Below, one piece after another: positions 1-44,509 of a stretch of 44,509 nucleotides of DNA. Position 1 is the stretch's first letter; each line of letters starts with the position of its first letter. The DNA is from Deltaproteobacteria bacterium. GTDB lineage: Bacteria > Desulfobacterota > Syntrophia > Syntrophales > UBA2210. Below the pieces are notes generated by a model. That model was given only the letters and a program-made list of their open reading frames with translations. It had not been told where the DNA came from and ran no database searches. A program made the position numbers and the translations under genes. Location: contig JAPLJO010000085.1 in assembly GCA_026388515.1 (NCBI GenBank), positions 1 through 44,509 on the forward strand. Direction: 5' to 3'.

Positions 1-120
1 GAGGGGATGTCCTTTGCGTTCCACGGCACCGGCGACCCGGATACCGTCCGTCGAGGATATCAGACTTATGATTCGCCCCCCCATTTTCCCGCCGGCACCA
101 AGCACGATTACCTTCACCAT
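1..120 (-). CDS. dapB: 4-hydroxy-tetrahydrodipicolinate reductase, N-terminal fragment
   Basis: Only the first 40 codons are inside the window; the gene runs off the left edge. The translation begins MVKVIVLGAGGKMGGRI, a Rossmann nucleotide-binding glycine motif typical of DapB, and continues to a strand ending in GAVERKGHPL, as in the family. DapB reduces the DapA product with NAD(P)H in diaminopimelate/lysine synthesis. The ATG at 120 follows a good Shine-Dalgarno (AGGAAAGGAG). It sits downstream of dapA and lysA on the same strand, which supports the call. A repeat element separates it from dapA. Confidence 0.85.
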   Translation of the reverse strand, partial: MVKVIVLGAGGKMGGRIISLISSTDGIRVAGAVERKGHPL

Positions 121-139
121 CCCGCGTTTCTCCTTTCCT

Positions 140-294
140 GACGGCTTCGTAAAAAAAGTCCACCCGCAGCGCCACGCTTCATTTCCGGCCATTGCAGTGT
201 ATGATCACGTACGCCTCATTCCCCGGAATGTGCGCGCCTTCTATGTGGAGCTATTTGCCGTGCCATCCATGGTTTGACTTGTTATGAGAACGTC
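140..294. repeat. Intergenic repeat element, copy 1 (between dapA and dapB)
   Basis: This roughly 155-bp non-coding stretch starts with acggcttcgtaaaaaaagtc and ends near gacttgttatgagaacgtc, which reads as a decayed inverted copy of the start. Its middle (cgcctcattccccggaatgtgc) aligns by eye over about 130 bp with the reverse complement of 27738-27871. It lies exactly between the dapA stop and the dapB ribosome binding site. It resembles the intergenic repeats scattered through some Desulfobacterota genomes. No protein coding is evident. Confidence 0.6.
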
Positions 295-320
295 GCTCTT
301 GCCTGTGTGAATACCGGCTG

Positions 321-1196
321 TCACGCAATGAGTCCGTAGTTCTGCAACGCTTTCTTCAGCTTTCCGGAATTCGCCTCTGTGAGCTTGCAGAGCGGCAGCC
401 TGACTTCATCACTTATTTTCCCCATCATCGCCAGCGCCGTCTTCACCGGCACAGGGTTTGTTTCGATGAACATGGCATCAACCAGGGGTGTCAGCCGGTA
501 ATGAATTTCCCGCGCCTTTGCATGATTCCCCGCGAAGAAGGCGTCTACCATCGCCGCCACATCTCCCGGCACGACATTGGAAACCACTGAAATAATTCCG
601 TTCCCGCCGATGGAAAGAAGCGGATAGGTGAAAAAGTCGTCCCCCGAGAGCACGATGAAGTCCGGACCGCAGCAGGTAATCATGTCCTGCATCTGGCGCA
701 GAGAGCCCGCGGCCTCCTTGACGCCCACGATGTTTCTTATTTTCGAAAGCCGCGCCATGGTCTCGGGCGTGATGTTGACGCCGGACCTGCCGGGAATGTT
801 ATAGACGATAACCGGAATCGGCACCTGCTCCGCAATATACTTGTAATGCTGGAAAATGCCTTCCTGCGAAGGCCTGTTGTAGTAGGGACATACCATGAGG
901 GCGCCGTCGGCGCCCACCTCATGGGCGTGCCGCGTCAGACGCAGCGCCTCCTCCGTGCTGTTGGACCCCGTGCCGGCGATCACCGGCACACGCTTCCGCA
1001 CCGCGTCGACGGTAATCTCTATCACCCGGTCATGTTCTTCGTGGGAAAGCACCGGGGACTCTCCCGTCGTGCCGCAGGGAACGATGCCGTCGGTACCGGC
1101 GGTAATCTGAAATTCAATCAGTTCCCTCAACGCCTTCTCATCAATCGCCCCGTTTTTAAACGGTGTGACGATGGCCGTAATAGATCCCTTGAACAT
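321..1196 (-). CDS. dapA: 4-hydroxy-tetrahydrodipicolinate synthase
   Basis: A 291-residue class I aldolase of the DapA family, which condenses pyruvate with aspartate semialdehyde in the cytoplasm as the first step of the diaminopimelate branch. Visible motifs are GTTGESPVLS near residue 43 (pyruvate carboxylate binding), VYNIPGRSG (catalytic tyrosine), and IVGVKEAAG near residue 160 with the Schiff-base lysine. Length is normal for the family. The ATG at 1196 follows GGAAGGAGG by six bases. It sits 35 bp after lysA and before dapB, in the same lysine/diaminopimelate block. Confidence 0.96.
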   Translation of the reverse strand: MFKGSITAIVTPFKNGAIDEKALRELIEFQITAGTDGIVPCGTTGESPVLSHEEHDRVIEITVDAVRKRVPVIAGTGSNSTEEALRLTRHAHEVGADGALMVCPYYNRPSQEGIFQHYKYIAEQVPIPVIVYNIPGRSGVNITPETMARLSKIRNIVGVKEAAGSLRQMQDMITCCGPDFIVLSGDDFFTYPLLSIGGNGIISVVSNVVPGDVAAMVDAFFAGNHAKAREIHYRLTPLVDAMFIETNPVPVKTALAMMGKISDEVRLPLCKLTEANSGKLKKALQNYGLIA

Positions 1197-1231
1197 ACGA
1201 ACCTCCTTCCCTGATATCGTTCATTCCTCCC

Positions 1232-2497
1232 TCATTTCAGCCCCTCTACAAAATCAGTGATTCGCTCACCCCGTACCAGATCATCGTAGGTCTCGCGCTC
1301 CCTGATGATTTCAAAACGGTCTTTTCTGACCAGCACTTCAGCCGCCCGCGGCCGTGAATTGTAATTTGACGACATGGAAAACCCGTAGGCACCCGCGCTT
1401 TTCACCGCAATGAGATCCCCCCGACCGACCTCGGTAATTTCCCGCGCTTTGGCGAGAAAATCCCCGGATTCACAGATGGGGCCGACCACGTCTGCCGTCA
1501 GTATCCCTTTGCCTTTTTCGCGGACGGGGACAATGCCGTGGTACGATCCGTAAAGGCTTGGCCGTATGAGATCATTCATTCCGGCATCGACGATCACGAA
1601 GTTTTTGTCGGCATTCGTCTTGACATAGAGGACCCGGGATACGAGCACGCCTGCATTGCCGACAATCACCCTTCCCGGCTCGAAGATGAACGTACAGTCA
1701 AGATCTTTCGCCCTTTCTATGATTGCCCGTGCATACTCATCGGGATGCGGAGGTGTTTCCTCGTTGTAGGAGATTCCCAGACCTCCTCCCAGGTCAAGAT
1801 AGCGCACTTCGATGCCGTCTTCCCTGAGACGGGCGATAAGGTCCTTCAGCCGTGTCAGTGCGTCGATGAACGGCCCAAGTTCCGTGATCTGCGATCCAAT
1901 ATGGCAGTCGACGCCGACAATATCGATGTGGTCGAGTTCCTTCGCCCGCCGGTACTCATCCCTCGATTTTTCAATGTTGATGCCGAACTTGTTCTGCTTC
2001 AATCCCGTGGAAATATGGGGGTGCGTAAGCGGATCGACATCGGGATTGATGCGGAGCGAAATGGGGGCGCGCGTCCCCAGGCGGCCGGCCACACTGTTGA
2101 TGACCTGCAGTTCCTGGGAAGACTCGATGTTGAACATCAGTATGCCCGCATCGAGGGCAGAGGTTATCTCCTGCTCTGTCTTGCCGACGCCGGCATAGAC
2201 GATTTTTTTCGGATCCGCCCCCGCGCGCAGGGCACGGAAAAGCTCGCCTCCCGAGACGATATCCACGCCGCCGCCCGCCGCAACTACTGTTTTAAGAATC
2301 GCGATATTTGAATTGGCCTTTGCTGAAAAGCATATGAGATGGGGCACACCGGCAAAGGCCGCATCGAAGACCTGAAAATGCCGGGTGATGGTCTGATAAC
2401 TGTAGAGGTACAGCGGGGTCCCCACCGCCTCCACGATCCGCTCGACGGGAACCTCTTCACACCAGAGTTCATTTTCAATGTAATGGAAATAATTCAC
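1232..2497 (-). CDS. lysA: Diaminopimelate decarboxylase
   Basis: A 421-residue PLP enzyme of the alanine-racemase-fold decarboxylases; it converts meso-diaminopimelate to L-lysine. The PLP lysine lies in CFSAKANSN near residue 60. HIGSQI, the LDLGGGLG glycine loop and FEPGR (phosphate binding) follow in the family order, and CESGDFLAK near residue 340 carries the conserved cysteine-glutamate pair. Length matches the E. coli enzyme. It follows the small lipoprotein gene by 15 bp and precedes dapA, so it is very likely co-transcribed with argH upstream and dapA downstream. The ribosome binding site (AGGCGGC) is modest. Confidence 0.96.
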   Translation of the reverse strand: MNYFHYIENELWCEEVPVERIVEAVGTPLYLYSYQTITRHFQVFDAAFAGVPHLICFSAKANSNIAILKTVVAAGGGVDIVSGGELFRALRAGADPKKIVYAGVGKTEQEITSALDAGILMFNIESSQELQVINSVAGRLGTRAPISLRINPDVDPLTHPHISTGLKQNKFGINIEKSRDEYRRAKELDHIDIVGVDCHIGSQITELGPFIDALTRLKDLIARLREDGIEVRYLDLGGGLGISYNEETPPHPDEYARAIIERAKDLDCTFIFEPGRVIVGNAGVLVSRVLYVKTNADKNFVIVDAGMNDLIRPSLYGSYHGIVPVREKGKGILTADVVGPICESGDFLAKAREITEVGRGDLIAVKSAGAYGFSMSSNYNSRPRAAEVLVRKDRFEIIRERETYDDLVRGERITDFVEGLK

Positions 2498-2512
2498 GCC
2501 GCCTGTATCCCT

Positions 2513-3002
2513 TCATTTCGTTTCCCCCTGTGGCAGGGGTTGCGGATTATCGCCGGTCTGCCTGATGAGGATTTCCGCGCTTTCAGAGCCCGCGGTACAC
2601 CTCCCGTCCCCGGCACATGCCACCACCCTGTATGAATAGATGAATCCCTCTTTCATTGATGCATCAATCATGGAAAATGCCCCGCTCCCGGTCTTTACCA
2701 GAGACGCATCATCCGCCGGCACATCGGCGATGGGCAGAAACTCCCGGGGGCAAGCGGGGCACTGCGTTCCTTCCGCCGCCACGGCGCTCCGGAAAACCCG
2801 GATGCGGTGAAGCATCGACGTATCGCCGCCGATGTTCCAGTTCACACGGATTCGCCCTCCGGCGTCTTGCGCGGCGACGGAGGATACCGTAAGGGGCGGC
2901 GGTTCCGCCGGGCAGGTCGGGTCGTCCTTTTTCCCGCATCCCGCGATGAGCATCATAACCGCAACGGCGAGCACCATCGCGGCAGCGGCAACGAGATTGA
3001 TA

Positions 3003-3022
<20 letters not shown>
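2513..3022 (-). CDS. Small lipoprotein with LptM-like N-terminus and fibronectin-III-like domain
   Basis: From a TTG start at 3022 the product is 169 residues. It begins MPVRKNNINL, then a hydrophobic stretch ending in the lipobox LIAGC, and the mature protein starts CGKKDDP. The CG-x-K start followed by proline-rich sequence recalls LptM/YifL-type lipoproteins, which sit next to lysA/dapF in other proteobacteria. The rest has the alternating pattern of a fibronectin type III-like fold (IRVNWNI, IYSYRVVAC) and several cysteines. An ATG further upstream would place most of the leader inside argH; the TTG has GAGG about ten bases before it and overlaps the argH stop by 20 bp. A role in outer-membrane assembly is only inferred from neighbours. 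Confidence 0.75.
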
Positions 3023-4385
<1,363 letters not shown>

Positions 4386-4404
4386 GAGTTCATCCTGCGT
4401 GAAG

Positions 4405-5616
4405 TTATAATCGTTTCAGGAGGGCGCGGATTTTCAGCCGGAGTGCGTTCAGTCTGATGAATCCGATCGCGTCCTTCTGATTGTACACCTCATCCCTGTC
4501 GAAGGTGGCAAAATCCCCGCGGTAGAGCGACCGGGGCGATTTCCGTCCCACCACAGTGGTGTTGCCCTTGTAGAGTTTGACGCGGACCGTACCGGTGACA
4601 TCGGCCTGCGTCCCGTCGATGAACTGCTGGAGCACCTCCATTTCCGGCGAATACCAGAATCCGTTGTACACGAGCTGGGCGTATTTCGGCACCATTGAAT
4701 CCCTCATGCACATCACCTCGCGGTCCATGGTGATCGACTCCACCGCCCGGTGGGCAGACCAGAGCACGGTACCCCCGGGAGTTTCATAGACACCTCGGGA
4801 TTTCATGCCTACGAAACGGTTCTCCACCATGTCGATCCTGCCGATGCCGTTCTTCCCTGCGACGGCGTTCAGTTCGTCAACGAGCGCTCCGGGGTTCAGG
4901 GGCTTTCCGTTGACGGCCACGGGATTCCCCCGCTCAAACTCAATTTCCACATAGGTTGGCCTGTCGGGTGCATCCTCCGGCGATACGGTAAGCACATAGA
5001 CATCCTCGGGCGGTTCTACCCAGGGATCCTCCAGAATGCCGCCTTCATGGGATATATGGAGAAGGTTTCTGTCCTCGCTGTAGGGCTTGCTCTTGGTCGA
5101 AGAGACGGGGATGCCATACGCCGCAGCGTATTCGATCATGGCGTCGCGGGACCGCAGCCGCCACCGGTCATCTTTCCAGGGGGAAATGATCCTTATGGTT
5201 GGATCGAGGGCCATGTAGGTCATCTCGAAACGGACCTGGTCGTTTCCTTTCCCTGTGGCACCGTGACATACCGCATCGGCGCCTTCAGCATGTGCGATTT
5301 CGATCTGCCGCCTTGCGATGAGCGGCCTTGCAAGCGAGGTACCCAGAAGATAGGTTCCCTCATAGACGGCATTGGCCCGGAGCGCCGCGAATATGAAATT
5401 CCGGGCGAATTCCTCCCGCACGTCGTCTATAAAGACCTTCGATGCGCCCGTAGAGAGCGCCTTCTCCTCGAGACCGTCCAGCTCCTCCTTCTGTCCCACA
5501 TCGGCGACATAGGCGATCACCTCGCACCCGAAGGTTTCTATGAGCCACTTCAGAATCACCGATGTGTCGAGCCCGCCCGAATAGGCAAGCACCACTTTTC
5601 TTATTTCAGGTTGCAC
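4405..5616 (-). CDS. argG: Argininosuccinate synthase
   Basis: A 403-residue ATP-dependent ligase joining citrulline and aspartate. The N-terminal PP-loop [12 protein letters not shown] is intact; [15 protein letters not shown] and the downstream SREGI-like region ([11 protein letters not shown]) are typical. The start is GTG at 5616, inside the last codons of argF (11-bp overlap), with GGAGG about eleven bases upstream, which points to translational coupling. It lies between argF and argH as in related genomes. Confidence 0.97.
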
Positions 5617-6538
5617 TTCTTTCGCTTCCTCCCATTACAATTTCCATGATCGCTTTCTGTACGTGCAGGCGGTTTTCCGCCTGGTCAAACACCACCGACC
5701 GCGGACTCTCGATCACCGAATCGGTAATTTCATCGCCCCGGTGCGCGGGGAGACAGTGCATCACTATGGCATCCTGACGGGCGTATCCAAGCAGTGTCTC
5801 GTTGACCTGATACGCCCTGAAGGCGGACGCCCTCGCCTCCTGCTCGTCCTCCTGTCCCATGCTCGCCCATACGTCGGTATAGACGACATCGGCGCCGCTG
5901 ACCGCCTCAGAGGCACTGCGGAAGAGTTTGATGCCTTCCTTCGTTTCATTAATTGCGCGCTCAAGTATCCGGCGGTCGGGATCATATCCCTCGGGACAGG
6001 CAAGGTGAAGCCGCAACGGCAGCCGTGCCGCCGCATTGATCCAGGAATTGGCCACATTGTTTCCATCGCCCACATAGGCTATCGTCAGCCCTTCAAAGGT
6101 GCCTTTTTTTTCCCGTATGGTAAAAAGATCGCTCAGTATCTGGCAGGGGTGTACAAGATCGGTAAGCCCGTTGATCACCGGGATCGTCGCCCACCGGGCA
6201 AATTCCTCGACGAGCTCCTGTCCGAAGGTCCGGATGACGATACCGTTCAGATACCGGGACATGACCCGGGCCGTATCGGCGATTGTTTCCCCCCGTCCGA
6301 GCTGGATGTCCCGGCGGCTGAGAAACGTGGCGACCCCGCCGAGCTGGCAGATGCCCGCTTCGAAGGAGAGCCTGGTCCGGGTGGATGATTTGTCGAAGAG
6401 AAGCCCCAGGACCTTTCCGCGGAGCGATTCATGAGGAACGCCCCCGTACAGCATTTTTTTCAGCCTCCCGGCTTTATCCAGGATTACTTCAAAATCCTGC
6501 CGTGAGAGGTCATAGAGCGTGAGCAGGTCTTTTTTCAT
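5606..6538 (-). CDS. argF: Ornithine carbamoyltransferase
   Basis: A 310-residue transcarbamylase that makes citrulline from ornithine and carbamoyl phosphate. The carbamoyl-phosphate loop [11 protein letters not shown] near residue 50, [10 protein letters not shown] near residue 130 and the ornithine/catalytic loop [11 protein letters not shown] near residue 265 are all present. The start codon overlaps the argD stop in an ATGA arrangement, and its end overlaps argG. Length fits the anabolic type. Confidence 0.97.
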
Positions 6539-7725
6539 GGATGTGCAAGCACCTCTTCCAGGACACCGGTTGCCCTGTCTATCTGTTCCTCCGTGACGAT
6601 GAGGGGCGGCACGAAACGAAGCACGTTGCCCGCCGTGCAGTTCATCAGAATCCCCCTCTTCAGAAATTCACCGACGAACCCCGTCCCCTCCATGGAAAGC
6701 TCCACACCTATCAAAAGACCCCTGCCCCTCACCTCGCGTATGACGGGGCAGTGCGACTTCACCTCGCCAAGCCGCCCGATAAAGTACGCTCCCATGCGCC
6801 GGCAGTGTTCGAAAATGCCGTCATCTCTCATCGTTTCGAACACAGCGAGCGCCGCCGCCATGGCCAGCGGATTGCCCCCGAAGGTCGTTGCATGACTCCC
6901 CGGCACGAAGGCGGATGCGACGCCTTCAGTGGCGAGCATGGCACCGACGGGAAATCCGTTTCCAAGGCCTTTCGCGAGGGTCATGATGTCGGGGATGATA
7001 CCCGCCCTTTCATAGGCGAAGAGGTCTCCCGTCCTTCCCATGCCCGTCTGGACCTCATCGAGGATGAGCAGTATTCCCCTGTCATTGCAGAGTTCCCTCA
7101 CTTCCCTCAGGTAGTCCGCCGACGGCACCCGCACGCCGCCTTCCCCCTGGATCGGCTCCACCATGACGGCGCAGGTGTTTCCGGTTATTGCATCCGCCAG
7201 TGCCCGTACGTCATCGAAGGGGACGTAGCGGAATCCCTCGACGAGCGGCTCGAAGCCGCGATGAAACTTCTGCTGACCCGTGGCGGCGATGGTGGCGAGC
7301 GTCCGTCCGTGAAAGGACTGTTCCATGGTGATGATTTCGTAGGCCGGCGATGAAAGGGTCTCATGGGTGTATTTGCGCGCCAGTTTTATCGCCGCCTCAT
7401 TGGCTTCGGCGCCGCTGTTGCAGAAAAACACCCTGTCGGCGAAAGAATGCGCCACCAGGAGCTCCGCCATGCGGATTTGCGGCTCAATATGAAAGATGTT
7501 CGACACGTGCATGAGTTTCCCGGCCTGCGCACAGATGGCATCGACCACCTTCGGGTGCGAATGCCCGAGGGCGCACACGGCGACGCCGGCGAGAAAATCG
7601 AGGTATTCCTTTCCGTCGGAATCCCACACGGTGACGCCCTCGCCCCGCACGAGCACCAGGGGCTGCCGCGCATAGGTATTCATGAGGCACTGTCGTGAGC
7701 GGGAGAGTAATTCTTCAGTGGTCAT
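6535..7725 (-). CDS. argD: Acetylornithine aminotransferase
   Basis: A class III PLP aminotransferase of about 396 residues that makes N-acetylornithine from the semialdehyde. Visible are NSGAEANEAAIKLARKY (cofactor phosphate contacts), ILDEVQTGMGRTG (PLP aspartate) and MTLAKGLGNGFPVGAM with the PLP lysine, then TFGGNPLA. I place the start at ATG 7725, five bases after GGCGGG; an in-frame GTG two codons earlier (7731) is possible. It follows argB by about 35 bp and overlaps argF by four bases. Related enzymes can also act on succinyl-diaminopimelate; the neighbours favour arginine synthesis. Confidence 0.95.
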   Translation of the reverse strand: MTTEELLSRSRQCLMNTYARQPLVLVRGEGVTVWDSDGKEYLDFLAGVAVCALGHSHPKVVDAICAQAGKLMHVSNIFHIEPQIRMAELLVAHSFADRVFFCNSGAEANEAAIKLARKYTHETLSSPAYEIITMEQSFHGRTLATIAATGQQKFHRGFEPLVEGFRYVPFDDVRALADAITGNTCAVMVEPIQGEGGVRVPSADYLREVRELCNDRGILLILDEVQTGMGRTGDLFAYERAGIIPDIMTLAKGLGNGFPVGAMLATEGVASAFVPGSHATTFGGNPLAMAAALAVFETMRDDGIFEHCRRMGAYFIGRLGEVKSHCPVIREVRGRGLLIGVELSMEGTGFVGEFLKRGILMNCTAGNVLRFVPPLIVTEEQIDRATGVLEEVLAHP

Positions 7726-7761
7726 ACACACCCGCCTTTACGGTGGAGTGAACGGAACGTC

Positions 7762-8670
<909 letters not shown>

Positions 8671-8711
8671 TCACCGTGAGTGCACGGCACCCGCCGCCAC
8701 ACCGTCCTTCC

Positions 8712-10088
8712 CTACAGGATATACCTGCTAAGATCCTCGTCTTCCACGATTTCCTGAAGCTTTTCCCTCACGTACTCCGCCGATATGGTCACCTTCTTTT
8801 CCACCATGTCGGGTGCATCAAATGAAATTTCATCAAAGAGCGTCTCCATGACGGTATAGAGCCGCCGTGCACCGATATTTTCCGTCCGATCGTTGACAAT
8901 GGCAGCTACTTCCGCAATCTCTGCGACGGCCTCATCCTCATAGGTGATCTCGACACCCTCCGTGGCAAGCATTTCCTTGTACTGTCTGACAAGGGCATTG
9001 TGCGGTTCCGTCAGTATACGGATGAACTCTTCCTTGCCGAGCGGATCAAGTTCAACCCTGATGGGGAAACGTCCCTGGAGTTCGGGAATGAGGTCCGACG
9101 GCCGGGAATTGCTGAAAGCGCCGGCGGCGATAAAGAGAACATGATCCGTCTTTATCATGCCGTACTTGGTGTTTACCGTTGATCCCTCCACAATGGGAAG
9201 CAGATCCCGCTGGACACCCTCTCTCGACACATCGGGTCCGTGCGTGGATTCGCTGCCCACAATCTTGTCGATTTCATCGAGAAATATAATGCCCGACTGT
9301 TCCACCCGCTCCAACGCGGTCCTGGTCACATTTTCCATGTCGATGAGCTTCTGGGATTCCTCCTCGGCAAGGAGATTCAGCGCCTCGGGCACCTTCACAT
9401 TGCGGGTTTTCTTTTTCTTTGGAAACAGGTTTCCGAATATCTCCTTAATGTTGACCCCCATATCCTCGGCGCCTGAGGCGGACAGAATTTCAATCATGGG
9501 ACCGCCCTTGCTGTCCGTCACTTCGATCTCAACGATACGGTCGTCGAGTTTCCCGTCCCTCAGGAACCGCCGCATCTTTTCCCGGGTCACATCCTGCGCG
9601 GGAAACACCCCGTCCTCGGGGTGGTCTGCGCCCTCGTCGCGTTCGCCGAGGGCGATCTTCGAGGGCCTCCTCGGCAGAAGGATATCCAGCATCTTCTCCT
9701 CGGCGATTTCCATGGCTTTTATTTTCACATGTTCCCGTTCTTCCGACTTCACCATGTTCACGGCCAGTTCCATGAGGTCCCGCACCATGGATTCCACGTC
9801 CCTGCCGACATATCCGACCTCGGTGAATTTCGACGCTTCAACCTTCAGGAAGGGTGAATTATCGAGTTTCGCAAGGCGGCGTGCGATTTCCGTCTTTCCG
9901 ACACCGGTGGGTCCGATCATGATGATGTTCTTCGGCGCAATCTCCTCGCGCAGTTCCTCTGAAACCTTCTGCCGCCGCCAGCGGTTTCTGAGTGCAATCG
10001 CGACGGCGCGCTTCGCGCCCTCCTGGCCTATGATATATTTATCAAGTTCGGATACGATTTCACGCGGTGTCAAGCTGCTCGATGTCAT
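8712..10088 (-). CDS. hslU: ATP-dependent protease ATPase subunit HslU
   Basis: An AAA+ unfoldase that feeds substrates to the HslV peptidase. From the ATG at 10088 (AAGGGA nine bases upstream) it has 458 residues and begins [19 protein letters not shown] as the family does; the longer open frame upstream has no such support. Walker A is [13 protein letters not shown], Walker B is [12 protein letters not shown], the I-domain lies between them, and [12 protein letters not shown] carries the sensor region. The C-terminus EDLSRYIL is the tail that docks into HslV. It follows hslV by 101 bp, and argB follows it. Confidence 0.96.
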
Positions 10089-10189
10089 ATACGTTTCCCT
10101 TACTGTCATGTACTTCCATATTATAGAATGAGCCATTGATACGCACCGCGTAGTGATGGCTTCCCGTACGTCCCATCCGCCGAAGACCG

Positions 10190-10762
10190 TCAGTTCATCC
10201 CGGTCTTCTCGCGGTCGTCTTTGCCGTTCACATCGAGTTCTTCAATCGTGATTCTGTCATTCGTGTAGATGCAGATCTCGGCGGTAATCTTCATCGCTTC
10301 AAGCGCAATCGCCGTCGCATCCATGTCGGTATGCCGCAGGAGCGCCCGCGCCGCGGCCAGCGCATAGGGGCCGCCCGAGCCGATTGCCATCACGTTGTCA
10401 TCCGATTCCACCACGTCACCGTTCCCCGATATGATCAGCGAGTAGTCCCTGTTCACGGCGATCATGAGCGCCTCCAGGTGGCGCAGCACCCTGTCGGTTC
10501 TCCAGTCCTTGGTCAATTCCACGGCGGCCCTGAGGAGATTTCCATTGTACTGCTCCAGTTTCTGATCGAACCGGTCAAAGAGGGTGAAGGCATCGGCCGT
10601 GGCGCCGGCGAAGCCGACGATGACCTTGTTGTTATGGAGCCTCCGCACCTTCCTGGCGCCGTGTTTCAGCACAGTCACGTCGAGCGTGACCTGGCCGTCC
10701 CCCGCCACGGCGACTTTGCCGTCGCGGCGTACCGTCAGTATGGTCGTTCCTTTCGCCTGCAT
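10190..10762 (-). CDS. hslV: ATP-dependent protease peptidase subunit HslV
   Basis: A proteasome-like threonine peptidase of about 190 residues. The N-terminus reads [16 protein letters not shown]; removal of the short leader would expose the catalytic Thr of [15 protein letters not shown] and [13 protein letters not shown] are diagnostic. ATG 10762 has AGGTGAAAGG just upstream; an in-frame GTG at 10771 that overlaps the xerC stop is the alternative. It forms the HslUV protease with the next gene. Confidence 0.96.
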
Positions 10763-10767
10763 TCCTT

Positions 10768-11697
10768 TCACCTGCCACGCGCCCGGGGGTGGCTTTTGTC
10801 GTATACCTCCATGAGCCGCTGGACGCTCATCGAGGTGTATTTCTGTGTGGTCGATAAACTTTCGTGACCGAGCAGTTCCTGGATCGCCCGGAGATCAGCT
10901 CCCGCATCCATGAGGTGCGTGGCAAAACTGTGCCTGAGCACGTGGGGAGAGATCTTCCTCCCCAGCCCGCTCTTCCCGCAGTACCCGTCGAGTATCCTCG
11001 CGACGCTCCTCGCGGTGAGGCGGGACCCTGCTCTGTTCAGGAAAAGCGGCGCCTCACGGGACCGCGCGCCGGATGCCCCCGCCGGCACTCCCCGTGAACC
11101 CAGATACGATTCTATCGCCGTCACGGCATGCATTCCCATGGGCACAATCCGCTCTTTTCTGCCCTTGCCCTGTACCTTGACAAGACAGGCGGTACAATCC
11201 ACGTCGCCGATATTCAGTGCCGTCAGTTCTCCGACACGGATACCGGCCGAATAAAAAAGTTCGAGCATTGCCCGGTCCCGGTCACCCCGCACGTCGGGAG
11301 TGAACGAGGCATCGAGAAGGGTGAATATCTCGTCAACACTGAGAAACGTGGGGAGATATTTTTCCGCCTTCGGTGCCTGGATCATCTCCGCAGGGTTCTG
11401 CCTCAGTCTGCCCTTTCTTACCAGGTATTTGAAAAAGGCTCTCACGCTTGCCACTTTCCGTACAATACTTGTCTTTTTTATGTTGCCCCGGTAGAGATGC
11501 GCAAAAAAGGCCCTCACCACATTCCGGTCGATGTCGTCGAGTGTGATGATGTGACGCGCCGCGAGAAATTCCCTGAACTGACGCACATCGGAGAGATAAT
11601 TTCTCTTCGTGTGTCCGGAGAAGTCCTTTTCAACTCCGAGGTAATGTCCAAACGATTCAATCGCGGCGTCGATATTCATTGCATCACGAACCGTCAC
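10768..11697 (-). CDS. xerC: Tyrosine recombinase XerC-type
   Basis: A site-specific recombinase of about 309 residues that resolves chromosome dimers. An N-terminal SAM-like core-binding domain is followed by a catalytic domain with the full set of residues: Arg in [12 protein letters not shown], Lys in [12 protein letters not shown], His-x-x-Arg in [12 protein letters not shown], His in [10 protein letters not shown] and Tyr in TQKYTS. I choose GTG 11697 because GGAGG stands six bases upstream; ATG 11679 is possible. Its position directly before hslVU is the usual one for XerC. Nothing here suggests an integrase of a mobile element. Confidence 0.92.
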
Positions 11698-11733
11698 TCT
11701 TTCCTCCGGATGGCATGCACCGCCCACCTTGCG

Positions 11734-11964
11734 TCATTCGGAACAGCGTCTCACTCCTGCATAGTAACAGCAGCACGAATTGGCAAAGTTGTTGTCAAAT
11801 ACCCTCGTCCGGCCGTCTCTGAAGGTGATTTTTACATAGGACATACCGCCGAGCACTTCGGAATTCCTTTCCTCAATCACAATCCCGAATCCCCACTCCG
11901 GGTACCGAAGGTGCATCACCTGGTCACCCGCCTTGAGATACAGCCTCCTCACCTCTTCTTTCAT
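11734..11964 (-). CDS. Small DUF3553-like protein with CCCYY tail
   Basis: A 76-residue protein of unknown function. The core (AGDQVMHLRYPEWGFGIV, then VKITFRDG and FDNNFANSCCC) resembles small 'minor groove-type' DUF3553 proteins found beside xer/hsl genes in Desulfobacterota; I recognise it from memory, without a search. It has three adjacent cysteines followed by two tyrosines close to the end. The fold is probably an SH3-like barrel (inference). It lies in series, 41 bp after the BFN gene and 36 bp before xerC. The ribosome binding site is weak. Confidence 0.7.
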   Translation of the reverse strand: MKEEVRRLYLKAGDQVMHLRYPEWGFGIVIEERNSEVLGGMSYVKITFRDGRTRVFDNNFANSCCCYYAGVRRCSE

Positions 11965-12005
11965 GGACTGACATACTCATGTGTGGTTACTGCATACCAG
12001 TTTTG

Positions 12006-12506
12006 TTACATCTTATATTTGCCGAAATCCTCCCTAGACATGCCTTCGAGGAAATCCTTCAGTTCATCCGAGGAGTACTTGCTCAGATCCGATGCCTGTT
12101 TCTGAGAACTGATCGATGTCGACTTTTCAATCACCTTCTCATCAACGAATATCGGCGCGTTGGCGCGAAGCGCGAGTGCAATGGCATCGCTCGGCCGGGA
12201 ATCGACGACGATGGTATTCCCGCTGCTCAGTATATGAATGACGGCAAAGAATGTGTTGTTTTTCAAATCGTTGATGACAATCTTGGTGACGTTCACATCC
12301 AGGGCCTTCAATATGTCATGCAGGAGGTCATGCGTCATGGGCCGCGAAAGATCGATCTTTTCAAGCTGCGTCGCGATGGCGCTTGCCTCAAAAAGACCGA
12401 TCCATATCGGGAGCGCCCGCTTTTCCTGGAGGTCCTTCAGAATGACTATGGGCGTATTCGTGACGGGATCGATGGCGAGCCCGAATACCTTCATCTGTAT
12501 CAGCAT
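12006..12506 (-). CDS. BFN/DUF151 (bifunctional nuclease) family protein
   Basis: A 166-residue protein with the DUF151 signature: LPIWIGLFEASAIA near residue 32, RPMTHDLLHDIL near residue 55 and VVDSRPSDAIALALR near residue 100. The family is called bifunctional nuclease from a plant member, but its bacterial role is unclear. The C-terminal 40 residues are serine/lysine-rich and variable. The ATG overlaps the end of miaB by seven bases, a pairing common in Deltaproteobacteria, which suggests translational coupling. Confidence 0.88.
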   Translation of the reverse strand: MLIQMKVFGLAIDPVTNTPIVILKDLQEKRALPIWIGLFEASAIATQLEKIDLSRPMTHDLLHDILKALDVNVTKIVINDLKNNTFFAVIHILSSGNTIVVDSRPSDAIALALRANAPIFVDEKVIEKSTSISSQKQASDLSKYSSDELKDFLEGMSREDFGKYKM

Positions 12507-13834
12507 TGTGTCACCTCCCTGCCGGACTCCCTTTCGCCCCGCAGCGAATGAGCGAAGGCGGCGGTAATCCTGACCGGCACGATACGGCCGATGGACGACG
12601 AGTCTCCCGAAAAGTTCACGATTTTGTGTGATCGTGACCGCCCCGTTATCTCGAACGCATCGTTTCTGCTTACACTCTCCACCAGCACATCAACGATACC
12701 GCCGACCAGTGACCGGTTCACCTGTAATGTGTGCCGCTCCTGAACCGCCTGCAGAAGTGAAAGCCGCCTTGATTTCGTTTTTTCATCCACGCGGCCTTCG
12801 AACTCCTGGGCAACGATACCCGGTCTCGCCGAATATTTGAACGAAAAGGATGTATCAAATATTACTTTTTCCATTAGGTCAATAGTTTTTTGAAAATCCT
12901 CTTCTTCTTCCCCCGGAAACCCGACGATGATATCCGACGAGATGCTTATCCCGGGGCAGTACGCCCTTAACGTACGGACTTTTTCGAGGTACTCTTCGGA
13001 AGTGTAACGCCTGTTCATCCGCGTGAGTACCCTGTCCGACCCCGACTGAACGGGAAGGTGAATATGTTCACAGAGCTTTTCAAGGGACCCGAAGCATTTC
13101 ATAAGATCTTCCGAGAGGTCCTTGGGATGCGACGTGGTAAAGCGTATTCTTTCGACTCCCTCGATGTCGTTTATCATTGCCAGGAGTTCCGGGAACCCGG
13201 GGCTGCCGGCCAGGGTATTACCGTAGGAATTCACATTCTGTCCGAGGAGCATGACCTCCCTGATTCCCGACGCGGCGAGCCGCCTTATCTCGTCGACGAT
13301 GTGACCGCTTGGTCTGCTTTCTTCCCTGCCCCTCAGATGGGGAACGATACAGAATGAACAGAAATTGTTGCAGCCCTGCATGATCGTGACGCAGGACGTG
13401 ACATGTCCATTCCTCGACGGGGTGTAAATTTCCAGCGATTTTACTTTCTCATGAAACGATGTCTCAGCTACACGCGTACCGGATTTTTCGATTTCCTCCA
13501 CGATCTCGGGAAGCCGATGAATATTATGCGTACCGAGCACGAAATCGAGGTGGGGAATTCTGGCCAGAAATTCCTTTCCCCATTGCTGGGCGAGACAACC
13601 CGCGATCCCGATAATGACGCGCCTTTCCCTCTTTAACTTTCCCAGGCGCCCCATAAAACTATGTGCCTTCTGCTCGGCCTTTTCCCTGACGCTGCAGGTG
13701 TTGATGATGACAAGATCCGATGCGGCGAGGTCATCGGTGATACGGTATCCTGACCTTTCGAGCAGCGCCGCCATCTGATCGGAATCATGGAAATTCATCT
13801 GGCAGCCAAATGTCTGAATATACAGATATTTCAT
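12500..13834 (-). CDS. miaB: tRNA-2-methylthio-N6-dimethylallyladenosine synthase
   Basis: A radical SAM methylthiotransferase of 444 residues that modifies A37 of tRNAs. The start MKYLYIQTFGCQMNFHDSDQ is the family N-terminus, so I reject the longer reading from 13987. Domains are in order: the N-terminal UPF0004 domain with cysteines in FGCQMN, NTCSVRE and IAGCLAQ; the radical SAM domain with the CxxxCxxC cluster in GCNNFCSFCIVPHLRGRE; and a C-terminal TRAM region. It is the first gene of the long minus-strand series reaching dapB. Confidence 0.95.
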   Translation of the reverse strand: MKYLYIQTFGCQMNFHDSDQMAALLERSGYRITDDLAASDLVIINTCSVREKAEQKAHSFMGRLGKLKRERRVIIGIAGCLAQQWGKEFLARIPHLDFVLGTHNIHRLPEIVEEIEKSGTRVAETSFHEKVKSLEIYTPSRNGHVTSCVTIMQGCNNFCSFCIVPHLRGREESRPSGHIVDEIRRLAASGIREVMLLGQNVNSYGNTLAGSPGFPELLAMINDIEGVERIRFTTSHPKDLSEDLMKCFGSLEKLCEHIHLPVQSGSDRVLTRMNRRYTSEEYLEKVRTLRAYCPGISISSDIIVGFPGEEEEDFQKTIDLMEKVIFDTSFSFKYSARPGIVAQEFEGRVDEKTKSRRLSLLQAVQERHTLQVNRSLVGGIVDVLVESVSRNDAFEITGRSRSHKIVNFSGDSSSIGRIVPVRITAAFAHSLRGERESGREVTQC

Positions 13835-14114
13835 GATTCTCTGTTCCACACTCTCCTCGTTTTGAAAACTAATACAGGTAACCACCGCAGTCAATGAAAT
13901 TCTGGAGTGACGCGAAGGCCGATTGAAAAACCGTGGCTGGTCCCGCCTTTCGGAATGCAGAAAAAGCGTATCCTCAGGAACATACATTGAAGAATGAGAA
14001 TTTCATGACTTTCAGAAACGGTGGAACGACACCCCGATCACTCACGAAAGAAAAGCCGGCAGCGGTGAAGGGGAAGCGGGTCCGTCACTCGGATGAGGTA
14101 TGGCAAAACCGCAC
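13835..14114. other. Intergenic region upstream of miaB
   Basis: About 280 bp between the ihfB terminator and miaB. I see no tRNA, no convincing reading frame and no repeat related to those elsewhere in the window. It presumably holds the promoter for the miaB-to-dapB series, but I could not pick out a clear -35/-10 pair. A plus-strand open frame at 13933 lacks protein-like features. Confidence 0.4.
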
Positions 14115-14142
14115 AAATAAAAAAGGGGGCGTTGCCCCCTTG
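14115..14142 (-). terminator. Rho-independent terminator of the IHF-beta-like gene
   Basis: AAGGGGGC and GCCCCCTT pair across a three-base loop (14123-14141). On the minus strand the stem is followed by TTTTTTATTT. It lies about 70 bp beyond the stop at 14211, so it ends the transcript before miaB. Confidence 0.85.
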
Positions 14143-14210
14143 TGACAGTCAATGCGTGTCGCCTGTTTCCTCCGGTATGTCCGACAGGGAGGCCTGTCAG
14201 GTCTCTCCCC

Positions 14211-14492
14211 TCACTTTACCGTATTGACACGCTCCTTCAGTTCCTTCCCGACCTTGAAGAATGGCAATTTCTTGGGGGTAACCTGGATGGTGCCGCCCGT
14301 TTTCGGGTTTCTTCCCGCGTATGAACCGTAATTGCGAACGACAAAACTGCCGAAGCCACGGATCTCAATTCTGCCCCCCTTCTTCAGCAGTTCGCCGAAG
14401 CTTTTAAAGATAAGGTTAACAATATCCGTGGCCTGCCGCTCCGTCAAATTCTCTTTTTTACTTACTGCATCAATCAAATCAGACTTGTTCAT
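14211..14492 (-). CDS. ihfB: HU/IHF-family DNA-bending protein, IHF-beta-like
   Basis: A 93-residue nucleoid protein. It starts MNKSDLIDAVSKKENL, has IEIRGFGSFVVRNYGSYAGRNP (the dimer core and minor-groove arm with the conserved proline in GRNP), and ends LPFFKVGKELKERVN. The PxFKxGKELxxRV end is the usual mark of the IHF beta subunit rather than HU. IHF bends DNA as an alpha/beta heterodimer; no alpha gene is in the window. It follows rluB on the same strand and has its own terminator. Confidence 0.85.
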   Translation of the reverse strand: MNKSDLIDAVSKKENLTERQATDIVNLIFKSFGELLKKGGRIEIRGFGSFVVRNYGSYAGRNPKTGGTIQVTPKKLPFFKVGKELKERVNTVK

Positions 14493-14569
14493 AGAGCCCC
14501 CTTTATGTCACTCTCCTCGAATAATTACATGTCGGACAGATTTTTCCGCAACACCCGTCGGAAGATTTT

Positions 14570-15340
14570 CTACATTTTGTTTATTTTGTTACTAAAGTCA
14601 AGATTTTTTTCCGTTTTTTTACTACTTTTACGGGCACGAAGCTTCTCCACCTCCTGGTGCGTGAGCCGGCGGTATTCACCGGGCTTGAGTGTGCCAAGCT
14701 CAACAGTGCCGATTCCCAGCCTCACCAGCCTCGTTACTTCTTTCCCGAGCAATTCAAGAGATCTGCGCAGTATCCTGTTACGACCTTCCGTCACCGTGAT
14801 TTCGATCCAGGAACTTTTACTGTTTTTTCTGGTGATGCGCACACTGCGGGGAATGAAACGCCCGTCCGCAAGGGTAATGCCCCGGCGGAGCCTGTCTATC
14901 TCGCCCGGCGCCATCTCTCCACGTATCTTCACCGCGTAGGTCTTGGGAATCTCATGGCTCGGATGCTGGATGCGGTGCGCAAATGAGCCGTCATTGGTCA
15001 GGAGAATGAGTCCCTCGGAGTCGTAATCCAGCCTCCCCACGGGGTACAGGCGTTCGGGAATTTTTTTCAGAAGGTCCGTCACGAGAGGCCTTCCCTCGGG
15101 GTCACTGAGGGTTGAGATATACCCGCGCGGCTTATAGAGCGCGACGTAGACGCGGTATCCCTCCGTCGATATACGGCGCCCGCTCACCCTGATCTCGTCC
15201 CGCACGGAGTCCGCCTTTGATCCCGGTACGTCAATCACCACGCCGTTCACGCTGACGCTCCCCTCACGAATGAGCTTCTCCGCGGCACGACGCGATGCCA
15301 CGCCGGAACGGGATATTATTTTCTGCAGCCGTTCTTTCAT
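14570..15340 (-). CDS. rluB: RluB/RsuA-family pseudouridine synthase
   Basis: A 256-residue protein with an N-terminal S4 RNA-binding domain (ISRSGVASRRAAEKLIREGSV) and an RsuA-type catalytic domain with the aspartate loop YPVGRLDYDSEGLILLTNDG. Family members modify uridines in ribosomal RNA; beside scpAB the gene is usually rluB (23S U2605). The late motif that normally reads EGRNRQ-I/V-RRM is EGRNRILRRSLE here, a departure at a conserved site. A lysine-rich tail follows. Its ATG overlaps the scpB stop by four bases. Confidence 0.88.
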   Translation of the reverse strand: MKERLQKIISRSGVASRRAAEKLIREGSVSVNGVVIDVPGSKADSVRDEIRVSGRRISTEGYRVYVALYKPRGYISTLSDPEGRPLVTDLLKKIPERLYPVGRLDYDSEGLILLTNDGSFAHRIQHPSHEIPKTYAVKIRGEMAPGEIDRLRRGITLADGRFIPRSVRITRKNSKSSWIEITVTEGRNRILRRSLELLGKEVTRLVRLGIGTVELGTLKPGEYRRLTHQEVEKLRARKSSKKTEKNLDFSNKINKM

Positions 15341-15858
15341 TCGCCGAGTTCTTTGAGCTCCTCCAGGGTGGGAAGCTCCGTGAGGTCTCTCAGGCTGAAT
15401 ACTTCGAGGAAATGCCTGCTTGTCCCATACAGAATCGGCCTCCCCGGCACATCTTTCCTCCCCACGATCCGGATGAGATTTCTCTCAAGGAGGCTCCGCA
15501 GGGAAGTGCTCGCATCAACACCCCGTATCCTGTCGATTTCCGATTTCATTATCGGCTGCCGGTAAGCCACGACCGCGAGCGTTTCCATGGCGGCCTGCGA
15601 GAGGGTGGCCGGTTTCACTCCGGCGAACTTTTTCAGCCACGATGCAAGGGTCTCGTCCGTCCTGAACTGGAATCCTCCGGCGACTTCGACGAGCCTCACG
15701 CCTCCCTTCCGTTCCCCGTATTCCCTCATGAGTTCATCAACGGCGCTCCTGATGTCCATGTCCCCAGTCTCCTCAAGGACTTCCTTCATTCTCTTTATCG
15801 TCACGGGAGTCCCGGACACGAAAAGCATTGCCTCTATGATGGCCTTGTACTGTTCCAT
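15337..15858 (-). CDS. scpB: Segregation and condensation protein B
   Basis: A 173-residue winged-helix kleisin-partner of the SMC-ScpAB condensin. IIEAMLFVSGTPVT, AMETLAVVAYRQPIMKSEIDRIRGVD and the following ILYGTSRHFLEVFSL are family hallmarks. It begins directly at the scpA stop with no gap and overlaps rluB in ATGA, so the three are translated together. No smc gene is present in the window. Confidence 0.95.
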   Translation of the reverse strand: MEQYKAIIEAMLFVSGTPVTIKRMKEVLEETGDMDIRSAVDELMREYGERKGGVRLVEVAGGFQFRTDETLASWLKKFAGVKPATLSQAAMETLAVVAYRQPIMKSEIDRIRGVDASTSLRSLLERNLIRIVGRKDVPGRPILYGTSRHFLEVFSLRDLTELPTLEELKELGE

Positions 15859-16584
15859 TTACTCCCCCGCCGCAGCGAATAGTCGTATTGTTCCGTAGGG
15901 AACCGACTGGTACACCCTGACGAGACGCAGTTTCATGAGCTCGAGGACGGCAAGAAATGTATAAATTACCCGGGTACGGCCGCCCGCCTCCCCCATGAGA
16001 TCCTCGAAGGTGAGAAATTTTTTCTCGTTGAGTTCATCCATGATCTCGGAAATTCTGTCGGCAAGCGACATCTTTTCCACGTCAATTTCCATGAGCTCAT
16101 CATGCCCCCGATCGACAATCAGCTTCCGGAACACTTCCACGAGCTCGAAGATGCCGATTTCCCTGAATTCGGTCTCGCCCCCGTCTGTAATCTCGCCATG
16201 GGGCACGTCCCTCCCGAAGACGTCGCGGCCCAGAAGATGGAGCATGCCGAGATTGAGCGCCGCTTCCTTGTATGCCTTATATTCCAGAAGCTGGCGCACC
16301 AGTTCGTCCCGCGGATCCTCTTCCTGCTCCTCGCCCTCTTCGGCGGGAGGCAGCAGCATCTTTGACTTTATGTGCACCAGTGTTGATGCGAGGACGAGGT
16401 ATTCTCCCGCCATGTCCAGATTGAGGGACTTCATGGCCTCCACATATGCCATGTACTGTTCCGTGATGAGGGCGATGGGTATGTCGTAAATATCGATTTC
16501 GTTTTTCTTGATGAGAAAGAGGAGCAGATCCAGAGGACCCTCAAACACATTGAGTTTCACCGCATAGTCCACCGATTCAGCCAC
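15859..16584 (-). CDS. scpA: Segregation and condensation protein A (kleisin)
   Basis: A 241-residue kleisin that bridges SMC heads in chromosome condensation. The N-terminus FEGPLDLLLFLIKKNEIDIYD and LVLASTLVHIKSKMLLP are diagnostic; an acidic linker (EEGEEQEEDPRDE) follows near residue 80, and the C-terminal winged helix ends the protein. It follows trpS by 72 bp and precedes scpB without a gap, a common arrangement in Deltaproteobacteria. Confidence 0.95.
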   Translation of the reverse strand: MAESVDYAVKLNVFEGPLDLLLFLIKKNEIDIYDIPIALITEQYMAYVEAMKSLNLDMAGEYLVLASTLVHIKSKMLLPPAEEGEEQEEDPRDELVRQLLEYKAYKEAALNLGMLHLLGRDVFGRDVPHGEITDGGETEFREIGIFELVEVFRKLIVDRGHDELMEIDVEKMSLADRISEIMDELNEKKFLTFEDLMGEAGGRTRVIYTFLAVLELMKLRLVRVYQSVPYGTIRLFAAAGE

Positions 16585-16656
16585 GGCTATCCTCTCATTT
16601 CATCCGTCCATTCCGTGAGGGCGAGTGCATCTCCGGCGGTGCAGAAAAATTCCATC

Positions 16657-17640
16657 CTAAAACCCGAGGGCATTATGGACCTCCTGCATGGTTTCCCGGG
16701 CTATCCTCGCCGCGGCGGCATTTCCCGATTCAAGCACGGCCGCCACTTCACCGGGACGGGCGAGGTAATAGTCCTGCCGCTCATGGAGGGGTGCCAGGCC
16801 CCTTTCCAGACTCGCCAGGAGAATCTTCTTGCAGTCGACGCAGCCGATCCCGGCGCGACGGCATTCACGGTCGATTTCCTCCACTCTGCCGGCATCGGTG
16901 TAGATGCCGTGGAACGTGAAGACATTGCATATCTCGGGTCGTCCGGGATCGTTCTTCCGCTCCCGCTGGGGATCGGTAAACATGGACAATACCTTTGTCT
17001 TCAGTTCCCCACCGCGGTCCCTGAGATAAATGGCGTTATCGTAGGATTTGCTCATCTTCCTGCCGTCGATGCCGAGAAGTTTCGGCACTTCGGTAAGCAC
17101 AGGCTCGGGCTCGGGGAAAATACCGCGATAGAGGAAGTTGAAGCGCCGCGCGATCTCGCGTGTCAGTTCAATGTGGGGAAGCTGATCGACTCCCACGGGG
17201 ACGCCATAGGCCTTGTACATGATGATGTCGGCCGCCTGAAGGACCGGGTACCCGAGAAACCCGAAGGTCGAGAGATCGCGATCGGTAATCTCGGTCTTCA
17301 TTTCCTTGTACGTGGGGTTTCTTTCGAGCCATGCCAGCGGCGTAATCATCGAAAGAATATAGAAGAGCTCGACATGTTCCCGCACCGCAGACTGGACAAA
17401 GAGGGTGCTCTTTGCCGGATTGAGCCCGGCACTCAACCAGTCGATGACCATATCATGCGCAAAATCCCGTATCTGTCCCGTGTCCCTATATTCACTGGTC
17501 AGCGCATGCCAGTCGGCGACAAAATAAAAACAGTCATAGTCTCCCCGGTCCTGCAGCTCAATCCACTTGACAAGTGCGCCGTGCAGATTACCGAGATGCA
17601 GTCTCCCCGTCGGCCGCATGCCGCTCACAATTCGTTTCAT
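16657..17640 (-). CDS. trpS: Tryptophanyl-tRNA synthetase
   Basis: A class I aminoacyl-tRNA synthetase of about 327 residues. HLGNLHGAL is the HIGH motif, KMSKSYDNAI the KMSKS loop, and GVDQLPHIELTREIARRFN the typical nucleotide-contact helix. The family start is MKRIVSGMRPTGRLHLG at ATG 17640; in-frame GTG codons at 17646 and 17652 lie better spaced from a GAGGG and are possible alternatives. It heads a unit with scpA, scpB and rluB. Confidence 0.95.
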   Translation of the reverse strand: MKRIVSGMRPTGRLHLGNLHGALVKWIELQDRGDYDCFYFVADWHALTSEYRDTGQIRDFAHDMVIDWLSAGLNPAKSTLFVQSAVREHVELFYILSMITPLAWLERNPTYKEMKTEITDRDLSTFGFLGYPVLQAADIIMYKAYGVPVGVDQLPHIELTREIARRFNFLYRGIFPEPEPVLTEVPKLLGIDGRKMSKSYDNAIYLRDRGGELKTKVLSMFTDPQRERKNDPGRPEICNVFTFHGIYTDAGRVEEIDRECRRAGIGCVDCKKILLASLERGLAPLHERQDYYLARPGEVAAVLESGNAAAARIARETMQEVHNALGF

Positions 17641-17805
17641 TTCCACGAACACATTCCCTCACACGATAGTATCCGATTCAGGCGGACCGATGTATAACAG
17701 AAACGAAATCCCCCTGTCAATTTTCATCACGGCGGCACGGCAGGGACCTTCTTTTCGGCACGTCATCCACCGAAGGACACGGGCATACGATTCCCTCCCG
17801 TGCCA

Positions 17806-17845
17806 TAAAAAAAGCCCCTGACTGGTTCATGCAATCAGGGGCTTG
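17806..17845 (-). terminator. Rho-independent terminator of the HU gene
   Basis: AAGCCCCTGA (17812-17821) pairs with TCAGGGGCTT (17835-17844) across a 13-base loop. On the minus strand the stem runs into a stretch of seven T. It begins about 20 bp past the HU stop and separates HU from trpS. Confidence 0.9.
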
Positions 17846-17863
17846 TGAATGAGTCAATCGGTC

Positions 17864-18133
17864 TTACATCTTTGCGGCAAGCTCTTTCCCTGCCTTGAAT
17901 TTAATGACCTTCTTCGCCTTGATCTGAATCTTCGCGCCGGTCTGGGGATTTCTTCCGATACGTGCTTTTCTCTTTGCCACCGCGAACGTACCGAATCCGA
18001 CGATCCCGATCTTCCCGCTCTTCTTCAGTTCCTTGGTTACATTGTTAAAATATGAGTCCAACAACTTTGCAGCCTGGGCTTTCGTTACGCCCGTATCCTT
18101 TGCCAACGCTGCGATCAATTCAGCCTTCGTCAT
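17864..18133 (-). CDS. hup: HU-family nucleoid protein
   Basis: An 89-residue HU protein: MTKAELIAALAKDTGVTKAQ, KIGIVGFGTFAVAKRKARIGRNP and the lysine-rich end VIKFKAGKELAAKM. It binds and bends DNA as a dimer. The ATG has a strong AAAGGAGG upstream. It stands alone with its own promoter region and terminator. It differs from the IHF-beta-like protein at 14211, so the window encodes two members of this family. Confidence 0.93.
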   Translation of the reverse strand: MTKAELIAALAKDTGVTKAQAAKLLDSYFNNVTKELKKSGKIGIVGFGTFAVAKRKARIGRNPQTGAKIQIKAKKVIKFKAGKELAAKM

Positions 18134-18369
18134 GCTTCTTTCCTCCTTTATTTTTTTGTTAAGTCAGTACCCGAAATGAAACCTCCTCGTGTCGCTTTCT
18201 CCACCGTAGTATATATCACTCACTCGTACCATTTCATGGTACTATACTTTTCAGTACGACCCGTTTCAAAGATCCCACCTCCTGCGCCTCCGGTGCGTGC
18301 CAGCCTCCCGCTTCCCGTGCCGGATACCGCATTGCGCACATACGTAGCATAAAGAAAAACAACAATCAA
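18134..18369. other. Upstream region of the HU gene, with an inverted repeat
   Basis: About 240 bp between the mltA terminator and the HU gene. It contains a perfect inverted repeat GTACCA-tttca-TGGTAC at 18226-18242 and a related CAGTAC just beyond, in an AT-richer stretch that is likely the HU promoter area. No protein-coding frame is credible: the 61-codon frame at 18266 runs across the mltA terminator. Confidence 0.45.
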
Positions 18370-18398
18370 GCAAAAATATCAGAACCCGTAAGGGTTCC
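18370..18398 (-). terminator. Rho-independent terminator after mltA
   Basis: GAACCC (18382-18387) pairs with GGGTTC (18392-18397) across a four-base loop. On the minus strand the stem is followed by TGATATTTTT. It lies some 45 bp downstream of the mltA stop and ends the nadK-recN-GNAT-mltA unit. Confidence 0.7.
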
Positions 18399-18443
18399 GG
18401 GGGTTCGCGCCGTGCGTCCGGACACTGCGTCATCGGAAACCGG

Positions 18444-19652
18444 TCAGTCACTGCTGCGGGGTTTTTTCATGACGAGAAAGTAAAGCGTGCCGCTCTCTTT
18501 CAGGTTACCCGCCATGAGTTCGGCATAGTCTCCGTCACCGCAGAAAAGATCGACCCTGCCGGCCCCTTTGATTGCGCCGCCCGCGTCCTGGTTCAGCACG
18601 AACCGCGAGAAGGGAATCCATGACACGATGTTACCCGCGTCGTCGACGACCGGTTTGCGCGCCTCTATGAACGCCAGGGCGCCGCGGGGGAACAGGGAGG
18701 CATCGGTGGCGATGGACCGTCCTTCCGTCACGGGAACATCGAGGCTTCCCCGCGGGCCATCCCCTACAATACGGAAAAACACGTAACTCTCGTTGTGGGC
18801 AAGAACATCCTCCATTTCATCGGGATGTTCCCGCAGGTATTGCTTGATACGCTGCATCGTTGTTTCCTGTGAAGTGAGCTTGCCCGCATCGATGAGGAGC
18901 TTGCCGATGCTGCGGTAGGGACGCCCGTTCGCACAGGCGTAACTGACATACATCGAAGGTCCGTCGGGAAGGCGGATGATCCCCGAACCCTGAATGTGGA
19001 GAAAGAACACATCAACGGGATCGGCGAGCCACGCGATTTCATAACCCCTGCCGTCAAGACAACCCTCGGCGTCGATATTCCGGCGGGTGTAGTAGGGAAC
19101 CGCTGCCCCGTTTTCAACCCGCGCCGTCAGGCGCTCACCCGTACAGGACCGGTCGAATTTTCCGAGATCAATCATGATATGGTCATCGGGTCTCCGGAAA
19201 ATCGGGTACCGGTATTCCGGTGTCTGTGTGAGGGACCCCTCCAGTACCGGGGCGTAATAGCCGGTAATCAGGACGTCGCCCTTCCCGGTGCGGCCGGAGG
19301 CGCGGTAGAAATCAAACGAATCCTCAATACGCCGCCGCCTCTCCCCGGGTTCTTCACCCGCCGTGACAATCGCCCGGAATGTATCGAGCGACTCCTTGAG
19401 GTCTGCAACGGTGTACCGTTCACCGCCGAATTTCACTGCCATATCATCCGGCAGGCGGGTGTAGTACTCGAGACTGAAGTCAATCGCCCTTACCAGGGAA
19501 TCATCGTCGAGGTCATCGGCGAGAAAGGAATACTCATGCTCTTCGCATTTGACGAGAGGATACGGCGGCACAGAGATATCCGTGGCGGATATCCCGGCAC
19601 AGCCGGACAGCAGCAGTATGACGGCAACAACTTTTACGGTGGTGAACTTCAT
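18444..19652 (-). CDS. mltA: Membrane-bound lytic murein transglycosylase A (lipoprotein)
   Basis: A peptidoglycan-cleaving lipoprotein of about 402 residues. MKFTTVKVVAVILLLSGC is a lipoprotein signal with lipobox LLSGC. The MltA domain (YYAPVLEGSLT, FFLHIQGSG) is followed by the C-terminal 3D-type barrel with NQDAGGAIKGAGRVDLFCG, which holds the catalytic aspartate. I place the start at ATG 19652, which gives a proper signal peptide; longer readings to 19706 add 18 hydrophilic residues. No strong ribosome binding site is seen. It is last in the nadK-recN unit. Confidence 0.92.
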   Translation of the reverse strand: MKFTTVKVVAVILLLSGCAGISATDISVPPYPLVKCEEHEYSFLADDLDDDSLVRAIDFSLEYYTRLPDDMAVKFGGERYTVADLKESLDTFRAIVTAGEEPGERRRRIEDSFDFYRASGRTGKGDVLITGYYAPVLEGSLTQTPEYRYPIFRRPDDHIMIDLGKFDRSCTGERLTARVENGAAVPYYTRRNIDAEGCLDGRGYEIAWLADPVDVFFLHIQGSGIIRLPDGPSMYVSYACANGRPYRSIGKLLIDAGKLTSQETTMQRIKQYLREHPDEMEDVLAHNESYVFFRIVGDGPRGSLDVPVTEGRSIATDASLFPRGALAFIEARKPVVDDAGNIVSWIPFSRFVLNQDAGGAIKGAGRVDLFCGDGDYAELMAGNLKESGTLYFLVMKKPRSSD

Positions 19653-19711
19653 GGTATCGTGGCACCATTGCATCAGAGACGCACACGGGTGCGTACCGGC
19701 GTGCATGTTTC

Positions 19712-20170
19712 CTATACTTCAAGAATCATCGCCACTTCATCGCAGTAGTCCGGATACTTGGGACACTTGAAGCAGTCGGACCAGACTTTTTCCGGGAGCG
19801 TCGATCGCGACACCTCCTGAAAATGCAGACTGTGGAAAAAACCTGTCTGGTAGGTAAGGGCGAAAATCCTCATGAGGTCGAGCATGATGGCCTCGGAAAT
19901 ACAGGCTTCGACAAGCTCTCTTCCGATCCCCTTTTTCCGATACGCCTCCGTCACATAGAGCGACCGGACCTCGGCAATATTCTCCCAGAATATGTGCATC
20001 GCGCAGACGCCGACAACGGGCCCGTCCGCATCGTCGCACCAGACATAGAAATCCCTGAGACTCCCGTACAGATCCGCAAGCGACCGGGGGAGCATCTCGC
20101 CTGTCGCCGCCGAATCATTGATGATCCGGTGAATCATTTTCACGTCGCGCACTTTCGCTTTTCTCAGCAT
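19712..20170 (-). CDS. argA: GNAT N-acetyltransferase, short ArgA-like
   Basis: A 152-residue single-domain GNAT protein. VRSLYVTEAYRKKGIGREL holds the acetyl-CoA pyrophosphate loop (RKKGIG). The end, WSDCFKCPKYPDYCDEVAM, carries a C-x2-C then C cluster typical, as I remember it, of short ArgA-type acetyltransferases of Deltaproteobacteria that make N-acetylglutamate. That would supply the substrate of ArgB, but the gene sits in the nadK-recN unit rather than with argBDFGH. The specific role is inferred; the GNAT fold is secure. Confidence 0.75.
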   Translation of the reverse strand: MLRKAKVRDVKMIHRIINDSAATGEMLPRSLADLYGSLRDFYVWCDDADGPVVGVCAMHIFWENIAEVRSLYVTEAYRKKGIGRELVEACISEAIMLDLMRIFALTYQTGFFHSLHFQEVSRSTLPEKVWSDCFKCPKYPDYCDEVAMILEV

Positions 20171-20238
20171 TTCTTCACCGACCCGTCAATGTATTCGAAT
20201 AAGACCCCGGGAGACAGGCACCGTCCGGTCCGAGGGAC

Positions 20239-21930
20239 TCACTCCTTTTTTCGCCGTGAGGATTTCAACATTTCCGCGGCATGCTCCCTTGTCGCGTCCG
20301 TAATGGTCACCCCGCCCAGCATTCGTGTGATCTCGCCAAGTCGCTCCTGTTGTGCGAGCGGACGTATCTGCGCCTTTGTCCTCCTCGCCGCCACTTCCTT
20401 CGACACCAGGAAATGGGTATCACCGAAACAGGCGATCTGCGGCAGATGGGTGATGCAGAGTACCTGGTGGTGGGAGGCGATGTCTTTCAATTTTCTGCCG
20501 ATCACCTCCGCCACGGCGCCGCCGATGCCGCTGTCGACCTCGTCAAAGACCACGGTACCCACCGAACCGGTGCGGGCCAGCACTTTTTTCACGGCAAGCA
20601 TGATACGCGACAGTTCCCCTCCGGAGGCGATACGGCTCATGGGTTTCATTTCCTCGCCCACATTGGTGCTCATGTAGAATTCGACGTCATCGATTCCCTT
20701 CGCATGGAGCGCCGGCGTACCCGTGCCGCCTGATATGCCGGCAAAGTGCACGGCAAATGCCGCGTGCTGCATCTTCATGGAACGCACTTCCTTCACAATC
20801 GCTCCTTCGAGCTTCGTCGCTGCCGCATGCCGTGCACGGGAAAGTGCCGACGCCCTCTGCAGGAGCATGTCCGCGGTCCTGTCAATCTCGCGGGTGAGCT
20901 GACGTATCGCTTCATCGAGCGATGAAATGTGCTGCAGGGCCTTGTCCATCTCGTTCCTTTTTCCGAGTATCTCTTCTATGGACCCGCCGTATTTCCGCTT
21001 CATGCGCCCTATGAACTCGAGGCGGTGATCAACTTCTTCAAGTCTCGCAGGATCATAGACGATGCGTTTCATATAATCCCTGAGCGAAAGGGCCGTATCT
21101 TCGAGATTCGCGAGCGTCGAGGCCATGTCGTGCTCAGAGACGGCGAGCGAAGGATCGATTTTTCTTATTTCCCTTACCAGGGATGCAACCCTGTTGATGC
21201 GAGCGAGCACCGATTCCTCTGCACCATAGAGTATTTCATAGGAAGATGCGGCATGCTCTTCGAGCTTCCTGGCGCTCGCGAGAATCCGTTTTTCCTCCTG
21301 GAGAGAATGGTCTTCACCGACGGTAAGCCGCGCATCGTCTATTTCATGAAGCTGGAACCGGAGCAATTCCTCTTTTTCGGACTTTTCCCTGTTCAATCTC
21401 TCCATTTCATCCCGCCGGCTCTTCATTTCCCGGTACGTCTCGAAGAGCGCCGCATAGGAGGACCTCTCCTCACACAATCCTCCGAATTCATCAATGATGT
21501 CAATATGGTATTCGGGATTCAGCATGATCTGGTGTTCATGCTGTCCGCAGATATTAACCAGGTATTCGCTGAGCACCGAGAGCATGGAGAGTGTCGCCAT
21601 GCTTCCGTTGATATACGCTTTGTTCTTGCCCGTGCGGGACACCACGCGCTTCAGAATGATCTCGTCACCCCCGTTAATTCCCATCTGCGCAAGCTTTTCC
21701 TTCACGGCATCGCTGCCGCTGATATCGAAGAGGGCTTCGACTTCCGCCGCCTCTTCGCTGGATCGAATGAGATCGGCCGATGCGCGGTCACCGAGCAGAA
21801 GATTCACCGCACCGATGATAATTGATTTTCCCGCACCGGTCTCCCCGGAAATGATATTGAGTCCTTCCGTAAAGGTCGCGGTGAGCTCGTCAATGATGGC
21901 GAGATTTTTTATTCTCAGTTCGGAAAGCAT
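20239..21930 (-). CDS. recN: DNA repair protein RecN
   Basis: A 563-residue SMC-like ATPase of double-strand break repair. The N-terminus LSELRIKNLAIIDELTATF leads to Walker A SGETGAGKSIIIGAV; the middle is coiled coil (about residues 150-370); the signature ASGGELSRIMLAVK and Walker B VVFDEVDSGIGG lie in the C-terminal half. Length is normal. It starts three bases after the nadK stop. Confidence 0.97.
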   Translation of the reverse strand: MLSELRIKNLAIIDELTATFTEGLNIISGETGAGKSIIIGAVNLLLGDRASADLIRSSEEAAEVEALFDISGSDAVKEKLAQMGINGGDEIILKRVVSRTGKNKAYINGSMATLSMLSVLSEYLVNICGQHEHQIMLNPEYHIDIIDEFGGLCEERSSYAALFETYREMKSRRDEMERLNREKSEKEELLRFQLHEIDDARLTVGEDHSLQEEKRILASARKLEEHAASSYEILYGAEESVLARINRVASLVREIRKIDPSLAVSEHDMASTLANLEDTALSLRDYMKRIVYDPARLEEVDHRLEFIGRMKRKYGGSIEEILGKRNEMDKALQHISSLDEAIRQLTREIDRTADMLLQRASALSRARHAAATKLEGAIVKEVRSMKMQHAAFAVHFAGISGGTGTPALHAKGIDDVEFYMSTNVGEEMKPMSRIASGGELSRIMLAVKKVLARTGSVGTVVFDEVDSGIGGAVAEVIGRKLKDIASHHQVLCITHLPQIACFGDTHFLVSKEVAARRTKAQIRPLAQQERLGEITRMLGGVTITDATREHAAEMLKSSRRKKE

Positions 21931-21933
21931 ACG

Positions 21934-22818
21934 CTACGGCAACTGCCCCCATCCGAGCTTGGTGCGCAGTATATCCCAGTAATCATGCGAGGGGGAATTC
22001 ACGAGCCTGATATCGCGATCGGATTTCCTGACGCGGATGGTATCGCCCGCCATGAGCGAAAAGACCTCCTGCCCGTCGATGGAGGCGGTGATTCCGCGTG
22101 CCGGCGAGACGACCGTGACATCGATGGTGACATCGGGCGGAAGGATAATGGGTCTCATGGTGAGCGTATGGGGACACAGGGGGCTGATGATGATGGAGTA
22201 GTGCTCCGGCATGACGATAGGCCCGCCCGCCGACAGAGAATATGCCGTTGAACCGGTCGGCGTCGAAATGATGAGTCCGTCGGCCTTGTAGGTGGTAAGG
22301 TTGGCGCCGTTGACGGATGCCTCAAGCGTCACCATTTTTGTGAGGCTGCTCCTGGTGATGACCACGTCATTGAGGGCCCGGTGGATTACCCTGCCCTTCG
22401 ATGCCTCGAGCATCATTCTCCGTGATACGGTGAACTCCCCCCTGAGGATCTCTTCCATGGCCCGTATCATCCCGCCGAGGTTGATGACCGTCATAAAACC
22501 GAATCCGCCGAGGTTGACGCCGACGAGCGGCACTTCATACCCGCTGACGGCCCGCGCCGCCGTGAGGAGTGTGCCGTCGCCGCCGAAGACGACGACAATG
22601 TCGGCACGCCGGGCAATTCCGGCTCTCGCGACACCTGAAGAGAGCCCCATCTTTGCGGCAATCTCCTCATCGAAGAGCACTTTCACGCCGCGTTTCTCAA
22701 GCCACTCACTGAGCCTGCTGGAATACTCGACGGCGTGTTCCTTGTCGCAGTTGGCTATGATTCCGATGGTTTTTATTCTGGCGGGCAGCTTTCCCCCTGA
22801 CCGGGTTTTCCCTGGCAT
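21934..22818 (-). CDS. nadK: NAD kinase
   Basis: A 294-residue kinase that makes NADP from NAD. VVFGGDGTLLTAAR (GGDG motif) near residue 78, LVGVNLGGFGFMT and STPTGSTAYSLSAGGPI near residue 185 are diagnostic. A basic leader (MPGKTRSGGKLPAR) precedes the first strand. The ATG follows GAGGTG by four bases. It is the first gene of the minus-strand unit and diverges from rdgC; recN follows at once, a very common pairing. Confidence 0.96.
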   Translation of the reverse strand: MPGKTRSGGKLPARIKTIGIIANCDKEHAVEYSSRLSEWLEKRGVKVLFDEEIAAKMGLSSGVARAGIARRADIVVVFGGDGTLLTAARAVSGYEVPLVGVNLGGFGFMTVINLGGMIRAMEEILRGEFTVSRRMMLEASKGRVIHRALNDVVITRSSLTKMVTLEASVNGANLTTYKADGLIISTPTGSTAYSLSAGGPIVMPEHYSIIISPLCPHTLTMRPIILPPDVTIDVTVVSPARGITASIDGQEVFSLMAGDTIRVRKSDRDIRLVNSPSHDYWDILRTKLGWGQLP

Positions 22819-22926
22819 CCAACACCTCGAATTTGCACGATTCCGGTCCGGAACGAGAACCTGTGCACACCTACCATAAAAGGCGGAGGCTGTCCACGTG
22901 TAATTGCCGGGAACGGTTCAATTATC

Positions 22927-22955
22927 TTGACAACCGGCAGAGGGCACGATAGGGT
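22927..22955 (+). promoter_or_regulatory. Probable sigma-70 promoter of rdgC
   Basis: TTGACA at 22927 and TAGGGT at 22950 are separated by 17 bases, about 25 bp upstream of the rdgC ribosome binding site (AAAGGA). The -35 is perfect and the -10 weaker. It lies in the 166-bp gap diverging from nadK. Confidence 0.5.
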
Positions 22956-22984
22956 GCCGCCCTCACAGAAAGGAACACCTCGCC

Positions 22985-24076
22985 ATGGGATTTGCAAAGG
23001 GAGCCATCTCATTCACACGATACGGAGTTGAGGGCACATTGCCGGACAACGCCTCCGGCTTCATCGATGAAGGGCTGAAAAAATACGCATTCCGCGACGT
23101 CCGCCCGGGAGGCGAGAAATCCATGGGATGGACGGCACTTGAAAACGCCCTGGATACTGATTTCTCCTACGCGTCATACACGTTCGGAAGTTTCGTCGTC
23201 TTTTCATTCCGCATGGACAGGAAAGTGATAGCCCCTGCACTCCTTAAAATCAGGGCGCTCACCGAGGAAAAACGGATTGCCTTGGAAAAGGGCACGCCGA
23301 AACTCAGGGAAGACGAGAAAAAAAACATACGGGAGCGGGTCCGCCTCGAGCTCGCGAAGCTCCTCCCGCCCGTTCCGGCGGTATATGAAATCTGCTGGTG
23401 CCCGGAGGAACAGTGGCTTCTCTTCGGAAATCTTTCACAGGGCCCGCGGGAGGCCTTCGAAGAATGTTTTAAAAACTCCTTCAACCTGAAACTGACACCG
23501 TACCTTCCATGGGATCCGCGTCATCTCCCGTCCGCTCTGGCGGAAAAGGTGTCCGCGGCGGCTGCCTCTCCCGGGAGTACGGGAACAACAGGCAGGGAAT
23601 TTCTCACATGGCTCTGGTTCAAGAGCGAGGAACGGAACGGGAGCATCAGGCTCCCCGGCACCGGGGATATAGAGCTTGTATTCCTTACCCGCCTGGTCCT
23701 TGAATCAGGCAAAGGTGAATATTCCGAAAGCGTGGTCTGCAGGGGCCTGCATGCCGACCTCAGAGAGGGAAAAGCGGCGCTCCTGAAGGAAAAGAAAATT
23801 ACGGAAGCCCGATTGCGAATGCAGGCGGGCAGCGACCTGCTTGAATGCACCCTGAAGGCGGACGAGTTTCTCTTTCAGTCCCTCAGGACCACCGCCGCCA
23901 TCAAGGAAGAATCGCACGAGGAAGACCGCGAAGGACGTCTCCTCGAAAGAATCCACTTCGCCAAAACCGCGATTCATACCATGGACCGGCTCGTCGAGCT
24001 CTATCTCGAAAAAAGGCTCTCACCACGTTGGGAGAAAGAAGAACTGCCACGCTTCAAAGCGTGGCTGCTAAAATGA
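22985..24076 (+). CDS. rdgC: RdgC-family recombination-associated protein
   Basis: A 363-residue protein that I recognise as RdgC-like from its N-terminal pattern (AISFTRYGVEG, then MGWTALENALDTDF and FSFRMDRKVIAPALL) and a charged helical middle (EEKRIALEKGTPKLREDEKK). E. coli RdgC is a ring-shaped DNA-binding dimer that limits RecA loading; this protein is somewhat longer. In the second half KALLKEKKITEARLR-like helices continue to a helical C-terminus. It stands alone on the plus strand. The family call is fairly sure; the exact role here is inference. Confidence 0.75.
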   Translation: MGFAKGAISFTRYGVEGTLPDNASGFIDEGLKKYAFRDVRPGGEKSMGWTALENALDTDFSYASYTFGSFVVFSFRMDRKVIAPALLKIRALTEEKRIALEKGTPKLREDEKKNIRERVRLELAKLLPPVPAVYEICWCPEEQWLLFGNLSQGPREAFEECFKNSFNLKLTPYLPWDPRHLPSALAEKVSAAAASPGSTGTTGREFLTWLWFKSEERNGSIRLPGTGDIELVFLTRLVLESGKGEYSESVVCRGLHADLREGKAALLKEKKITEARLRMQAGSDLLECTLKADEFLFQSLRTTAAIKEESHEEDREGRLLERIHFAKTAIHTMDRLVELYLEKRLSPRWEKEELPRFKAWLLK

Positions 24077-24160
24077 GGCGTGGCTCCGTGGGGCATCAGA
24101 GCAGTAACGGCACCTGATGATCCCCTGCTGAAAAAAATAATCCTGATAACAATCAACTTA

Positions 24161-24188
24161 TTGACAACTCATCTCATCGTGGTATCTT
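24161..24188 (+). promoter_or_regulatory. Probable promoter of the broken hydrolase gene
   Basis: TTGACA at 24161 and TATCTT at 24183 with a 16-base spacer lie about 120 bp upstream of the ATG at 24311, which has its own AAAGGAGG. The expression signals thus look intact although the gene is broken. Confidence 0.45.
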
Positions 24189-24310
24189 CGGGCGCAACAC
24201 CGGACCGCTGAAAGAGCACTGACGCACTGGTTATTATACCCGCGGCATCGGAAAAAACCACGGTACCACCAATGGCCGCGGCCTGAGCACGCAAAGGAGG
24301 AGACGACACC

Positions 24311-25094
24311 ATGCAGAACCCTGCCCCTTTCCCACAGGCAGAGGAATATTCACTGGGAGATGCCACACTCTCCTATCTTTCATACGAGGGAGGACCCGAT
24401 GCAATCGTGTTTCTCCATGCCACGGGATTTCTCCCCTGGATGTGGCATCCCATTGCCCGGAACCTCGCCCCGGCATTCCGGTGCATCGCACCCTATTTCT
24501 GCAACCATCGCATCATTGATCCAGACAAGGGGTCATTCCATGGGAGCCACGGTTCTCACCATTGCAAGTGCCGCCTTCAATGTGCGACCCCGTGCCATGA
24601 TTCTCATTGAACCCATCTTTCTGCCCGAGGATTTCTACCGGATTGAACTTCGCGTGGAAGACCACCCCCTCGCTTCCAAATCCATCAGGCGGAAGAACTA
24701 CTGGGAAGACCGGCAGGAGGCCGCCGCCTACCTCAAGTCGCGCCCGCTTTTCAAAAACTGGGATGACGAAATGCTTGACCTGTATCTCCGGTACGGTATG
24801 AGTACCGGCGACACGGGAGGTCTCCAGCTCGTCTGTTCACCTCAAAGGGAGGCATCGCTTTTCATGGGGGGTATGAAGTTCGATCCCTGGCCCGTGCTTT
24901 CAAAGGTGAACTGTCCCGTGCTCATCCTTGAAGGGGAATTGAGCGAAAACAGAAGTTTCATTGACCTGAAAAAGGCCGCGTCACTCTTCCCACGGGGGGC
25001 ATACAGGCTTGTGGAAGGGGCGGGACATCTCATACCGATGGAAAAACCGGGTGAGATCACTGATGTCATCCGCTCGTTTTTCAGCACGCTATAA
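24311..25094 (+). pseudogene. Alpha/beta hydrolase broken by an out-of-frame internal deletion
   Basis: The first frame (24311) encodes the N-terminal strands of an alpha/beta hydrolase (IVFLHATGFLPWMWHPIA with the HxxG-type oxyanion loop, then FRCIAPYFCNHR). At about 24530 the homology jumps to another frame, where GHSMGATVLTIASAAF gives the nucleophile elbow (serine in GHSMG). It then runs without interruption to VEGAGHLIPMEKPGEI with the catalytic histidine. Some 35-45 residues normally found between these parts are missing. A deletion joined near gacaagg/ggtcattcc explains both the loss and the shift. Promoter and ribosome binding site remain, so inactivation looks recent. Confidence 0.8.
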
Positions 25095-25121
25095 GATAAA
25101 GAATGAGAGGATCAATCCTTT

Positions 25122-27590
25122 TTACTTGATATCGAACCCGTGGACGGCGGCCCATTTTTTCGCCGCCTGGGCCAGTTCCGGAAGACCCGAATTGAGGTAC
25201 GCCTCCGCCATGGTCTTGTTTCCCTTCTGTTCCATCGCTGCAACGAGAACCGGAATTACGTCTTTGCTTTCCATGTTCTTGAACGCATAGAGCGAATTCT
25301 CTACCACCCTGAAGTCATCATCGGCGGCATCACGGATAAGCACTGATGACGCACGAGCCCACTCACGCCGCAGACCCGTGTAATCACGTCGCGCCACAAG
25401 CAGGTGAATGACGTCGGCGTCTTTCGACGGTTTCCACCCCCACCGTGTGATGATGTCGGCCGCTTCGGTATTGATCCACCAGTCGGTAAGCGCCGCCGCA
25501 AGCGGGGCCGCCACGGCAATGAGCGGAATGACCGATGGAACCCCTATCCCTTCGAGGATGCGCCCCGCGTTTTCCTGCAGATCGGGTTCATCGTCACGGG
25601 CGGTAAGCGCCGAGATAAGTAATTCCACCGCCGGGGCACCGGTGGTTTCGAGTACTTTCCAATCTTTTTTGGCAAATGCATAGGATATCTTCCCATGGTC
25701 ATTCAGCGGTTTCCATCCCAGTGTGTCGAGGGAATATGCCGCGTTTGCTCTCACCTTGAATACCTCATCATCGAGCGCGCCCGTGAGCGGTTCAATGGCT
25801 GAGGAGTCCCCCGTCTTCCCTAGGGCCTCGGCGGCCTTTTCCCGTATATAACGGCTCCCATCTTTCAGCGATACGACGAGGGGTTTGACCGCTGCGGGGT
25901 CTCCCGTCTCACCAAGTGCCGCCACCGCCTCCTCGCAGACATAGCGGTTATTCTTCTTATCCTCCAGCGCTTCCACGAGGGCATCAGTTGCTTCACGGGT
26001 GCGGAGTGCACCCAGGGCGCGCGCCGCTTCTTCACGGACCGCCTGGTCAGTGTCTTTCAGAGCATCGATAAGAGGTTTTACGGCACGGGTATCAGCCGCT
26101 TTTCCCAGTGCATGGGCCGCCCGTGCGCGGACTTTCGAACTTTCATCGGCAAGTGCGGCGATAAGAGGATCGACGGCACCATGGAAGCTGCGGCGTGCGA
26201 GCACCATGGCCGCACCCTCACGGATAAACTGGTTTTTCTCTGATAATGCCTCAATGAGCGGGCCCTCGGGAATGGCACCGGTCTTTTCAAGGGCCTGTGC
26301 CGCCTCTTCGCGGATATCGCATTTCTGCTCCTTCATGCGCTCAAGGAGCAAAGGCACGGCCCGCGGATCACCAAGGGCACCCAGCGTCACGACGACTTTC
26401 TTTCTCACGTCGCAGTTACCGTCACCAAGGGCGTCCAACAGCGGCAGTACGGCTTTCATGTCGTGTATCTCCCCCAGCGTTGTGGCCGCCTGCATACGGA
26501 CATCGTCGCTTGCATCGGAAAGAAGTTCGATAAGCCGGGGGACCGCGGTGCTTTTTTTCCCCGCCAGCCGCTCCCATGATCGTGCGGCGATGAGAGAGGC
26601 AATTTCATCATCCTCATTGCCGGGACGCCAGCCGATGGCGGTTAATGTCTTCGCGGCGGATTCCCTTATGCGGTAGTCCTTATCAGAGAGCATCCGGACA
26701 AGTGCCGGACCCGCCGCCGGACCCACAGGAACAAGACTTTCCCAGTCTTTCCCCGCCACGAGGTAGTTTATCTTTTCCTTCTGGTTCGCCGGCTGCCACC
26801 CCACGGATGCAAGCACACCGGCAGCGCCCTCACGCACGCGGCTGTCGTTGTTTTCCAAGGCCGCTGTCAGAGGACCCGTAGCGGCGCTCCCCATCGCCTT
26901 GAGGGTTTTTTTAATCTGATCCCGGGCCACTTCATCACTGTATCTGAGAGCATCCACCAGCACTTCCGCCGCCGGGGCGCCCATGGAACGAAGCGCATCC
27001 CAGTCGCGCTTTGCGAGAAGGTACTTGAGGGAATCCTTCTCGCCGGAAGCCTGCCATCCCATTGATGCCAGGACGCCGGCCGCCCCTTCGCGCACATTGA
27101 CATTTCCCGAAGACAATGCCTCGATAAGGGGCTCCCGAACCATGCTTCCCATGCGCGTGAGTGCTCCTATGGCGCTGTTCCGTACATCGCAATCTTCGTC
27201 AGCAAGAACCTGGATCAGCGGCTCAATGGAAGCGGGATCACCGATGAGCCCCAGGGAATGTGCAGCCCTTTTTCTCACTTCCCAGAATTCATCCCTGAGT
27301 GCACCGATGAGCGGCGTGACGCCGCGCCGGTCGCCGAACTCGCCGAGCAGTGCCGCCGATTCCTTCCGTACATGCCTGTTACCGTTTACGAGTCCGTCGA
27401 TGAGGGGATCAGTGACGCGCGGATCTTTCTGGACTACCAGCTCCCGTGCTGCTTCTGACCATATCACCGGGTTATCGCTTTTCAGTTTTGTAAAAGGATC
27501 CGCCTGGCAGGAGAGGAATAACCCTGTACTGACGAACATCATAAGCATGCACAGGATATTCATCAGCGTCACACCGTATTTATTTCTCAT
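25122..27590 (-). CDS. Large HEAT-repeat lipoprotein
   Basis: An 822-residue exported protein. The N-terminus has a hydrophobic segment ending LFLSC (cysteine 28), a lipoprotein signal. The rest is HEAT/PBS-lyase-type repeats of about 31 residues (for example DPRVTDPLIDGLVNGNRHVR). Interspersed are five copies of a second motif of about 40 residues, GW-x-P-x(3-4)-D/E-x-I-x-YL-x-A-x-x-DW-x-x-L, starting near residues 178, 264, 320, 625 and 718. Such solenoids usually bind proteins; no enzyme motif is seen. The ATG follows GGGGAGA by eight bases. It is convergent with the broken hydrolase. Confidence 0.88.
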   Translation of the reverse strand: MRNKYGVTLMNILCMLMMFVSTGLFLSCQADPFTKLKSDNPVIWSEAARELVVQKDPRVTDPLIDGLVNGNRHVRKESAALLGEFGDRRGVTPLIGALRDEFWEVRKRAAHSLGLIGDPASIEPLIQVLADEDCDVRNSAIGALTRMGSMVREPLIEALSSGNVNVREGAAGVLASMGWQASGEKDSLKYLLAKRDWDALRSMGAPAAEVLVDALRYSDEVARDQIKKTLKAMGSAATGPLTAALENNDSRVREGAAGVLASVGWQPANQKEKINYLVAGKDWESLVPVGPAAGPALVRMLSDKDYRIRESAAKTLTAIGWRPGNEDDEIASLIAARSWERLAGKKSTAVPRLIELLSDASDDVRMQAATTLGEIHDMKAVLPLLDALGDGNCDVRKKVVVTLGALGDPRAVPLLLERMKEQKCDIREEAAQALEKTGAIPEGPLIEALSEKNQFIREGAAMVLARRSFHGAVDPLIAALADESSKVRARAAHALGKAADTRAVKPLIDALKDTDQAVREEAARALGALRTREATDALVEALEDKKNNRYVCEEAVAALGETGDPAAVKPLVVSLKDGSRYIREKAAEALGKTGDSSAIEPLTGALDDEVFKVRANAAYSLDTLGWKPLNDHGKISYAFAKKDWKVLETTGAPAVELLISALTARDDEPDLQENAGRILEGIGVPSVIPLIAVAAPLAAALTDWWINTEAADIITRWGWKPSKDADVIHLLVARRDYTGLRREWARASSVLIRDAADDDFRVVENSLYAFKNMESKDVIPVLVAAMEQKGNKTMAEAYLNSGLPELAQAAKKWAAVHGFDIK

Positions 27591-27737
27591 CAGTTCAATC
27601 TCCCCGGGAAGATATTACGAACACATGACGCCCCGTTCACACTCCGCACCGGAGGCGTCCCACCATGAATGTTCCATCCACCGCAGTAGTGCGGCGGAGC
27701 ATTGCGACTGCAGTAAGGGCAGCCTGCAAAAAATGTA

Positions 27738-27871
27738 CGCCGGCGATGGCGAAGCACATCACTCGAACTTTAAAGCGTGCAAATGCCGGGGAACAGGCGT
27801 GCTTTTGAGGTACGCCGCAGTCACAAGAAATGACGCGCCGCGAAGAAGATGGACTTTTCAAGAAGCCGTTA
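27738..27871. repeat. Intergenic repeat element, copy 2 (abuts the TPR gene stop)
   Basis: Read on the minus strand this begins taacggcttcttgaaaagtcc and continues with gcctgttccccggcatttgc. It aligns by eye with 140-275 in opposite orientation. Its first three bases are the TAA stop of the TPR gene. The sequence on towards 27600 (including tttttgcaggctgcccttac) may belong to it, but no partner for that part is seen in copy 1. No coding sequence is evident between 27600 and 27868. Confidence 0.55.
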
Positions 27872-28645
27872 GAGTATCGACTCAAGGTAAGCCAGGAGAC
27901 CCTGAAATTTCTTATCCTGGGGCCTGAGACTGAGCGCTTTCTTCATGTCGGACACGGCCTGCCTGAGATCACCTTTGATTTTCCAGGCGATTCCCCTGTT
28001 GAAATAGACATCGGCAAAGCCCGGGTCAATCTCAAGCGCCCGGTTGTAGTGCGCGATGGCGCCGTCAATATCGCCCCCTACACGCAGTGCCACACCAAGA
28101 TTATTGTGGGCGCTTGTGTGCTTGGGATCGAGTTCAATCGCCTTTTTATAGTTTTCAATCGCCTGGTCAATATGACCTTTCGTTTCCTTGGCCACTCCGC
28201 GGTTGTTATACGTGTCGGCATCGTATACATTCAGGGAAAGTGCCTTGTTGTATGATGCCACCGCCTGACTGTAATCGTCGCTCATCCAGAAAATGACGCC
28301 CCGGTTGTTATACGCGGCGGCAAGAAGCGGATCGATCTGGATTGCTTCGTTATAATCAGCGAGAGCCTGGTTGAGGTCGCCTTTCATCTTCCACGCCACC
28401 CCCCTGTTATTGAACGCTCTCGCATAGCGGGGACTCAACTCCAGCGCTTTATTGTAAAAAGCTATTGCCTGGTCCAGGTCGCCCTTTTTACGCCACTCGA
28501 TACCCATATTGTTGTAATCATCGGCGGTCGTCAATGTGATGGTACGGTCGTCAATGGGCCGGAGTGCCTGCTCTTTGTGACAACCCGCAAGGGGCGCCCA
28601 CAGAACGAATACGACAAGAAGGGCGATATATGGGAGTTTTTTCAT
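27869..28645 (-). CDS. TPR-repeat lipoprotein
   Basis: A 258-residue protein. MKKLPYIALLVVFVLWAPLAGC is a lipoprotein signal (cysteine 22). Six 34-residue tetratricopeptide repeats follow almost without gaps from about residue 43 (pattern YNNRGVAWKMKGDLNQAL-x-Y-x-A-I-x-I-DP), then a short capping helix. TPR proteins act as scaffolds for protein contacts; the partner is unknown. It lies upstream of the HEAT lipoprotein on the same strand but about 280 bp away, so they need not be one operon. Confidence 0.92.
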   Translation of the reverse strand: MKKLPYIALLVVFVLWAPLAGCHKEQALRPIDDRTITLTTADDYNNMGIEWRKKGDLDQAIAFYNKALELSPRYARAFNNRGVAWKMKGDLNQALADYNEAIQIDPLLAAAYNNRGVIFWMSDDYSQAVASYNKALSLNVYDADTYNNRGVAKETKGHIDQAIENYKKAIELDPKHTSAHNNLGVALRVGGDIDGAIAHYNRALEIDPGFADVYFNRGIAWKIKGDLRQAVSDMKKALSLRPQDKKFQGLLAYLESIL

Positions 28646-28839
28646 GCCTTTTGTGCCTTCCGGTAATTACGTAAATCAATTTCAAGAGAAAATCAACATC
28701 AAAGATATGCCCCGCGTTGCCCCGCGGGCACATGGAGCCGCATCGGAAGAAAAAAGGGGCTCTGAAAGCATCGGTGGTTGTAAAGGCAGGTGAATCCTTA
28801 TGTTCTCTCGTACGAGTGTGAAAGTACTATGAGAAATTA
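28646..28839. other. Intergenic region without recognised features
   Basis: A 194-bp gap upstream of the TPR gene and downstream of the small triple-repeat protein. It probably contains the TPR gene promoter. I see no clear terminator, RNA gene or reading frame. Confidence 0.35.
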
Positions 28840-29319
28840 CTACTGGTGAATAATCGCCTCCACCTTCGTCTCTACAATCAGTTTCTGCGTACTGAAATCA
28901 TCGGGAAATTCGGTAGCGGCTTCTTTTTTGACCCTCTCGATTTCCCCGACAGGCACCGACGGCATGGAATAGACGCGGAGATAACGCCAGTCCCGCACCT
29001 GCGTATCAATGAAGAATTTCTGCGCCGTATAATTCGCGGGGAATCCCTGTGCCGCCTTTTCTCTTACGCATGCCAGGACCTGCGGCGGCACCTCAGGGTC
29101 ATGGTAATCCCGCACCTGGAGGTATGCCGCTTTCTGCTGCGCCACGTAGTCATCCCTGGCACCGGCATCCTGGGGATATTTCTTCATCCCGTCATAATCT
29201 ATAACGGCGCCTATCTCCGGCGGCACCTCACCGGCACGGGACAACGGCACCGGACAGACGATCCACGCAACAGCAAGGCAAAGCAGCACCGATACGGCAA
29301 CAGCACTTTTCCCCTTCAT
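28840..29319 (-). CDS. Exported small protein with three ~40-residue repeats
   Basis: From ATG 29319 the product has 159 residues: MKGKSAVAVSVLLCLAVAW is a signal peptide, with a likely cleavage after LSRAG. The mature part has three related units, each starting VPPE/VPPQ/VPVG and holding a YP/FP-x(4)-AQ/TQK centre: VPPEIGAVIDYDGMKKYP, VPPQVLACVREKAAQGFP and VPVGEIERVKKEAATEFP. The third is truncated at the C-terminus. I do not recognise the family. A start further upstream (29514) gives an unlikely cysteine/arginine-rich leader. It diverges from the ybaK-like gene. Confidence 0.7.
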   Translation of the reverse strand: MKGKSAVAVSVLLCLAVAWIVCPVPLSRAGEVPPEIGAVIDYDGMKKYPQDAGARDDYVAQQKAAYLQVRDYHDPEVPPQVLACVREKAAQGFPANYTAQKFFIDTQVRDWRYLRVYSMPSVPVGEIERVKKEAATEFPDDFSTQKLIVETKVEAIIHQ

Positions 29320-29329
29320 GAATCCGCCA

Positions 29330-29358
29330 TTACACCTGCATCCTTTACACCTGCATCC
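29330..29358. repeat. Short tandem direct repeat upstream of the triple-repeat protein
   Basis: TTACACCTGCATCC occurs at 29330-29343 and again at 29345-29358, a 15-bp period. It lies just upstream of the start at 29319, in the leader shared with the divergent gene. Function, if any, is unknown. Confidence 0.6.
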
Positions 29359-29488
29359 ATGGAAGTGGTTTGTACCAGAAACCACCCTCACAATGCAAGT
29401 AAAGATGCCGCGGGGTCTTTCCATTGAGTCGCGGGTCCGCCTGTGGTAGACTTTTCGCGCTGCCGCGGGAACCGGGAGGGTGCCCGTC

Positions 29489-29971
29489 ATGATGAAGGAA
29501 AAGATCCATGCCACTCCGGCAATCCGGATGCTCAGGGAAAGGGGTGTTCATTTTGCGCCACGGCCTTACCGATACATCGACCATGGAGGCACGCGGGTTG
29601 CCTCACGTGAGCTTCATGTAGAGGAACACCGGGCGGTGAAAACCCTGGTCATGGAAGATGAAGGGGGAACACCCCTCATCATACTCATGCACGGTGACCG
29701 GCAGGTATCAACGAAGGCACTGGCAAGGCGAATCGGCGCCAGGTCGGTGATCCCGTGCACACCCGAAGCGGTTCACCGTCATACGGGATACCTGGTGGGA
29801 GGAACATCCCCCTTCGGCACCAGAAGAGCGCTTCCGGTCTATATGGAGAAATCCATCCTGGATCTCTCCACCATTTTTATAAACGGCGGCCGCAAGGGTT
29901 TTCTCATTGAAATGGACCCCCGTGATGTGATTAAAGTGCTCAATCCGCAACTCGTGGAAGTTGGATATTGA
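29489..29971 (+). CDS. ybaK: YbaK/EbsC-type aminoacyl-tRNA deacylase
   Basis: A 160-residue protein of the YbaK/ProX editing-domain family, which removes wrongly attached amino acids (often Cys from tRNA-Pro) in trans. AVKTLVMEDEGG holds the conserved lysine, and GYLVGGTSPFGTR is the glycine-rich substrate loop. Start ATG 29489 lies eight bases after GGAGGG; a second ATG follows at once. It begins the plus-strand run leading to nadE; the next start follows seven bases after its stop. Confidence 0.88.
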   Translation: MMKEKIHATPAIRMLRERGVHFAPRPYRYIDHGGTRVASRELHVEEHRAVKTLVMEDEGGTPLIILMHGDRQVSTKALARRIGARSVIPCTPEAVHRHTGYLVGGTSPFGTRRALPVYMEKSILDLSTIFINGGRKGFLIEMDPRDVIKVLNPQLVEVGY

Positions 29972-29978
29972 AGGTAAA

Positions 29979-30617
29979 ATGAGAATACGTTTCAGCGTGA
30001 CATTCAGAGAAAGAAACGTGCCCGATGACCAGGGGATTCAGGAACTCAGGGAATGGTGCGCCCTCTTTCATCGCCTCGGGCTGGCACCGCTTTTTGCCGG
30101 TTCTTCACTGGGAAATCTGAGTTTCAGGTTGAAAAAGGGTGCGCCATCATTCATAATCACCGCCTCCGAAACGGGGATGAAAGACGATCTTGCCGATGAT
30201 GCCTTTGTGACTGTGCATGAGTGCGATATGGAACGATGTGTCGTGTGCGCGGAAGGAACAAGAAATCCCTCATCGGAAAGCATGCTGCACGATCATATAT
30301 ACCACAGGCGGCCGGAGGTGAACGCGATCTTTCATGGTCACTCTGAACTCATTCTGTCATCGGCTGAAGGGCTTTCATTACCGGTGACGCCGCGGGAAGA
30401 TCCCTATGGATCACCGGAACTCATCGACAGTGTCTCGGAGATTCTCGACGACCTCTCGTGTTTCATCCTGAGGGATCACGGATTCATTGCACTGGGAAAC
30501 ACCATGCAGGAGGCGGGTGAACGTGCCGTGGCAATGTACGTAAAATCAAAAGAGTATCGGGCAGCGCGGGCTCGTTCTTCACGTGAGACGGGATATCAAA
30601 TACATGTCCGGAAATGA
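29979..30617 (+). CDS. Class II aldolase/adducin-family protein
   Basis: A 212-residue protein with the class II aldolase fold: SSLGNLSFR (GNLS phosphate loop) near residue 43, [24 protein letters not shown], then the zinc histidines in FHGHSE (H119, H121) and RDHGFIALG (H167). The family includes sugar-phosphate aldolases, epimerases and decarboxylases; the substrate is not predictable here. I choose ATG 29979 (GAAGG just upstream) over an in-frame TTG at 29961 that overlaps ybaK. The end overlaps the nadE start by 14 bp. Confidence 0.85.
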
Positions 30618-32664
30618 ATTCTTCAATCTTTATAACCACGGATTTGTGAGGGTCGCCGTGTGCACGCCCGAGGTCAGGGTGTCGGACCCCGCCTTCAATG
30701 CGGAGAGCACCATCGCACTCGTACGGGAAGCCACCGCCGGGAACGCCGTGCTGGCGCTTTTTCCCGAAATGGGCCTCTCGGCATACTCCAATGAAGACCT
30801 CTTCCAGCAGGATGCCCTTCTTGGAGGCGTCCTGACGGCACTCGATACCATCAGGGAGGAAACAAAGGATCTTTCAATGATCCTTGTCGTGGGAGCTCCG
30901 CTTCGATTCGACACCTTTCTCTATAACTGCGCCGTCGTGCTCCACCGGGGCGTTATCCTGGGTATCGCCGTGAAGTCCTACCTTCCCAATTACCGCGAAT
31001 TTTACGAGCTTCGCCAGTTCACGCCGGCCGACGAAACCTTCTCAGAAACGGTGTCCCTCTGCGGTCAGTCACAGATACCTTTCGGAGCTGACATTATTTT
31101 CGACGTCACCACGGCGCGGCACTTCAAATTCTATATCGAAATCTGCGAAGACGTGTGGGTCCCCGTGCCGCCGTCGAGTCTGGCCGCCCTTGCCGGTGCC
31201 ACGGTAATCGGCAACCTCTCGGCATCCAACATTGTGGTGGGCAAATCCGAGTACCGGCATAACTTGGTACTCTCCCAGTCGGCGCGCTGCATCGCGGCCT
31301 ACCTCTACACCGCGTCAGGATATGGCGAATCCACGACAGACCTCGCCTGGGACGGCCATGCGATGATTTACGAAAACGGAACGCTGCTCGCCGAATCGGT
31401 CCGGTTTTCCCGGCAACCGCAGGTGATCTACGGAGATGTTGACCTCGACCGCATTGCCCAGGACAGGATGCGGATCACCAGCTTCAGCCAGAACGCCCGG
31501 GCGTGCAGGGGAGTGCTCCCGAAGTTCCGCAGTGTCCCCGTTGCGGTCGATATCACCTCGAAGAAAATACTCCTCTCCCGCGAATATTCCCGGTTTCCCT
31601 ATATACCCGGCGATCAGGAAAAGCGCGATATCCGCTGCTTCGAAATTTACAATATCCAGGTCCAGGGACTTGCGAAAAGACTCCAGTCGTCGGGAATCGA
31701 ATATATTGTCATCGGCATATCGGGGGGGCTCGATTCTACCCATGCCCTTATCGTTGCCGCACGCACCATGGACCTTCTGGGACTGCCGCGATCGCATATC
31801 TTGGCATACACCATGCCTGGATTCGCCACGTCTCAGAAAACATACCGCAACGCGCTCTCGCTGATGGAAGCCCTCGGCGTCGAGGCCAACGAGATAGATA
31901 TCAAGACGAGCTGCATGCAGATGTTCCGGGATATCGGCCACCCCTTCGCCGAGGGGAAGCCCGTCTATGACATTACCTTCGAAAATGTACAGGCCGGCGA
32001 GCGCACATCGCACCTTTTCCGTCTCGCCAACATGAGAAAGGCGCTTGTGGTCGGCACGGGGGATCTCAGCGAACTGGCACTTGGCTGGAGCACTTACGGG
32101 GTCGGTGATCACATGTCCCACTACAACGTCAACGCCAGCGTTCCCAAAACCCTGATACAGCATCTCATCCGGTGGGTCGTCCGGTCGCATCAGTTCGACG
32201 GGGAAACCAGCCGCGTACTCACCGAAATAGTGGAGACGGAAATAAGCCCCGAGTTGATACCCGGCGGCGCGAGCGATGAACCCGCGCAGAAAACGGAAGC
32301 AACCATAGGACCCTATGAGCTTCAGGACTTCAACACTTACTACATTACCCGTTACGGATACCTTCCGACCAAGGTGGCCTTCATGTCCTACTGCGCCTGG
32401 CATGATAAGAAAAATGGCCTCTGGCCCGATGTGCCTCTGGCCCGCCGAAACGAGTATACGATAGGTGCAATCAAACGCTGGCTCATGGTCTATCTGTATC
32501 GCTTTTTCAAAACCAGCCAGTACAAGCGTTCCTGCGTTCCCAACGCACCGAAGATCGGCTCCGGTGGTTCGCTCTCCCCGCGGGGGGATTACCGCGCACC
32601 GAGCGACAGCGAGGCAACGGTGTGGCTCGAGAATGCAGACACAATACCGGACAGCGACGAATAA
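30604..32664 (+). CDS. nadE: Glutamine-dependent NAD+ synthetase
   Basis: A two-domain enzyme of about 686 residues that amidates nicotinate adenine dinucleotide. The N-terminal nitrilase-type glutaminase has the Glu in [15 protein letters not shown], Lys in [14 protein letters not shown] and Cys in EICEDVWVP. The synthetase domain has the PP-loop [13 protein letters not shown], then [12 protein letters not shown]. Length and C-terminus resemble the long actinobacterial type. ATG 30604 is the likely start; a GTG at 30583 is an alternative. It makes NAD locally available for the window's nadK product, though the genes are far apart. Confidence 0.96.
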
Positions 32665-32667
32665 ACC

Positions 32668-32868
32668 ATGAAACAACCTGCGTACGAAGAATTCGATGCC
32701 ACCGAACTCTACTGTCCCCACTGCCGGCGGGCGACTCCCGTGAGAAAACGGCTTCTTCTCGTTCTCACCGAGGGCGACAAATACGACTACACCTGCGCGC
32801 TCTGTGGAACATCGGTGGGGGATAAGCTGGACCGTCAGAAAAACAATCTGAGGCAATTCATAAAATAA
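32668..32868 (+). CDS. Small cytoplasmic zinc-ribbon protein
   Basis: A 66-residue protein with two CxxC knuckles, ELYCPHCRRATPV and YTCALCGTSVG, separated by about 28 residues, and a charged end. It begins three bases after the nadE stop, so the two are surely co-transcribed. I remember similar short proteins in Desulfobacterota annotated only as 'cytoplasmic protein'. Zinc binding is inferred from the cysteines; function is unknown. Confidence 0.8.
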   Translation: MKQPAYEEFDATELYCPHCRRATPVRKRLLLVLTEGDKYDYTCALCGTSVGDKLDRQKNNLRQFIK

Positions 32869-33010
32869 GCAGGAGGAGTAGAGAACTCGCGGCCCATATC
32901 AAGGGGTCGATCCCGTCAAGGTGGAAGACCTCACGCTCGACGAGATTCTGTGTCTTTGAATGCCGGTGTCTCTCCTGAAACACCCGGAATAACGGCCTGG
33001 CGCACCAAAG
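32869..33010. other. Intergenic region after the nadE unit, possible gene remnant
   Basis: About 140 bp. One frame after an in-frame stop reads GPYQGVDPVKVEDLTLDEI and ends at a TGA (32957-32959), preceded by GGAGGAG. It looks protein-like but is too short and has no start codon, so it may be a leftover of a deleted gene. I do not recognise it. Confidence 0.25.
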
Positions 33011-33053
33011 AAAAAGCCATGGGTACTAATACGCACCCATGGCTTTTCATACT
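33011..33053. terminator. Bidirectional terminator between the zinc-ribbon gene and gctB-like gene
   Basis: AAAAGCCATGGGT pairs with ACCCATGGCTTTT across a ten-base loop. A-rich and T-rich flanks on both sides allow it to work for the plus-strand nadE unit and the minus-strand CoA-transferase unit, whose stop is at 33067. Confidence 0.85.
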
Positions 33054-33066
33054 TTTGAAGCCGCCG

Positions 33067-33837
33067 TTATCGTCCGATAATGTAACGGTAGGGGTCCACT
33101 TCCTCGCGGAGAATCCTCAGCTCCTCGTCGGAAGGCGCCCTGGTTTCCGAAATTTTCTGAGCCCGCAGAAGCTCAAAGCCGCAGTTGTCGTGGACGTCCT
33201 TCTCAACATATCCGGGATTGATCGAAACGATTCTCATCCTCTTCGAGGAGGGCTCGAAATCCATGACCGCCATATTCGTGATGATCTTGTATGGTCCCGC
33301 CCCGGGGGCAAGTCCCGATCTGGTCCTCGAATCACCACCGGAAATCCACCCAGGCGTCGTCACATAACTGCATTTCTCGACAAACCGCTTGCTGTCCTGC
33401 GGCGTCATTACCATCATCCGCCACGCGAAGGAGCCAAAATCATTGGCGCCGCCGCTTCCGGGAAGTCTCACCTTCGGTTTCTGGTGATCGGCGCCGATGC
33501 GGGTTGAGTTGAGGTTGCCGTACATGTCAATCTGCGCACCGCCGAGAAACGTGTAATCCAGCATCCCCCTGCAGGCCGTTTCCATGATCTCGCACATGCC
33601 GCTCGCCATGATTGCCTTCCAGGTGGTTCTCGAGTCGCCGACGGAAATGGGCATTTCGGGAAGAATGGGAGAGACGCCGCCGGCCTCGAACATGATAAGG
33701 AGATTGGGGGCGGCGGTCTTCTGGGCAAGCATGACCGCCGCGCAGGGCGCACCGGTTCCGACGCCCACGCTGGCCCCGTCTTCCAGTTCCCGCGACGCCA
33801 CACAGATCATGAGTTCCATTGTATTATATTCAGCCAT
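33067..33837 (-). CDS. Class I CoA-transferase, beta subunit (GctB-like)
   Basis: A 256-residue protein close to glutaconate CoA-transferase subunit B. GVGTGAPCAAVMLA, LIMFEAGGVSP, LGGAQIDMYGNLNSTRIG, LPGSGGAND and YVTTPGWISGG follow in the family order. Glu51 in FEAGG aligns with the catalytic glutamate of GctB (Glu54 in Acidaminococcus, from memory), so true CoA transfer is expected rather than the hydrolase activity of IpdAB-type relatives. Such enzymes activate carboxylic acids with acetyl-CoA or similar. It follows the alpha-subunit gene by 20 bp. Confidence 0.88.
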   Translation of the reverse strand: MAEYNTMELMICVASRELEDGASVGVGTGAPCAAVMLAQKTAAPNLLIMFEAGGVSPILPEMPISVGDSRTTWKAIMASGMCEIMETACRGMLDYTFLGGAQIDMYGNLNSTRIGADHQKPKVRLPGSGGANDFGSFAWRMMVMTPQDSKRFVEKCSYVTTPGWISGGDSRTRSGLAPGAGPYKIITNMAVMDFEPSSKRMRIVSINPGYVEKDVHDNCGFELLRAQKISETRAPSDEELRILREEVDPYRYIIGR

Positions 33838-33857
33838 TCGCGTTCATTCCTCCTTTT

Positions 33858-34850
33858 CTACCGCTTGTTGTTGAGAAGCATGAGCTCTTTCTGTCTCAAC
33901 TGCTGCATCTTCGCGAATCCGCCATTTACCTCGAGGTAGTCGAAGTGGTCATTGCAGTTATATATATGAGTATCGAGAAACTTCTTGAACTCTTCCGGTT
34001 CCCGCTCCGCCTTGAGCCATTCCCTGAGATGCTCTTCATCGGAGAAATACTCGCTGTACATGTTTCCGGGATAACTGCCGTAGGGCACCTCACAGACGGC
34101 ATCAACGAGATAGAACGGAATGACCGTGTAGGACGGCTCGGAACGGATGACATCATTGTGCACGATGCGCTCCGCTGTGATTATCAGCCGCTTGGAGGCC
34201 CGCGCAAGATCAAGGTCCGATACCGTGATACCCCGCACCCTGCAGTTGCCGTATATATCGGCCTCATGGACGTGGATGGCGGATATATCGGGGAACAGGG
34301 CGGGCATCGCCACATACCTGGTTCCCGTATAGGGGCACTGTATCACCTTGGCACCGCTGAATTTGAATGTGTCGGTGCCCATGATGTTCCTCGTGGGAAC
34401 GAAAGATACGCCCATGGCCGCCGCTTTCAGGCGGGCGGATAAGCTGTAATTGCTCCACTCGCATACCTCGACGTCACCGCTTTCCATATAGCGGCGGGCG
34501 TTCGGTGAGAGACCCCGCGCCTCGAGGCCGATGATGTACGCAATGTCACAGCGGTTGAATATCTTGCCGGCGCATAAAATCTGAAAATCGTGAGTCGAGG
34601 TATGACCGGCAAAACCCATGTTCTTCCTGCCCTGTCGCACCAGTTCGTGGCATACGGCAGTGGGAATTCTGTTCGCTCCAAACCCGCCGATGGCAAGATA
34701 GTCCCCGTCATGGGCAAATTTCCCGACTGCGTCTTTCACGGTCATGAGCTTCGATTCAAGCTTTCGTGACTTGGTTCTGAAAAAGGCTCGCGCCTTATCA
34801 GCATCGGGGTCCGTGAAAAGCCGTCCAACACCCTGTTCTAACACATCCAC
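33858..34850 (-). CDS. Class I CoA-transferase, alpha subunit (GctA-like)
   Basis: A 330-residue partner of the gene above. After a leader of about 35 residues comes LMTVKDAVGKFAHDGDYLAI, then IGGFGANRIP, AMPALFPDISAIHVHEAD and ITAERIV, all as in glutaconate CoA-transferase subunit A. The likely start is GTG 34850, nine bases after AAAGGAGG. A 68-bp tandem duplication covers this ribosome binding site and the first codons, leaving an upstream false start (see the repeat entry). Probable substrate: an organic acid activated for beta-oxidation-like breakdown; not identifiable further. Confidence 0.88.
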   Translation of the reverse strand: MDVLEQGVGRLFTDPDADKARAFFRTKSRKLESKLMTVKDAVGKFAHDGDYLAIGGFGANRIPTAVCHELVRQGRKNMGFAGHTSTHDFQILCAGKIFNRCDIAYIIGLEARGLSPNARRYMESGDVEVCEWSNYSLSARLKAAAMGVSFVPTRNIMGTDTFKFSGAKVIQCPYTGTRYVAMPALFPDISAIHVHEADIYGNCRVRGITVSDLDLARASKRLIITAERIVHNDVIRSEPSYTVIPFYLVDAVCEVPYGSYPGNMYSEYFSDEEHLREWLKAEREPEEFKKFLDTHIYNCNDHFDYLEVNGGFAKMQQLRQKELMLLNNKR

Positions 34851-34939
34851 CGCTCATCTCCTCCTTTATACTCGGGGTCCGTGAAAAGCCGTCCAACACC
34901 CTGTTCTAACACATCCACCGCTCATCTCCTCCTTTATAC
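34804..34939. repeat. Exact 68-bp tandem duplication over the gctA-like start
   Basis: 34804-34871 is repeated exactly at 34872-34939. The unit holds the ribosome binding site, the GTG start and the first 15 or so codons of the alpha-subunit gene. Because 68 is not a multiple of three, the upstream copy is out of frame with the gene and makes a short overlapping reading frame. Confidence 0.95.
34838..34918 (-). other. Upstream 26-codon reading frame made by the duplication
   Basis: From the duplicated GTG at 34918, with the same AAAGGAGG as the true gene, translation gives MDVLEQGVGRLFTDPEYKGG and six more residues, then TAG. The stop lies 12 bases past the true start at 34850, so the two overlap. 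It may act as a leader that couples or lowers translation; this is inference, and it may be neutral. Confidence 0.5.
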
Positions 34940-35103
34940 TATAGTAAGACCGTTCCGGTACCAGTCGCACACGCCCTGGAAACGCCGCTGCCGTCATCAC
35001 GCCCATTATAAATTCTTCATCCCGGCCCGCATGAACGGTCTTGACACATGCGTGTCTGCACTTCCCGAACGCCGGTTACCGGCATGCGCCGTTTCGGCAG
35101 TCG
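34940..35103. other. Leader region between operator and CoA-transferase start
   Basis: About 160 bp between the probable promoter and the duplicated start of the alpha-subunit gene. No reading frame, tRNA or strong hairpin stands out. If the promoter is right this is an untranslated leader of unusual length. Confidence 0.35.
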
Positions 35104-35140
35104 TACTTAATAAAATAAAATTGACTTGTCAATCAATAAA
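35104..35140 (-). promoter_or_regulatory. Palindromic operator/promoter upstream of the CoA-transferase genes
   Basis: The palindrome TTGAC-TT-GTCAA (35121-35132) sits inside a 21-bp stretch (35120-35140) that is identical to 44376-44396. On the minus strand the palindrome provides a TTGACA -35 (35127-35132), with TAAGTA 17 bases on as a weak -10. A repressor of the TetR type commonly binds such sites; no TetR gene is in the window. Confidence 0.6.
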
Positions 35141-35205
35141 TGGACCGGGGGCGGGGCCCGGCGCAGGCGGGTGATACTTGTGACGAAGCGTGGCTCTCTT
35201 TCTCC

Positions 35206-35679
35206 TCATGACTTCTCCTGCTTTTTCCTCATACCCTCACGCAGTTTCCGACCCAGCGTCCCAAGGGTATTTGGCGAATCATTCCGTGCAGACTCTTCCG
35301 AATACACGATCACGCTTTCCCTTCCGCCGGCCGTGCCATCCAGATACTCGCCTAAAATCCCGCGGCTGTGAATATCGTCGTGGCAGTAGACGCAAAGATT
35401 TTCCCAGTTGCTTCCATCGGGCGGATTGTTGTCATGATTGCCGTCCCGGTGGTGGACCGTGAGAAGATGCCGCATCGCGTGATTAAATTCCCTTCCGCAT
35501 CGCGCGCATATCATGCCGTGAATCGCAAGGGATCGATCACGGTACTCTTCAGCTCCTGCCTTTACCGCATCCTTGATTGTGGATACGACTTCCTCGACCG
35601 TTTTTACTTCCTTCGGTTTTACGGCGGACACTGATGACCGTATCCTCCCGCCCCGTTTACTGAACGTCATCCTTGGCAC
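35206..35679 (-). CDS. YajD-like HNH nuclease
   Basis: A 157-residue protein with a treble-clef HNH domain: zinc cysteines in CARCG (C58, C61) and CVYCH (C96, C99), and the nuclease core VHHRDGNHDNNPPDGSNWENL with the catalytic histidine pair H76-H77. It ends in a basic tail (RKLREGMRKKQEKS). YajD-type proteins are common, usually single-copy chromosomal genes of unclear role. GTG 35679 lies six bases after GGAGGT; ATG 35670 is possible. It lies upstream of the CoA-transferase genes on the same strand but appears separate. Confidence 0.85.
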   Translation of the reverse strand: MPRMTFSKRGGRIRSSVSAVKPKEVKTVEEVVSTIKDAVKAGAEEYRDRSLAIHGMICARCGREFNHAMRHLLTVHHRDGNHDNNPPDGSNWENLCVYCHDDIHSRGILGEYLDGTAGGRESVIVYSEESARNDSPNTLGTLGRKLREGMRKKQEKS

Positions 35680-35897
35680 CCGACCACCTCCACGGCAGTA
35701 TTCAATGTCCCTATTCTCGCCAAAAAATCACCGGGTGTAAACTCTTTTTGTATATCCGAAGGACACGACGGCGGGATACATTATCAGCCATGCGGATGCT
35801 TCATGCATTGTCTGCGGAATTGTTCGTTTGACTCACGGTAGGCACTGTGATAGGCACCACGCGACACGCCATTGGGCGGAAGTTTCCGGAGCGACAC

Positions 35898-37559
35898 ATG
35901 ATCCTCGGTATTGATGTGGGGGGAACCCACACTGATGCGGTTCTGCTTGAACGATTCAAAGTGGTGCGCAAGAAAAAGGTGATCACCGATCCGGAAAATC
36001 TCCTCCATTCACTCCTTGAGGTCACCGAAAAAGTCCTCGGCGATATTTCTCCCGGCAACCTGAAGCGGGTGGTCCTCTCTACGACCATGTCCACCAACGC
36101 CATCGTACAGGGCAGGATAAGCCCCGTGGGCATGATACTGGCGAGCGGACCCGGGCTGCCTCCGTCGCTTCTCAGAATAAATGAACACAGCCATATCGTC
36201 TCCGGCTACGTTAATCACCGCGGCGAAGAAGTGGCGGCGATAGACGCGGGAGAAATCGCACACATCGTCCGCACCCTCCGGGATGAGGGAATTGATCATG
36301 TGGGTATCGTGGGAAAATTTTCGACGCGCGATCCCAAAATAGAGCTCGATATCGAGCGATTGGTACGCAGCCGCTTTACACATGTATCCCTGGGCCATCA
36401 GATGTCGGGAAATCTCAACTTCCCCCGGCGCATCGCCACCACCTACCTGAACGCCGCCATCTGGGAAACTTACCACACCTTCATCAGGAGCATCACCCAG
36501 TTCGTCGCACAGTTCGACGCCCATATCCCGGTCTACATTCTGAAGGCGGACGGCGGCACAATTGAAATCGGGCAGTCAACGGCCTGTCCCGTGCAGACCA
36601 TACTCTCCGGTCCCGCCGCCAGCATCATGGGCATACTGAGTCTCGTCGACTGTGTCGAAGACGCCGTCGCGCTCGATATCGGTGGCACCACAACGGACAT
36701 TGCAATCTTCGCCGGCGGTGTCCCCCTTCTTGAACCGCTGGGAATCACCATTCAGGGACATAAAACGCTGGTACGGGGGCTCCGAACGCGATCCATCGGC
36801 ATCGGCGGAGACAGCCGGGTCGCCTGCGTGAACGGACGCCTCTCGGTGGGACCCATGCGGGAAGGTCCCGCGGCGTCCCTCGGAGGACCATGCCCGACAC
36901 CGACCGACGCCATGGTCGTACTGGGGCTCGCTTCCATCGGAAACCGGGAACGGGCCGTGCGGGCGATAGAAGACATCGCGTCGGCACTGTCACGCCCCCT
37001 CGAGGAAACGGCGCACCTGATCATGGAGCACGCCTCACGGGAAATCATCACCCATGTAAGGGCCATGATCGAGGATATCAACAACAAACCCGTGTACACG
37101 GTTCATGAACTCCTCGAAGGTGCAAAAATCGAACCGAAGGCGATGTATGTGGTCGGCGGACCATCGGGAGCCATGGCGCCACGCCTCGGGGAACTCTTCG
37201 AAGTCCCCGTGCACATACCCGGGGACGCCGAAGTCGCCAATGCCATAGGGGCGGCCCTTGCCCGGACGACCACTGAACTGACAGTGCTCGCCGATACTGA
37301 AAAGGGAAGACTGACCATCGTCGAAGAGGGTATACAGCAACGGGTGGAGCGCAGCTTTACCCGTGACGACGCAGTGACTCTCTGCAGGGAAAAGCTGCGG
37401 GCGCGGGTGCTCGCCATGGGCGCATGGGAAGACGATATTGAAATAGAAATCACGGAAGACCAGTCCTTTACCATGGTCCGGAATTCCTGTATCGCGGGCA
37501 GGAACATCCGCATCAAGGGACAGGTCAAACCGGGCCTTATACATGGGGCGCGGAGGTAG
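35898..37559 (+). CDS. Hydantoinase/oxoprolinase subunit A-like (HyuA) ATPase-fold protein
   Basis: A 553-residue ASKHA-fold protein. MILGIDVGGTHTDAVLLE is the first phosphate loop; LSTTMSTNAIVQG, ILSGPAASIMG and ALDIGGTTTDIAIF follow, and YVVGGPSGAMAPRLGELF lies near the adenosine site. Relatives hydrolyse hydantoins or 5-oxoproline or carboxylate ketones with ATP, normally with a HyuB partner. No HyuB is present; instead the next gene, seven bases on, is a deacetylase-fold enzyme. ATG 35898 has GGAG upstream; the longer frame from 35847 adds a non-family leader. Confidence 0.85.
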   Translation: MILGIDVGGTHTDAVLLERFKVVRKKKVITDPENLLHSLLEVTEKVLGDISPGNLKRVVLSTTMSTNAIVQGRISPVGMILASGPGLPPSLLRINEHSHIVSGYVNHRGEEVAAIDAGEIAHIVRTLRDEGIDHVGIVGKFSTRDPKIELDIERLVRSRFTHVSLGHQMSGNLNFPRRIATTYLNAAIWETYHTFIRSITQFVAQFDAHIPVYILKADGGTIEIGQSTACPVQTILSGPAASIMGILSLVDCVEDAVALDIGGTTTDIAIFAGGVPLLEPLGITIQGHKTLVRGLRTRSIGIGGDSRVACVNGRLSVGPMREGPAASLGGPCPTPTDAMVVLGLASIGNRERAVRAIEDIASALSRPLEETAHLIMEHASREIITHVRAMIEDINNKPVYTVHELLEGAKIEPKAMYVVGGPSGAMAPRLGELFEVPVHIPGDAEVANAIGAALARTTTELTVLADTEKGRLTIVEEGIQQRVERSFTRDDAVTLCREKLRARVLAMGAWEDDIEIEITEDQSFTMVRNSCIAGRNIRIKGQVKPGLIHGARR

Positions 37560-37566
37560 CGACGGC

Positions 37567-38874
37567 ATGACGGCGAAAAAAAAGACGGGGCTCATTTTCT
37601 TTCCCGCCTTTGACTGGGCGATTTCGCCCACCCATCCGGAACGGGAAGAACGGCTTCTCTACACCCAGGACCAGGTCATGGAGGAAGGCCTCTTCGATTT
37701 CGATAACGTCATCGAGTTCAAGCCGGGACTCGCCACAATCCGCGACATTGACCGCGTACATATCTGCGTTCCCGACGCACAACACGTGATTACCGAATCG
37801 CACCTGATTTCCGCGGGAGGCGCCATTACCGCCGCCGACAAAGTCCTCACAAAAGAAGTGGACAACGCCTTTGCCCTCGTCCGGCCGCCGGGCCATCATG
37901 CCATGAAAGTGGTGCACGGCGCCCGCGGTTTCTGCAACATCAATATTGAAGCCATCATGGTGGAGTACATACGGACACACTTCGGCCACAAGAGAATTGC
38001 CATCGTGGACACCGACTGCCACCACGGCGACGGCACACAGGATATTTTCTGGCACGATCCGGACACGCTCTATATATCGGTACACCAGGACGGCCGCACG
38101 CTCTACCCCGGTTCCGGATTCCCCGATGAGTTCGGCGGCCCCAATGCCTACGGGTACACAATCAACATTCCCCTTCCCCCCCACACCTCGGAGGAAGGAT
38201 TTCTCTATGTGCTCGACAGTCTGATTCTCCCCATCCTTGCCGACTTCAAGCCTGACCTCATCATCAATTCCGCCGGCCAGGACAACCATTATACCGATCC
38301 CATCACCAATATGAATTTCACCGCCCAGGGATACGCGACGCTGAACGACAGGCTCGCACCTGATATTGCCGTGCTCGAAGGAGGTTACTCCATCGAAAGC
38401 GCCCTTCCCTACATCAACGTGGGAATCATACTGGCAATGGCGGGAATCGATTACGGAAACGTGAGAGAGCCCGACTACGACCCGGCATCGATCCGGCAAT
38501 CAGCGGAGACCACCCGCTATATCCGGCAGCTGTCGTCTGAAATCCACGATCTCTGGAAATCGCGGGACGAAGAGCGGGCCAAGCTCATTGAAAACGCCGG
38601 CTATCTGAGGCGGCAGCGGAGCATTTACTACGACACGGACGGCATCAACGAGGAACAGGCGGAGACTATTCGTGTATGCAGTGATTGCGGCGGAGTCTTC
38701 ACCATTGATTCAAAAGCCGATACGGGGCGCAGGATTTTCGCGGTGATCGTTCCGGGACGGAGCTGCCCGAAGTGCAGAACAAAAGGAGAGCAGTTCTTTG
38801 AGACGACAGAGTCCGGAAAATATGATTACGTCTATTTTCAGGACCGTGACAAAGATATCTTCATCAGGAAATGA
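37567..38874 (+). CDS. Histone-deacetylase-fold amidohydrolase with C-terminal zinc ribbon
   Basis: A 435-residue arginase/deacetylase-fold protein. The catalytic histidine pair is in RPPGHH (H110, H111). Zinc ligands are D150 and H152 in DTDCHHGDG and D239 in GQDNHYTDP; the transition-state tyrosine is Y274 in LEGGY. So all key residues are kept. Bacterial relatives remove acyl groups from polyamines or lysines. After residue 365 comes an extra zinc ribbon, CSDCGG (C371, C374) and CPKC (C400, C403), unusual for the family. It starts seven bases after the HyuA-like gene; GGAGGT lies at that gene's end. Confidence 0.88.
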   Translation: MTAKKKTGLIFFPAFDWAISPTHPEREERLLYTQDQVMEEGLFDFDNVIEFKPGLATIRDIDRVHICVPDAQHVITESHLISAGGAITAADKVLTKEVDNAFALVRPPGHHAMKVVHGARGFCNINIEAIMVEYIRTHFGHKRIAIVDTDCHHGDGTQDIFWHDPDTLYISVHQDGRTLYPGSGFPDEFGGPNAYGYTINIPLPPHTSEEGFLYVLDSLILPILADFKPDLIINSAGQDNHYTDPITNMNFTAQGYATLNDRLAPDIAVLEGGYSIESALPYINVGIILAMAGIDYGNVREPDYDPASIRQSAETTRYIRQLSSEIHDLWKSRDEERAKLIENAGYLRRQRSIYYDTDGINEEQAETIRVCSDCGGVFTIDSKADTGRRIFAVIVPGRSCPKCRTKGEQFFETTESGKYDYVYFQDRDKDIFIRK

Positions 38875-38957
38875 AACGCGATCCCGGTCAATCTGAACCT
38901 TATAAAATCCATTAATCCCTGAATCCTTCAGTTATTATTTACCGGAAATAACTTATG

Positions 38958-39001
38958 CAAAAAAAAGAAACGCGGGAGAGCAGTACTGCTCCACCCGCGT
39001 G
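38958..39001 (-). terminator. Terminator of the first acyl-CoA dehydrogenase gene
   Basis: ACGCGGG (38970-38976) pairs with CCCGCGT (38994-39000), with an inner stem GAGCA-GTAC-TGCTC; on the minus strand a T-rich run follows. It may also serve the converging deacetylase gene. Confidence 0.85.
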
Positions 39002-39036
39002 TTTCCGTATCTCCTCTATGCCTTGTACAGACGTTG

Positions 39037-40200
39037 TTAACGGAAGAGTTCCCGCGCAACGATGAGCCGCCTGATTTCGGACGTTCCCGCGCCGATTTCA
39101 TAGAGCTTCGCATCACGCCACAGTTTCTGAATCGGATACTCCAGGCAGTAGCCATATCCCCCGTGAATCTGGATGCCGTCACAGGCAACTTTCGTCGCCG
39201 CCTCAGCCGTGAAGAGTATCGCCGCCGCCGCTACCTTGTCGAGTTCAGTGCCCTTTCCTCCCTTCTTGCCCTCAGGTCCGTCGGCGAAACGGGCCGCCCG
39301 GTAGACGAGCCCCCGCGAGGCCTCGACAAGACAGTACATATCGGCGATCTTCTGCTGGATCATCTGGAAATCCTTGATAGGCCGTCCGAACTGCTCGCGC
39401 TCTTTGGCATACTGAATCGAGTATTCCAGCGCCTGCTCGGCGATACCCAGCGAGCTGCCGGCCAGCACAATGCGCTCATAGGCAAGGCCGGAGGTGACGA
39501 TATGCACGCCCCTGTTCTCTTCGAGGAGCAGGTTCTCCGCCGGCACTTCCACGTCTTCAAAACTCAGTTCGCATGTCGGCGATCCTCGCATTCCGCACTT
39601 CTTCAGCTTTTTGGAAACGGTCACGCCGGGAGAATCAGCCTGAACGATGAATGCGCTGATCCCGTGCGGTCCCTTTTCAGGGGCGGTTTTTGCGTAGACG
39701 AGAAGCGTATGGGCAATGGCACCGTTGGTGACGAACATCTTGGTGCCGTTCAGGATGTAGGCGCCTTCCTTCTTCTTTGCCGTGGTCCGCATTCCACCGA
39801 GCGCGTCGGAACCCGCGTTCGGCTCGGTAAGACAGAGTGCGCCCACGTGTTCGCCTGTGCACATGGAAGGCAGGTATTTGCGCTTCTGTGCATCGTTGCC
39901 GTTTTTGTGGATGTTATTGGCGCAGAGATTCGAATGGGCGCCGTAGGTCATGCCGAGTGCCGGCGAAAACCGGCTCAACTGCTCCACCGCCAGCACCTGC
40001 ATCATGATTCCCTGACCGGCACCGCCGTATTGTTCATCAATCGTGATTCCCAGCATGCCAAGATCCCCGAGCTTTTTGAAGAAGTCATCGGGAAGCCAGT
40101 CTTCCTCGTCCACCTTTTCCTGAATCGGAGCGATTTCGGCAAGCGCCCACCTGTACATCGTTTCCGCCAGCATCCGTTCTTCGTTGTTGAGTCCCCGCAT
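39037..40200 (-). CDS. Acyl-CoA dehydrogenase, isovaleryl-CoA type (copy 1)
   Basis: A flavoprotein of about 387 residues that oxidises an acyl-CoA to the 2,3-enoyl-CoA, passing electrons to ETF. CLTEPNAGSDA and MFVTNGAIA are flavin/substrate motifs; the end reads YEIGAGTSEIRRLIVAREL. The GAGTSE form, in place of YEGT, is that of isovaleryl-CoA dehydrogenase, where the base is a glutamate on another helix; LAYERIVLAG supplies it here. ATG 40200 is seven bases after GGAG; an ATG two codons earlier lies too close. It diverges from the XRE-cupin regulator. Confidence 0.92.
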   Translation of the reverse strand: MRGLNNEERMLAETMYRWALAEIAPIQEKVDEEDWLPDDFFKKLGDLGMLGITIDEQYGGAGQGIMMQVLAVEQLSRFSPALGMTYGAHSNLCANNIHKNGNDAQKRKYLPSMCTGEHVGALCLTEPNAGSDALGGMRTTAKKKEGAYILNGTKMFVTNGAIAHTLLVYAKTAPEKGPHGISAFIVQADSPGVTVSKKLKKCGMRGSPTCELSFEDVEVPAENLLLEENRGVHIVTSGLAYERIVLAGSSLGIAEQALEYSIQYAKEREQFGRPIKDFQMIQQKIADMYCLVEASRGLVYRAARFADGPEGKKGGKGTELDKVAAAAILFTAEAATKVACDGIQIHGGYGYCLEYPIQKLWRDAKLYEIGAGTSEIRRLIVARELFR

Positions 40201-40257
40201 ACACATTCTCCTTACCAGTAAAATAAAGACGGTATTACCAGTTCATACCTTTATGAC

Positions 40258-40311
40258 AGTATATCAACAAATATTGATTTATTTGTCAATAATTAATTGA
40301 CAACAAATATT
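40258..40311. promoter_or_regulatory. Overlapping inverted repeats in the dehydrogenase/regulator gap
   Basis: Two perfect inverted repeats overlap: ACAAATA-ttgatt-TATTTGT (40267-40286) and TTGTCAAT-aatta-ATTGACAA (40283-40303). In addition caacaaatatt occurs twice (from 40265 and 40301). On the minus strand a TTGACA -35 lies at 40284-40289, with TGATAT 17 bases on, or TATACT 20 bases on, pointing to the dehydrogenase. TTGTCAAT is shared with the sites at 35126 and 44382. Confidence 0.65.
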
Positions 40312-40371
40312 AAGTAATGATATATTTTTACCATTACAAAATATTATGTGAGATAATTTACTGATATTACG

Positions 40372-40914
40372 ATGAATTTAGGTTCAATACTTCGCCAGAA
40401 AAGAAAAGACCAAAAGCTGACTCTTAAAACCATTGCGGAAAAGGCCGGCATTTCAGAAGGGTTTCTTTCGCAAGTGGAAAACGACGTAAGTTCACCCTCC
40501 GTGGACACGCTTGTTAATATCTGCAACGCCGTAGGCATTGAAGCAGGCGAAGTCTTCAAGGAAGCGGAAAAACAGGAGCGGCTGGTGGTAATTCGCAAGT
40601 CTGACTGGGAAGAGGTGGAGCTTCCCGCGTCCGGTTTTTCGACCCGGCGTTTCTTTTCACCTGAAAACAGGAAGATTATAGACAGCTCGATTATTGCCAT
40701 CGAGCCGGAAAAAAGTATCCCTGCCCGCAAAAACGTGAAGAATACCCAGGAAGTGCTCTGCGTACTTAAGGGTTCCGTCGAGCTCCTGCACGGAGGAGAG
40801 TCCTACCAGTTGTTCGAAGGTGATTCCGTTCACTACTGGTCAATTCAGCAGCGCGAGGTCATCTCGAACAGGTCGCAGGGGTTAGCCGTTGTACTGTGGG
40901 TGGGTACACTCTGA
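40372..40914 (+). CDS. XRE-family regulator with C-terminal cupin domain
   Basis: A 180-residue transcription factor. The N-terminal helix-turn-helix is LGSILRQKRKDQKLTLKTIA then AGISEGFLSQVENDVSSPS; the C-terminal half (about residues 105-180) is a cupin barrel (EVLCVLKGSVELLHGG, YQLFEGDSVHYWS). Such proteins bind a small ligand in the cupin and control nearby catabolic genes. It diverges from the dehydrogenase and reads towards the thiolase 48 bp away, so it likely controls both and itself. No Shine-Dalgarno is seen before the ATG. Confidence 0.92.
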   Translation: MNLGSILRQKRKDQKLTLKTIAEKAGISEGFLSQVENDVSSPSVDTLVNICNAVGIEAGEVFKEAEKQERLVVIRKSDWEEVELPASGFSTRRFFSPENRKIIDSSIIAIEPEKSIPARKNVKNTQEVLCVLKGSVELLHGGESYQLFEGDSVHYWSIQQREVISNRSQGLAVVLWVGTL

Positions 40915-40962
40915 TAAAAAGAGAAACCATAGAAAAAATATCAAAAGAAAGGAGTTTAATGG

Positions 40963-42399
40963 ATGATTAAATTCAGTGAACGTCAACTGAGAGTCCCCAA
41001 GCTTGCACGGCCGGTGTATCTGGTGACGGCGGGACAGTCGAAGTTTGACCGGGCCATGCCGGACAAACGGACGGAGGAGCTCTGTATCGATGCCTTCACA
41101 CAGGCGGCAGAACTCATCAACAAGACACCTGCCGAATTGAAGCGTTACATTCACACTTGTTACTACGGTCACTTCGCGGATCATTTCGGCGATCAGCTTC
41201 TCGGCGAAGCGGTCATACACGACCGTCTCGGTCTTGACCCACTTGGAAATGCCGGCATCAAGACGGGTGGCGCTACCGGGGGTTCGACGCTTTGGGAAGG
41301 AATGAAAGCCGTGGCCTCAGGGTATTCCGACTGCGTGCTGGCAATGGGGTGGGAACGTATGGATGAAGTTCCCACTGATGAGGGTAACTTCCTCATCTCC
41401 TGCGCCGCCGACAAGGACTGGGAAAGCCCCCTCGGCCATGTCTATACCGGATATTACGCCGTCATGGCCCAGAAATACTGGAAGGTATTCGGCAAGGAGC
41501 AACCGTCGTTCAGGAGAACGTTGGCGGAAATCGCCGTCAAGCACCGTGGCTACGCCCGCTTCAACCCCTATGCACAGGGACCCATGAAAATCACCGTGGA
41601 AGACGTATTGAATTCCCCGGTTGTCGCCTACCCGCTGCGCGCGTTGGATTGCTGCCTGATGAGCGTCGGCGCCGCCTGCGCCATACTCTGCGACGAAAAA
41701 ACGGCTGTTGAGCTGACCAAAGGCACAAAGAATAAACCGCTTCGGATCTGGGTTGCCGCCGGGTCGCACACGTTGCGTCCTGCCGACAGACTGCATATGG
41801 AAATCCCGCTGCTTCCCAATGAGACAGCGAAGCAGTATAAGGACCTGGGCAAGCGTTTCCCCGGAGGAGAGCGTTATCCCGGTTTCACCGGCTTCCTCGG
41901 CGCCCGGATGGCCGCATGGTACGGCTATCGCATGGCGGGCATCGTCGATCCGATGGAAGATCTTGATGTGATAGAATTACATGACGCATTTACCATCAGC
42001 GATGTCCAGTCATATGAAGATGTCGGCCTCCGTCCTTACGGCGAAGGCAGAGATTACGTAGAATCCGGCGACTGCTATCATAAGAACCCCCATACCGGCA
42101 AACCGGGTCGGCTCCCCTCGAACTTGTCGGGAGGTCTCATCGGATGTTTGCTTGCCGTGGGTGCGACGGGTATCATGCAGACTTTCGAAAGCGCCACTCA
42201 TTTCTGGAACCGGTGGGCCGAAATCCACGGCGATCCAAAGATATGGAAGAAATTCAACAGGCAAAAACCGGCCGACTGGACCAACCTGCAAGTCAAGGGT
42301 GCGAAGAGGGCCCTGGCAATCAGCCACGCCGGCGTCGGCTCCCATGTGACGGCAACAATCCTGATGGATCCCGACCATCTTCTCAAAGAAGACGCCTAA
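40963..42399 (+). CDS. Thiolase-fold protein lacking the nucleophilic cysteine (SCP2/Ltp2-like)
   Basis: A 478-residue SCP2-type thiolase-fold protein. The loop that normally reads ACASGG is TGGATGGSTL at residues 101-110, placing Gly103 where the acyl-accepting cysteine should be. ELHDAFT (His340) is kept, but the late GHP-x-GATG motif is CLLAVGATG (residues 395-403), so its histidine is lost too. Known Cys-less thiolase-fold enzymes such as Ltp2 act as retro-aldolases with a DUF35 partner; BbsAB is a thiolase-DUF35 pair of anaerobic toluene breakdown. The next gene is such a partner. AAAGGAG precedes the ATG. Confidence 0.85.
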   Translation: MIKFSERQLRVPKLARPVYLVTAGQSKFDRAMPDKRTEELCIDAFTQAAELINKTPAELKRYIHTCYYGHFADHFGDQLLGEAVIHDRLGLDPLGNAGIKTGGATGGSTLWEGMKAVASGYSDCVLAMGWERMDEVPTDEGNFLISCAADKDWESPLGHVYTGYYAVMAQKYWKVFGKEQPSFRRTLAEIAVKHRGYARFNPYAQGPMKITVEDVLNSPVVAYPLRALDCCLMSVGAACAILCDEKTAVELTKGTKNKPLRIWVAAGSHTLRPADRLHMEIPLLPNETAKQYKDLGKRFPGGERYPGFTGFLGARMAAWYGYRMAGIVDPMEDLDVIELHDAFTISDVQSYEDVGLRPYGEGRDYVESGDCYHKNPHTGKPGRLPSNLSGGLIGCLLAVGATGIMQTFESATHFWNRWAEIHGDPKIWKKFNRQKPADWTNLQVKGAKRALAISHAGVGSHVTATILMDPDHLLKEDA

Positions 42400-42415
42400 A
42401 AGGAGGAATAAAACT

Positions 42416-43006
42416 ATGAGTATGTTCGGACAGGTATATGTGAAAAACAATCAGTATAAAATCAAGGGAAACTTTCACCACATGACGCCGAATCAGCCGA
42501 TTCGCAACGCCGATGATGGATGGAAGTTAATGGGAGTCACGAATCCACGCGACATGACCTACATGCATTCGTACGGCGGTGAAGCAATCTTCTTCGAATC
42601 GCTGGGCAAGGGAAAACTCATGGCCACGCGCTGTGACAACCGGAAATGCGATATGAAGGGAACCATCTACCAGCCTTTCAGAATCCACTGCATGAGCTGC
42701 CTCGGGAAAAATACCGTCATCGACATGACGAAGCTCGCAAAGAAATCTGCAAAAATTCACACCTTCATGGTCTGCGAACGGTCGGGCGCCTTCAGTATTC
42801 TCGACAAACCTATCAAATTCATCAATATCGAGTTCGACGGGGTTCCTACGATACTGATGAGCTACCTCTCTATCGGTGATCCCAAAATCGGGATGAAAGT
42901 GATTCCAATATTCAGAACCACGAATCCCACCTATACGATCCTCGACCTCTCATGGGTACCGGTGGGAACAAAAGAGACCAACCTGCCGGAAGGTTTCAGT
43001 TTCTAA
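42416..43006 (+). CDS. DUF35-type zinc-ribbon/OB-fold partner of the thiolase-like protein
   Basis: A 196-residue protein with a rubredoxin-like zinc ribbon (C73 and C78 in RCDNRKCD, C92 and C95 in IHCMSC) followed by an OB-like barrel (KIHTFMVCER, INIEFDGVPTILMSYLS). DUF35 proteins bind thiolase-fold enzymes and help hold the CoA substrate. An N-terminal extension of about 65 residues precedes the ribbon, longer than in many relatives. It begins 16 bp after the thiolase gene with AAAGGAGG, so the two are made together. Confidence is high for the fold, moderate for the partnership. Confidence 0.85.
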   Translation: MSMFGQVYVKNNQYKIKGNFHHMTPNQPIRNADDGWKLMGVTNPRDMTYMHSYGGEAIFFESLGKGKLMATRCDNRKCDMKGTIYQPFRIHCMSCLGKNTVIDMTKLAKKSAKIHTFMVCERSGAFSILDKPIKFINIEFDGVPTILMSYLSIGDPKIGMKVIPIFRTTNPTYTILDLSWVPVGTKETNLPEGFSF

Positions 43007-43021
43007 ATCAGTTCACCACGA

Positions 43022-43058
43022 TAAAAAAAGGGGTGTCGCAGTGACACCCCTTTTTTTA
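43022..43058. terminator. Bidirectional terminator between DUF35 gene and second dehydrogenase
   Basis: A run of seven A followed by GGGGTGTC (43030-43037) pairs with GACACCCC and seven T (43043-43057) across a five-base loop. It suits both the plus-strand thiolase unit and the minus-strand dehydrogenase. Confidence 0.92.
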
Positions 43059-43158
43059 TCAGCTGCATGTATCCGGCATTCTTAAAAAAGTCCCACGGGT
43101 TCAGAGCCGGTGGAGACAGGGCATGCCGCGCCCTCTTTTGTCCCTCTGCCGCTCTTTT

Positions 43159-44289
43159 TTACCTGAGATAATGGGCGATGATGAGCTTCTGCACCTCCGT
43201 GGTTCCTGCACCGATGGGAAACACCTTCGCGTCGCGCATATAGCGCTCAACGGGATATTCCTTCATATAGCCGTATCCGCCGAAAATATGAACGGCCCAG
43301 CCGGTAACCCTCACCGCCATCTCGCAGGCATACATCTTGGACTGCGCCGCGAGCATCCGCGCCTCTTTATAATTTTTTTTGTCCCAGCAGGTCAGCCCCT
43401 TGTAGGTGAGTAGCTTCGCCGCCTCGAGCTCTACCGACATGGTGGCAAGCTTGTCCTGAATCATTTCGAAATTGAAAATGGGTTGCCCGAACTGTTCCCG
43501 TTCCTTGGAGTATTTGAGCGCCGCTTCAAAGGCGGCCTGGGCGATGCCGATGGCGAGGCAGCTCCACATGAACCGTTCCACATCGAGCCCGGAAAACATC
43601 TGCTTGAGTCCCTGCCCCTCGACGCCGCCAAGGAGATTCTCCTCCGGCACCCGGCAGTCCTGCAGGATTATCTCTCCCGTCGGTGACGAGCGGAGCCCCA
43701 TTTTTGAGAGCTTTTTCCCCGCCTCGTAGCCCGGAAAATTCTTCTCGACGATAAACGTACAGAGACCGCCCGGCCCCTGCGCATAGATGAGGGCAATATC
43801 CGCGATGGGGGCGTTCGAAATAAATGTCTTCGTTCCGTTCAGGATGTACTCGTTCCCGACTTTCTTCGCCGTAGTTCTGAGCGAAAGCGCGTCGGAGCCT
43901 GCACCCGGTTCCGTGAGCCCCATGCAGCCCTTTTTCTCGCCGCTCGCGAGTGCGGGGAGGTACGTCTTCCTCTGATATTCCGTCGCATTCCGGGCAATGT
44001 TGTTGGCACAGAGAAGTCCGTGGGCGCCGTAGGTTGTCGCCACACCGGCATCCACCTTCCCCAGTTCCTCTCCCATGAGACCGAAGGAAAGATAGTCCGT
44101 GAGCATTCCGCCGTATTCCACCGGGACGCCCATGCCGAGAAATCCCAGCGGCTTTGACTTTTCCCAGAGGGCCTCGATGAATTTTTCTTCACGATCCATT
44201 TCTTCCACGTAGGGCGCGATTTCCTTTTCGGCGAATCGCCGGACCGTTTCCTTCAGCATTCGTTGTTCTTCAGTGAAATCAAAATCCAT
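43159..44289 (-). CDS. Acyl-CoA dehydrogenase, isovaleryl-CoA-like type (copy 2)
   Basis: A flavoprotein of about 376 residues that begins MDFDFTEEQRMLKETVRRFA. GLTEPGAGSDALS and TFISNAPIA are flavin/substrate motifs; the end is FPIGAGTTEVQKLIIAH. As in copy 1 the usual YEGT glutamate is absent, and LDVERFMWSC offers the alternative base. It is not a close duplicate of copy 1, so the two probably act on different intermediates. ATG 44289 has AAGGAG six bases upstream; the longer open frame to 44388 crosses the promoter and is rejected. Confidence 0.92.
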   Translation of the reverse strand: MDFDFTEEQRMLKETVRRFAEKEIAPYVEEMDREEKFIEALWEKSKPLGFLGMGVPVEYGGMLTDYLSFGLMGEELGKVDAGVATTYGAHGLLCANNIARNATEYQRKTYLPALASGEKKGCMGLTEPGAGSDALSLRTTAKKVGNEYILNGTKTFISNAPIADIALIYAQGPGGLCTFIVEKNFPGYEAGKKLSKMGLRSSPTGEIILQDCRVPEENLLGGVEGQGLKQMFSGLDVERFMWSCLAIGIAQAAFEAALKYSKEREQFGQPIFNFEMIQDKLATMSVELEAAKLLTYKGLTCWDKKNYKEARMLAAQSKMYACEMAVRVTGWAVHIFGGYGYMKEYPVERYMRDAKVFPIGAGTTEVQKLIIAHYLR

Positions 44290-44359
44290 GTCGTACTCCT
44301 TTATATATAGTGCGTGTGCGTAGAGCCCCTCACCCCGCATGAGGTCCATCGCACGGCCG

Positions 44360-44396
44360 TGCATAGTGAAAACTAATTGACTTGTCAATCAATAAA
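44360..44396 (-). promoter_or_regulatory. Palindromic operator/promoter upstream of the second dehydrogenase
   Basis: The 21-bp stretch 44376-44396 is identical to 35120-35140 and holds TTGAC-TT-GTCAA. On the minus strand it forms a perfect -35 TTGACA (44383-44388) with TATGCA (44360-44365) 17 bases on. A bound repressor would block this promoter. The ATG lies about 70 bp downstream. Confidence 0.7.
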
Positions 44397-44509
44397 GCAT
44401 GGTTTTCTGTGCGACTCAGATCCCTGCCGACAGTGGTGCTGTTGAGCGTAAGACCGCAGAGAGATGCCGCGGTCACCCCGAGGTCCGCGATGAAAACGGG
44501 CCTTTCATC
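44397..44509. other. Right edge of the window, no gene assigned
   Basis: About 110 bp remain. Both strands have a frame open to the edge; the plus-strand one starts at ATG 44399 and the minus-strand one reads DERPVFIADLGVTAAS. Neither can be assigned from so short a piece. Confidence 0.3.

Follow-up and report, generated by a model that had tools for sequence, protein, structure and literature searches.

The window analysed here, a stretch of DNA of 44,509 nucleotides, contains two adjacent genes at 40963-43006 that encode a thiolase-fold protein and a DUF35-type partner (Table 1). Both open reading frames are intact and lie where the first-pass annotation had placed them, separated by a 16-bp gap, and the ORFs, the fold models and the adjacency of the two genes agree with the pair that it described. 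The thiolase-like gene is present in a single copy in the source genome.

Table 1. Features of the pair and of its surroundings in the window
Feature	Position	Strand	Basis or remark
CoA-transferase subunit pair	33067-33837 and 33858-34850	-	PF01144
Acyl-CoA dehydrogenase, closest to isovaleryl-CoA dehydrogenase	39037..40206	-	structure-sequence matches
XRE-family regulator with cupin domain, 180 aa	40372..40914	+	HTH_3 and Cupin_2
Thiolase-fold protein without nucleophilic Cys, 478 aa (P0001)	40963..42399	+	ORF
TGGATGGSTL, residues 101-110	41263..41292	+	alignments with solved thiolases
Gly103 codon, at nucleophilic-Cys position	41269-41271	+	alignments with solved thiolases
HDAF motif, residues 340-343	41980..41991	+	invariant in family alignment
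TTG CTT (Leu396-Leu397), GHP histidine position	42148..42153	+	Met-His in 82/82 relatives
HAGVGSH, residues 455-461, including His455	42325..42345	+	invariant in 83/83
DUF35-type zinc-ribbon/OB-fold partner, 196 aa (P0002)	42416..43006	+	ORF, adjacency, model
Zinc-ribbon cysteines 73, 78, 92 and 95 of the partner	42632..42700	+	alignment
Second acyl-CoA dehydrogenase	43159..44388	-	true start ~33 codons inside ORF

The thiolase-like protein carries a Thiolase_C_1 domain that scores above the Pfam cut-off, and its AlphaFold model (pLDDT 85.9, pTM 0.90), taken together with the PDB matches, predicts a thiolase fold. The best match is 6esq_A (Z 48.2, rmsd 2.0 over 388 residues); further matches are BbsB (Z 44.9), SCP2 thiolase (44.0), Ltp2 (41.2), Sal (39.3) and TbSLP with malonyl-CoA bound, so that the model resembles all three of the proteins (SCP2 thiolase, BbsB and Ltp2) with which a structural comparison had been suggested. 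At the sequence level, the protein matches NCBIfam NF004982 (PRK06365), an uncharacterised thiolase domain-containing protein, across the entire model (E 7.6e-207), but its score of 687.5 bits is 7.5 bits below the curated cut-off of 695. Two siblings, from genomes G001 and G005, exceed that cut-off (697.6 and 698.3 bits), and the model also catches a subfamily of only 38% identity at about 695 bits; we therefore treat the window protein as an outlying relative of PRK06365. The BbsAB equivalog model NF053628 is far from being reached (107.9 bits versus a cut-off of 750).

Recognition of the partner as a DUF35 protein, also anticipated by the first-pass annotation, depends more on structure than on sequence. 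A Pfam sequence search of the 196-aa protein gave no match, and its sequence similarity to the DUF35 structure 3irb reached only E=0.003. Its AlphaFold model (pLDDT 85.5), however, matches the DUF35 chains 3irb (E 5e-7) and ChsH2 (6ok1; E 5e-5) as well as that of 6esq, and predicts the zinc ribbon and OB fold of DUF35 (PF01796-type) proteins, together with ~50 extra residues at the N-terminus. The four zinc-ribbon cysteines are invariant in a 26-row alignment. Moreover, the two genes are direct neighbours in 80 of 82 other loci (both exceptions lie on short contigs), mostly with a gap of 15 to 40 bp.

In alignments with solved thiolases, the nucleophilic cysteine falls on Gly103 and the GHP histidine on Leu397, so that the window protein lacks both residues expected of an SCP2-type or classical thiolase. 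Position 103 is glycine in every member of our family alignment (83 members, i.e., the window protein and 82 close relatives), and it remains so in two deeper subfamilies of the same phylum (51-55% and 38% identity), which also retain His340, the GHP histidine and the histidine of the conserved SHAG motif. Another cysteine at the nucleophile position, which according to the first-pass annotation would have counted against its reading, can thus be dismissed, given that glycine is invariant there. HDAF is likewise invariant across the family, and the C-terminal motif, SHAGVGSH, contains no cysteine. HDAF is not in itself a mark of Cys-less enzymes, since it also occurs in BbsB and in the Pyrococcus thiolase 7yvy, both of which have the Cys region typical of active thiolases. 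The earlier alignment, made by eye, was accurate for the cysteine, the GHP position and HDAF.

The loss of the GHP histidine that was also reported holds for the window but is no family trait: position 397 is histidine in 82 of 82 relatives and leucine in the window alone, and position 396 is methionine in the relatives and leucine in the window. Only three columns that are invariant elsewhere are broken in the window, namely 396, 397 and I160V. The codons ATG CAT of the relatives read TTG CTT in the window; in their surroundings, an example relative has TGCATGCATGCC and the window has TGTTTGCTTGCC, the adjacent changes M396L and H397L being part of four base differences within 12 bases. The source assembly is fragmented (175 contigs). 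The window copy is the odd one out within its own family, and M396L/H397L is possibly an assembly error or possibly a true active-site change; the copy may have lost its activity, be altered, or be misassembled at these two codons.

A single scan of genome contigs returned 165 relatives, and 80 loci were retained. Identity is 77-92% across Desulfobacterota, Spirochaetes, Krumholzibacteria, Latescibacteria, Planctomycetes, Actinobacteria, Marinimicrobia and Lokiarchaea, and although the proteins of Desulfobacterota and Lokiarchaea are about 80% identical, no reaction has been described for any of them; our literature search on the family in anaerobic or isovalerate metabolism found nothing. Purifying selection on the thiolase-like gene is extreme (dN/dS, or omega, ~0.03) and synonymous sites approach saturation (pS 0.62-0.88), which means that the high identity reflects constraint; recent horizontal transfer as its cause is ruled out on the same grounds. 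Older transfers are possible, since the tree mixes the phyla somewhat (23 label changes versus a minimum of 9). Within the phylum, 33 of 395 genomes encode the protein or a member of a deeper subfamily. What had been presented as a notable find in an anaerobe is therefore no rarity of one organism, given the number of relatives from one scan and the further Cys-less sets in the source genome itself (see below). The pair is a real, widely conserved and uncharacterised lineage near PRK06365, a model without an assigned function.

Acyl-CoA dehydrogenases and a CoA-transferase lie near the pair in the window, as first noted. The dehydrogenase at 39037..40206 matches 4o5m (E 5e-117) and human isovaleryl-CoA dehydrogenase (IVD; 1ivh, E 1e-113), and it is 51% identical to the IVD that adjoins the pair in Desulfopila. 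Across the loci, an acyl-CoA dehydrogenase lies within 3 kb of the pair in 43, the XRE-cupin regulator in 29, an acetoacetate-CoA ligase in 17 (and beyond 3 kb in none) and other AMP-ligases in 13; these counts drop sharply with distance and so serve as an internal control. The regulator is immediately upstream in 29 of the 65 loci with enough flank and is retained beside a 51%-identical subfamily (L211). In Desulfopila-type operons, regulator and pair are joined by an AMP-ligase, an acetoacetate-CoA ligase and an IVD, the last being 76% identical to the IVD of the classical leucine cluster of the same organism; one neighbouring ligase clears the acetoacetate-CoA ligase cut-off widely (956.8 versus 639 bits). 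In Smithella, as in the window, a CoA-transferase pair stands in for the ligase; in Smithella it comes directly after the module (clusters 18/19; L075, L081). The neighbourhood does not, however, force a single substrate, because the type of dehydrogenase varies by lineage (SCAD-like in 31 genes and in most loci other than the window, IVD-like in 9) and because the pair stands nearly alone in Marinimicrobia. The exact substrate may differ among lineages, or the dehydrogenase may not be diagnostic.

Several individual neighbourhoods deserve mention in their own right. Desulfopila aestuarii has two IVD loci (L052, L136): its classical leucine cluster encodes a carboxylase and HMG-CoA lyase without an acetoacetate-CoA ligase, and the operon of the pair contains that ligase. 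Branched-chain aminotransferase-like and 2-oxoacid oxidoreductase-like genes were recognised by eye at L070. In Lokiarchaea (L092, 9259-11655; L093, 2748-5144; L098, 9362-11758), the pair is followed by a glycyl radical enzyme of the PFL2/glycerol dehydratase type (752.6 bits versus a cut-off of 678) and then by an acyl-CoA dehydrogenase, and in a member of the Phycisphaerae (L068) a distant glycyl radical enzyme is encoded some 3.4 kb upstream. In Lokiarchaea and in one spirochaete, the neighbours of the pair include genes of the BKACE type (the 3-keto-5-aminohexanoate cleavage enzyme family; L094, 9265-10164; L096, 9255-10166; L066, ~3368-4225), and cobalamin-dependent acyl-CoA mutase-like genes, again recognised by eye, are found near deeper subfamilies (L205, 11777-13450; L215, 5524-7532; L201, 10575-11045).

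The first-pass annotation proposed an acyl-CoA lyase or aldolase by analogy with Ltp2-ChsH2. Like that pair and Sal-Shy, ours combines a thiolase fold with a DUF35 partner, and acyl-enzyme chemistry is not expected of any of the three. Ltp2 uses Tyr294 of YDHF as base and Tyr344 as acid; in Sal, these roles fall to Tyr302 and Cys304, respectively, and Gln352 occupies the position of Ltp2 Tyr344 (PMC12329534). Comparison with the motifs in that paper puts His340 of HDAF on Ltp2 Tyr294 and Sal Tyr302. Six thiolases of the source genome have a spacing of 50 between HDxF and GHP, and the same spacing separates Tyr294 from Tyr344 in Ltp2 and Tyr302 from Gln352 in Sal, which places the Ltp2 and Sal residues on His340 and the GHP position; in our family, a short insertion ahead of the glycines lengthens the spacing to 57 (340 to 397). 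Judged by motif spacing, Ltp2 Tyr344 would thus correspond to the GHP position of the family, and His455 probably lies near the second, C-terminal catalytic cysteine position of classical thiolases. The catalytic tyrosine of YDHF/YDCY is absent from the family, where HDAF is invariant instead, and so is the second Ltp2/Sal residue: the positions of Tyr344 and Cys304 hold Leu397 and Ala342 in the window, and histidine and alanine in the relatives. By this residue test the pair is not an aldolase of the Ltp2/Sal type. In addition, its DUF35 protein stands alone and is not fused to a MaoC hydratase, and whereas Ltp2 and Sal are steroid side-chain aldolases, we saw no steroid genes with the pair. 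Equivalence to Ltp2-ChsH2 is accordingly not supported, although a retro-aldolase or related C-C lyase is still the most likely kind of enzyme.

Two other known systems are close in architecture. The acetoacetyl-CoA thiolase of 6esq, from the archaeal HMG-CoA synthase complex, shares with our protein the closest fold, a DUF35 partner and the HDCF/HDAF region, but it has the nucleophilic cysteine where ours has glycine, and no HMG-CoA synthase was seen beside the pair. The benzoylsuccinyl-CoA thiolase BbsAB likewise shares the fold, a DUF35 partner (BbsA) and the ELHDAF motif, but BbsB retains the cysteine.

From the observed fold, invariant residues, partner, neighbourhood and selection, we infer a reaction, roles for individual residues and a type of substrate. 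Our tentative preference is for a heteromeric CoA-thioester C-C lyase of the aldolase type acting in short or branched acyl-CoA breakdown. An acyl-CoA dehydrogenase and a hydratase encoded elsewhere would supply a beta-hydroxyacyl-CoA, which the thiolase-fold subunit would bind and cleave, releasing acetyl-CoA or propionyl-CoA together with a ketone or an aldehyde. Cleavage would proceed without an acyl-enzyme, at least at the usual place, because Gly103 leaves no nucleophile there; since every family member has this Cys-to-Gly replacement, thiolysis by a ping-pong mechanism would not be expected. The Cys-less lyase would presumably use His340, His397 and His455, of which His340 and His397, at the Ltp2 tyrosine positions, may act as base and acid and hold the enolate oxygen. 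The DUF35 subunit would stabilise the active site, as in ChsH2-Ltp2, and the pathway served would likely be the degradation of short-chain or methyl-branched (isovaleryl-type) acyl-CoA. A His-based retro-aldol reaction on a beta-hydroxyacyl-CoA best fits the combination of a Cys-less thiolase fold, DUF35 and acyl-CoA dehydrogenase. The absence of both aldolase tyrosine motifs, and that of the GHP histidine from the window copy, count against this proposal; if it is right, the window copy is presumably impaired or altered, since Leu397 replaces histidine.

Among the alternatives, we considered whether the pair could be a non-orthologous HMG-CoA lyase, replacing the TIM-barrel enzyme and splitting HMG-CoA into acetoacetate and acetyl-CoA as a step of leucine/isovalerate catabolism. 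The occurrence of IVD and acetoacetate-CoA ligase in one operon with the pair in Desulfopila relatives is consistent with this, as is the absence of HMG-CoA lyase (NF004283) from 36 of 45 pair genomes, at least one of which was counted twice. The idea was suggested by the pattern in 41 relatives. There, the three genomes with the pair lack the lyase and encode a close homologue of methylcrotonyl-CoA carboxylase beta (its identity to D. aestuarii LiuB is 55%, versus ~32% for other carboxyltransferases), and the only other carboxylase-bearing genome (G024) has the lyase without the pair. Strong as it was there, the displacement failed over 395 genomes of the phylum: carboxylase occurs in 4 of 33 pair genomes versus 42 of 395, which is no association, the pair is not linked to a missing lyase either (the lyase is present in 8 of 33 pair genomes versus 106 of 395), and of the 20 genomes that encode the close carboxylase, 11 lack both pair and lyase. 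Most pair genomes also lack methylcrotonyl-CoA carboxylase. We retain this role as a rival only, and a distinctly unlikely one. Desulfococcus multivorans degrades isovalerate via a carboxylase and HmgL. A route that bypasses carboxylation, in which 3-hydroxyisovaleryl-CoA is split to acetone and acetyl-CoA, would suit the majority of pair genomes, which lack that carboxylase, and the IVD-type dehydrogenases nearby, and its substrate, a tertiary beta-hydroxyacyl-CoA, is of the kind cleaved by Ltp2. Acetone carboxylase gamma (PF08882) occurs in just 6 of 50 pair genomes, however, so that the acetone would have to be excreted or otherwise used, and the acetoacetate-CoA ligase is left unexplained; given the rarity of PF08882, we judge this route weak and, on balance, unlikely.

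The remaining alternatives concern the chemistry of the site itself. Loss of the cysteine with retention of histidines, as seen in the family, is the pattern of decarboxylating ketosynthase-like domains, and the pair might accordingly decarboxylate a malonyl-CoA-like substrate, as Cys-replaced ketosynthase domains do. The fold match to malonyl-CoA-bound TbSLP, which slowly decarboxylates malonyl-CoA (PMC12329534), points in the same direction, but the module has no recurrent gene for a carboxylase or for malonyl-CoA formation, and we consider this quite improbable. Decidedly unlikely, too, is a noncatalytic role, in which a thiolase pseudo-enzyme would scaffold or regulate another enzyme via DUF35, as might be imagined from 6esq, where thiolase, DUF35 and HMG-CoA synthase form one complex, and from a window copy without the GHP histidine whose gene is still under selection. 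The active-site histidines are otherwise invariant over 82 sequences and the deeper subfamilies; together with an omega of ~0.03 and nearly saturated synonymous sites, this speaks for a catalytic function rather than decay. That the pair is an ordinary thiolase with a different nucleophile is suggested by its closest folds, which are thiolases, but it is highly improbable with glycine at the nucleophile position of every member and no cysteine in SHAGVGSH.

If the pair is indeed a lyase, it would represent a second catalytic solution (histidine for tyrosine) among the few known Cys-less thiolase-fold aldolases, and it would explain a step of anaerobic acyl-CoA breakdown in sediments that is now annotated as "thiolase." If it is not, many genomes annotate as a thiolase a protein that is unable to act as one. 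A broader, albeit speculative and unlikely, possibility is that the DUF35-dependent CoA-ester lyases with a Gly/His/His/His site form a new class, found in Lokiarchaea and in many phyla of anaerobic bacteria, which would split branched-chain (isovaleryl-type) acyl-CoA without oxygen by a route that needs no carboxylase or no lyase.

Elsewhere in the window, the gene at 37543-38874 encodes a histone-deacetylase-fold protein with a Cys-rich (zinc-ribbon-like) C-terminal extension; it overlaps the end of a lone Hydantoinase_A gene (35847-37559) that has no adjoining Hydantoinase_B partner. The 2.7-Mb source genome contains 26 Thiolase_C_1 matches, and tandem sets of additional Cys-less thiolase-like proteins occur within it at L171 (15406-18759), L174 (1551-4350), L173 (3778-6582), L175 (6256-9635) and L172 (5565-7934). 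Each set comprises two such proteins, one with a TGGTTG, TAGATG or TCGSTG motif and one with a shortened loop, and most sets are accompanied by DUF35 genes.
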